DNA of 37,668 bases from Candidatus Parcubacteria bacterium (GTDB taxonomy: Bacteria; Patescibacteriota; Minisyncoccia; UBA6257; 2-01-FULL-56-20): NCBI GenBank assembly GCA_027355945.1, contig DAIEHA010000009.1, forward strand, positions 1-37,668, in the 5' to 3' direction. The position numbers were made by a program, and so were the translations under genes. This document shows, piece after piece, positions 1-37,668 of the stretch (its first letter is position 1; each line of letters opens with the position of its first letter). The notes beneath the pieces were generated by a model. The model saw only the letters and a program-made list of their open reading frames with translations. It was not told where the DNA came from and did not search any database.

Positions 1-163
1 GAAGCCATTTATAACAAGGCCGCATCGGCCGATATAACAATGAGAACATCTATGACTTTTGTTTGCTTCGCGAACAAAGAGCGGGTCCAGCCTAAGCTCG
101 GTGACATGGGCTAAGTCGTAACAAGGCACGCGTAGCGGAAGCTGTGCGTGGATCAATTAAACT
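1..163 (+). rRNA. 16S ribosomal RNA, 3' end (partial)
   Basis: The 3' end of a 16S gene whose 5' part lies before the window. The conserved AAGTCGTAACAAGG lies at 113-126. Helix 45 is a perfect 10-bp stem (127-136 with 141-150) closed by a GGAA loop, followed by the universal GGATCA (150-155). Bases 1-112 form helix 44, with its apical stem at about 58-78. After GGATCA the gene reads ATTAAACTACTAC, so the anti-Shine-Dalgarno CCTCC is missing. The exact mature 3' end is unknown; the end given assumes the usual eight or so bases after GGATCA. No tRNA or 23S gene follows. Confidence 0.93.
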
Positions 164-182
164 ACTACAATTGAATTGTAGT
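164..182 (+). other. Hairpin just after the 16S 3' end
   Basis: ACTACAA (164-170) and TTGTAGT (176-182) form a 7-bp stem with a 5-nt loop, directly after the 16S end. It could be a processing signal or a barrier to 3' exonucleases. It has no T-run directly after it, so it is not a classical terminator. Confidence 0.5.
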
Positions 183-207
183 GATGTCGAGCTTGTCTCT
201 CTTTTGC

Positions 208-223
208 CCGCGATCGATCGCGG
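208..223. repeat. 16-bp perfect palindrome between 16S and the response regulator
   Basis: CCGCGATCGATCGCGG is perfectly self-complementary. As RNA it could fold as a 5-bp stem with a 6-nt loop; as DNA it could be a dimeric protein site. There is a T-rich stretch before it but none after it. The rest of 183-295 shows no gene. Confidence 0.5.
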
Positions 224-295
224 ATGGAAGAAAGTCAGGTGATTGGGACAACTAAAAAGCTCTTTAAATCGGTGGATTCAGGCGGACGGTCGTGC

Positions 296-301
296 TATCA
301 T
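296..301 (+). promoter_or_regulatory. Candidate -10 box for the response regulator
   Basis: TATCAT preceded by TGC (extended -10 type) ends 9 nt before the ATG at 311. No good -35 box is seen. If used, the transcript would have only a few bases of leader. Confidence 0.4.
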
Positions 302-310
302 ATAAGTATT

Positions 311-694
311 ATGGCCGAAGGAGCGAAGAAAGTGATGATCGTGGAGGATGACAGATTCCTGTCCTTCCTGCTGAAATCCCGCCTTGAGAAGGATGGCTTT
401 CTTGTCGAACAGATGTTCGATGGGGAAGAAGCGATCCAAAGGCTCAAGCAGATGGTTCCCGATCTCATCATCCTCGATCTCATCATGCCGAAGGTCACCG
501 GTTTTGAAGTGCTGAAAGCCATCTCTGTCACCCCGCAGCTTGTAAAGGTGCCGGTGGTGATCGTGAGCAATCTTGCCCAGGATTCCGATATCGAAAAGGC
601 GAGAGAGCTTGGTGCAAAGGAGTATTACGTGAAGGTGAAGGTTTCCATCGACGATCTCGTGGGGAGGATAAAGACCCTTGTCGCGACGCCGTAA
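311..694 (+). CDS. Single-domain response regulator (CheY-like receiver)
   Basis: A 127-residue protein consisting of one receiver domain and no output domain. The key residues are present: acidic pair D13/D14, phospho-acceptor D56 in LDLIMPKVTG, S86 at the Thr/Ser switch position, and K108 in AKEYYVK. It should be phosphorylated by a histidine kinase and act by protein-protein contact; no kinase is seen in the window. I chose the ATG at 311 because the receiver fold starts at once (KKVMIVEDD) and a -10-like box lies at 296-301. The frame is open back to 224, but those residues resemble no domain. It lies between 16S and rplS; no functional link is evident. Confidence 0.9.
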   Translation: MAEGAKKVMIVEDDRFLSFLLKSRLEKDGFLVEQMFDGEEAIQRLKQMVPDLIILDLIMPKVTGFEVLKAISVTPQLVKVPVVIVSNLAQDSDIEKARELGAKEYYVKVKVSIDDLVGRIKTLVATP

Positions 695-732
695 CGGCGG
701 ACCCACCCTCATCACTATCTATTAAAATTTCC

Positions 733-1035
733 ATGATCGCTGACGCAATCATCAATAAAATAAAGCCGGGAGCCAAGGTGAAGGTCTATGAGGGCAAGAC
801 CCCGTTCACGGGTGTCGTTATCGCGCGAAAGCACGGGTCGGAACCCGGCGCAACTTTCACGGTTCGCACTATCCTTGCCGGCGTGGGCGTGGAGAAAGTC
901 TATCCTATTCATTCGCCTGCCATCGTCAAGGTGGAGGTGGTATCCAGCCCCAAGAAAGTGCACCGTGCAAAGCTTTACTTCATCCGCAAGATCTCCGGGT
1001 CTCGCATCCGTCAAAAGTTGGGAACCTCGCTCTAA
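733..1035 (+). CDS. rplS: 50S ribosomal protein L19
   Basis: A 100-residue L19, a protein at the 30S-50S interface. The family core is clear: FTGVVIARKHG, then FTVRTILAGVGVEKVYPIHSP (in two parts), then RRAKLYFIR-like residues near the C-terminus (HRAKLYFIRKISG). It is about 15 residues shorter than the common form, mainly at the N-terminus. The usual neighbours rpsP, rimM and trmD are not here; it stands alone between the response regulator and a bidirectional terminator. The upstream bases (TATTAAAATTTCC) contain no Shine-Dalgarno sequence. Confidence 0.93.
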   Translation: MIADAIINKIKPGAKVKVYEGKTPFTGVVIARKHGSEPGATFTVRTILAGVGVEKVYPIHSPAIVKVEVVSSPKKVHRAKLYFIRKISGSRIRQKLGTSL

Positions 1036-1060
1036 GGGTTACCGCCCAAGGTTTTCCCGC

Positions 1061-1090
1061 AAAAAGACCCCATTCAGGGGTCTTTTTTTT
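1061..1090. terminator. Bidirectional intrinsic terminator
   Basis: AAAAAGACCCC (1061-1071) pairs with GGGGTCTTTTT (1077-1087) around an ATTCA loop. It is followed by T on the plus strand and gives a T-run on the minus strand too. It can end both rplS and the convergent hydrolase gene. Confidence 0.9.
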
Positions 1091-1121
1091 GCGCGCAGCA
1101 ATCGGCACGTTCATCCCCCTC

Positions 1122-4100
1122 TCATGGCACGGTGCTTGTGGGTCGCGGCTTGCAGCGGCGAGGAGGAGGATTCCCCGCGGGCACCTGCACCACGGTCGGG
1201 GTAATCGTATCTTTGGCGACCTCGAAAGAAAGCATCGCCGTGCGTTCATTGCCCGCTCCATCTATCGCATCCACCGTGAGACGATGGCCACCCTCCGTGA
1301 GTGATCCTCCATCCGTACTGCGTGCCATGGGGATTCCATCCACGGAAACGGATATGATGCCGATTCCGGACCCCGGATCGCGTACCGTGAAAAGCGAGGC
1401 GAGCACCCCGCTCTTTTGAAGCACGTGGGTGCCTTCAGAGAATTCGATCCGGGGCGGTTCTGTGTCCGCGGCCTCATTGGCGGAAAGGATTGCGGTAGGC
1501 GGTATCGGCGTCCCGGCGCTTCCATCCGCGTGCACGAGGGAGAGCGAGGGAGAAGGTGCGCGAGGATCGGCCATGTTTTCCGATGAGATCGAGATCTCCG
1601 CCGTATCCGATGCCGTTTCGAACGGTATCCCGATGTATGAGGCCGCACCTTGGAGTCGTGCTGCGTCGTCGTATGCGCGGATCACGGCGATCGCCGATCC
1701 GGAAGCGGTTGCGCGAAGGATCATGCGATATGTTCCCGACGCGGGCAGGAGGAGCGAGGTACTGTCGCCGATACGTTCCATGGAGCTCCCCGGGATCCCG
1801 TTCTTCCCCTCGTCCGTGCGCGCTCCATCATAAGCGTCCGCCTCAAGGAGTACCGATCCCCGCACCGCCACTTCAATGGTCGTCTCGCGGCGAGCAGTGT
1901 TGCGACGGCCGTTCATGCAGTCTTCCGTGGAGGTGGACATTCCGAACGCATCGAGCGCAAGGGCTCCCGCAGTATCGTTCAGGAGGGCATCGATGAACGT
2001 GAGCGGGTTCGCATCTTTTATAAGGCCTAGATGATCCGCTCCGTTCTCGGAATAGAGCGAGAAATAGGTCTCATCCGCCCCTCTCGAACCCATGGCCGAG
2101 ATGGCGGGAACGGTGCCATCGCCGTTTCCCCGCATGAGGCTCATGCCGCCATCCTCCCGAAGTACGAATCCGCCGATGGTGGCGGGGTCGCCGCATCCTA
2201 TGATCTTTATTGTTGTTGCGCCTTTTGCGGGCGTCGCAGCGTCCCGTGCCGCATGGAATGTCTCGGCCGCATCGAGCAGGAATGCATTCCTTCCTCCTTT
2301 CGTCCCGGATCCCGTCGTCATAAAGTTCCGCATTTCCCCGAATCCGAGCGTACGATGGCCGCCGTTTCGGTTGTCGATGAGATATCCTCCCACCGCATCC
2401 GTATAGCGTTCGGAGGGAATGAGCTGATATGCCGCAGGCATGTTCTGGGCTATCGATTTCGTCTTTGAGGGATCGAGAAGCGGCAGGGGACCTATGCGGA
2501 ATCCTAGATCGTCGCCGTATTGGAGCATTTTGAACATCTTCGGCGTTCCGAGGTTCGGCGGCGCAACAAGGATCGCCTTGTTGACCGAGGAGGCATTCTC
2601 CTCATGCGCAAGGAATTCCTCCGCAAGCAGCGATCCCATGCTGTGCGCAATGATATCAATCGTGCCATCAAGAGAAAGCCCCGCCGCCCGCTCCATGACG
2701 GGGGTGATCGCCTTTGCGCCCTCTTCCACGGAAAGCCGCCAGTCGTAGGGGGCGACGAAAAGATCGGTTCCTTCCCGGTATCCCATTGCTGCGAGCGAAT
2801 CGAGAAGCGGTCTGTAAAAATCCATGGAGACGAAGGGGATCGATGTGGTGACCGTGCGTATGATATCCGTTGCATCCGCCTCTTTGCCGGAGATCTCCCT
2901 TCCATCCGGTCCGAGCGCCAGGTCTTCAAGATATGCATCAGAGCTTGAGGCGATCAGCATGTCTGCGGCAGGCCATAATTCGCGCCCGTCGGATTCCCGC
3001 GCGATCCTCGAGCCAAGCATTCCCGGAACGATCACGATGGGTCTGCGGCGTGCGGATGCACCGGATCCCGATGCATCTTCCGAGGGCGCGGTTTCTCCCG
3101 ATGGCGTGGAGCTGGGAGATGCGGATGCGGGGGGATCGCTCGCGAATATGCCATGGACCGTCACATTCGCCACACGCACGTCCGCACCTCCCTGGAGGAC
3201 CCCGTCGAACGCCCCGAACGTGAGAAGGAACCGTGCCGGCACGATCTTGTTTCCGAAATCCAGTTCACCTGTCCCTTGTTCGCCCCGGCCGCAGCCGAGA
3301 TATACATCGTTCGTTGAGGTTGCGATGATCGCCTCCGGCATTTCAATGGGGGCGATCACCGCGCCATAACGCCCGTAACCATCGCAATTATTGCTCCCAA
3401 GATTCATCCAATCGAAGGTGATCTTCGTCATGGTGAATGGACCGGGAACCGCATAGGGCGTCGATGAGGGGATGAGGGCGCATGCACGCGGAGATCCATC
3501 CCCGAAGCAGGGATCGGGTTGGGTGTTTTTTCTGTAGATCGTGGATCGGTCCTCGAGTACGGCATCTCCCCGCACGCCATCTTCGATGAAGATGGCCGGT
3601 CCTATCGGATCTCCTTCGGGCGCGACCCAAGGAGAAGTATTGCCGAGCCCATCGACGGTCCGCGCCTGCCAATGATAGCCTCCATTCGGAAGCTCTCGCG
3701 CGAATACGCGCATGATCGAGGTGGTCTCGACCCTGTTCATGAGGGATACGGCGTTCGCAGCCCCGGAAAATCCCACAAAGGATGGTTCGACCTCGACCTG
3801 AAGGCCGAGGTCGTCAGGAAGCGGCGTTCCCACCCTGGCCGTGAAGGCGATCGTGGATACGGGAGAGGTTCCTGACGGGGGGACGAGCGACCCTCCATCG
3901 GAGGATCCCGGGTCCATTCCCTGGAACTGTCCCGCAGGGGACGGCGGTGGGATTTCCGCATATATCATGAACCTCGCTTCCGCGAGAGGAGGAAGGCTGA
4001 AGGTTTCGCCCGTCTCTCCGGTTGTGGATCCAAGGAACGATATACTGGAGAAATTCTGCCCGCCGAACACGTAGTCCCATCGATATCGCGTTCCTTCCGT

Positions 4101-4493
4101 GAGGAATGGATGCGAATCTTTGAATGTGAACATGAGGTCGCCCGCGCATCCATATCCCGAGAAACTATTGTCCGATCTGCCAAGCAAGGTGCCGTCAGCA
4201 TCGTCCCGGACCGTGAGGTAGCAGCTGTTCGTGTCCGGATACCGACTGGAGGTGCCGAAGTTCGTTGTGAATATCCTGATGGTTCCCACGACCCCCGTTG
4301 CGGCCGCCATGAAGGTCTGGGTGCCCGCCGTGATGTCCGTACAGCGGTTATCGCATGATGTGCGCATTCCTGCCGATGCCGAACCGTCGTCCTGTTGCGC
4401 AAGTAGCGCTGCGGCTCCTGCGGAATGGAGGGGAGTGAGGAAAAGGATGCATCCCGAAAGCACCGTAAACGGCAGATATTTTCGTATGGACAT
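1122..4493 (-). CDS. Large secreted LCAT-like alpha/beta hydrolase with flanking beta domains
   Basis: A 1123-residue exported protein. The N-terminus has a basic start and a hydrophobic stretch (about residues 5-30) with possible signal-peptidase I cleavage after SAGA; LSGC at residues 12-15 looks like a lipobox but sits too early. Residues about 30-470 appear to be beta-rich modules. The hydrolase domain starts near 484 (IVIVPGMLGSRI) with the LCAT-type features YDWRLS, nucleophile AHSMGS (Ser near 617), GDGTVP (Asp near 792) and GADHLG (His near 820). LCAT relatives are acyltransferases or phospholipases, so lipid is the likely substrate (inference). The C-terminus has an Ig-like or cadherin-like segment (DGAGNERTAMLSFEV) and ends in a basic Pro-rich tail. 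A -10-like box ends 7 nt before the ATG. Confidence 0.8.
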   Translation of the reverse strand: MSIRKYLPFTVLSGCILFLTPLHSAGAAALLAQQDDGSASAGMRTSCDNRCTDITAGTQTFMAAATGVVGTIRIFTTNFGTSSRYPDTNSCYLTVRDDADGTLLGRSDNSFSGYGCAGDLMFTFKDSHPFLTEGTRYRWDYVFGGQNFSSISFLGSTTGETGETFSLPPLAEARFMIYAEIPPPSPAGQFQGMDPGSSDGGSLVPPSGTSPVSTIAFTARVGTPLPDDLGLQVEVEPSFVGFSGAANAVSLMNRVETTSIMRVFARELPNGGYHWQARTVDGLGNTSPWVAPEGDPIGPAIFIEDGVRGDAVLEDRSTIYRKNTQPDPCFGDGSPRACALIPSSTPYAVPGPFTMTKITFDWMNLGSNNCDGYGRYGAVIAPIEMPEAIIATSTNDVYLGCGRGEQGTGELDFGNKIVPARFLLTFGAFDGVLQGGADVRVANVTVHGIFASDPPASASPSSTPSGETAPSEDASGSGASARRRPIVIVPGMLGSRIARESDGRELWPAADMLIASSSDAYLEDLALGPDGREISGKEADATDIIRTVTTSIPFVSMDFYRPLLDSLAAMGYREGTDLFVAPYDWRLSVEEGAKAITPVMERAAGLSLDGTIDIIAHSMGSLLAEEFLAHEENASSVNKAILVAPPNLGTPKMFKMLQYGDDLGFRIGPLPLLDPSKTKSIAQNMPAAYQLIPSERYTDAVGGYLIDNRNGGHRTLGFGEMRNFMTTGSGTKGGRNAFLLDAAETFHAARDAATPAKGATTIKIIGCGDPATIGGFVLREDGGMSLMRGNGDGTVPAISAMGSRGADETYFSLYSENGADHLGLIKDANPLTFIDALLNDTAGALALDAFGMSTSTEDCMNGRRNTARRETTIEVAVRGSVLLEADAYDGARTDEGKNGIPGSSMERIGDSTSLLLPASGTYRMILRATASGSAIAVIRAYDDAARLQGAASYIGIPFETASDTAEISISSENMADPRAPSPSLSLVHADGSAGTPIPPTAILSANEAADTEPPRIEFSEGTHVLQKSGVLASLFTVRDPGSGIGIISVSVDGIPMARSTDGGSLTEGGHRLTVDAIDGAGNERTAMLSFEVAKDTITPTVVQVPAGNPPPRRCKPRPTSTVP

Positions 4494-4500
4494 GGCCCGA

Positions 4501-4506
4501 ATGCTA
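4501..4506 (-). promoter_or_regulatory. Candidate -10 box for the LCAT-like gene
   Basis: On the minus strand TGC-TAGCAT is followed by 7 nt and the ATG at 4493. It is an extended -10 type with no clear -35. It predicts a leaderless mRNA. Confidence 0.4.
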
Positions 4507-4555
4507 GCATGCGCACCATCAAAAAAACCTTAAGGGTGGACGAGGCCGCATCCAT

Positions 4556-4583
4556 TTGACATCTTTCCGGGTTTTGCTATACT
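4556..4583 (+). promoter_or_regulatory. Strong promoter of the ribosomal-protein operon
   Basis: TTGACA (4556-4561), 16-nt spacer, TATACT (4578-4583) with TG one base before it (extended -10). It is the best sigma-70-type match before rplC. Transcription should start near 4590, giving a leader of about 180 nt. Confidence 0.87.
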
Positions 4584-4609
4584 CTCAACCAAGGTTTCCT
4601 CGGAGTTTT

Positions 4610-4672
4610 ATGCGAACAACCATCATTGCGGGAAAACGGGATTCATGTATCCTTCACCGCTGCCCTTCGTAA
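4610..4672 (+). CDS. Possible 20-residue leader peptide
   Basis: An ATG at 4610 opens 20 codons (MRTTIIAGKRDSCILHRCPS) ending at TAA in the loop of the 4663-4675 hairpin. GGAG stands 4 nt before the ATG. A ribosome on it would disrupt the long-range helices of the leader and could set the attenuator. The codon content shows no obvious amino-acid bias, and such a short frame may be chance. The SD-like element would be of no use if all 16S copies lack the anti-SD. Confidence 0.25.
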   Translation: MRTTIIAGKRDSCILHRCPS

Positions 4673-4707
4673 GGGAGCTGTGTTCCTTAGGTGGTTCGAG
4701 CAGACTC

Positions 4708-4730
4708 CGGGGTGCGCCCCGATTTTTTTT
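4708..4730 (+). terminator. Intrinsic terminator inside the rplC leader (attenuator)
   Basis: CGGGG (4708-4712), loop TGCG, CCCCG (4717-4721), then A and eight T. It lies 41 nt before the rplC start and after the operon promoter, so it must be read through or blocked for expression. Confidence 0.85.
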
Positions 4731-4771
4731 GAGCTCGATCAAACGGTCAAGCTTCGACATTATTCAAAGCG

Positions 4772-5335
4772 ATGTCTTTCATACTCGGCAAAAAACTTAG
4801 AATGACCCAGATCTGGAAGGACGGCAAAGTCGTTCCGGTTACGGTAATCCATGCGGAACCCAACAAGGTCTCCCTTGTTCGCAATCAAGAGCGTGACGGG
4901 TACGAGGCCGTGCAGGTTTCCCTTGGCAAAAAGAAGCGCGAATTCCGCAATCTTTCCCATGAACCCGTTGTGATCGCTGATTTTTCTGCGGATGCAGAGG
5001 TTACTGTTGAGGCATTCAAAGAGGGGGAGCGGGTCCGCGTGAGCGGCGTGATGAAGGGAAGGGGCTTTCAGGGCGTGGTAAAGCGCCATAATTTCGCAGG
5101 CGGTCCCAAGACCCACGGACAGAAGAATCGCTTCCGCCACCCCGGTTCCATCGGCTCCACCGCGTTCCAGCGCGTCGTTCCCGGAAGGCGCATGGCAGGA
5201 CATATGGGTGTCACTCGCATCACTTTGAAGAATCTCATCGTTGCGGCGGTGGACAAGGAGCACAATCTGATCTTCCTCAAAGGAGCGGTCCCCGGCGTCA
5301 CCGGAGGGCTTATAGAGATTTCAAATCTTAAATAA
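4772..5335 (+). CDS. rplC: 50S ribosomal protein L3
   Basis: A 187-residue L3, an early-assembly 23S-binding protein reaching to the peptidyl transferase centre. The beta-barrel part is at the N-terminus (FILGKKLRMTQIW). The long loop carries the family signature GPKTHGQKNRFRHPGSIGS, and the C-terminal half has PGRRMAGHMG. It is a little shorter than the usual 205-210 residues. It is the first gene of the operon: rpsJ (S10), which usually precedes it, is not here. The start is preceded by ATTATTCAAAGCG, with no Shine-Dalgarno sequence. Expression probably depends on the leader attenuator. Confidence 0.97.
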   Translation: MSFILGKKLRMTQIWKDGKVVPVTVIHAEPNKVSLVRNQERDGYEAVQVSLGKKKREFRNLSHEPVVIADFSADAEVTVEAFKEGERVRVSGVMKGRGFQGVVKRHNFAGGPKTHGQKNRFRHPGSIGSTAFQRVVPGRRMAGHMGVTRITLKNLIVAAVDKEHNLIFLKGAVPGVTGGLIEISNLK

Positions 5336-5362
5336 GTATTCGCATCACGCGGGAACACCACC

Positions 5363-6007
5363 ATGAAGATTGACGTCTATAATCTGAACAACGAAGTCGT
5401 GGGCTCGATCGATCTCCCGAAGGAGGTGTTCGAGGCGAAGTGGAATGCCACCCTCGTGAAGCAGGTGCTCGATGCCCAGGTCGCGAATCGCCGTGCACCG
5501 TGGGCGCATGTCCGCGATCGCAGCGAGGTTTCGGGCGGAGGAAAGAAACCCTGGCGTCAGAAGGGCACGGGCCGTGCGCGACACGGATCGACCCGTTCAC
5601 CGCTCTGGGTGGGTGGAGGAAAGGCCCATGGCCCTCGGAACGACAAGGATTATTCCCAGAAGGTGAACAAGAAGATGAAGCGGGTGGCGCTCTTTTCTGC
5701 GCTTTCACGGAAGGCGAAGGATGGCGAGATCAGGATCTTCGATTCCCTCGCGCTCGAAAAGCCCAAAACGAAAGAGCTTGCAGGCGCGCTTCATGGTGCG
5801 ATCTCCCTTCCGAAGGGCGGAACGCGTTATGATGTCCTTCTTGTTTCCGATGTGACCAACAAGAACCTTTTCCGTGCGGCATCCAATCTTGTGAAGACGA
5901 AAGCGATCGCCGCGGATTCGCTCAATATTTTCGATATTTTGAACCATAAGAATCTTTTCATCGATAAAGAGGCGGTCGAAGCCATCGGAAAGCATTATAA
6001 GATCTAA
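5363..6007 (+). CDS. rplD: 50S ribosomal protein L4
   Basis: A 214-residue L4, which binds 23S domain I and lines the exit tunnel. The tunnel-loop signature GGGKKPWRQKGTGRARHGS lies around residues 57-75, followed by PLWVGGGKAHGP. Length is normal. In other bacteria L4 regulates the S10 operon, so it is a candidate ligand of the leader upstream (inference). It follows rplC by 27 nt; the bases before the ATG (GGGAACACCACC) lack a Shine-Dalgarno sequence. Confidence 0.96.
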   Translation: MKIDVYNLNNEVVGSIDLPKEVFEAKWNATLVKQVLDAQVANRRAPWAHVRDRSEVSGGGKKPWRQKGTGRARHGSTRSPLWVGGGKAHGPRNDKDYSQKVNKKMKRVALFSALSRKAKDGEIRIFDSLALEKPKTKELAGALHGAISLPKGGTRYDVLLVSDVTNKNLFRAASNLVKTKAIAADSLNIFDILNHKNLFIDKEAVEAIGKHYKI

Positions 6008-6021
6008 TACGCACCACTCCT

Positions 6022-6303
6022 ATGGCGAACACACTCCTCATCAAGAAGCCTTGGGTCACCGAGAAAGCGACTGCGGTCGCCGAAAAGGCCAACCAGTATA
6101 TTTTCCTGGTTGACAAGGGTGCAACGAAACCCGAGATCAAGAAAGCCGTCGCGGCCCTTTATAAGGTTGAGGTGACGGCCGTGAACGTAGTGAATCGCCC
6201 GCCCAAGCGGAAGCGTTTCGGGGGTTCGCGCAAAGGCGTTCAGGAAGGATACCGCAAGGCCATTGTGACCGTAAAAAAGGGACAGAAGATCGACATCCAC
6301 TAA
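6022..6303 (+). CDS. rplW: 50S ribosomal protein L23
   Basis: A 93-residue L23, located at the tunnel exit and the docking site for trigger factor and SRP. Visible features are PWVTEKATAVAEKANQYIF at the N-terminus, the helix KKAVAALYKVEVTAVNVVNR (position about 38-58), the basic loop PPKRKRFGG and YRKAIVTVKKGQKID at the C-terminus. Length is normal for the family. It lies 14 nt after rplD; the leader ACGCACCACTCCT has no Shine-Dalgarno sequence. Confidence 0.96.
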   Translation: MANTLLIKKPWVTEKATAVAEKANQYIFLVDKGATKPEIKKAVAALYKVEVTAVNVVNRPPKRKRFGGSRKGVQEGYRKAIVTVKKGQKIDIH

Positions 6304-6307
6304 TCCC

Positions 6308-7150
6308 ATGAAATCCTATAAGCCGACAAGCGCTTCGCGCCGCAGCATGACCTCCCCGGATTACCGCGTCCTTACGAAAGGCGTGCGTCCCCATAAGCCG
6401 CTCCTCAAGCGATTGAAGACCCATAGCGGAAGGAATTCCCAGGGCCGCATCACGACCCGTCATCAGGGCGGAGGGAACAAGAAGCTTTATAGGATGATCG
6501 ATTTCAAGCAGAATCGCATGAACCAGAAGGCGGTGGTTCAGAGCCTTGAGTACGATCCTTATCGTACGGCGTTCATCGCCAAGGTTACGTACGATGACGG
6601 CGTTATCTCATATATCATTGCGCCCGAAAAGCTCAAAGTGGGCGATGAGATCGTCACTGCGGAATCTGCTCCTTTCAAGACCGGCAATAGGATGCTCCTC
6701 AGGAACATTCCTGTCGGCACGCAGGTCTATAACATCGAGATGATGCCGGGCCGCGGCGCCCAGCTTGCCCGTTCGGCAGGTCTTTATGCAGAAGTGCTTG
6801 CGAATGCCGATGGATATACCGACCTTAAGCTCAATTCGGGAGAGGTGCGGCGCGTGCCTTGGACGTGCCTTGCATCGATCGGTCAGGTTTCGAATGCGGA
6901 GTGGAGCCTCGTTACCCTTGGCAAAGCCGGCCGTTCACGGTGGCTCGGCATCCGTCCTACCGTACGCGGAAGCGCGATGAACCCCGTCGACCACCCGTAT
7001 GGAGGAGGCGAAGGCGCCCAGCCGCGCGGTACCCGCAAGCCGAAGACGCTGTGGGGCAAGGTCACCGGTGGAAGGAAGACCCGCAACAAGAAAAAGAAGT
7101 CGAACAAATTCATCGTGAAGCGCCGCGTAAGCAAGCGCAACCGAAAGTAA
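6308..7150 (+). CDS. rplB: 50S ribosomal protein L2
   Basis: A 280-residue L2, essential for subunit joining and near the peptidyl transferase centre. The N-terminal RNA-binding part has GRNSQGRITTRHQGGGNKK; the C-terminal part has RGSAMNPVDHPYGGGEG. The His of VDHP, equivalent to E. coli His229, is kept. The next His of the usual DHPHGGG is Tyr. After it comes a lineage-looking stretch (GAQPRGTRKPKTLWGKVT) and a very basic tail. It starts 4 nt after rplW with AATCCC before the ATG. Confidence 0.97.
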   Translation: MKSYKPTSASRRSMTSPDYRVLTKGVRPHKPLLKRLKTHSGRNSQGRITTRHQGGGNKKLYRMIDFKQNRMNQKAVVQSLEYDPYRTAFIAKVTYDDGVISYIIAPEKLKVGDEIVTAESAPFKTGNRMLLRNIPVGTQVYNIEMMPGRGAQLARSAGLYAEVLANADGYTDLKLNSGEVRRVPWTCLASIGQVSNAEWSLVTLGKAGRSRWLGIRPTVRGSAMNPVDHPYGGGEGAQPRGTRKPKTLWGKVTGGRKTRNKKKKSNKFIVKRRVSKRNRK

Positions 7151-7168
7151 GACTCCATTATCCCTATC

Positions 7169-7507
7169 ATGTCTCGTTCGCTCAAAAAAGGACCATTTGT
7201 AGATCCAAAACTTCTGAAGAAGATCACCGGTGTTCGCCCGGGAAGCGGTGTTGTCATAAAGACCTGGTCCCGTGCCTCGGAGATCGCCCCGGAATTCGTG
7301 GGATATGTGTTCGGCGTCCATAACGGCCGCGCGCACGTGGAGGTGCGCGTCACGGAGGAGATGGTCGGCCATCGCCTCGGAGAATTCTCCCCGACCCGCA
7401 AATTCCTGCGTCACGGCGGTAAGATGCAAAAGGAGCTTGAGCTGAAAGCCGCGGAAACGCAAAAGGCCCAATCTCAGGCGGCGAAAGCATCACCCGCAAA
7501 GAAGTAA
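7169..7507 (+). CDS. rpsS: 30S ribosomal protein S19
   Basis: A 112-residue S19, a 30S head protein that contacts S13 and 16S and lies near the A-site tRNA. It begins with the family start [18 protein letters not shown] and keeps [24 protein letters not shown] (in two parts) and [10 protein letters not shown]. It is about 20 residues longer than the usual 92, through an Ala/Lys/Gln-rich tail. It lies 18 nt after rplB. The leader CTCCATTATCCCTATC has no G and no Shine-Dalgarno sequence. Confidence 0.96.
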
Positions 7508-7531
7508 TATCCTTCCTATCAATTCAAACCC

Positions 7532-8071
7532 ATGGCGACAGAGTATACGGCGAAACTGAATTATCTGCGAATGGCGCCCAGAAAGGTGCGCAGCGTTGGC
7601 GACCTCATCAAGGGCCTTCCGGTCAACGAAGCGGAAGCACAGCTCCTCATGCAGACCCGCCGTCCCGCGAAGCCGCTTCTCAAACTCTTGCGCTCTGCGG
7701 TCGCAAATGCTAAAAATAACGGGCTTACCAACGTGGATCATCTTTTCATCGCGAGTCTTCGCGTCGATGGAGGTCCGATGCTGAAAAGGATCCTTCCTCG
7801 CGCTCGAGGAAGCGCATCGCCGATCGAGAAGAAGATGAGCCACGTGACCCTCCTGCTTGGCGTGAACGAGGCACTCAAGTCCCGCTTCACCATTGCTGCC
7901 CCCAAGAAGCGCAAGACCGGCCTCGGAGAGACTGGAAAGCGTTCTGCAAAGAAGAGGACGATGACCCCCAAGACGGGAGAGTCTGAATCTCCTGATATGA
8001 AGCAGAAGGAAAAACGGGGTGGCAATTTCTGGAAGAGGACATTCAACCGTAAAGCAGGAATGGGAGAATAA
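7532..8071 (+). CDS. rplV: 50S ribosomal protein L22 with C-terminal extension
   Basis: A 179-residue L22. The usual 110-residue domain is clear: LNYLRMAPRKVRSVGDLIKG at the start, then RPAKPLLKLLRSAVANAKNN, then the hairpin that enters the exit tunnel (GPMLKRILPRARGSASPIEK). After the family's SHVTLLL comes an extra tail of about 60 residues, rich in Lys, Arg, Ser and Gly, with no domain I recognise. It may stay on the ribosome surface near the tunnel exit (inference). The start follows AATTCAAACCC, without a Shine-Dalgarno sequence. Confidence 0.95.
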   Translation: MATEYTAKLNYLRMAPRKVRSVGDLIKGLPVNEAEAQLLMQTRRPAKPLLKLLRSAVANAKNNGLTNVDHLFIASLRVDGGPMLKRILPRARGSASPIEKKMSHVTLLLGVNEALKSRFTIAAPKKRKTGLGETGKRSAKKRTMTPKTGESESPDMKQKEKRGGNFWKRTFNRKAGMGE

Positions 8072-8080
8072 CACACGGAC

Positions 8081-8821
8081 ATGGGACAGAAGATAAATCC
8101 AAATTCATATCGTTTAGGGGTTACGAAGGGATGGCCGGTGCGCTGGTTCCTTAAGGGCGGCTATCCGAAGTTCCTCGAGGAGGATGAGGCGATCCGCAAT
8201 ACGATCAACAAGAAGATCGGTCTCGCGGGTATCGCGAACATCGAGATCGAGCGTACCCAGGGCAATCTTCGCGTCTATATCCGTGCAGCACGGCCGGGCC
8301 TCGTCATCGGACGTGGCGGAAAGGGGATGGAGGATCTCAATAAGGCGATCAGCGATGCGCTTCGCAAGGTACGCGGCACTGCGGCATCGGGGAAGGTTGC
8401 GCTCAGCCTCAATGTGGAGGAATTGAAGCGGACCGAGGTGTCTTCCAAATATATCGCCCAGCAGATCGCATGGGATCTTGAGAAGCGCATTCGTTTCCGC
8501 AGGACAATGAAGAAGTACCTTGAACAGATCATGCAGAATCGCGACGTGAAGGGGGCGAAGGTGGCCCTTTCGGGACGTCTTGATGGCAATGAGATCGCAC
8601 GACGCGAACATCTTTCCCAGGGTTCCCTTCCGCTTGCCACGCTTCGTGCGGACATCGATTATGGCACCGCAACCGCTTTCACCACCTATGGTACGATCGG
8701 TATCCGCATATGGATCTATAAAGGCGAGGTGTTTGCAAAAAAGTCATCCGATGAGCGGGAGGAGCGGTCTTCGCGCGAGGGCCGTCCGCCGATGGGACGC
8801 CGTCCCGAGCCGCGCGCATAA
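8081..8821 (+). CDS. rpsC: 30S ribosomal protein S3
   Basis: A 246-residue S3, part of the mRNA entry channel and helicase site. It starts MGQKINPNSYRLGVTKGWPVRWF, as in the family. The type II KH domain has the GRGGKG loop in PGLVIGRGGKGMEDLNKAI. The C-terminal domain has GAKVALSGRLDGNEIARRE and ends in an Arg/Glu-rich tail. Length is a little above average. It starts 9 nt after rplV; the leader CACACGGAC lacks a Shine-Dalgarno sequence. Confidence 0.96.
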   Translation: MGQKINPNSYRLGVTKGWPVRWFLKGGYPKFLEEDEAIRNTINKKIGLAGIANIEIERTQGNLRVYIRAARPGLVIGRGGKGMEDLNKAISDALRKVRGTAASGKVALSLNVEELKRTEVSSKYIAQQIAWDLEKRIRFRRTMKKYLEQIMQNRDVKGAKVALSGRLDGNEIARREHLSQGSLPLATLRADIDYGTATAFTTYGTIGIRIWIYKGEVFAKKSSDEREERSSREGRPPMGRRPEPRA

Positions 8822-8835
8822 CGAACACCACTGAA

Positions 8836-9246
8836 ATGCTTATTCCCAAAAAGGTAAAACATCGCAAGTGGCAGAAGGGGCGTTCGCGCACCCGCGCCGT
8901 GGAGACCCGCGGTCTCGATCTGAGCTATGGACAGTTCGGCCTCAAGTCGACCGAGTCGGCCTGGGTGAACTCGCGCCAGATCGAAGCTGCACGAAAGACG
9001 ATCACCAACTTCCTTCGCCGCGAAGGACGCCTTTGGATCCGTATCTTTCCCGATAAGCCCATCACCATGCAGGCCCCCGAGAAGACGCTCGGAGGTGGAA
9101 AAGGCTCGGTGGACCACTATGTGTTCCCCGTGAAGCCCGGACGCGTCCTTTTTGAGATCGATGGCGTCGCTGCCGAGAAGGCGAAGGAGGCCCTCAAACA
9201 TGCATCCTATAAGCTTCCGGTAAAAACCCGCATCGTCACGAAATAG
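8836..9246 (+). CDS. rplP: 50S ribosomal protein L16
   Basis: A 136-residue L16, which helps position A- and P-site tRNAs and completes late 50S assembly. The family pattern is present: MLIPKKVKHRKWQKG at the start, YGQFGLKSTESAWVNSRQIE, RREGRLWIRIFPDKPIT, and GGGKGSVDHYVFPVKPGRVL. Length is normal. It starts 14 nt after rpsC; ACGAACACCACTGAA precedes the ATG and has no Shine-Dalgarno sequence. Confidence 0.96.
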   Translation: MLIPKKVKHRKWQKGRSRTRAVETRGLDLSYGQFGLKSTESAWVNSRQIEAARKTITNFLRREGRLWIRIFPDKPITMQAPEKTLGGGKGSVDHYVFPVKPGRVLFEIDGVAAEKAKEALKHASYKLPVKTRIVTK

Positions 9247-9262
9247 CATTAAAGGAAATCCC

Positions 9263-9484
9263 ATGAAGAAGAAAGATATCCAGGAAATGAAAAACAGGTC
9301 GTCGGCGGAGCTCACGAAGCTCGTCGAGGACAGTGCGGAGAAGCTTCGTGCGCTTCGATTCGATCTCGCGGCGGGCAAGGTGAAGAACGTCGCCCAGCTC
9401 CGGGAAGTGAGGAAGACGATCGCGCGCGCAAGGACATTCCTTCATGCGCGGAATGCCGCCGCGATAAACGGGACCTCCAAATAG
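9263..9484 (+). CDS. rpmC: 50S ribosomal protein L29
   Basis: A 73-residue L29, a two-helix hairpin protein at the tunnel exit, beside L23. The N-terminal part MKKKDIQEMKNRSSAELTKL matches the family start, and LRALRFDLAAGKVKNVAQLR with VRKTIARARTF is the usual C-terminal helix. It starts 16 nt after rplP. AAAGGAAATCCC precedes the ATG: AAGGA is a partial SD-like run, by chance or not, weaker than is typical for ribosomal genes. Confidence 0.93.
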   Translation: MKKKDIQEMKNRSSAELTKLVEDSAEKLRALRFDLAAGKVKNVAQLREVRKTIARARTFLHARNAAAINGTSK

Positions 9485-9490
9485 GGAACA

Positions 9491-9754
9491 ATGACCATCA
9501 TGAAAAAGACCGAGGAAAAGAAAACAAGGAGGATCGTAGGCGTCGTCATATCCGACAAGATGATGAAGACCCGCGTGGTTGCGGTGGATCGTCTCAAGAA
9601 GCATCCCAAGTACCAGAAATACTACCGCGTGACGACCACATTCAAGGCGCACGATGAGGCGAATGAATATAAGGAGGGCGACAAGGTGACCATCGAGGAG
9701 ACCAGGCCGATCTCCAAGGATAAGCGCTGGAAGATCACCGGTAAGGCATCATAA
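9491..9754 (+). CDS. rpsQ: 30S ribosomal protein S17
   Basis: An 87-residue S17, a primary 16S-binding OB-fold protein. Visible are [40 protein letters not shown], and the motif [19 protein letters not shown]. Two ATGs compete: 9491, and 9500 three codons later; the second has ACCATC before it, like the other operon starts. The OB fold is not affected. It lies 6 nt after rpmC. Confidence 0.95.
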
Positions 9755-9756
9755 CC

Positions 9757-10125
9757 ATGATACAGGAACGTTCAATATTGAAAGTCGCGGACAACAGTGG
9801 CGCCAAAGTGGTGCGGTGCTTCCGTGTTCTTGGCGGCAGCAAGCGCCGGTATGCGGGCGTCGGCGATATCGTCGTGGCATCGGTGCAGTCTGCGGAACCG
9901 CGCAAGCCGGTGAAGCGGAAGGATGTCGTAAAAGTGCTCGTGGTGCGTTCCAAGAACGCCATCCGGCGCAAGGACGGCTCATATGTGCGTTTCGATGAGA
10001 ATGCCGTCATCCTCGTCGATGCGAAGAAGGAACCCGTGGCGACGCGTATCTTCGGTCCTTTGCCGCGCGAGCTCAAGGAGAAGGGATACGAAAAACTCAT
10101 GACGATGGCGGAAGAAATAGTGTAA
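9757..10125 (+). CDS. rplN: 50S ribosomal protein L14
   Basis: A 122-residue L14, exactly the family length; it sits at the subunit interface beside L19. It starts MIQERSILKVADNSGAKVVRC, and has GDIVVASVQSAEPRKPVKRKDV, VVRSKNAIRRKDGSYVRFDE and the ending RIFGPLPRELKEKGYEKLM. The start is 2 nt after the rpsQ stop, so translation is probably coupled. CATCATAACC precedes the ATG. Confidence 0.97.
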   Translation: MIQERSILKVADNSGAKVVRCFRVLGGSKRRYAGVGDIVVASVQSAEPRKPVKRKDVVKVLVVRSKNAIRRKDGSYVRFDENAVILVDAKKEPVATRIFGPLPRELKEKGYEKLMTMAEEIV

Positions 10126-10144
10126 TCCTTGCCATTTTATTACC

Positions 10145-10450
10145 ATGAAGATCATCAAAGGAGATACTGTGAAAGTGATGTCCGGAAAGGACCGTGGAAA
10201 GACCGGGGCTGTTTCGGCGGCGTTCCCCGATACCGGGAAGATCGCCATCGAAGGGGTCAATGTCTTCAAGAAGAACTCGCGGCCTCGCCTTCAGGGCGAA
10301 CGAGGACAGGTGGTGGAGGTTTCCCGCCCTCTTGTGGCATCGAAGGTCATGATCATCTGCCCGAGCTGCAAACAGCCCACCCGTATCGGTACGCGCATTG
10401 AAGGCAAGCGAAAGGTCCGTTATTGCAAGAAGTGTCAGTCGACGATCTAA
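10145..10450 (+). CDS. rplX: 50S ribosomal protein L24
   Basis: A 101-residue L24, an assembly-initiating protein. The KOW motif is at the N-terminus (IIKGDTVKVMSGKDRGKTGAV). The C-terminal part has the pair CPSCKQPTRIG and YCKKC, a possible zinc-binding four-Cys set often found in bacterial L24. It starts 19 nt after rplN; CCATTTTATTACC precedes the ATG and has only one G-free stretch, with no Shine-Dalgarno sequence. Confidence 0.95.
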   Translation: MKIIKGDTVKVMSGKDRGKTGAVSAAFPDTGKIAIEGVNVFKKNSRPRLQGERGQVVEVSRPLVASKVMIICPSCKQPTRIGTRIEGKRKVRYCKKCQSTI

Positions 10451-10470
10451 TCTTTTCGAAACCCATTACC

Positions 10471-11040
10471 ATGCCGGAAGCAAAGAAAAATCATAATGAT
10501 CGTGTTGCCATACGCTCCCTTCTTGAGAAGGCGGTCATTGATGCGGGCGTAGGCCGTTTGAGCCAGCAGCCGAATTTCGAGGAAAAGATCCTTCCTCAGG
10601 TCATGCGCGATATCGCCGCGGTCACGGGCCAGCAGCCCCAGATCCGCAGGGCGAAGGAGTCGATTGCAGGCTTCAAGATCCGGGAAGGACAGATCGTGGG
10701 CCTTCGCGTCACCCTCCGCGGGGCGAAAATGGTTGATTTTTTTGAGAGATTGGTTACAATAGTGTTGCCACGCGTACGCGACTTCAACGGAATCGAGCGC
10801 TCGGCGGTTGACCAGGGCGGTACTTTGAATGTGGGCGTGCGCGATCATATGGTGTTCCCGGAGATAAGCCCCGAGAAATCTTTGATCTCATTCTCCCTTG
10901 GCGCGAGTATGGTGCCGAAGAAGAAGAATCACGATGCATCCTTCGCAGCATTTGTCGAGCTTGGCGTCCCTTTCAAAAAGGAGACGGCTGGCAAGACGGG
11001 AGCCAAGAAGAAAAGTGCAGGAAAAAGAAGGAGCAAATAA
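10471..11040 (+). CDS. rplE: 50S ribosomal protein L5
   Basis: A 189-residue L5, which binds 5S rRNA and contacts P-site tRNA. Recognisable are VIDAGVGRL near the N-terminus, ITGQQP-type VTGQQPQIRRAKESIAGFKI, then REGQIVGLRVTLRG, and VRDFNGIERSAVDQGGTLNV. The last 25 residues are a Lys-rich tail beyond the domain. I start it at 10471, not at in-frame ATG 10423, because the upstream residues overlap the end of rplX and match nothing, and CCCATTACC before 10471 is like the other starts. Confidence 0.95.
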   Translation: MPEAKKNHNDRVAIRSLLEKAVIDAGVGRLSQQPNFEEKILPQVMRDIAAVTGQQPQIRRAKESIAGFKIREGQIVGLRVTLRGAKMVDFFERLVTIVLPRVRDFNGIERSAVDQGGTLNVGVRDHMVFPEISPEKSLISFSLGASMVPKKKNHDASFAAFVELGVPFKKETAGKTGAKKKSAGKRRSK

Positions 11041-11043
11041 GAT

Positions 11044-11229
11044 ATGGCAAAGAAATCCGTCATCGCGCGATCGAAAAAGCGCCCCAAGTTCAGCAGTCGT
11101 ATCGTACGCCGATGTTTTCGCTGCGGACGCAAGCGCGGATATATGCGGGACTTCGGCCTTTGCCGCATCTGCTTCCGTGAGATGGCGACGAATCAGCAGA
11201 TCCCCGGAGTAAAGAAAGCATCCTGGTAA
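11044..11229 (+). CDS. rpsN: 30S ribosomal protein S14, zinc type
   Basis: A 61-residue S14 of the short, zinc-binding (C+) form. The four ligands are in [20 protein letters not shown] (CxxC and CxxC). It starts [16 protein letters not shown] and ends in the family's IPGVKKASW. It binds the 30S head next to S3 and S10. It lies 3 nt after rplE, close enough for coupled translation. AAGGAG lies 12-18 nt upstream, within rplE, too far to be a normal SD. Confidence 0.95.
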
Positions 11230-11230
11230 C

Positions 11231-11608
11231 ATGCATTACACAATCCTCCCCGAACTTAAGAACGCGGTCCGCGCAAAGAAGGATAAAGTGATCTTCCCTT
11301 ATTCGAAGATGGATTTGGCGATCCTCAAGAAACTGGCCGATAACGGCTATGTGAAGAGCGCCGAGCGGGAGGCTACGGGCAGAAAGAGCATCATCGTCGT
11401 GAAGCTTGCGAAGACGACGGTCTCTCCCATCAACGACTTCAAGATCAAGAGCAAGCCGAGCCGCCATATTTATACTGATTACCGAAGCTTGAATTCCGTG
11501 CGGCAGGGCCATGGACTCGCGCTGCTTTCCACCTCCCAGGGGATCATGACCGGCCGCGAGGCGAGAAAGGGGAAGATCGGCGGAGAATATCTTTTTGAGA
11601 TCTGGTAA
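11231..11608 (+). CDS. rpsH: 30S ribosomal protein S8
   Basis: A 125-residue S8, a primary 16S binder and, in E. coli, the repressor of the spc operon. Family features: the helix ILPELKNAVRAKKDKVIFPYS at the start, SPINDFKIKSKPSRHIYTDY (part), and the C-terminal signature ALLSTSQGIMTGREARK with KIGGEYLFEIW. The start overlaps the end of rpsN by one spacer base (1 nt gap), so coupling is likely. Confidence 0.95.
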   Translation: MHYTILPELKNAVRAKKDKVIFPYSKMDLAILKKLADNGYVKSAEREATGRKSIIVVKLAKTTVSPINDFKIKSKPSRHIYTDYRSLNSVRQGHGLALLSTSQGIMTGREARKGKIGGEYLFEIW

Positions 11609-11630
11609 TACCATTCATAACGGAACCATC

Positions 11631-12176
11631 ATGAGCAGACTTATTAAAAAATCCATCACCGTTCCCGAAGGCGTGGCCGTGGCCGTGGCCGAGGGAGAGG
11701 TGCGCATCAAAGGCCCGAAGGGCGAGATCGTTATTCCGGTTGCGCGGGAGGTTGAGGTGACCGCTGATGCGAAGGAGCTTTGGGTAAAGACCCCTGTTTC
11801 AAGGAATGCGTCTACCGCGATGCACGGGACGATCTGGTCCCTTTCGAAGAACGCCATAGAGGGCGTGACGAAAGGATTCGAGAAGATCCTCGAGATCGAA
11901 GGCGTAGGCTACCGCGCGACGATCGAAGGGAAGGAGCTCGTTCTTTTCCTTGGATATGCGCTTCCGGTCCGTATGCCCATTCCCGATTATGTGGCGGTTT
12001 CCGTGGAAAAGAACACCATAAAGATCACGGGTATCAATAAAGAGCAGGTAGGACAGGTTGCCGCAGAGATCCGCGCCCTCAAGAAGCCCGAGCCGTACAA
12101 AGGAAAGGGCATCCGCTATCGCGGCGAGGTCATCCGCAGAAAGGCGGGCAAGAAAGCGGGAGCTTCAGGTTCGTAA
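11631..12176 (+). CDS. rplF: 50S ribosomal protein L6
   Basis: A 181-residue L6, near the factor-binding site and the sarcin-ricin loop. The two repeated domains are visible: an N-terminal one with VAVAEGEVRIKGPKGEIVI, and a C-terminal one ending in the signature KPEPYKGKGIRYRGEVIRRK. Length is normal. I start it at the ATG at 11631 (after GGAACCATC), not at the in-frame ATG 11595, which lies inside rpsH. Confidence 0.95.
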   Translation: MSRLIKKSITVPEGVAVAVAEGEVRIKGPKGEIVIPVAREVEVTADAKELWVKTPVSRNASTAMHGTIWSLSKNAIEGVTKGFEKILEIEGVGYRATIEGKELVLFLGYALPVRMPIPDYVAVSVEKNTIKITGINKEQVGQVAAEIRALKKPEPYKGKGIRYRGEVIRRKAGKKAGASGS

Positions 12177-12200
12177 CGCATAATCCCAGTCATCACTATC

Positions 12201-12578
12201 ATGAACGCAGCAAAGAAATTGAATAAACGGAGGATGCGCCGGATCGCCAGGACGAGGGCCCGCATCAAGGGTACCGCTGAGCGCCCCCGCCTTGCCGTGC
12301 ACAGGACGAACCGCTATTTTTACGCCCAGCTTATCGATGACCTGAAAGGCGTCACTCTCCTTTCCGCTTCGAGCGCAGCGCTCCATAAGGGTGGGACTGC
12401 CGGTGCAAAGGCCAAGACGACGAAGACCCAGGAATCCTTTGCGATAGGGGAGATGCTTGGGAAAAAGGCATCGGAAAAGGGCATCGCGTCGGCGGTATTC
12501 GATCGCCGTTCGTATAAGTTCCATGGCCGCGTAAAGAGCTTCGTCGAAGGCGCGAAAAAGGCAGGTCTTACGATATAA
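12201..12578 (+). CDS. rplR: 50S ribosomal protein L18
   Basis: A 125-residue L18, a 5S-rRNA binder. Features: basic N-terminus KLNKRRMRRIARTRARIKGT, the core RPRLAVHRTNRYFYAQLIDD, and the end FDRRSYKFHGRVKSFVEGAK. Length is near normal. It starts 24 nt after rplF; the leader CCCAGTCATCACTATC has a single G and no Shine-Dalgarno sequence. Confidence 0.95.
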   Translation: MNAAKKLNKRRMRRIARTRARIKGTAERPRLAVHRTNRYFYAQLIDDLKGVTLLSASSAALHKGGTAGAKAKTTKTQESFAIGEMLGKKASEKGIASAVFDRRSYKFHGRVKSFVEGAKKAGLTI

Positions 12579-12585
12579 CATAATC

Positions 12586-13143
12586 ATGGCACCCATCACC
12601 TCCAATCCTTCGGTTCAGCAGCGCCCCGGTATGCATCAGGGTTCCGGTCAGTCGGGTTTCCGACGCGGAGGCCCGGGATCCCGCGGTCCGCGCCTTCCTC
12701 AGGGACCTCGCGATGATTTTCGCGAGCGCGTGCTTGATATGCGCCGCGTCACCCGCGTCGTGGCGGGCGGCAAACGTTTCCGTTTCCGCTGTACGCTTGT
12801 GATCGGCGATGAGAAAGGACGTGTTGCGATCGGCGTTGCGAAGGGTCTCGACGTGCAACAGGCCGTTGCGAAGGCCAAAGCGGATGCGAAGAAGCACATC
12901 ATCCAGGTCAACCTGAAAGATGGACGCACGATCGCCCATGAAGTAGATGCGAAATACAGCGCCGCAAAGGTGCTTATAAAGCCTGCAAGCAAGGGGCACG
13001 GTCTCCGCGCCGGCGGTTCGGTGCGTTTCGTGCTTGCGTTCGCGGGTGTGAAGGATGCTACGGCAAAGGTGCTCGGCCGCACGCCGAACAAGCTTACGAA
13101 CGCAAAGGCAACGCTCGAGGCACTTAAAAAGCTTAAGGCATAA
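12586..13143 (+). CDS. rpsE: 30S ribosomal protein S5
   Basis: A 185-residue S5, which acts in decoding fidelity and mRNA entry. The dsRNA-binding-like N domain is in RVTRVVAGGKRFRFRCTLVI and GVAKGLDVQQAVAKAKADAK; the C domain has GSVRFVLAFAGVKDATAKVL. Ahead of it are about 45 extra residues rich in Gly, Pro, Gln and Arg, likely disordered. It starts 7 nt after rplR. L30, normally between S5 and L15, is absent: rplO starts 6 nt after this stop. Loss of L30 is known for CPR bacteria. Confidence 0.95.
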   Translation: MAPITSNPSVQQRPGMHQGSGQSGFRRGGPGSRGPRLPQGPRDDFRERVLDMRRVTRVVAGGKRFRFRCTLVIGDEKGRVAIGVAKGLDVQQAVAKAKADAKKHIIQVNLKDGRTIAHEVDAKYSAAKVLIKPASKGHGLRAGGSVRFVLAFAGVKDATAKVLGRTPNKLTNAKATLEALKKLKA

Positions 13144-13149
13144 CCGACC

Positions 13150-13596
13150 ATGAAACTCCATCAACTTTCCACATTGAGGACCCGGAAGGTCCAGCGTATC
13201 GGCCGCAGCGGCAAGCGCGGCAGTTATTCGGGGCGCGGCGTGAAGGGACAGCGTTCCCGTTCCGGCCATCGCATCCGTCCTGCGGAGCGCGATCTCATTC
13301 TCAAACTTCCGAAGATCCGCGGTTTCCGCAACAAGCCGAAAGACGAGGTTCCTGAGGTGTTCAACCTCGGTGCGCTCGCCGCGAAGTTCGCGGATTTGGC
13401 GAAAGGCGGCAAGGGCGGCGCGATCACGATAGATCGGACGCTTCTCCGCTCCGTGAAGCTCATCAAAAAGGATTATAAGGGGATCATAAAGATCCTCGGC
13501 ACCGGCGAAATATCGTTTCCGGCATCCTTCGAGGGCTTCCAGATTTCGTCCGCCGCAAAGGCCAAGATCGAGAAGGCCGGGGGAAGCGTGAAGTGA
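13150..13596 (+). CDS. rplO: 50S ribosomal protein L15
   Basis: A 148-residue L15, a late-assembly 50S protein. The N-terminal part is Gly/Arg-rich: KRIGRSGKRGSYSGRGVKG-like, with GQRSRSGHRIRP after it. FNLGALAAKFADLAKGGKGG and the C-terminal IKILGTGEI with FEGFQISSAAKAKIEKAGG match the family. It follows rpsE directly. CCGACC precedes the ATG, without a Shine-Dalgarno sequence. Confidence 0.94.
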   Translation: MKLHQLSTLRTRKVQRIGRSGKRGSYSGRGVKGQRSRSGHRIRPAERDLILKLPKIRGFRNKPKDEVPEVFNLGALAAKFADLAKGGKGGAITIDRTLLRSVKLIKKDYKGIIKILGTGEISFPASFEGFQISSAAKAKIEKAGGSVK

Positions 13597-13618
13597 GTAT
13601 AAGGATCGCCTCATCCCT

Positions 13619-14890
13619 ATGGAACGATTAGTCCAGATATTCAAAGTAAAGGAGCTTCGGAACAAGATACTCATCGTACTCGGGCTTCTCGTGGCGTATC
13701 GGGTGCTTGCGGCGATCCCCATCCCGGGAGTGAACGCCCAAGCGCTCCAGAATTATTTCAATTCGAACCAGCTCCTCGGATTCCTCAACTTCTTCTCCGG
13801 AGGGGGACTTGCCACGCTTTCCGTCGTGATGCTCGGCGTGGGCCCCTACATCACCGCCACGATCGTGATGCAGCTCATGACTATCATCTTCCCGAGGATG
13901 AAGGAACTGTATTACGAGGAAGGGGCCCGTGGGCAGGCGAAGTTCAACCAGTATTCCCGGCTTCTCACGGTTCCGTTCGCATTCGTGCAATCCTATGGAT
14001 TCCTCAAGCTCCTTATTTCGCAGGGGGTCATACCTCAGCCCAATCTTTTCAGCATGTTGAGCAACGTTATCGTGATCACCGCGGGCTCGATGGTCGCATT
14101 GTGGCTCGGTGAGCTTATCAGCGAACAGAAGGTGGGCAACGGCATTTCCCTCATCATCCTTGCGGGAATCCTGAGCCGATTCCCCACGACCGTAGGGACC
14201 GCGATTGCGGCCTACACCCCCCAGATGCTCACCTCGTACCTCGTCTTCATCGTGATCGGGTTCCTTCTCATTGCCGGTATCGTGTATCTGAACGAAGGTG
14301 AACGGAAGATCCCCGTCGCATATGCGCGGCGCGTCCGCGGCAATAAGATGTATGGAGGAGACCAGAGCTATCTTCCTCTCAAAGTGAACCAGGCAGGGAT
14401 GATCCCGCTCATTTTTGCGATATCGGTCCTGCTCTTCCCGCAGTTCCTTGCGCAAATCGTCATCCTTTTCTCGCAGAAGTGGGGGCTTGCGATCAGCAAT
14501 TTCGCGCAGGCATTCGTTGCGAATCAGCTTTACTATGGGCTGTTCTACTTCCTTCTCGTCTTTGCATTCACGTATTTCTATACCGCGATCACCTTCAATC
14601 CCGAGGAAGTCGCGAAGAATCTTCAGCAGAGCGGAGGATTCGTTCCGGGTATCCGCCCGGGAGAGAGCACCGAGCGTTTCTTCGGCAGCATCGTGAACCG
14701 GATCACTTTCTGGGGTGCGGTGTTCCTCGGTATCGTAGCGATCTTCCCGATCTTGATCCAGTTTGCAACGGGGATCTCGGTGGTCACCATCAGCGGGACG
14801 GCGATCCTTATCGTTGTTGCGGTGGCGCTCGAAACGATGCGCATGGTGGATTCAGAGCTCACCGTCAGGGAATACGAGGGGATAGAATAA
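13619..14890 (+). CDS. secY: Preprotein translocase subunit SecY
   Basis: A 423-residue SecY, the channel of the Sec translocon in the inner membrane. About ten hydrophobic segments run through it. Family marks: YRVLAAIPIPGVN near TM1, YEEGARGQAKFNQYSRLLT in the second cytoplasmic loop, GNGISLIILAGI in the middle, and the ribosome/SecA-contact loop YARRVRGNKMYGGDQSYLPL followed by KVNQAGMIPLIFA. It is the last gene of the ribosomal operon. SecD and SecF are at 28683-30858 in the same window. Confidence 0.96.
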   Translation: MERLVQIFKVKELRNKILIVLGLLVAYRVLAAIPIPGVNAQALQNYFNSNQLLGFLNFFSGGGLATLSVVMLGVGPYITATIVMQLMTIIFPRMKELYYEEGARGQAKFNQYSRLLTVPFAFVQSYGFLKLLISQGVIPQPNLFSMLSNVIVITAGSMVALWLGELISEQKVGNGISLIILAGILSRFPTTVGTAIAAYTPQMLTSYLVFIVIGFLLIAGIVYLNEGERKIPVAYARRVRGNKMYGGDQSYLPLKVNQAGMIPLIFAISVLLFPQFLAQIVILFSQKWGLAISNFAQAFVANQLYYGLFYFLLVFAFTYFYTAITFNPEEVAKNLQQSGGFVPGIRPGESTERFFGSIVNRITFWGAVFLGIVAIFPILIQFATGISVVTISGTAILIVVAVALETMRMVDSELTVREYEGIE

Positions 14891-14899
14891 GGCTTATAT

Positions 14900-14930
14900 A
14901 AAAAACGGAATGGACGAAGCGTCCATTCCG
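14900..14930 (-). terminator. Hairpin after secY, terminator on the minus strand
   Basis: An 11-bp perfect stem (14906-14916 with 14920-14930) and a 3-nt loop. On the minus strand it is followed by TTTTT and an A/T stretch, so it is a good intrinsic terminator for a minus-strand transcript. On the plus strand GTGCG follows, so it may only protect the end of the secY mRNA. Confidence 0.7.
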
Positions 14931-14949
14931 GTGCGTGGCGAATGCGAGA

Positions 14950-15135
14950 TCAATGGCGGCGAGGCTGCTGCCATTTGAGACGGCGATCGGGAAGTGCGTC
15001 CGTTTCCCGCTGGGTTTGGGCCTTTTCGAGCGGTTGGCCGTTTGCCGCATATCCGTTGGCGCGGAGGATCTCCGTTGCCTGTCTATAGCGGCCCACTTCA
15101 CGATGCGAACACGATGCGTTTTTCGTATCCTTCAT
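14950..15135 (-). CDS. Small unknown protein, 61 residues
   Basis: Not recognised. It is a hydrophilic, basic protein (MKDTKNASCSHREVGRYRQA at the start) without membrane segments. It has the helix-like stretch YRQATEILRANGYAANG and a basic end, KWQQPRRH. The best support is its setting: it ends 20 nt before an intrinsic terminator working on its strand, and TACACT near 15173-15178 could be its -10 box. It would be divergent from adk in the 370-nt gap between secY and adk. It may also be non-coding. Confidence 0.4.
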   Translation of the reverse strand: MKDTKNASCSHREVGRYRQATEILRANGYAANGQPLEKAQTQRETDALPDRRLKWQQPRRH

Positions 15136-15213
15136 GTCAATGATGCCGCGGAGGATCGTCAGAGCTTTTTAGAGTGTAATACGGTTTTTCGGCGCATGCA
15201 ATGCCGGAGGCTC

Positions 15214-15242
15214 TTATCAAGTGGATTTTTTTCTGGTATGAT
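15214..15242 (+). promoter_or_regulatory. Promoter of the adk-adk2-map operon
   Basis: TTATCA (15214-15219), 17-nt spacer, TATGAT (15237-15242) with TG one base before it. Transcription should start near 15249, which excludes the in-frame ATG at 15201 as start of adk. Confidence 0.6.
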
Positions 15243-15260
15243 GGTCACATTCTTCCTCCA

Positions 15261-15842
15261 ATGACGCCTGATTTCGATGTCATTTTCATGACCGGTCCCC
15301 AAGGTTCGGGGAAAGGAACCCAGGGGAAACGGCTTGCGGCAAAGCTTGATTTTTTTTTGTGGGACACGGGTGCGGCGCTCCGTGCGATCGCATCGCAGGA
15401 TACCCCGCTTGGTAAGGAGGTGGCGGGCATCATCAATAATGGCAATTTCCTGAGCGATGATCTTCTGATCGAGATCCTAAAGGACCGCCTGCCTGAGATC
15501 CTCAAAGGGAGGGGCGTTATTTTCGATGGCGTCCCGCGCCGGATAGGCCAAGCCGAATATCTCTTGAACTATCTGAAGGAGCAGGGGAAGCATCGCATGA
15601 TGACGGTCTCGATCGACGTTCCGCGCGAGGAATCGCTGAAGCGCCTTCTCCTCAGGGCTGAGACCGAGGGACGGGCCGATGATACGCCCGAGCGCATCGA
15701 GAAGCGATTGCGATTTTTCGAGGAAGTGGTGAAGCCGATGATGGAATATCTGAAGAAGGAGACGAAGTACGTCGAGATCGATGGGACGCCGTCGGTCGAC
15801 GAGGTCGAACGGGAGATCGATGCCGCACTTGGGATACTATGA
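15261..15842 (+). CDS. adk: Adenylate kinase
   Basis: A 193-residue NMP kinase that makes 2 ADP from ATP and AMP. The P-loop is GPQGSGKGTQ, the AMP-site motif is FDGVPRR (usually DGFPR), and the ADDTPERIEKRLRFFEE segment follows the short lid. The lid has no zinc Cys set; this is the short type. The start at 15261 follows from the promoter at 15214-15242 and places the P-loop near residue 11. The order secY-adk-map is classical. It overlaps the next gene by 4 nt (ATGA), so the two are probably translated together. Confidence 0.9.
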   Translation: MTPDFDVIFMTGPQGSGKGTQGKRLAAKLDFFLWDTGAALRAIASQDTPLGKEVAGIINNGNFLSDDLLIEILKDRLPEILKGRGVIFDGVPRRIGQAEYLLNYLKEQGKHRMMTVSIDVPREESLKRLLLRAETEGRADDTPERIEKRLRFFEEVVKPMMEYLKKETKYVEIDGTPSVDEVEREIDAALGIL

Positions 15843-16486
15843 CCCGTCACCCCGTAGAGGTGTCCGATAGCGCGCCTTTCAATATCATCCTGCTCGGCGA
15901 CCCCGCATCCGGAAAGGGCACGCAATCGGCGCATCTTGCCGCCCGCTACGGTATGTATGATTTCGACATGGGGCGGGAGGTGAAGAAGCCTGAGAATCTC
16001 AAGTTATACGATTATGCCCATACAACCGCCGTCGGTAAGCTCACACCGACGGCGGTAGCGAGAAAGATCTTCAGAGAGAAGATCCTCGGCACTCCTGCCC
16101 GCGAGGGCATCGTCTTCAGCGGCACGCCGAAGATGATCGGAGAGGCGAATCTTGTGGAACGCCTCCTTCGCGAGCGCGGAAGGAGGGATCCCCTCGTCAT
16201 CTATCTTCATATCCCGCTCAAGGAGGTGCTTGTCCGGATGCGGGGACGAAGGGTGGAGGTGCAGGGAAAGGCCATCGTGCGGGATGATGATAATGAGCGG
16301 GCGCTCATGAATCGAAGACGCTACTATCGGGAGCAGGTTTCGCGCGTCGTCGATTTCTTCAGGGAGCGGTATGAATTCCGGCGCATTTCCGGCATGGGCA
16401 CCGAGAACGAGGTGGCGGCGCGGATCGAGGCCGCCATAGCGTCCCATTTGAAGAGGACGTCCCGGAAGGGAAGGTCGGCGCATTGA
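15839..16486 (+). CDS. Divergent adenylate-kinase-like protein, tandem paralogue
   Basis: A 215-residue second NMP-kinase-like protein that overlaps adk by 4 nt. The P-loop GDPASGKGTQ is intact, and RDDDNERALMNRRRYY fits the region after the lid. The AMP-binding motif is changed: FSGTPKM stands where DG(F/V)PR is expected, so both the acidic and the Arg positions differ. The start of the AMP domain (YGMYDFDMGREVKK) also departs from the usual D-T-G-x-x-L-R. It may use another nucleotide, or regulate the first enzyme (inference). A basic tail (KRTSRKGR) ends it. Confidence 0.8.
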   Translation: MTRHPVEVSDSAPFNIILLGDPASGKGTQSAHLAARYGMYDFDMGREVKKPENLKLYDYAHTTAVGKLTPTAVARKIFREKILGTPAREGIVFSGTPKMIGEANLVERLLRERGRRDPLVIYLHIPLKEVLVRMRGRRVEVQGKAIVRDDDNERALMNRRRYYREQVSRVVDFFRERYEFRRISGMGTENEVAARIEAAIASHLKRTSRKGRSAH

Positions 16487-16496
16487 ACCATCCACA

Positions 16497-17267
16497 ATGG
16501 ACCTCATCAAGACAAAGGAGCAGATCGCAATAATGGCTGAAGGAGGCCGTCGCCTTGGAGCCGTTCTCAATGTGCTCCGCAAAGAGGTGCGACCGGGCAT
16601 TACAACCTTGGAACTTGACCGGATCGCCCGTTTGCGCATCGAAGCGGGTGGGGACAAGCCCGCCTTCCTTCATTATCGTCCCGCAGGAGCGGCGAAAGCC
16701 TATCCTTATACTCTCTGTTCATCCGTGAACGACGTCGTCGTCCACGGGCAGCCTTCGCATCACGTCCTTCGGGAAGGCGATGTCATTTCGCTCGATCTCG
16801 GCCTTCGGCATGAGGGTCTTTATCTCGATGCGGCCATCACGGTCCCCGTAGGTCCCGTATCCTCACTGGGAAAGGATGTCCGGGCATTGCTTGATGCAAC
16901 CGAAGATGCGTTGTATGCGGGTATTGCGGCCGCAAAGCCGGGAAAGCGTCTCGGTGACATAGGATACGCGATAGAACGCGTTGCCCGCAACGCAGGACTT
17001 TCCGTGGCAGAAGGGCTTACCGGCCACGGAATCGGCGAATCGCTGCACGAGGAGCCATCCGTGTTCAACTTCGGCGAACGGGGCACGGGCATGGTGCTCA
17101 AGGAGGGGATGGTGCTCGCGATCGAGCCCATGTTCACGCTTGGAGGCGGGGAGATAGTCCAGCTCCGCGATGAGAGCTATGGCACCGAGGACCGTTCGTG
17201 GGCGGCGCATTTCGAGCACACGATCGCGATCACGGCAAAGGGACCGAAGATACTCACCGCTGCGTGA
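16497..17267 (+). CDS. map: Methionine aminopeptidase, type I
   Basis: A 256-residue enzyme that removes the initiator Met from new proteins. The five metal ligands of the pita-bread fold are present: Asp in SLDLGL, Asp in LYLDAAIT, His in GHGIGESLHEEP, Glu in LAIEPMFT, and Glu in AHFEHTI. The substrate His is in HYRPAG/VVHGQP as in type Ia enzymes, and there is no type II insert. It starts 10 nt after the adk-like gene. infA, rpmJ, rpsM, rpsK, rpoA and rplQ, which often follow, are not in the window. Confidence 0.95.
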   Translation: MDLIKTKEQIAIMAEGGRRLGAVLNVLRKEVRPGITTLELDRIARLRIEAGGDKPAFLHYRPAGAAKAYPYTLCSSVNDVVVHGQPSHHVLREGDVISLDLGLRHEGLYLDAAITVPVGPVSSLGKDVRALLDATEDALYAGIAAAKPGKRLGDIGYAIERVARNAGLSVAEGLTGHGIGESLHEEPSVFNFGERGTGMVLKEGMVLAIEPMFTLGGGEIVQLRDESYGTEDRSWAAHFEHTIAITAKGPKILTAA

Positions 17268-17273
17268 TATAAT
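17265..17273 (+). promoter_or_regulatory. Extended -10 promoter before the glycosyltransferase
   Basis: TGA-TATAAT, overlapping the stop codon of map (17265-17267). No -35 box is seen. The ATG is 26 nt after the box, so this gene would have a short leader. Confidence 0.55.
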
Positions 17274-17299
17274 CCCAATATAGCCCTCATCCGCACCCC

Positions 17300-18055
17300 A
17301 TGGCCCAGCCATATCTTTCCGTAGTAATTCCCGCCTATAACGAGGAGGCTCGCATCGCCCAGACGCTTGTGACGATGGACAGGCATCTTTCGGGCGCGGA
17401 ATATTCCTATGAGATCATCGTCGCGGATAACGGTTCCACCGATGGAACCGCCGCCATCGTCCGCAACATGGAAAAGATCGTGAAGAACCTCCGCCTCATC
17501 GATGGGGGCCGTGGCGGCAAGGGCGTTGCAGTCCGCAATGGCATGCTCCAGGCAGCCGGACACGTGCGCCTTTTTGCGGACGCGGATAATTCAACGCCCC
17601 TTGAGCAGTTCGACGCCATGATCCCGTATTTCAAAGAAGGATATTCCGTCGTGATCGGGTCCCGGGCGGTCCGCGGAGCGTTCCTCGACCCTCCCGAACC
17701 GCGTTTCCGAAGGATCGCCGGAAAAGGATTGAACCTCCTGGTCCAGATGCTCGTGTTGCCCGGAGTGCGGGACAGCCAGTGCGGATTCAAGGCGTTCACG
17801 GAGGATGCTGCGGTTGCCGTATTCGAGGAATCAAGGATCCCGGGATGGGCCTTTGACGTCGAAATTCTCGCGCTTGCCAAACGGAAGGGGTATCGCATCA
17901 AGGAAATGCCCGTCCGCTGGGTGAACGATCCCCGTTCCCATGTGCGGTTTGCGGCAGGGTTCCATTTCCTTGCCGAGCTCTTGAAAATACGGCTGGATTT
18001 CTGGCGCGGGTCCTATGGCCCTTCCGGACTGGACAAAGGCCCGCATTCGCATTAA
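17300..18055 (+). CDS. Family 2 glycosyltransferase, polyprenyl-phosphate type
   Basis: A 251-residue GT-A enzyme. It starts YLSVVIPAYNEEARI, has DNGSTDGT for the nucleotide sugar, GKGVAVRNGM, the metal-binding ADADNSTP, and DSQCGFKAF with WAFDVEIL further on. This set is like dolichyl/undecaprenyl-phosphate glucosyl- or mannosyltransferases (ALG5/DPM1). It would load a sugar on a lipid carrier at the inner face of the membrane for glycan or glycoprotein building. It has no C-terminal membrane segments, so it is the soluble or peripheral type. The sugar cannot be told from sequence. Confidence 0.88.
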   Translation: MAQPYLSVVIPAYNEEARIAQTLVTMDRHLSGAEYSYEIIVADNGSTDGTAAIVRNMEKIVKNLRLIDGGRGGKGVAVRNGMLQAAGHVRLFADADNSTPLEQFDAMIPYFKEGYSVVIGSRAVRGAFLDPPEPRFRRIAGKGLNLLVQMLVLPGVRDSQCGFKAFTEDAAVAVFEESRIPGWAFDVEILALAKRKGYRIKEMPVRWVNDPRSHVRFAAGFHFLAELLKIRLDFWRGSYGPSGLDKGPHSH

Positions 18056-18077
18056 AATGAAGCCCAATAGCATCCAA

Positions 18078-18105
18078 AAGCCGCTTCATATTTCGTAAGC
18101 GGCTT
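18078..18105. terminator. Hairpin after the glycosyltransferase, possible terminator
   Basis: AAGCCGCTT (18078-18086) pairs with AAGCGGCTT (18097-18105) around a 10-nt loop. There is no strong T-run after it on either strand, so termination is only possible, not clear. Confidence 0.4.
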
Positions 18106-18157
18106 CGCTATAAATAATAACGACCCCATCGTCGAACCAATCATATATACCCCTTCT

Positions 18158-18619
18158 ATGGGAAAGGAATATCTCACCAAAGAGAGGCTGGAAGAGTTCA
18201 AACATGAGCTCGAATCCCTCAAAAATGAAAAGCGGAACGAAGTTGCGCAGCGTTTGAAGCAAGCGAAAGAGTACGGGGATCTTTCTGAGAACTCGGAGTA
18301 TGCGGAGGCTCGCGAGGAGCAGGCGAATGTGGAGAACCGCATTTTCGAGCTCGAAGATCTTCTGAAGAATGCCGTGACGATCGAAAAGCCCTCCAATCAT
18401 GCGGATACCGTGCAAGTAGGTTCCACTGTCACCATCAAGAAAGGCGGTAAGGTTTCCACGTATACCATCGTCGGTATGTATGAGGCCAAACCGGAGGAGG
18501 GAAGGATCTCCGATGATTCGCCCCTCGGAAAGGCCTTCATGCACCGCAAAGCGGGAGAGGTGATCGATGTGGCGACCCCTGCAGGTACTGCGAAGTACGA
18601 GATCACGAAGGTGGAATAA
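18158..18619 (+). CDS. greA: Transcription elongation factor GreA
   Basis: A 153-residue Gre factor, which enters the RNA polymerase secondary channel and stimulates cleavage of backtracked RNA. The N-terminal coiled coil spans about residues 5-75, with the catalytic tip YGDLSENSEY (acidic Asp and Glu). The C-terminal FKBP-like domain includes VGSTVTIKK, ISDDSPLGKAFMHRKAGEVI and the ending TAKYEITKVE. TATATA at 18144-18149 ends 8 nt before the ATG and is a weak -10 candidate. Confidence 0.95.
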   Translation: MGKEYLTKERLEEFKHELESLKNEKRNEVAQRLKQAKEYGDLSENSEYAEAREEQANVENRIFELEDLLKNAVTIEKPSNHADTVQVGSTVTIKKGGKVSTYTIVGMYEAKPEEGRISDDSPLGKAFMHRKAGEVIDVATPAGTAKYEITKVE

Positions 18620-18634
18620 GGGACGGAGCGGCGG

Positions 18635-18640
18635 TACAAT
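18635..18640 (+). promoter_or_regulatory. Candidate -10 box of lysS (leaderless)
   Basis: TACAAT is followed by 6 nt and the lysS ATG at 18647. With the usual distance the A of the ATG would be the first transcribed base. No good -35 box is seen, and read-through from greA is possible. Confidence 0.5.
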
Positions 18641-18646
18641 AAGTCC

Positions 18647-20242
18647 ATGCTGGAAGACATCATCCGCGAACGCCGCAAGAAGATGGACCTTCTCAAAGAG
18701 AAGGGTATCGATCCATATCCTGCCCGCATCATGCGGACCGGGGATATGCTGGATGCACTCGATGCATTCGAGCGTCTTGCCGCCGAGCACACGGAGATCT
18801 CCCTCGCCGGACGCGTGAGGAGCCTCCGGGACCAGGGGAAGATCATCTTCGCCGACCTTGAGGATGAGACAGGGAAGATCCAGGCGGTGCTCCGGGAGGA
18901 TATGCTGCCAGACCTCGCATTCTGGCGGTCGGTGATCGATACGGGCGATTTTCTTTCCGTGACGGGAACCCTTTTTCTTACGAAGCGCGGCGAGAAGAGC
19001 ATTGAAGCGCATACGCTTCAGTTCGCCGGAAAGACCCTTAAGCCCCTTCCTGACAAATGGGACGGCATCCAGGACGTGGAACTTCGCCTTCGAGAACGTT
19101 ATGTCGATCTGCTTGCGCACCCGGACGTGCGGGAGATGTTCGTGCGGAAAAGTCTTTTTTGGGCGAGCGTGCGGGAGTTCCTTGAGAACGAAGGTTTCCT
19201 CGAAGTGGAAACGAGCGTTCTTGAACCGGAGGCGGGAGGTGCCGAAGCGGAGCCCTTCAAGACCCATCATAACGCCCTCGATACCGATTTCTATCTTCGC
19301 ATCGCCCTTGAACTGCAGCTCAAAAAGCTCGTGGTAGGGGGCTTTGACAAGGTTTTCGAGATCGGACGCGTGTTCCGCAACGAAGGCATCGACAGGGAGC
19401 ATCTCCAGGACTTCACGTTCATGGAGTGCTATTGGGCGTATCATGATTACCGCGATCTCATGAAGATGCTTCAACGCATGTTCCGCTTCGTCATCGAACA
19501 TACGATGGGCACCCTTTCCACGCACTGGCACGGCCACGAGATCGACTGGAGCGGGGAATGGCCCGAGGTGGATTACGTCTCCGAATTCACCAAGGTGAAT
19601 GGATTGAATCCCATCAAGGCCACGCGGGACGAACTTTTCATGAAAGCAAAGTCCCTTGGGCTCGCACCCGAGGGATCCCTTGAGAAGGGGAGGCTTATCG
19701 ACCTTATTTACAAAAAGACCGTGCGTCCCACCCTCGTGCAGCCCTGTTTCCTCACGGGAACCCCCATCATCGTCTCGCCGCTTGCAAAGGCCTCTCCGGA
19801 GAACCCTGATATCGCCGAGCGATTCCAGATCGTGGCATGCGGCACCGAGCTTGGAAATGGATTTTCCGAGCTTAATGATCCCGATGAACAGCGGCGGCGT
19901 TTCGAGGCTCAAATGGCCCTTCGCGCGAAAGGCGACAATGAGGCGATGCTTCTTGATGAGGACTTTTTGAACGCCCTTTCCCATGGACTTCCTCCCACCG
20001 CAGGCTTCGGCATGTCGGAGCGCGTGTTCGCGGTGCTCGTGGACCGTCCGATCAGGGAGACGGTGTTCTTCCCCCTCATGCGCCGCATGAAGGAGGATGT
20101 GCAGGACCATAAAGAGCCTTCCCCCGTCGAAGGGGGCGACCCCAAAGGAAAGTCCGAGCGAACCTCGGAAAGGAGCTCATCGGCAGCGAACGCCGCAGGT
20201 GCCAAAAAAACCCCGGTGAAGCGGGGAAGAAAGGAGGATTGA
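18647..20242 (+). CDS. lysS: Lysyl-tRNA synthetase, class II
   Basis: A 531-residue LysRS. The anticodon-binding OB fold is at about residues 45-150 (ISLAGRVRSLRDQGKIIFAD). The catalytic core has motif 2 in FEIGRVFRNEGIDREH and FTFMECYWAYHDY, plus GGAEAEPF. Motif 3 reads PPTAGFGMSERVFAVL: compared with E. coli (PPTAGLGIGIDRMVML) the Arg sits one place earlier and D is E. PIRETVFFPLMRR then follows. After it come about 50 extra residues, hydrophilic and low in complexity (Lys, Ser, Glu, Ala), which standard LysRS lacks. Confidence 0.95.
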   Translation: MLEDIIRERRKKMDLLKEKGIDPYPARIMRTGDMLDALDAFERLAAEHTEISLAGRVRSLRDQGKIIFADLEDETGKIQAVLREDMLPDLAFWRSVIDTGDFLSVTGTLFLTKRGEKSIEAHTLQFAGKTLKPLPDKWDGIQDVELRLRERYVDLLAHPDVREMFVRKSLFWASVREFLENEGFLEVETSVLEPEAGGAEAEPFKTHHNALDTDFYLRIALELQLKKLVVGGFDKVFEIGRVFRNEGIDREHLQDFTFMECYWAYHDYRDLMKMLQRMFRFVIEHTMGTLSTHWHGHEIDWSGEWPEVDYVSEFTKVNGLNPIKATRDELFMKAKSLGLAPEGSLEKGRLIDLIYKKTVRPTLVQPCFLTGTPIIVSPLAKASPENPDIAERFQIVACGTELGNGFSELNDPDEQRRRFEAQMALRAKGDNEAMLLDEDFLNALSHGLPPTAGFGMSERVFAVLVDRPIRETVFFPLMRRMKEDVQDHKEPSPVEGGDPKGKSERTSERSSSAANAAGAKKTPVKRGRKED

Positions 20243-20243
20243 T

Positions 20244-20660
20244 ATGAAACGCGTGATGGTATTCGGCGTGTTCGACGGCGTCCACGAGGGGCATCGCGCG
20301 CTTTTCCGGCAGGCGAAGGAGCACGGAGATCGTCTCATCGTCGCAGTGGCGCAGGACGCGGTCGTCAAAGGGCTCAAGGGATCCGCGCCGGCACATTCCC
20401 TCGAGGAACGCATGGCGCTTGTGCAGGCGGAGCCGATCGTCGATGAGGCGATTCCCGGTGACGAGGCACTCGGTACCTACGGGGTCATCAAGGCTCATGC
20501 GCCGGACGTCGTCGTGCTCGGATACGACCAGCGGACCCTTGCTGCCGATCTTTTCATAAAACGCGCCGCGCTCGGACTTTCATGCGACGTGTTCATCGCT
20601 ACGGCCCATGAGCCGGACAAGTATCATAACAGTATCCTCAACGATCGGGATCCGCGGTGA
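20244..20660 (+). CDS. Cytidylyltransferase-like nucleotidyltransferase (TagD/RibL type)
   Basis: A 138-residue single-domain nucleotidyltransferase. It has the HxGH motif (H14-E-G-H17) in VFGVFDGVHEGHRALF, LGYDQR in the second half and a conserved-looking basic FIKRAAL. Relatives couple CTP or ATP to glycerol-3-phosphate, ethanolamine phosphate or FMN; the substrate is not decided by the sequence. It starts 1 nt after the lysS stop. AAGGAGG (20231-20237) lies 6 nt before the ATG, but these bases also code for the end of LysRS. Its stop touches the stop of dnaE. Confidence 0.8.
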   Translation: MKRVMVFGVFDGVHEGHRALFRQAKEHGDRLIVAVAQDAVVKGLKGSAPAHSLEERMALVQAEPIVDEAIPGDEALGTYGVIKAHAPDVVVLGYDQRTLAADLFIKRAALGLSCDVFIATAHEPDKYHNSILNDRDPR

Positions 20661-23600
20661 TCATTCGATCCGTTTCGCATTCTCGCAGAGAAGCTTGGTT
20701 TCTCCGTCCCGATGGGACATGTGGCCGTCCACGATCACACACGCATTGTCGGCCCATGCCTGCGATGTCTTTTCGAGCACGCTATTGAACACGACGACCT
20801 CGATCGATGACCCCGCAGCATCCTCAAGCGTCGCAAATATCATCGGTTGCCCGCTTTTCGTCGTTATCTTCTTCATTTTCGCCACAAGACCGGAGGTGCG
20901 CACGGTCTTTTTCTCGTCCGTGGTGGAGGCTATCTCGGCGATAGGACGGCACTTATAACGTTCAAGCGTCTCCTTGTGGGCGTTCAAAGGATGATCGGAG
21001 ATGAAAAATCCTATGAGCTCCTTTTCCCATACGAGCTTCTCGCCGCGGCTTGCAGGTTCAACGGGCTTCATTTTGAGCGTGAGGGTGGGGGCTTGGAATC
21101 CAAAAAGGGAGTTTGCCGCATCCGCCCCGCTCTTCCGCATCATACCTGTGAACTTGATGATTTCCTCCATATTCTCGAGCGCCTGTTTGCGTTCCACGGC
21201 GAGGGAATCGAACGCCCCGCTTTTGATGAGGCTTTCGAGCGATTTCTTATTGAGATCCTTATGCTGGACACGGCTCAAAAAATCCTCAAACGATCTGAAG
21301 GACCCGTTGCGCGTACGCTCTTCGATGATGATGCGGGTGATCTCGCTGCCCACATTCTTTATCGCACGCAGTCCGAAGCGGATCTTTTCCCCTTCCGGAG
21401 TGAAGTTCACGAAGCTCATGTTCACATCGGGTGCGAGGATCGAGACGCCCGATTGCCGCGCCTCCTGGATGAGGAACGATATCCGTTCGATGTCGTTCAT
21501 CTCCGAATTGAGGAGCGCCGCCATGAATTCCTCGGGATAGTGCGCGGAGAGATATGCGGTGCGGTAGCTCGTCATGGCATAAGAGGCCGCGTGGGATTTG
21601 TTGAATCCATAGCGTGCGAAGGGAGGGAAGAGCTCCCAGATCTCCTTCGCCGTCCTTTCCGGGATCCCGTTCGCGATCATGCCTTTCACGAGCGTCACCT
21701 CCTGCTCGTCGAGGAGGGATTTTATCTTCTTACCGATGGCTTTCCGGAGCGTATCCGCCTCCGCGAGCGAATAGCCCGCAAGGTCGCGCGCGATCTGCAT
21801 CATCTGTTCCTGATACACGCCGATGCCATACGTGTTCTCGAGGATCGGTTTGAGCTTGGGATGGAGGTAGGCGATGCGTTCCTCGCCGCGTTTGCGCTTG
21901 ATGAATGAGGGGAGGAGGTCCATCGGTCCCGGACGATAGAGAGCCACCATGGCGATGATGTCCTCGAACACGGTCGGTTTGAGGTCTTTCAGATAGCGTC
22001 GCATCCCCGACGATTCGAGCTGAAAGACGCCCGTCGTATCGCCCCGCTGGAGAAGCGCGAAGGTCTTTTCGTCATCAAGCGGAAGTTTGGACATGTCGAT
22101 CGTCTCACCCCGTACCTCCCGCACGAGACGCACCGCTTCTTCGATGACGGTGAGGTTGCGAAGCCCAAGGAAGTCGATCTTGAGGAGGCCTATGTCCTCC
22201 ACGGCATGGCCCTCGAACTGGGTGATGATGGTGTCCTTTTCCTGAGGCGCGAACTGTACGGGGACCCGCTCAACGAGAGGCTCTTTCGCGATCACGGTGC
22301 CGCAGGCATGGACCGAGGCATGGCGACAGACGCCCTCGAGATGGCGCGCGGTGTCGATGAGCCTCTTCGCCTCCGTATTCGTGTCGTAGAGCTGCCGGAG
22401 CTCCTGCACGTTCTTGAGGCATTGATCAAGCCATCCTTCCTTCATGCCCTGGGTGGGATTGAAGGGGATGAGCTTTGCGATCTGGTCGCAGAACGTATAG
22501 GAATAGCCCATTGCGCGGCCGGCATCGCGGATCGCGGCGCGTGCAGCCATGGTTCCGAACGTGATGATACGGGCCACATGGTCCTCCCCGTATTTCTCGC
22601 GGGCGTAGGCGAGCACCTCGCCGCGGCGGGCGTCGGAAAAGTCGATGTCGATATCCGGCATCGAAATGCGTTCCGGGTTAAGGAAACGTTCGAAGAGGAG
22701 TCCGTATGCAAGGGGATTGATGTCCGTGATGTCGAGCACGTAGGACACGAGCGAACCCGCAGCCGAGCCGCGTCCTGGTCCCACGGCGATGCCGTGCTGC
22801 TTTGCCCACCAGATGAGGTCCTGGACGATGAGGAAATAGTCCGCGAACCCTGTCTTTTCGATGACGCCGATCTCATATTCAAGCCGTTCCCGCACCTCTT
22901 TCGCATGCGCGCCGTCCGCCATCGTTTCAGCGGGGAATTTGTTCGGGAGGCGTTCCTCGACGAGTTCGCGCAGATATTGGTTCGCGCTCTTGCCTTCGGG
23001 TTTGGGGAAATCGGGAAGGAGCGTTTTCCCGAGCTCCATCGTCACGTTGCAGCGATCGGCGATTTCCGCGGTGCGAGCGACCGCTTCGGCGCCGCCGGGG
23101 ATCGCGGAGAATTTTCGGAGCATATCCTCTGCGGAAAGGATCGAGAAGTCATCCGATTTCATGGTCATGCGATCGCTGTCGGAAAGCGTGTTGCCCGTTT
23201 GGACCGCAAGCAGTACATCGTGGTATTCCGCATCCTCGGAATGGGTATAGTGGCTGTCCTGCGTCGCCACGAGAGGGATGCCCGTGTCTTCCGAAAGCCG
23301 TACGAGAAGGGGTTCGATCCTTTCCGAATCCGGAATACCCAGATGCTTCTGTATCTCGAGGAAATAGTACCCCTTGCCGAAGATATCCTGGTATTCGAGT
23401 GCGCATTTCTTCGCATCATCGTAGCGCCCCGAAAGGAGATGCTGTGCCACTTCGCCGCCAAGGCACGCTGAGAGCGCGATAAGGCCTTCGTGGTGCTCGC
23501 GGAGGAGGTCCTTATCCATCCTCGGTTTGTAGTAATAGCCCTCAAGGTGTGCCTTCGAGACCAGCTTGATGAGATTCTTCCATCCCGTGTCATTTTCGGC

Positions 23601-23879
23601 GAGAAGGATGAGGTGGTGATATCGCTCGCCCGATTCCTTCGCAAATCGGTCCCGCGGTGCGATATATGCCTCTACGCCGAGGATGGGCTTGATGCCGGCC
23701 TTCTTCGCCGCTTTATAGAACTCCACGGCGCCATATAGGACCCCGTGATCGGTGAGTGCGATCTGATCGACCCCTATCTCTTTGGCGCGCTTCACGAGCT
23801 CATCTATTTTTGTGAGTCCGTCGAGCAGCGAATAGTGCGAATGAATATGAAGGTGAGTGAAGCGGGGAGTGGTAGGCAT
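20661..23879 (-). CDS. dnaE: DNA polymerase III subunit alpha
   Basis: A 1072-residue replicative polymerase of the DnaE type. The N-terminal PHP domain has HLHIHSHYSLLDG and ALTDHG. The palm carries PDIDIDFSDARRGEV with the catalytic Asp residues near 410, and GPGRGSAAGSLVSY before it. Further on are GVFQLESSGMRRYL, YRPGPMDLLPSFI, GIGVYQEQMMQIA and FNKSHAASYA. The end has the HhH region and an OB-fold (VRTSGLVAKMKKITTKSGQP). I start it at 23879: the open frame goes further, but a TATAAT box at 23893-23898 lies inside that extension. Confidence 0.96.
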   Translation of the reverse strand: MPTTPRFTHLHIHSHYSLLDGLTKIDELVKRAKEIGVDQIALTDHGVLYGAVEFYKAAKKAGIKPILGVEAYIAPRDRFAKESGERYHHLILLAENDTGWKNLIKLVSKAHLEGYYYKPRMDKDLLREHHEGLIALSACLGGEVAQHLLSGRYDDAKKCALEYQDIFGKGYYFLEIQKHLGIPDSERIEPLLVRLSEDTGIPLVATQDSHYTHSEDAEYHDVLLAVQTGNTLSDSDRMTMKSDDFSILSAEDMLRKFSAIPGGAEAVARTAEIADRCNVTMELGKTLLPDFPKPEGKSANQYLRELVEERLPNKFPAETMADGAHAKEVRERLEYEIGVIEKTGFADYFLIVQDLIWWAKQHGIAVGPGRGSAAGSLVSYVLDITDINPLAYGLLFERFLNPERISMPDIDIDFSDARRGEVLAYAREKYGEDHVARIITFGTMAARAAIRDAGRAMGYSYTFCDQIAKLIPFNPTQGMKEGWLDQCLKNVQELRQLYDTNTEAKRLIDTARHLEGVCRHASVHACGTVIAKEPLVERVPVQFAPQEKDTIITQFEGHAVEDIGLLKIDFLGLRNLTVIEEAVRLVREVRGETIDMSKLPLDDEKTFALLQRGDTTGVFQLESSGMRRYLKDLKPTVFEDIIAMVALYRPGPMDLLPSFIKRKRGEERIAYLHPKLKPILENTYGIGVYQEQMMQIARDLAGYSLAEADTLRKAIGKKIKSLLDEQEVTLVKGMIANGIPERTAKEIWELFPPFARYGFNKSHAASYAMTSYRTAYLSAHYPEEFMAALLNSEMNDIERISFLIQEARQSGVSILAPDVNMSFVNFTPEGEKIRFGLRAIKNVGSEITRIIIEERTRNGSFRSFEDFLSRVQHKDLNKKSLESLIKSGAFDSLAVERKQALENMEEIIKFTGMMRKSGADAANSLFGFQAPTLTLKMKPVEPASRGEKLVWEKELIGFFISDHPLNAHKETLERYKCRPIAEIASTTDEKKTVRTSGLVAKMKKITTKSGQPMIFATLEDAAGSSIEVVVFNSVLEKTSQAWADNACVIVDGHMSHRDGETKLLCENAKRIE

Positions 23880-23892
23880 GGATGTTGCCCTC

Positions 23893-23898
23893 ATTATA
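23893..23898 (-). promoter_or_regulatory. -10 box of dnaE
   Basis: TATAAT on the minus strand, 13 nt before the ATG at 23879. The predicted leader is about 7 nt. No clear -35 box. Confidence 0.55.
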
Positions 23899-23983
23899 AT
23901 GGAGGATCGGCGGGGAATACAGCAGGGCATCTATCCGCTTGTTTTCCCTCGCCGGCTTCTCTAATATATTCATGAAGATCATC

Positions 23984-24056
23984 GCCACCTTAGCTCAGCT
24001 GGCAGAGCAACGCTTTTGTAAAGCGAAGGTCCCCGGTTCGATCCCGGGAGGTGGCT
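23984..24056 (+). tRNA. tRNA-Thr (anticodon TGT)
   Basis: Acceptor stem GCCACCT/AGGTGGC with discriminator T; D arm GCTC/GAGC; anticodon loop TTTGTAA; T arm CCCGG-TTCGATC-CCGGG. The top pair of the anticodon stem is A-A. CCA is not encoded. The next gene starts after one base. TAATAT at 23962-23967 may be its -10 box. Confidence 0.95.
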
Positions 24057-24057
24057 C

Positions 24058-24477
24058 ATGAAAGAAACAATGCTTCAGGTCGGGGTAAAGGTCTTCCTCA
24101 GGAACCCCGACGGGAAATACCTGCTTCTCCGGCGCTCGCGGGAAAAATATCCGGATATTGACGGCGAATGGGATATCGTCGGTGGGCGGATCGTTCCGGG
24201 GTCGCCCCTTATGGACAATCTTCGCCGCGAAGTGAAGGAGGAGACCGGGCTCGAGATGACGTCGGAACCGTTGCTCATTGCCGCCCAGGACATCATTCGG
24301 AGTGCGGACCGGCACGTGGTGCGCCTTTCCTATGTCGGTACCGCCGAGGGGGAACCGATACTGGATGAACGTGAGAATGTGGAATATCGCTGGATATCCC
24401 TGGAAGAATTGAAAACGCTGGATAATCTGGACGTGTATGTGAAGGCTATCCTCGACAAAGGACCCCTCCGCGAATGA
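24058..24477 (+). CDS. Nudix hydrolase
   Basis: A 139-residue Nudix protein, hydrolysing a nucleoside diphosphate linked to another group. The Nudix box is at residues 43-65: G43, then REVKEETGL at 57-65. The first Glu of the box (position 49) is Ser (VPGSPLMDN), while the catalytic EE of REVKEE is intact. The substrate is unknown. The ATG stands one base after the 3' end of tRNA-Thr, with no room for a leader or a promoter of its own. It must be made from the tRNA transcript, and 3' processing of the tRNA would leave an almost leaderless mRNA. Confidence 0.88.
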   Translation: MKETMLQVGVKVFLRNPDGKYLLLRRSREKYPDIDGEWDIVGGRIVPGSPLMDNLRREVKEETGLEMTSEPLLIAAQDIIRSADRHVVRLSYVGTAEGEPILDERENVEYRWISLEELKTLDNLDVYVKAILDKGPLRE

Positions 24478-24482
24478 TATGG

Positions 24483-24510
24483 TGGACTTTTATAGGAATT
24501 TCCTTACAAT
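24483..24510 (+). promoter_or_regulatory. Promoter before tRNA-Thr (GGT)
   Basis: TGGACT (24483-24488), 16-nt spacer, TACAAT (24505-24510). The tRNA starts 15 nt later. The -35 box is weak. Confidence 0.5.
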
Positions 24511-24525
24511 AAAGCCTTGATGGTC

Positions 24526-24598
24526 GCCGTTGTAGCTCAGCTGGTAGAGCAACTCCATGGTAAGGAGTAGGTCGCCGGTTCAATTCCGGCCAACGGCT
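24526..24598 (+). tRNA. tRNA-Thr (anticodon GGT)
   Basis: Acceptor GCCGTTG/CAACGGC with discriminator T; D arm GCTC/GAGC; anticodon stem ACTCC/GGAGT with loop ATGGTAA; T arm GCCGG-TTCAATT-CCGGC. No encoded CCA. It is the second Thr isoacceptor within 550 nt. Confidence 0.96.
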
Positions 24599-24623
24599 CA
24601 ATAGAAAGCGCGGCTCGCAAGGG

Positions 24624-24652
24624 TTGCCTTTTTAGAGAAGGCATAGTAAAAT
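24624..24652 (+). promoter_or_regulatory. Promoter of rpmG (leaderless) with an inverted repeat
   Basis: TTGCCT (24624-24629), 17-nt spacer, TAAAAT (24647-24652), then 7 nt to the ATG at 24660. The inverted repeat TGCCTT/AAGGCA (24625-24630, 24638-24643) covers the -35 box and spacer and could be an operator, or a hairpin at the end of the tRNA transcript. Confidence 0.5.
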
Positions 24653-24659
24653 AGTCCCC

Positions 24660-24839
24660 ATGGCAAAAGTAAAGCGTTCCGACAGGCTTATCACCCTTCG
24701 CTGCTCCGTGTGCAAACGGCGGAATTATTATACGAATAAGAACAAGAAGCAGGTGGAACGGAAGATCGAATATCAGAAGTTCTGCAACTGGTGCCGCGTA
24801 AAGACGCTTCACAAAGAGGGGAGGATCAGCGGGAAATAA
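24660..24839 (+). CDS. rpmG: 50S ribosomal protein L33, zinc type
   Basis: A 59-residue L33, near the E site of the 50S. The four zinc ligands are in the two pairs CSVC and CNWC. It starts MAKVKRSDRLITLRC, keeps the family's YYTNKNKK, and ends KVKTLHKE-like (RVKTLHKEGRISGK). The gene is easy to miss for its size. It has its own promoter and terminator and lies between tRNA genes, as L33 often does near tRNAs and secE (secE is not here). The -10 box lies 7 nt before the ATG. Confidence 0.92.
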   Translation: MAKVKRSDRLITLRCSVCKRRNYYTNKNKKQVERKIEYQKFCNWCRVKTLHKEGRISGK

Positions 24840-24861
24840 AATGCGCCCCTCGGCGCATTTT
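24838..24861 (+). terminator. Intrinsic terminator of rpmG
   Basis: AAAATGCGCC (24838-24847), loop CCTC, GGCGCATTTT (24852-24861). It begins inside the rpmG stop codon. The symmetric A/T runs could let it work in both directions. Confidence 0.8.
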
Positions 24862-24898
24862 AAATTCCAGGAATTGCGAGTAGAATGGAAAAGTCCGA

Positions 24899-24969
24899 GG
24901 GGGCATCGTTCAGAGGCAGGACGGCGGTCTCCAAAACCGCTAACGTAGGTTCGATTCCTACTGCCCCCG
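24899..24969 (+). tRNA. tRNA-Trp (anticodon CCA)
   Basis: Acceptor GGGGGCA/TGCCCCC with discriminator G; D arm GTTC/GGAC; anticodon stem GCGGT/ACCGC with loop CTCCAAA; T loop TTCGATT. No encoded CCA. A protein gene starts 5 nt after its end. Confidence 0.95.
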
Positions 24970-24974
24970 CAAAA

Positions 24975-25550
24975 ATGGATCTAAAAATAATCTTCGCAGG
25001 CATTTCCTCGATCGTGGGAATTACATGCTTTATTCCCTACATACGTGATATTTTTCGTAATACAACAAAGCCACATATTTACACATGGTTTATTTGGGCG
25101 ATGCTGCAAGCTATTGTCGCTGCGGCAATGTGGAGCAGCGGCGCAGGCGTGGCAATCGCCTCATCGCTAATTGGCGCCGTGTTGTGTGGCTTCATCTTTG
25201 TACTTTCGTTTAAATACGGAACAAAAAATATAACTCGGTTTGACACACTCTGTCTTTTTGGTGCATTAATCGCTCTTATCGCATATCTCCTTTTCCGTAA
25301 CCCATTGCTCTCTGTTATTGCGGCGGCACTGACCGATTTTATCGGCACGATGCCGACAGTGAGGAAGGCGTACAAAGAACATCAGACCGAAACCGCCTCC
25401 ACGCATATCTTGAGTGGTGTCTCCAGCGCATTTGCCCTCGCGGCAATTGCAAATTTTACGTTTACGACCTCGCTTTATCTTTTTGCAGTTACAATTTTAG
25501 ATACCTCTTGCGGTATTCTTGTTTGGATTCGTCAAAAAATGCATCAATAG
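24975..25550 (+). CDS. PQ-loop/SWEET-like membrane protein
   Basis: A 191-residue integral membrane protein with about six or seven hydrophobic segments. Two related halves can be seen: SSIVGITCFIPYIRDIFRNT with KPHIYTWFIW in the first, and IGTMPTVRKAYKEH with LSGVSSAFALAAI in the second. The helix-Pro-x(3-4)-Arg pattern resembles PQ-loop (SWEET/SemiSWEET) transporters; the solute is unknown. I start it at 24975 because the longer frame runs through tRNA-Trp. Base composition is clearly richer in A/T than in the neighbours, which suggests transfer. It lies between copies of GCCCCCGCA (24963 and 25606). Confidence 0.75.
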   Translation: MDLKIIFAGISSIVGITCFIPYIRDIFRNTTKPHIYTWFIWAMLQAIVAAAMWSSGAGVAIASSLIGAVLCGFIFVLSFKYGTKNITRFDTLCLFGALIALIAYLLFRNPLLSVIAAALTDFIGTMPTVRKAYKEHQTETASTHILSGVSSAFALAAIANFTFTTSLYLFAVTILDTSCGILVWIRQKMHQ

Positions 25551-25577
25551 AAAATGTTTCGCTTGGGCGAATATTTT
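25551..25577 (+). terminator. Weak terminator after the PQ-loop-like gene
   Basis: AAAAT-GT-TTCGC (25551-25562), loop TTGG, GCGAA-T-ATTTT (25567-25577): two 5-bp helices with an internal loop, ending in four T. Confidence 0.4.
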
Positions 25578-25630
25578 GAAAAATAAGTCCCAACGTCCTT
25601 TAGAAGCCCCCGCAGCGCGAGAGATCCTTT

Positions 25631-25659
25631 TGGGCAAATAGAGGTCGCAATAGTATAAT
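25631..25659 (+). promoter_or_regulatory. Promoter of the beta-propeller gene (leaderless)
   Basis: TGGGCA (25631-25636), 17-nt spacer, TATAAT (25654-25659), then 6 nt to the ATG at 25666. The A of the ATG is at the expected +1 position. Confidence 0.65.
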
Positions 25660-25665
25660 CACGAT

Positions 25666-26940
25666 ATGGAGAAACGAGGATTTAGGTGGCTCGCATTTGC
25701 CGCCGTTGCGGCAATAGCGTTGAGTGGGGCCGGCATCTGGTACTATTACGGCCGCGCCGCATCCAACACGTCTCAATCAGCGTCCTCAAATAGCCAGAGC
25801 GGGCAGTTCACTTTGCCCATGCATACAACCTCATCGTATGTGTTGGTGGGCGAGGATAGGACGGTCGCTGGCCAAGAGAGCACAACCCAGCTTGAGATCT
25901 ATGATATCCAGGCAAATCGCTGGAGCGAGATGAGCTTGTATGATTCCACGGGATCCGTTACGGCGAGCGCACGGAGCATCCTTTCGCACGTGATCAGCCA
26001 CCCGAGCGTTCCCGCGTGGGGTGGTGTTGGTTCGAGTAGCCTACCCTCCGCTGTGAATGCCGTCGTGGGATCGGGGATGACACGCAATGCGGTCGCGATT
26101 TCTCCCGATGGCAATTTCATCATCTTCGATGTTTTCAAGGATCTGTGCGGCACGCAGAAGGGAACTACGTGCGGCTCGCCGGCAGATACGAACATCAGCG
26201 CATTTTACATCTATTCAAAAAATGACGGAACAGTCGTGCCTTTGAGCTCCATCAAAAATCTCCCGTTCAAGATCATTGGCACGTTAGTATGGAGCCCCGA
26301 TCAAAGAACGCTTTATGATATTCCGGCAAATGGGCTGACGTTCTATGCGATCAACTGGAATGGACGGGCCTATGCGCGGAGTTATACCATAACGCCGGAT
26401 CACACAGTGCTGTACCATACCCCCAGTATCGATCCTCGGGCATTCGCCCCCTCTCACGACGGAACGAAAATCGCGGTAAGCGTCGTATGGTCCGGCGTGA
26501 GTAATGACCTGTCCCTTTGGCAGCAAATGCGACCGACCTCGACCTATGGTTTCTACAGTCAGGCGTATATGTATGTTTTGAACGTGAGTACGGGAGAGAA
26601 TTTCAAATCCATTGAATCGGGGTATCAGCTGAGGGGGATCGCGTTTTCTCCCGATGATTCGAAAATTGCCGCAAGTGTGTGGCGTCGCGAGCCTGTCGAT
26701 GCGACAAATCTTGAGGTATTTGACGCCTCAACCCTTAAAATGATTTGGTCTTCTGCTACGGATACGCAACAATTACCTACCGATCTCGAATTCTCCCCTG
26801 ATTCAAATTATCTCTATATCGGAGATGGACGGAACCTTCAACTGCTTAAATTTAACGGCGACATCACGAGCCAAATCGCACCCTCGCGTTCGAGTGCGCG
26901 TACGCCTTTCTTCGTGGGGTGGTTGCCGATCAATAAGTAA
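25666..26940 (+). CDS. Membrane-anchored beta-propeller (TolB/WD40-like) protein
   Basis: A 424-residue protein with one N-terminal membrane segment (about residues 9-27), a Ser/Gln/Asn-rich linker, and then a propeller outside the cytoplasm. The blades are marked by repeats of the TolB/WD40-like kind: ISPDGNFIIFDVF, WSPDQRTLYDI, FSPDDSKIAASVW and FSPDSNYLYIGDG. A Cys pair (DLCGTQKGTTCG) may form a disulfide. Such propellers bind proteins or glycans; no partner can be named. It has its own promoter. It is between tRNA-Trp and tRNA-Arg, a likely insertion region. Confidence 0.75.
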   Translation: MEKRGFRWLAFAAVAAIALSGAGIWYYYGRAASNTSQSASSNSQSGQFTLPMHTTSSYVLVGEDRTVAGQESTTQLEIYDIQANRWSEMSLYDSTGSVTASARSILSHVISHPSVPAWGGVGSSSLPSAVNAVVGSGMTRNAVAISPDGNFIIFDVFKDLCGTQKGTTCGSPADTNISAFYIYSKNDGTVVPLSSIKNLPFKIIGTLVWSPDQRTLYDIPANGLTFYAINWNGRAYARSYTITPDHTVLYHTPSIDPRAFAPSHDGTKIAVSVVWSGVSNDLSLWQQMRPTSTYGFYSQAYMYVLNVSTGENFKSIESGYQLRGIAFSPDDSKIAASVWRREPVDATNLEVFDASTLKMIWSSATDTQQLPTDLEFSPDSNYLYIGDGRNLQLLKFNGDITSQIAPSRSSARTPFFVGWLPINK

Positions 26941-26977
26941 AAAGATCTGAGAGGGTCGTACGATACCCGTTGTCATT

Positions 26978-27064
26978 CAGGGGATGAAGATCCCGATGGA
27001 CAGCGCGGCAAGGTATCCTCCCAAAATGGCGCCGAACGTCCCCTGTGCGTTTTTTCCGTGTGTG
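26978..27064 (-). pseudogene. Possible C-terminal remnant of a membrane protein next to tRNA-Arg
   Basis: On the minus strand, directly after the tRNA-Arg 3' end, one frame reads HTHGKNAQGTFGAILGGYLA and goes on as ALSIGIFIP to a stop. It looks like the last helix of a membrane protein. There is no start codon; the frame comes straight out of the tRNA. It may be the remains of a gene cut by recombination at the tRNA. The parent family is not recognised, and chance is possible. Confidence 0.35.
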
Positions 27065-27136
27065 TGCCCCCGTAGGGAGTTGAACCCCAACTTCATGGTT
27101 CGAAGCCATGCGTGATATCCGTTTCACCACGAGGGC
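27065..27136 (-). tRNA. tRNA-Arg (anticodon TCG)
   Basis: On the minus strand: acceptor GCCCTCG/CGGGGGC (one U-G pair) with discriminator A; anticodon loop CTTCGAA in the stem GCATGG/CCATGA region; T arm TGGGG-TTCAACT-CCCTA. No encoded CCA. It is the only tRNA of the group on this strand. Confidence 0.93.
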
Positions 27137-27186
27137 AGAGGATTGCGCCGTTCGCCTGCATACGGCAGACGCGACGCCTGTCTCAA

Positions 27187-27195
27187 TGGTATAAT
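27187..27195 (+). promoter_or_regulatory. Extended -10 promoter of the site-2 protease (leaderless)
   Basis: TGG-TATAAT (TATAAT at 27190-27195) followed by 7 nt and the ATG at 27203. No clear -35 box. Confidence 0.6.
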
Positions 27196-27202
27196 CATTC
27201 CT

Positions 27203-27898
27203 ATGAATATTGCAATCGCATTCTTCGAGTTCATCGTGCTCATTTTTTCCGCGGTGCTCCACGAGGTCGCCCATGGGTTCGAGGCGCAGCGCCTCGGCGA
27301 CGATACCGCGGAACGCGCCGGACGCCTCACCCTGAACCCCCTGAAACATCTCGATCCCTTCCTTTCGGTGATCATGCCGCTCCTTCTCTGGCTCGGTACC
27401 GGTTTCTTTTTTGCTGGCGCGAAGCCGGTGCCTTACAATCCGAACAATCTGAAAAATCCTCGGATCGACAGCGTGAAGGTCGCGTTTGCGGGACCTATCA
27501 CGAACTTCGCCATCGCGCTCATCTTCGGGATCCTGAGCATCCTCATCCCGATCGGAGGTGCGGCGAAGAACCTCATCTGGGGTTCCATTGCGAATCCTTC
27601 GGTCATGTCGCCCGCGTTCTCCTCGCCACTCGACGTGCTTTTCTTCCTTTTCCTCATAATCGCGTATATCAACATCCTCCTTGGCGTGTTCAATCTCGTG
27701 CCCATTCCGCCGCTCGACGGTTCGAAGGTCCTCTTCGTGATCCTTCCGCCGACGCAGCGATCGTATCGCATCATGTATTTCCTCGAGCGCTGGGGATTGC
27801 TCCTTGTGCTTCTTTTCGTCTTTTTCGGCTATTCGCTCATCATTCCGCCGATCAACGGCATTTTCAGTCTCTTTACCGGACATATCTGGGGGCTCTGA
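27203..27898 (+). CDS. Site-2 protease family zinc metallopeptidase (M50)
   Basis: A 231-residue intramembrane protease. The zinc motif HEVAH is at residues 20-24 in the first membrane segment. The third ligand is the Asp of NLVPIPPLDGSKV (about residue 172). The chain has about five or six membrane segments and no PDZ domain, which puts it with the compact M50B/SpoIVFB-like group. FAGPITNFAIAL is the usual helix around the active site. Such enzymes cut membrane-bound regulators or signal-peptide remnants. The frame opens at 27143, but the ATG at 27203 follows the TATAAT box and gives the normal N-terminus. Confidence 0.92.
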   Translation: MNIAIAFFEFIVLIFSAVLHEVAHGFEAQRLGDDTAERAGRLTLNPLKHLDPFLSVIMPLLLWLGTGFFFAGAKPVPYNPNNLKNPRIDSVKVAFAGPITNFAIALIFGILSILIPIGGAAKNLIWGSIANPSVMSPAFSSPLDVLFFLFLIIAYINILLGVFNLVPIPPLDGSKVLFVILPPTQRSYRIMYFLERWGLLLVLLFVFFGYSLIIPPINGIFSLFTGHIWGL

Positions 27899-27927
27899 TC
27901 CGTTGGATGGGGGAACGGCCGCATATA

Positions 27928-27956
27928 TTTACTGGCGCCTCCTTTTTTGGTACTCT
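27928..27956 (+). promoter_or_regulatory. Promoter before tRNA-Ala
   Basis: TTTACT (27928-27933), 17-nt spacer, TACTCT (27951-27956) with TG one base before. The tRNA starts 17 nt later. Confidence 0.45.
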
Positions 27957-27972
27957 TGTCTCGATGAACTTC

Positions 27973-28043
27973 GGGCCCGTAGCTTAGTGGTAGAGCAATC
28001 GGTTTGCATCCGATAGATAGGGGTTCGATTCCCCTCGGGTCCA
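27973..28043 (+). tRNA. tRNA-Ala (anticodon TGC)
   Basis: Acceptor GGGCCCG/CGGGTCC with the G3-U70 pair that identifies tRNA-Ala, discriminator A; D arm GCTT/GAGC; anticodon stem ATCGG/CCGAT with loop TTTGCAT; T loop TTCGATT. No encoded CCA. CATG follows, but that ATG opens only two codons. Confidence 0.96.
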
Positions 28044-28053
28044 CATGGTGTGA

Positions 28054-28102
28054 TTGACCGTTTTATGTATATGTGATATTTTAAAGTCTGTGTGTGAGGA
28101 GG
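28054..28102 (+). promoter_or_regulatory. Promoter and perfect Shine-Dalgarno of the next gene
   Basis: TTGACC (28054-28059), 17-nt spacer, TATTTT (28077-28082) with TG one base before. AGGAGG (28097-28102) ends 4 nt before the ATG at 28107. It is the clearest Shine-Dalgarno sequence in the window. Confidence 0.5.
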
Positions 28103-28106
28103 TTCC

Positions 28107-28583
28107 ATGGGAAATCCTACGTACGGCGGACTTCAAAGGCTTCAAAAATATTTTGAGGGAACGCGGTTTCCTCTCGTGGAATTCAGGGTAGACATCCATG
28201 CCGAGGCCGTGCTGTATACATGCGGTCTCCCGACATGGAAGCCGATCTTTTCCAAAGGAAATGAGGAGGACCTCTCCTCTCTCGCAATGCGTGCGCCTCG
28301 GATGGAGGTACGTGACGTTGCCCTGTGCTGTTTGAAGGACGGCTATGGGATCCGCTTTGTCACAGAGTACTTCCGGGACACATGCACGCTCAATGAGGGA
28401 TACGAGCCGAACCGGCTCGTATTCATGGATGCGTACGGCCATCCTGATTTCGTGGGATATGTGCAATCCCACGAGGATGAGCTTTGCACAATGGCCCGGT
28501 ACGGGAACATCTCACCGACGTTCATCGATCGCGTGAAGCTTCAGTTCTTCCCGGGTCTGTACGTATTTCCTTCCATGGAATAG
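28107..28583 (+). CDS. Unknown protein, 158 residues
   Basis: Not recognised. It is a soluble, mixed alpha/beta-looking protein with no signal peptide or membrane segment, and five scattered Cys (two adjacent in VALCCLKDG). Stretches such as TRFPLVEFRVDIHAEAVLYT and GYGIRFVTEYFRD look like beta-strands of a compact domain. It stands between tRNA-Ala and secD with its own promoter and terminator. It differs from its neighbours in having AGGAGG just before the ATG, so it may have come from a genome that uses Shine-Dalgarno initiation. Composition is otherwise ordinary. Confidence 0.7.
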   Translation: MGNPTYGGLQRLQKYFEGTRFPLVEFRVDIHAEAVLYTCGLPTWKPIFSKGNEEDLSSLAMRAPRMEVRDVALCCLKDGYGIRFVTEYFRDTCTLNEGYEPNRLVFMDAYGHPDFVGYVQSHEDELCTMARYGNISPTFIDRVKLQFFPGLYVFPSME

Positions 28584-28601
28584 ATCCATCGTTCGGGTTT
28601 C

Positions 28602-28636
28602 AGGCGCACCTTTCCATCGCGAGGGTGCGCCTTTTT
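28602..28636 (+). terminator. Intrinsic terminator before secD
   Basis: AGGCGCACC (28602-28610) pairs with GGTGCGCCT (28624-28632) around a 13-nt loop, followed by TTTT. Confidence 0.8.
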
Positions 28637-28645
28637 CATGCCCGC

Positions 28646-28674
28646 TTGAATTCATCCGAGGTTTCTGATATCAT
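28646..28674 (+). promoter_or_regulatory. Promoter of secDF (leaderless)
   Basis: TTGAAT (28646-28651), 17-nt spacer, TATCAT (28669-28674) with TG one base before, then 8 nt to the ATG at 28683. Confidence 0.62.
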
Positions 28675-28682
28675 TGCTTCCT

Positions 28683-29936
28683 ATGAGGCGCCACCCAGGC
28701 CTTTTCCTTTCGCTGATCGTGATCGTCGCCATTGCGACGGGGTTTTTTGTATGGCCGAAAGGGATAGGGCAGAAGGTGCTCCCCTGGAAGGAGGGGCTCG
28801 ATCTCGTAGGGGGCAGCCATCTCGTATATCAAATCGATCTTTCGAACGTTTCCTCGAGCGACCAATCATCGGTCGTTGCAGGCCTTAGGGACGTCATTGG
28901 ACGGCGTATAAACCTGTTTGGCGTGAGCGAGCCCAATATCTACACCACGCAGTCGGGGAATCAGGTTCAGCTTGTCGTGGAGCTCGCAGGCGTGAAGGAC
29001 CTTTCCCAGGCCATCAGCGAGATAGGACAGACGCCATTCCTGCAGTTCGAGGACGTCCAGACGAACGGTTCAAGCACGCAGTACATTCCCACGAACCTTA
29101 CCGGGCAATACGTGACGGGCGCGACCCTTTCATTCAATCCCACGACGAATGCGCCGGAGGTGGACATCAATTTCAGCAGCGAAGGGGCCCAGATATTCCA
29201 GGAGATGACGAAGGCTGATGTGGGTAAGCAGATCGCCATTTTCCTCGACGGCCAGCTTCTTGAGGCGCCCGTCGTACAGGAGGAGATCACCGGCGGCAAG
29301 GCCACCATCAGCGGCAATTTCACGATCGCGACCGCTCAGCAGTTCGTCCAGCAGTTCAATGCCGGCGCGCTTCCTGCCCCGATCACCCTCATCAGCCAGC
29401 AGACCGTGAGCCCCACCCTTGGTGCGGATTCCATGAAGGAGGTGCTCTTTGCGGGACTCGTGGGTACGATCCTCGTCATGCTTTTCATGATCGCGTATTA
29501 CCGCTTGTTCGGGATTTTCGCGGCGCTCGCACTCGTGCTTTATGTGGTACTCACCCTCGGGGTGTTCAAGCTTTTCGGCATCACGATGACGCTCGCGGGC
29601 CTCGCGGGCTTCATTCTTACCATCGGCATGGCGGTGGACGCGAACGTCCTCATTTTCGAGCGCATCAAAGAGGAGCTTAAGAGGGGACTTCCCCGCGCCT
29701 CCGCAGTGGAAGAAGGATTCCGTCGTGCGTGGCCCTCCATCCGCGATTCGAATGCATCCACGATCATCACCGCGATCATCCTCTACTATTTCACCTCGAG
29801 CTTCGTCCGCGGTTTCGCACTGACGCTTCTCATCGGCGTGCTCGTGAGCCTTTTCAGCGCGATCACGACCACGCGCCTCTTCCTTCGGATCTTCATAAAG
29901 GACAGGCCATCTTCCGGAAAAACCGCTTCGGCATAA
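28683..29936 (+). CDS. secD: Protein translocase subunit SecD
   Basis: A 417-residue SecD, which with SecF uses the proton gradient to pull secreted proteins out of SecYEG. It has an N-terminal membrane segment, then WKEGLDLVGGSHLVYQI (family motif D1), a periplasm-side domain of about 220 residues, and five more membrane segments. The proton-relay motif is in FILTIGMAVDANVLIFERIK. It is shorter than E. coli SecD (about 615), as in many small genomes. I use the ATG at 28683, not the TTG three codons before, because the TTG overlaps the -10 box. It is followed by secF after 16 nt. Confidence 0.95.
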   Translation: MRRHPGLFLSLIVIVAIATGFFVWPKGIGQKVLPWKEGLDLVGGSHLVYQIDLSNVSSSDQSSVVAGLRDVIGRRINLFGVSEPNIYTTQSGNQVQLVVELAGVKDLSQAISEIGQTPFLQFEDVQTNGSSTQYIPTNLTGQYVTGATLSFNPTTNAPEVDINFSSEGAQIFQEMTKADVGKQIAIFLDGQLLEAPVVQEEITGGKATISGNFTIATAQQFVQQFNAGALPAPITLISQQTVSPTLGADSMKEVLFAGLVGTILVMLFMIAYYRLFGIFAALALVLYVVLTLGVFKLFGITMTLAGLAGFILTIGMAVDANVLIFERIKEELKRGLPRASAVEEGFRRAWPSIRDSNASTIITAIILYYFTSSFVRGFALTLLIGVLVSLFSAITTTRLFLRIFIKDRPSSGKTASA

Positions 29937-29952
29937 TCGCATACATCCCACA

Positions 29953-30858
29953 ATGAACATCGTCGGACATAAGAAAATCTGGTTCGCCATCTCGATCATC
30001 CTCGTTGGCGCGGCACTCGTGTCGGTGGCGCTTTTCCGCTTCAATGCGGGAACGGAGTTCACGGGGGGTACGCTCTGGGAGTTTACCGTTCCCGGTCAGA
30101 GCCTTTCCGTAGGCGAGGTTCAGCGCGAGTTCACGACCGGCCTCAAGATCGCCGACGCGAACGTCGAATACGATACCACCAACCATTCCTTCCTCGTCAC
30201 CTTCGCCGCACTGAATGAGGCGCAGCATCAGACCAACCTTTCCTCGCTCAAGGCGGTATGGCCCTCCCTTACCGAGCTGAGCTTCCAGTCGATCAGCCCC
30301 TCCGTGGGACAAAGCCTCCTGCAGAGCTCCATCATTGCGATGATCCTCGTGCTTGTGGGCATTTCGCTCTACATCGCATTTGCATTCCGCAAGGCATCCC
30401 GGCCGATCAGTTCCTGGAAATACGGATGGATCACACTCCTCACGCTTTTCCATGATGTTTCCATCCCCGCAGGGATGCTCGCCCTTCTCGGCCATTTCAG
30501 GGGCGTCCAGATCACGAGCGATACCATCGTTGCCCTTCTCGTCGTCATGGGCTTTTCCGTGCATGATACGATCGTCGTGTTCGACCGGATCCGCGAGAAT
30601 CTCCTGAATTACCGGGGCAAGGAGCCGTTCCCCCAGATCGTGAACGACAGCGTGAATCAGACCCTTGCCCGTTCCATCAACACCTCGCTCACGCTCATCC
30701 TCGTGCTTCTCGCGCTCTATTTCGCAGGACCCGCGGACCTGCAGTATTTCGTACTCACGCTCCTCGTGGGGGTCATCACCGGTATTTATTCGTCGATCTT
30801 CATTGCGAGTCCCGCTCTTGTGATCGTGAGCCCCAAGGAGGAAAAGGCGAAGGCATAA
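29953..30858 (+). CDS. secF: Protein translocase subunit SecF
   Basis: A 301-residue SecF, partner of SecD in the inner membrane. It has one membrane segment at the N-terminus, RFNAGTEFTGGTLWEF (motif like GxDFxGG), a small outer domain and five membrane segments at the C-terminal half. The conserved MGFSVHDTIVVFDRIRENL is present. It starts 16 nt after secD and should be in the same transcript. The leader CGCATACATCCCACA lacks a Shine-Dalgarno sequence. Confidence 0.95.
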   Translation: MNIVGHKKIWFAISIILVGAALVSVALFRFNAGTEFTGGTLWEFTVPGQSLSVGEVQREFTTGLKIADANVEYDTTNHSFLVTFAALNEAQHQTNLSSLKAVWPSLTELSFQSISPSVGQSLLQSSIIAMILVLVGISLYIAFAFRKASRPISSWKYGWITLLTLFHDVSIPAGMLALLGHFRGVQITSDTIVALLVVMGFSVHDTIVVFDRIRENLLNYRGKEPFPQIVNDSVNQTLARSINTSLTLILVLLALYFAGPADLQYFVLTLLVGVITGIYSSIFIASPALVIVSPKEEKAKA

Positions 30859-30909
30859 CGAGGTTCAGTATGGGAAGGATGCGCGATCGGAAGGGAAAGA
30901 GCGAATTCC

Positions 30910-30938
30910 TTGACTTATATTGTTTTGTTCCCTATAAT
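30910..30938 (+). promoter_or_regulatory. Strong promoter of the sigma4/HARE gene
   Basis: TTGACT (30910-30915), 17-nt spacer, TATAAT (30933-30938): the best-spaced promoter in the window. The start is near 30945 and the ATG at 30969, so this mRNA has a leader of about 24 nt. Confidence 0.85.
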
Positions 30939-30968
30939 AGAAACTATATATAAGATAACATCGTATCC

Positions 30969-32006
30969 ATGGCGTCCATTACGAAGCTCGTCAATGCAGC
31001 GGTGATAGGTCTGAGTCCTCGGCAGAAAGAAGTCATTTTTTCTCGTTTCGGGCTCGACGGAAATTCCCCCAAAGGAGGGCAGACTCTTGCTGCGATCGGC
31101 GAAACGCTTCACGTCACCCGCGAACGGGTGCGCCAGATCGAGAATGGGGCCATCACCATCATCAAGCGCAACATTTCCCGGAATTCCGATCTTGAATCGA
31201 TGCTCCGAAAGATCGCAGTATTCATCGAGGAAAAAGGGGGTATCGCCAAAAAGGAAGCCGTGGTCAAGTATGCCGCGACCCTCGCATCGGGCATCAAGGA
31301 GAACCATGTGGATTTTCTTGCGGATGCATCGGGAACCTTCCATCTTTACCGCGAAGATGATGCGTTCCATCCGTTCTATTACGTCACGGATCGCGACCTG
31401 AAGACGGCAAAGACCTTTGTTGAGGGATGGGTGGCATTCCTCAAGGGCCGCAAGGAAAAGGTTCTCATCGAATCCTATGCGGTGCAGCTCGCGGGCTTCC
31501 TCAGATCGAAGACGATGGCCCACGAGGTTGCGGAAAACTACCTTTCGATCTCGAAGCACATCCACCAGAACCCTTACGGCGATACGGGACTCCGTGAATG
31601 GCCCGAGATCAGCCCTTCGACCGTGCGCGATAAGATCTATCTTGTCCTCAAGAAGCGGGGAGAGCCGCTTCACTTCGAGGACATCGCGAAGCATATCAAC
31701 CTCGCCAAGTTCGATTCGGAAAAGGCACTTGCACCTACGGTCCACAACGAGCTCATCAAAGACCAGCGTTTCGTGCTCGTGGGACGGGGCCTTTATGGCC
31801 TGAAGGAGCATGGCTACGAACCCGGTACCGCACGGGAGGTGATCGCCAAGATCCTGAAGACGGAGGGCGCCATGAATACCGCAGAGGTGATGGAAGCGGT
31901 GAATCGCCAGCGGTTCTTCAAACCCAACACCATCCTGATCAATCTCCAGAACAGGAACTTCTTCGAACGGATGCCTGACGGAAAATATAAGGTCCGCGAA
32001 TCCTGA
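30969..32006 (+). CDS. Regulator with sigma-70 region 4 and HARE-HTH domains
   Basis: A 345-residue protein. The N-terminus is a sigma-70 region 4 type helix-turn-helix: LSPRQKEVIFSRFGLDG (residues 15-31), then LAAIGETLHVTRERVRQIEN. There is no sigma region 2, so it is not a full sigma factor. From about residue 215 a HARE-HTH domain like that of the RNA polymerase delta subunit can be seen (RDKIYLVLKKRGEPLHFEDI, then FVLVGRGLYGLKEHGY), and a second helical repeat follows (REVIAKILKTEGAMNTAEVM). It probably binds RNA polymerase or promoter DNA. Targets are unknown. A strong terminator follows. Confidence 0.85.
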   Translation: MASITKLVNAAVIGLSPRQKEVIFSRFGLDGNSPKGGQTLAAIGETLHVTRERVRQIENGAITIIKRNISRNSDLESMLRKIAVFIEEKGGIAKKEAVVKYAATLASGIKENHVDFLADASGTFHLYREDDAFHPFYYVTDRDLKTAKTFVEGWVAFLKGRKEKVLIESYAVQLAGFLRSKTMAHEVAENYLSISKHIHQNPYGDTGLREWPEISPSTVRDKIYLVLKKRGEPLHFEDIAKHINLAKFDSEKALAPTVHNELIKDQRFVLVGRGLYGLKEHGYEPGTAREVIAKILKTEGAMNTAEVMEAVNRQRFFKPNTILINLQNRNFFERMPDGKYKVRES

Positions 32007-32013
32007 CCCCCTG

Positions 32014-32042
32014 AAATATCCGCGCAGACGCGCGGATATTTT
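32014..32042 (+). terminator. Intrinsic terminator, touching the next promoter
   Basis: AAATATCCGCGC (32014-32025), loop AGAC, GCGCGGATATTT (32030-32041), 12 bp, ending in TTTT. The TG of the next extended -10 begins in its last T. Confidence 0.88.
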
Positions 32043-32050
32043 GTTATAAT
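32042..32050 (+). promoter_or_regulatory. Extended -10 promoter of the DUF8128-HEPN-ATPase operon (leaderless)
   Basis: TGT-TATAAT (TATAAT at 32045-32050) followed by 8 nt and the ATG at 32059. The place for a -35 box lies in the terminator stem and does not match the consensus. Confidence 0.62.
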
Positions 32051-32058
32051 CACCCTAT

Positions 32059-33411
32059 ATGGATATTGTGTGGGGCATTCTTCGTGAGACGGGGGTCGTG
32101 CTCTATTACACCTGGTGGATGTGGGTGTTCATTCTCCTGGGGCCGATCTTCGTGGAGGTGTGGCTTTTTTGGAAGCAAGAGACCTTCAAGCATGAGATCG
32201 ACTGGGTGCTTCTCGAGCTCCGCATGCCCCGCGAGGTGCGAAAAAGCCCCATGGCCATGGAACAGGTGCTTGCCGCGCTGTACGCCCTCCGCAATGCGCC
32301 GGGGGATTTCCAGGAGAAATATCTTTCCGGGGAGATCACTCGATGGTTCTCGCTCGAACTTGTGAGTATCGGCGGCGAGGTGCATTTCTACGTCCGCGCG
32401 GTGCGCGCCCAGAAAGACCTCATTGAAGCGGCATTCTTTTCGTATTATTCGGATGTGGAGGTGGTGGAGGTGGATGATTATGTGAAGAATCTTCCAGAGA
32501 CCATGACGGAGGCCTATGAGCAGGGCTATGAGCTCTGGGGGACCGAGCTCATTCTTGCGAAGAACGAGGCCTATCCCATCAAGAGCTATCTTGATTTCGA
32601 GGCGCCCGAGGAGGAGAAGCAGTACGATCCCATCTCCCTCTTCCTCGAGGTGCTTGGCAAGACCAAACGGGAGGAGTTCGTGGGGATCCAGTTCGAGATC
32701 GCACCCGCCGGCGACGAATGGAAGAGGCATGGTGCACATGTCGTGGAGGAGCTCCGTTCCAAGAAATCCGAAAAGGGACATGGACCCGGCGCTTCCATGG
32801 GCGTCGAATTCCCCCATATCCTTCCTACCTTCCCCGTGGAAAAGCATGACGGGAAGGAATCGAGCGAGTTCTCGAAGATGTTCATGCGGACCCCGGGAGA
32901 GACCGACGTCCTGAAGGCGGTGGAGGAAAACCTGTCCCAGGCCGCCTTTGAGACGGTCATACGGTTCATCTATCTTTCTCCGAAGCAGCTCTACACCGAC
33001 ACCTTTGCCCGCCGTGGCGTGATCGGCGCCTTCAATCAATACGCATCGAACGACCTCAATGCGTTCATACAGAACCCGGATATGAGCACCCGTGCGAAAG
33101 TATGGGCATGGCCCCATCTCTTTCCCGCCCGGCGCGTATATCTCCGCCGTGAGCGCATCCTCAGCTACTATCGCCATCGCGAGGTCCCGCCGCACGTTCC
33201 CATAGGGAAGTATTTCATGGGACGATTCCTGAACGGCGAGCACTCGAAGCATTTCATCCTTACGTGCCGTTCGCTCGCGACGCTGTTCCATCCGCCGACC
33301 TATCTCGTGCTCACTGCGCCGCACGTCCGCCGTATCGAGAGCCGCAAGGCGGGTCCACCCGCAGGGCTTCCGATCTATGGAGGGGAGGAGACCATAGAAA
33401 AATACCACTGA
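32059..33411 (+). CDS. DUF8128-like membrane-associated protein, first gene of the ATPase operon
   Basis: A 450-residue protein with one N-terminal membrane segment (about residues 10-38, rich in Trp) and a large soluble part, probably in the cytoplasm. Stretches like WFSLELVSIGGEVHFYVRAV and FVGIQFEIAP suggest beta-strands, and several helices follow. I believe it belongs to the CPR family called DUF8128; this is from memory and should be searched. No catalytic motif is seen. The next gene starts 4 nt after the stop and the ATPase 4 nt after that, so the three should work together at the membrane. Confidence 0.75.
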   Translation: MDIVWGILRETGVVLYYTWWMWVFILLGPIFVEVWLFWKQETFKHEIDWVLLELRMPREVRKSPMAMEQVLAALYALRNAPGDFQEKYLSGEITRWFSLELVSIGGEVHFYVRAVRAQKDLIEAAFFSYYSDVEVVEVDDYVKNLPETMTEAYEQGYELWGTELILAKNEAYPIKSYLDFEAPEEEKQYDPISLFLEVLGKTKREEFVGIQFEIAPAGDEWKRHGAHVVEELRSKKSEKGHGPGASMGVEFPHILPTFPVEKHDGKESSEFSKMFMRTPGETDVLKAVEENLSQAAFETVIRFIYLSPKQLYTDTFARRGVIGAFNQYASNDLNAFIQNPDMSTRAKVWAWPHLFPARRVYLRRERILSYYRHREVPPHVPIGKYFMGRFLNGEHSKHFILTCRSLATLFHPPTYLVLTAPHVRRIESRKAGPPAGLPIYGGEETIEKYH

Positions 33412-33415
33412 TCCA

Positions 33416-33940
33416 ATGCCGCAAACCTCGCTCGCCTCGACCCTCTGGGAGGTCTACGATATCATCGCCGGGATATTCATCATCTTCGATATCGCGCTCA
33501 TCATCGGTCTTGTGTATTCGCTTGTAAAATCATGGAAGTTCAGGCCCAGGTTCCATGCGAGCGATGCACATGATCATCCTGCAGCGGCCAAGGGGCCCCA
33601 CAAACCCACCATGCATGACGTGGTCATGCGGGAGCGCTGGAAGACCATCCTTGGAAAGTTCAACTCGGGAACCCCCGAAGCGGCGCGTCTTGCCATCATC
33701 GAGGCCGATGCACTCGTCGACACCGCCCTTAAGAACATGAGGATCGAAGGGGAGCACCTCGCAGACCGCCTTTCGAACCTCGAGGATGAGGATCTGAAGT
33801 CCATGCCGAAAATCTGGCGTGCGCACCGTGTGCGCAATGACCTCGTCCATACGCCGGGATTCGCCATTGCGCCGCATGATGCGGATCGGACCATGCAAGA
33901 CTACGAAGCATTCCTGAGGGAGATCAACGCAATCGAATAA
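33416..33940 (+). CDS. Membrane-anchored protein with a HEPN-like domain
   Basis: A 174-residue protein. One membrane segment covers about residues 15-37. A His-rich linker follows, then an all-helical domain from residue 66 on. Near its end is IWRAHRVRNDLVHTPG with R140-N141-D142-L143-V144-H145. This is the R-N-x3-H pattern of HEPN domains, and it is placed as in HEPN, before a last helix (ADRTMQDYEAFLREI). HEPN proteins are often RNases in defence or toxin systems, but some lack activity. I infer HEPN from motif and helix order only. It lies in a tight operon with the ATPase gene. Confidence 0.65.
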   Translation: MPQTSLASTLWEVYDIIAGIFIIFDIALIIGLVYSLVKSWKFRPRFHASDAHDHPAAAKGPHKPTMHDVVMRERWKTILGKFNSGTPEAARLAIIEADALVDTALKNMRIEGEHLADRLSNLEDEDLKSMPKIWRAHRVRNDLVHTPGFAIAPHDADRTMQDYEAFLREINAIE

Positions 33941-33944
33941 CATC

Positions 33945-35426
33945 ATGCCAAAACCCGGAAGGATCCAGATAATCAAATATGCGCCGCCGCCGCCCGAACT
34001 CCCCATATACGGTCAAGTGGACTCTGCCGAGGCGTCGTTCATAGGCCGCACGAATTACGTCGCCGCACTCGAGGAGAAGAAGTTCGTGTTCGGCATCAAA
34101 CGCGTGGACCGCAGGCGCCACCTTTACGTGATAGGGAAAAGCGGCGTCGGTAAGTCAAAACTGCTGGAGCTCCTCATCCGACAGGATATCGGCTATGAAT
34201 ACGGGCTCTGCCTGATGGATCCCCATGGCGACGTGATCGATGCGATACTCGATTTCATTCCCGAGGATAGGATCAAGGACGTTGTGATCATAGATCCCAC
34301 GGACCTCGATCATCCGGCATCATTCAATCCGCTCCAGAATATCGATCCGTCGTTCAAACATCAGCTTGCACAGGGGCTCATCGAGGTCATGGAAAAGCAG
34401 TTCGGCGCCAATTGGACCCCGCGCCTCGAACATGTATTCCGCTTCACCGTGCTCGCGCTGCTTGATTATCCCCACGCGACGATGCGGGGCATGATTTCGA
34501 TGCTCACCGACCGGAACTATCGTCAGAAGGTTGTCGAATATATCGATGACGACATGGTGAAGCGGTTCTGGGCGATCGAGTTCGCCGATTGGTCGGAGAA
34601 GTTCGATACCGATGCGATCATCCCGCTCGTGAACAAGCTCGGCCAGTTCCTGTCAGACCCGCTTCTGCGGAACATCTTCGGCCAGAGGGAGAACAAGATC
34701 AATCTTGAGGAGCTGATGAATCAAAAGAAGATCATCCTCATCAATCTCTCGAAGGGACGCCTCGGCGAGGAGAACGCATCCTTCCTTGGCGCGATGTTCA
34801 TCACGAAGATCAAACAGGCCGGCATGGCGCGCGCGGCGATCCCGCAGAAGGACCGCCATGATTTCTATCTTTACGTGGATGAGTTCCACAACCTTGTGAC
34901 GGAGACGTTCGAGAACATCCTTTCCGAGGCCCGCAAATACGGCCTTTGCCTCACTGTGGCGCACCAATATATGGGCCAGCTTATGCCGCGCGTCCAGATG
35001 GCCGTGCTCGGCAACGTGGGCAGCATCATCATATTCCGCGTCGGCGGGGAGGATGCCGTCCATCTGAAGCCGGAGATGGCGCCGATATTCGACGTGAAGG
35101 ACATGATCAACCTCGGCATGCAGGAGTTTTACATCAAAATGATGATCGACGGGGAGAGCTACGATCCATTTTCGGCGGAAACGCTCAAGGTCCTTGAGCC
35201 GCCGCACCGGTCATTCCGCAAAGAGATCATCGAGGAGTCGAGGCGCAAATATACCATTTCCGCCGATGCGGCGAAAAAGCTCATCCAAGAGGAAGAGGCG
35301 GGTATCCTGAGGAGCGCCCAGGAAAAAAGCATCATCATGGGAGGGAGGGGTTCCTCGCGGAACGCTTCCGGACCCGTCCATGGAAACGATGCGGGCATTG
35401 ACCAGCCTCCCGAGCCATTGATATGA
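33945..35426 (+). CDS. VirD4/HerA-like ATPase (type IV coupling protein type)
   Basis: A 493-residue P-loop ATPase of the FtsK-HerA superfamily. Walker A is G64-KSGVGKS-71, Walker B is in FYLYVDEFHN (near 311), and LMDPHGDVID, LINLSKGRLG and ARKYGLCLTVAHQYMGQL (sensor Gln region) are typical of VirD4/TraD-type coupling ATPases. There is no membrane segment, unlike most VirD4; the two proteins encoded upstream have one each and could anchor it. No relaxase or VirB4 is seen in the window. It may move DNA or protein across the membrane, or be an unknown motor. A short tail rich in Ser/Gly/Pro ends it. Confidence 0.9.
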   Translation: MPKPGRIQIIKYAPPPPELPIYGQVDSAEASFIGRTNYVAALEEKKFVFGIKRVDRRRHLYVIGKSGVGKSKLLELLIRQDIGYEYGLCLMDPHGDVIDAILDFIPEDRIKDVVIIDPTDLDHPASFNPLQNIDPSFKHQLAQGLIEVMEKQFGANWTPRLEHVFRFTVLALLDYPHATMRGMISMLTDRNYRQKVVEYIDDDMVKRFWAIEFADWSEKFDTDAIIPLVNKLGQFLSDPLLRNIFGQRENKINLEELMNQKKIILINLSKGRLGEENASFLGAMFITKIKQAGMARAAIPQKDRHDFYLYVDEFHNLVTETFENILSEARKYGLCLTVAHQYMGQLMPRVQMAVLGNVGSIIIFRVGGEDAVHLKPEMAPIFDVKDMINLGMQEFYIKMMIDGESYDPFSAETLKVLEPPHRSFRKEIIEESRRKYTISADAAKKLIQEEEAGILRSAQEKSIIMGGRGSSRNASGPVHGNDAGIDQPPEPLI

Positions 35427-35432
35427 TATAAC
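35424..35432 (+). promoter_or_regulatory. Weak extended -10 box before the small membrane protein
   Basis: TGA-TATAAC overlapping the ATPase stop codon; no -35 box. The ATG is at 35458. Confidence 0.3.
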
Positions 35433-35457
35433 TATCAACCCCTAACACACTTGCGCC

Positions 35458-35649
35458 ATGTTTGTATCCTGGTGGGTCATCGTTCTTGTGGGATTGGTGC
35501 TTATGTATCTCGTGATCATGAACGCGCATCTCCATAAGCGCGTGAAAAAGCTTGAAGCCGTCGTCCGCCGACTCGAAGGGGTGAGCGAGGAGGAGGTGAA
35601 GAAGCAGATCAAGGAAAGGATGACGCAATACGATGCCGGAGGAGATTGA
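35458..35649 (+). CDS. Small membrane protein with coiled coil, 63 residues
   Basis: Not assigned to a family. Residues about 4-21 form one membrane segment (WWVIVLVGLVLMYLVIM), followed by a charged helix with heptad-like spacing (HKRVKKLEAVVRRLEGV) and EEEVKKQIKERM. This is a typical small single-pass adaptor. It lies 31 nt after the ATPase and overlaps the next gene by 17 nt, so it could belong to either. GCGCC precedes the ATG. Confidence 0.75.
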   Translation: MFVSWWVIVLVGLVLMYLVIMNAHLHKRVKKLEAVVRRLEGVSEEEVKKQIKERMTQYDAGGD

Positions 35650-37438
35650 TGATGCGCCCGGCGAGTCGCGCGTGTGTGTGAATTGCGGCGATTCATTTGC
35701 CATCGGATCCGACGACCTCTCGTTCTACCGACGGATGAAAGTTCCGCCGCCCACCTTCTGTCCGGAATGTCGGATGAAGAGAAGGATGGTCTGGCGCAAT
35801 GAACGGACGCTTTATAGGAGGAAATGCGATGCTCCGGGGCATTCCGAGGAGGTCATCTCCGTCTTTTCGCCCGAAACGCCTTATGTGGTCTATGATCAAG
35901 CCGCGTGGTGGTCCGATGCGTGGGACCCTTTGGAACACGGGCAGGATATCGATCGTTCGGTACCGTTCTTCACGCAGTTCGGGAAGCTTCTTGCCACCAC
36001 GCCGCTTATCGCCGTCGTGAACGGTACGGCGACGCATACGGAGTATGCGAACCACGCATATGAAAGCAAGGATTGCTATCTTGTGACGGCAGCGTTGCGG
36101 AATGAGCACGTCTTGTATTCGAACCGTACGTCGAACAACCGCGATTCCTCCGATCTCTATCTCTGTGGAAAGATGGAAGGTTGCTATGAGGATGTGAATT
36201 GCGGGACCTCGTATAGACTTTCCTTCAGTGCGTTTTCCGAGGATTGCAGGGATTCCTCATTCCTTTATGATTGCAGGAACTGCGATCATTGCATCGGCTG
36301 CGTCGGACTCAGGAACAAATCGTACTATATCTTCAATGAACCCTGTTCCAAGGAGGATTTTGAGAGGCGCTCCCGCGAACTCCATCTTGGAAGTCATGCG
36401 GCCATCGAGGGGATCCGGGAGAAGCAGCGCCATCTGATGGCCTCGTTCCCACGGAAATATATGTATTCCTTCAAAACGACGGACGTGACGGGTGATATTG
36501 CGGGAGAGGCGAAGAACTGCCACTATTGTTTCGATGTGACGGGGATCCAGGATTCGAAATTCTGCGTGTGGGGAGGATTCAATATGAAGGATTCCTATGA
36601 TGGTTACGGGATGGGCGACAGCGCCGATCTTTTGTACGAGGTGGTGGACGTCGGCATCCAGGCGGCGAACGTGAGATTTTCGATCATCGCGTGGGGATGC
36701 CACGATGTGCAGTATTCCTATAATTGCCACGGCTCCTCGAATCTTTTCGGATGCGTCGGCCTAAGGAACAAGCAGTATTGCATCTTGAACAAGCAATATT
36801 CAAAAGAGGAGTACGAAACGCTCGTGCCCATGCTTATTGCGCATATGGATGCGGCACCGTATACGGATGCCCATGGCAGGAAGCATGGCTACGGTGAGTT
36901 CTTTCCCGAGGAACTATCGCCGTTCGCATACAACGAGACGGTCGCGCAGGAATATTTCCCTGTGACGCGGGACGAAGCCAAAATAAGGAACCATCGATGG
37001 AAGGAATCGGATGCGAAGCGGTATGTGATAACAATGGAATCGGCCGACATCCCGGATGATATCTCGCATGCCGACGCAGGCGCGATCGCCGATGCGATCC
37101 TTTCCTGTTCGCATGGCGGCGCATGCACGCATCAGTGCTCTCGCGCGTTCCGCATCATTCCGGATGAATTCGCGTTCCTCAAGAGGATGGGTCTCGCGCT
37201 GCCGCGACTGTGCCCCAATTGCCGACATTACGAACGCCTGGCGCAGCGGAATCCCTTGCAGCTATGGCACGGGAAATGCGCCTGCGCTGGGACCGCCTCC
37301 AAGGATGGGGCGCACATCAATTCAGCAGCGCATTCCCACGGCAAGGATGCATGCCCGAACGAGTTCGAGACGTCCTATGCGCCCGATCGCCCCGAGATCG
37401 TCTATTGCGAGCAATGCTATAACAGCGAGATCGCCTGA
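35633..37438 (+). CDS. Zinc-module protein with Cys/Tyr/Asn-rich repeat core
   Basis: A 601-residue protein of unknown function. The N-terminal module (residues about 13-66) has C15-x2-C18, C43-x2-C46 and C65 in CVNCGDSF, PPPTFCPECRMKRRM and YRRKCD. A similar module stands at the C-terminus (CTHQCSRAFRIIPDEFAFL, then LPRLCPNCRHYERLAQRN). Between them is a repeat core with many Cys, Tyr, Asp and Asn, compatible with a beta-helix; CIGCVGLRNKSYYIFNEPCS and LFGCVGLRNKQYCILNKQYS are two clear copies. There is no signal peptide. It overlaps the 63-residue gene and is followed by a paralogue after 9 nt. It may bind zinc or another metal, or act as a scaffold. Confidence 0.85.
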   Translation: MPEEIDDAPGESRVCVNCGDSFAIGSDDLSFYRRMKVPPPTFCPECRMKRRMVWRNERTLYRRKCDAPGHSEEVISVFSPETPYVVYDQAAWWSDAWDPLEHGQDIDRSVPFFTQFGKLLATTPLIAVVNGTATHTEYANHAYESKDCYLVTAALRNEHVLYSNRTSNNRDSSDLYLCGKMEGCYEDVNCGTSYRLSFSAFSEDCRDSSFLYDCRNCDHCIGCVGLRNKSYYIFNEPCSKEDFERRSRELHLGSHAAIEGIREKQRHLMASFPRKYMYSFKTTDVTGDIAGEAKNCHYCFDVTGIQDSKFCVWGGFNMKDSYDGYGMGDSADLLYEVVDVGIQAANVRFSIIAWGCHDVQYSYNCHGSSNLFGCVGLRNKQYCILNKQYSKEEYETLVPMLIAHMDAAPYTDAHGRKHGYGEFFPEELSPFAYNETVAQEYFPVTRDEAKIRNHRWKESDAKRYVITMESADIPDDISHADAGAIADAILSCSHGGACTHQCSRAFRIIPDEFAFLKRMGLALPRLCPNCRHYERLAQRNPLQLWHGKCACAGTASKDGAHINSAAHSHGKDACPNEFETSYAPDRPEIVYCEQCYNSEIA

Positions 37439-37447
37439 GACCCTTCC

Positions 37448-37668
37448 ATGAACGCCGAAGAAAGGACTTGTCAGAATTGCAAAACGGCGTTCACGATCGA
37501 ATCGGAGGATCTCTCATATTATGAGAATGTGAAGGTGCCGCCGCCGACGTTCTGCCCGGACTGCCGGCTGCAACGGCGGCTTGCGTTCATGAATCTCTCG
37601 AACCTTTACCGCAGGAAATGCGATCTTTGCAACAAGGAGGGGCTATCCATGTTCCACCCCTCTGCGCC
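37448..37668 (+). CDS. Second zinc-module protein, tandem paralogue (cut by window end)
   Basis: Only the first 73 codons are in the window. They repeat the N-terminal module of the previous gene: C8-x2-C11, C36-x2-C39, C58-x2-C61, with DLSYYENVKVPPPTFCPDCR and LYRRKCDLCNKEG. The previous protein has DLSFYRRMKVPPPTFCPECR in the same place. It keeps a full last CxxC where the first has CDAPG. The frame is open to the window end. It starts 9 nt after the previous stop with CCCTTCC before the ATG. Confidence 0.88.
   Translation, partial: MNAEERTCQNCKTAFTIESEDLSYYENVKVPPPTFCPDCRLQRRLAFMNLSNLYRRKCDLCNKEGLSMFHPSA

Follow-up and report, generated by a model that had tools for sequence, protein, structure and literature searches.

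A conserved transcription attenuator with a leader mini-ORF upstream of rplC in one family of CPR bacteria

The locus

The window analysed here (37,668 nucleotides) is contig 27 of a 735-kb Candidatus Parcubacteria genome. Upstream of rplC (L3) the order is promoter, a leader of about 120 nt, an intrinsic terminator and then rplC, followed by the genes for L4, L23 and L2 (Table 1). Transcription is predicted to start at about 4590, downstream of the promoter.

Table 1 Features of the rplC leader and the genes that follow it
Feature	Position	Strand	Basis
Sigma-70-type promoter TTGACA-16-TATACT, extended -10 (TGCTATA)	4556–4583	+	11/12 consensus matches
Invariant 5′ motif CAAGGUUUCC, predicted transcript start	4590–4599	+	CAAGGUU identical in 15/15 genomes
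P1 5′ strand (antiterminator)	4598–4607	+	MFE fold, shared shape, covariation and swap tests
Leader ORF, 20 codons, MRTTIIAGKRDSCILHRCPS and stop; stop codon overlaps P4 apical loop	4610–4672	+	AUG in 15/15 genomes; stop position
P2 5′ strand: UGC 4611–4613, AACCAUC 4618–4624	4611–4624	+	Shared shape, covariation and swap tests
P3 hairpin; relatives' form GRAAAACG-loop-CGUUUUC with bulged pyrimidine	4630–4652	+	Changes on both sides in 5/9 pairs
P4 hairpin CCCUU-CGU-AAGGG	4663–4675	+	Covariation; ORF stop position
P2 3′ strand: GGUGGUU 4690–4696, GCA 4700–4702	4690–4702	+	Shared shape, covariation
P1 3′ strand, overlapping terminator 5′ arm from 4708	4703–4712	+	MFE, covariation, swap and shuffle tests
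Intrinsic terminator CGGGG-UGCG-CCCCG + A + U8	4708–4730	+	Kept in 14/14 complete relatives
Second hairpin GACAUU-AUUCAAAGC-GAUGUC, rplC start codon within its 3′ stem	4756–4776	+	Loop conservation
rplC (L3), first gene of the regulated operon	4772–5335	+	Pfam PF00297
rplD (L4)	5363–6007	+	Pfam PF00573
rplW (L23), third operon gene	6022–6303	+	Pfam PF00276
rplB (L2)	6308–7150	+	Pfam PF03947 and PF00181

The hairpin that overlaps the rplC start codon is a candidate translational operator. Its loop AUUCAAAG recurs in nine relatives, carried by three unrelated stems and placed just ahead of the rplC start codon or across it, and no 23S rRNA match of weight was found for it.

Structure of the leader

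A first-pass annotation of this DNA had paired CCTCGGAGT (4598–4606) with ACTCCGGGG (4704–4712) over 9 bp. This helix, P1, is present, as are the parts of the terminator that the annotation named, CGGGG at 4708–4712 and T8 at 4723–4730. The minimum free energy (MFE) fold of the leader extends P1 to 10 bp (CCUCGGAGUU, 4598–4607, with GACUCCGGGG, 4703–4712). The last five bases of GACUCCGGGG are the 5′ arm of the terminator, and the terminator itself is absent from this fold. The duplex of the 5′ strand with the terminator arm was calculated at −20.2 kcal/mol, compared with −13.2 ± 2.5 kcal/mol in dinucleotide-shuffled leaders, 1.15% of which reach the native value. The z-score of the whole-leader fold is only −1.6, and the evidence therefore rests on conservation rather than on folding energy alone.

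The second helix had been drawn between 4613–4621 and 4690–4698, a pairing that contains an A–G mismatch. Such a helix (P2) does exist but in a shifted register, the pairing better backed by relatives being UGC with GCA and AACCAUC with GGUGGUU (Table 1). Both inner hairpins, P3 and P4, were recovered in relatives. The 3′ strand of P3 carries two substitutions here, CAUGU instead of CGUUU, so that P3 is weakened in this genome.

Conservation and covariation

A covariance-model search of 244 genomes of the order gave 15 matches to this leader (class A), never more than one in a genome; they span six genera and all belong to a single Paceibacteria-like family. All lie directly before rplC except that of G018, where the match and rplC sit at the ends of two contigs. 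In a wider, class-level sample of 384 genomes the search returned only the known members and four weak matches that overlap or adjoin unrelated coding DNA and were set aside as chance. A scan of genome contigs yielded mostly distant L3 genes and no additional class A member. In a tree built from L3 and L4 the 15 genomes form a clade with 100% support, of which G012 is the sole member without the element. Directly upstream of rplC in G012 (L010) there is a transposase-like ORF; its class A leader has been lost or replaced, or the region is mis-assembled.

Fourteen leaders share one shape, in which P1 encloses P2 and the P3/P4 junction, some with extra stems, and the mutual exclusion of P1 and terminator is conserved in the 14 complete leaders. 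In alignment A3, 80.3% of structure cells are standard pairs (45–57% for slid structures), the number of pairs changed on both sides is 16 (9.6 ± 2.0 when shuffled, with 2/500 reaching 16) and the covariation score is 0.240, against 0.194. Mutual information was higher between true than between permuted partner columns (p = 0.025), a comparison that leaves columns intact and preserves relatedness. An alignment-free swap test gave the same picture: native P1 and P2 strands pair at −28.2 kcal/mol and strands swapped between genomes at −23.5 kcal/mol, a difference with p = 0.0006 among 10 divergent genomes and p = 0.003 when each genus is represented once. Compensated indels were also seen, an additional A–U pair in P1 of G019 and G021 and an additional U with a compensating G-to-A change in G033 and G015.

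These results bear out the original proposal of an attenuator before rplC with mutually exclusive antiterminator and terminator, for which conservation of the leader and covariation in relatives had been named as the decisive points; both were found. The element thus has the conserved, mutually exclusive antiterminator and intrinsic terminator of a transcription attenuator and, lying consistently 5′ of ribosomal-protein genes with a covarying structure, the position of an r-leader. Rfam, searched at gathering and relaxed thresholds (E ≤ 0.5) with the window and with the class A loci and those of the second leader class described below, returned no ribosomal-leader match. That the leader precedes rplC without rpsJ is true of the window but not of the element in general: in G019 the rpsJ gene comes to its end a short way upstream of this leader, before its promoter.

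The leader mini-ORF

Right as it was about the attenuator, the first-pass annotation overlooked a short ORF within it. An AUG directly follows the 5′ strand of P1 in every class A genome, and in 11 of the 15 the first in-frame stop falls within the apical loop of P4. Frames 1 and 2 contribute only one such stop in 30 cases, so that 11 of the 12 loop stops are in frame 0; the dinucleotide-shuffle null has a mean of 0.72 and a maximum of 5 in 2000. The stop may be UAA, UGA or UAG, depending on the genome. The exceptions are G001, G004, G021 and G023, the frame being broken in G004, and by genus the rule holds in 4/6.

The distance from AUG to P3 is 26, 29, 41, 47 or 68 nt, which keeps one common phase in 13/15 genomes; G004 and G007 depart from it, the P3 boundary in G007 being ambiguous. 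In G018, G021 and G035 the loop length changes and the 3′ strand of P3 is read in another frame while its nucleotides stay the same, and in G018 and G035 the stop is nevertheless still in P4. It is therefore the frame and the position of the stop that are conserved, and not the peptide. A conserved peptide as the selected feature was rejected, since the encoded peptide varies among genomes, and no run of one regulatory residue or codon was shared by the leader peptides of the 15 genomes. The element has, then, the conserved short ORF, placed relative to alternative helices, of a leader-ORF attenuator.

In all 23 family genomes with a readable 16S 3′ end this end is ..GUGGAUCAAUUAAACU, with minor variants, and not ..GGAUCACCUCCUUU. 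The anti-Shine–Dalgarno sequence CCUCC is absent family-wide (16S loci L150–L152, L155–L167, L170, L172–L174 and L176–L178). The GGAG before the leader AUG, considered as a Shine–Dalgarno sequence, was rejected for this reason and is read as part of the P1 strand. Most ribosomal-protein genes in the window are without a Shine–Dalgarno sequence, ACC or CCC often preceding the AUG. One 16S gene, L154 (contig C18 of G024), has the canonical 3′ end, unlike the family, and is probably on a contaminant contig in that assembly. A literature search found no paper naming loss of the anti-Shine–Dalgarno in this family.

Other leaders before rplC

Thirteen other genomes of the family have a different leader (class B) before rplC, one per genome and never together with class A (L181–L192 and L195; in L182, for instance, at about 1501–1597). 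Its pattern is (A/G)UC-N-CUUUAAUGG...UUNCACAAGGA(U/C), the basal helix having standard pairs in 12/12 aligned, followed by AAGG...CCUU, a likely antiterminator, and a terminator. Four weak class B matches outside the family were inspected and none lies before rplC. In the L3 and L4 tree class B is paraphyletic around class A, which indicates that class A probably replaced class B at the same site. A stop codon precedes CACAAGG in 10 of the 13 class B leaders (null expectation 4.7, p = 0.001), and class B is thus likely to carry a mini-ORF as well.

Four more rplC leaders resemble neither class: L024 (G036), L037 (G029), L034 (G031) and L030 (G022). By eye, their 5′ ends, CCRAGG..., appear able to pair with the terminator arms.

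A proposed translation-coupled attenuator

It is put at an even chance that the leader couples transcription of the rplC-rplD-rplW-rplB... operon to translation of the mini-ORF by attenuation. On a leader free of ribosomes, P2–P4 would fold, P1 would zip up and sequester the terminator arm, and RNA polymerase would enter rplC. A ribosome initiating on the mini-ORF would instead mask the 5′ strand of P1 and so block the helix, and the terminator would fold; the stop in P4 would hold the ribosome clear of the P1 and terminator arms. Abundant free initiating ribosomes would then mean less ribosomal-protein synthesis and scarcity more, so that translation capacity would feed back negatively on the operon without a dedicated ligand. 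The cell may in this way set ribosomal-protein production by how often ribosomes initiate on the leader mini-ORF.

The proposal that initiation turns the operon off and its absence leaves it on comes from ensemble folding of leaders with blocked and unblocked starts. Unblocked, P1 is dominant in 13/14 leaders (median 0.91 for P1 and 0.00 for the terminator), G002 being the leader in which the terminator wins even so. When the 5′ end was blocked through AUG+14, the terminator reached 0.69–1.00 in 14/14 leaders, while a simulated ribosome at codon 6 or at the stop left P1 intact in most. The polarity, from initiation to termination, is predicted from equilibrium folding only.

The full proposal is that transcription of the rplC operon answers to the frequency of initiation on the mini-ORF and to no ribosomal-protein ligand, in a family that lacks the anti-Shine–Dalgarno and has swapped one leader class for another. 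It is put forward tentatively, at rather less than an even chance. With no anti-Shine–Dalgarno in the 16S rRNA, no Shine–Dalgarno pairing drives initiation, and this counts against the translation-coupled reading, as do the four genomes that break the stop rule and the unblocked fold of G002. The main caution against the feedback comes from class B, where a ribosome on the mini-ORF would, by the same logic, favour read-through, opposite in sign to class A. Furthermore, the 5′ CAAGGUU is invariant beyond the needs of P1 pairing and CAAGGUUUCC matches a segment of 23S domain III; together these suggest a bound factor, instead of or beside the ribosome.

Such a factor could be a ribosomal protein. 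In the classical form of r-protein leader, excess L23 (or L4, L3 or L2) would bind the 5′ end and prevent P1, so that the terminator folds, with the leader ORF then either of secondary importance or a link between repression and translation. This is possible, if on balance doubtful. The position before rplC is as expected. CAAGGUUUCC resembles a conserved segment of 23S domain III (RF02541, about 1343–1365, 'cAAGGuUUCCuggG') and is similarly arranged: the GG is paired, the U's are not, and CC begins a helix. In E. coli, L23 seeds domain III helices H49–H53 (PMC9935924), and rplW is the third gene of the operon here. The 10-nt match weakly favours L23 among ribosomal-protein ligands, at a p value of about 0.03, uncorrected for the fact that several motifs were tried; neither the exact class A P3 5′ strand nor the class B motif gave a 23S match of weight. 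Some unrelated rplC leaders in the family, such as those of G036 and G029, likewise begin CCRAGGU. Nor is CAAGGT after the -10 a general promoter feature: TGCTATAMT-N4-7-CRAGGT is present at the rplC leader of every class A genome (15/15), 38 family genomes contain it at just two further sites, both judged chance, and CAAGG(T) as a general initiator was rejected on this near-exclusivity. A ribosomal-protein ligand would, however, leave the frame-specific stop in P4 unexplained. The sign is a further difficulty, as the MFE fold places the putative 23S mimic in the antiterminator, where binding of the duplex would favour read-through; a ligand stabilising the junction closed by P1 would likewise promote read-through, whereas classical autorepression calls for the opposite.

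A leader peptide responsive to an amino acid or antibiotic, in which ribosomes stalled at particular codons decide the outcome (trp/erm logic), is improbable. The ORF does end in a hairpin loop ahead of the terminator, like trpL, and the peptides hold several Arg and Lys codons, but there is no single-residue run and the peptide changes between genomes, the 3′ strand of P3 being read in different frames (G018, G021 and G035) with its nucleotides unchanged; moreover, the strand to be occluded by a ribosome is upstream of the start codon and not opposite codons in mid-ORF.

A constitutive processing or insulation element, whose terminator merely isolates transcripts and whose pairing is incidental, would suit the unremarkable whole-leader folding energy and is very improbable in view of the covariation, the swap test, the conserved pattern of P1 and terminator excluding each other in all 14 complete leaders, and the compensated P1 indels of G019 and G021.

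Little has been described of how CPR bacteria control ribosomal-protein synthesis, and a literature search found no rplC leader reported from them. If the proposal of control by initiation is true, the operon would be set by a direct readout of translation capacity and not by a ribosomal-protein proxy. The probable replacement of one rplC leader class by another within a clade opens the turnover of regulators to study.

Comparison with known systems

The class A leader is like trpL-type attenuators in its short ORF, the stop in a leader hairpin loop and the alternative downstream helices; it differs in having no regulatory codon run, an antiterminator strand upstream of the ORF and a ribosomal-protein operon as its target. 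The E. coli ampC attenuator is under growth-rate control, ribosome binding favouring read-through. There, as would be the case here, ribosome occupancy of the start site of a short leader decides terminator formation, whereas ribosome binding to the class A leader is predicted to favour termination.

The leader of the E. coli S10 operon (L4 attenuation) is also an attenuator 5′ of an operon with rplC, rplD, rplW and rplB. It lies before rpsJ, at the head of the S10 operon, and works through a NusA-stabilised pause at the attenuator hairpin with L4 sites upstream (PMC10931766). The element described here lies directly before rplC and, unlike the E. coli leader, has a 5′-end antiterminator, an internal ORF, a place after rpsJ and no Rfam match. 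Compared by position and lineage, a candidate L4 r-leader in Archaeoglobi, rated borderline by Eckert and Weinberg (2020), is alike in lying before rplC-rplD-rplW-rplB and differs in its archaeal lineage; their list has no rplC leader from CPR (PMC7247131).

The L10(L12)4 leader (rplJL) and the L20 leader (infC operon) of B. subtilis also belong to ribosomal-protein operons and, like class A, set an antiterminator against an intrinsic terminator. An anti-antiterminator stabilised by the protein is part of the L10 model (PMC10931766); here no separate anti-antiterminator was seen and the antiterminator encloses the sensor region, class B appearing closer than class A to the L10(L12)4-type design. 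Among these systems the class A element works like a leader-ORF attenuator, and it is only a candidate member of the protein-binding r-leader class.
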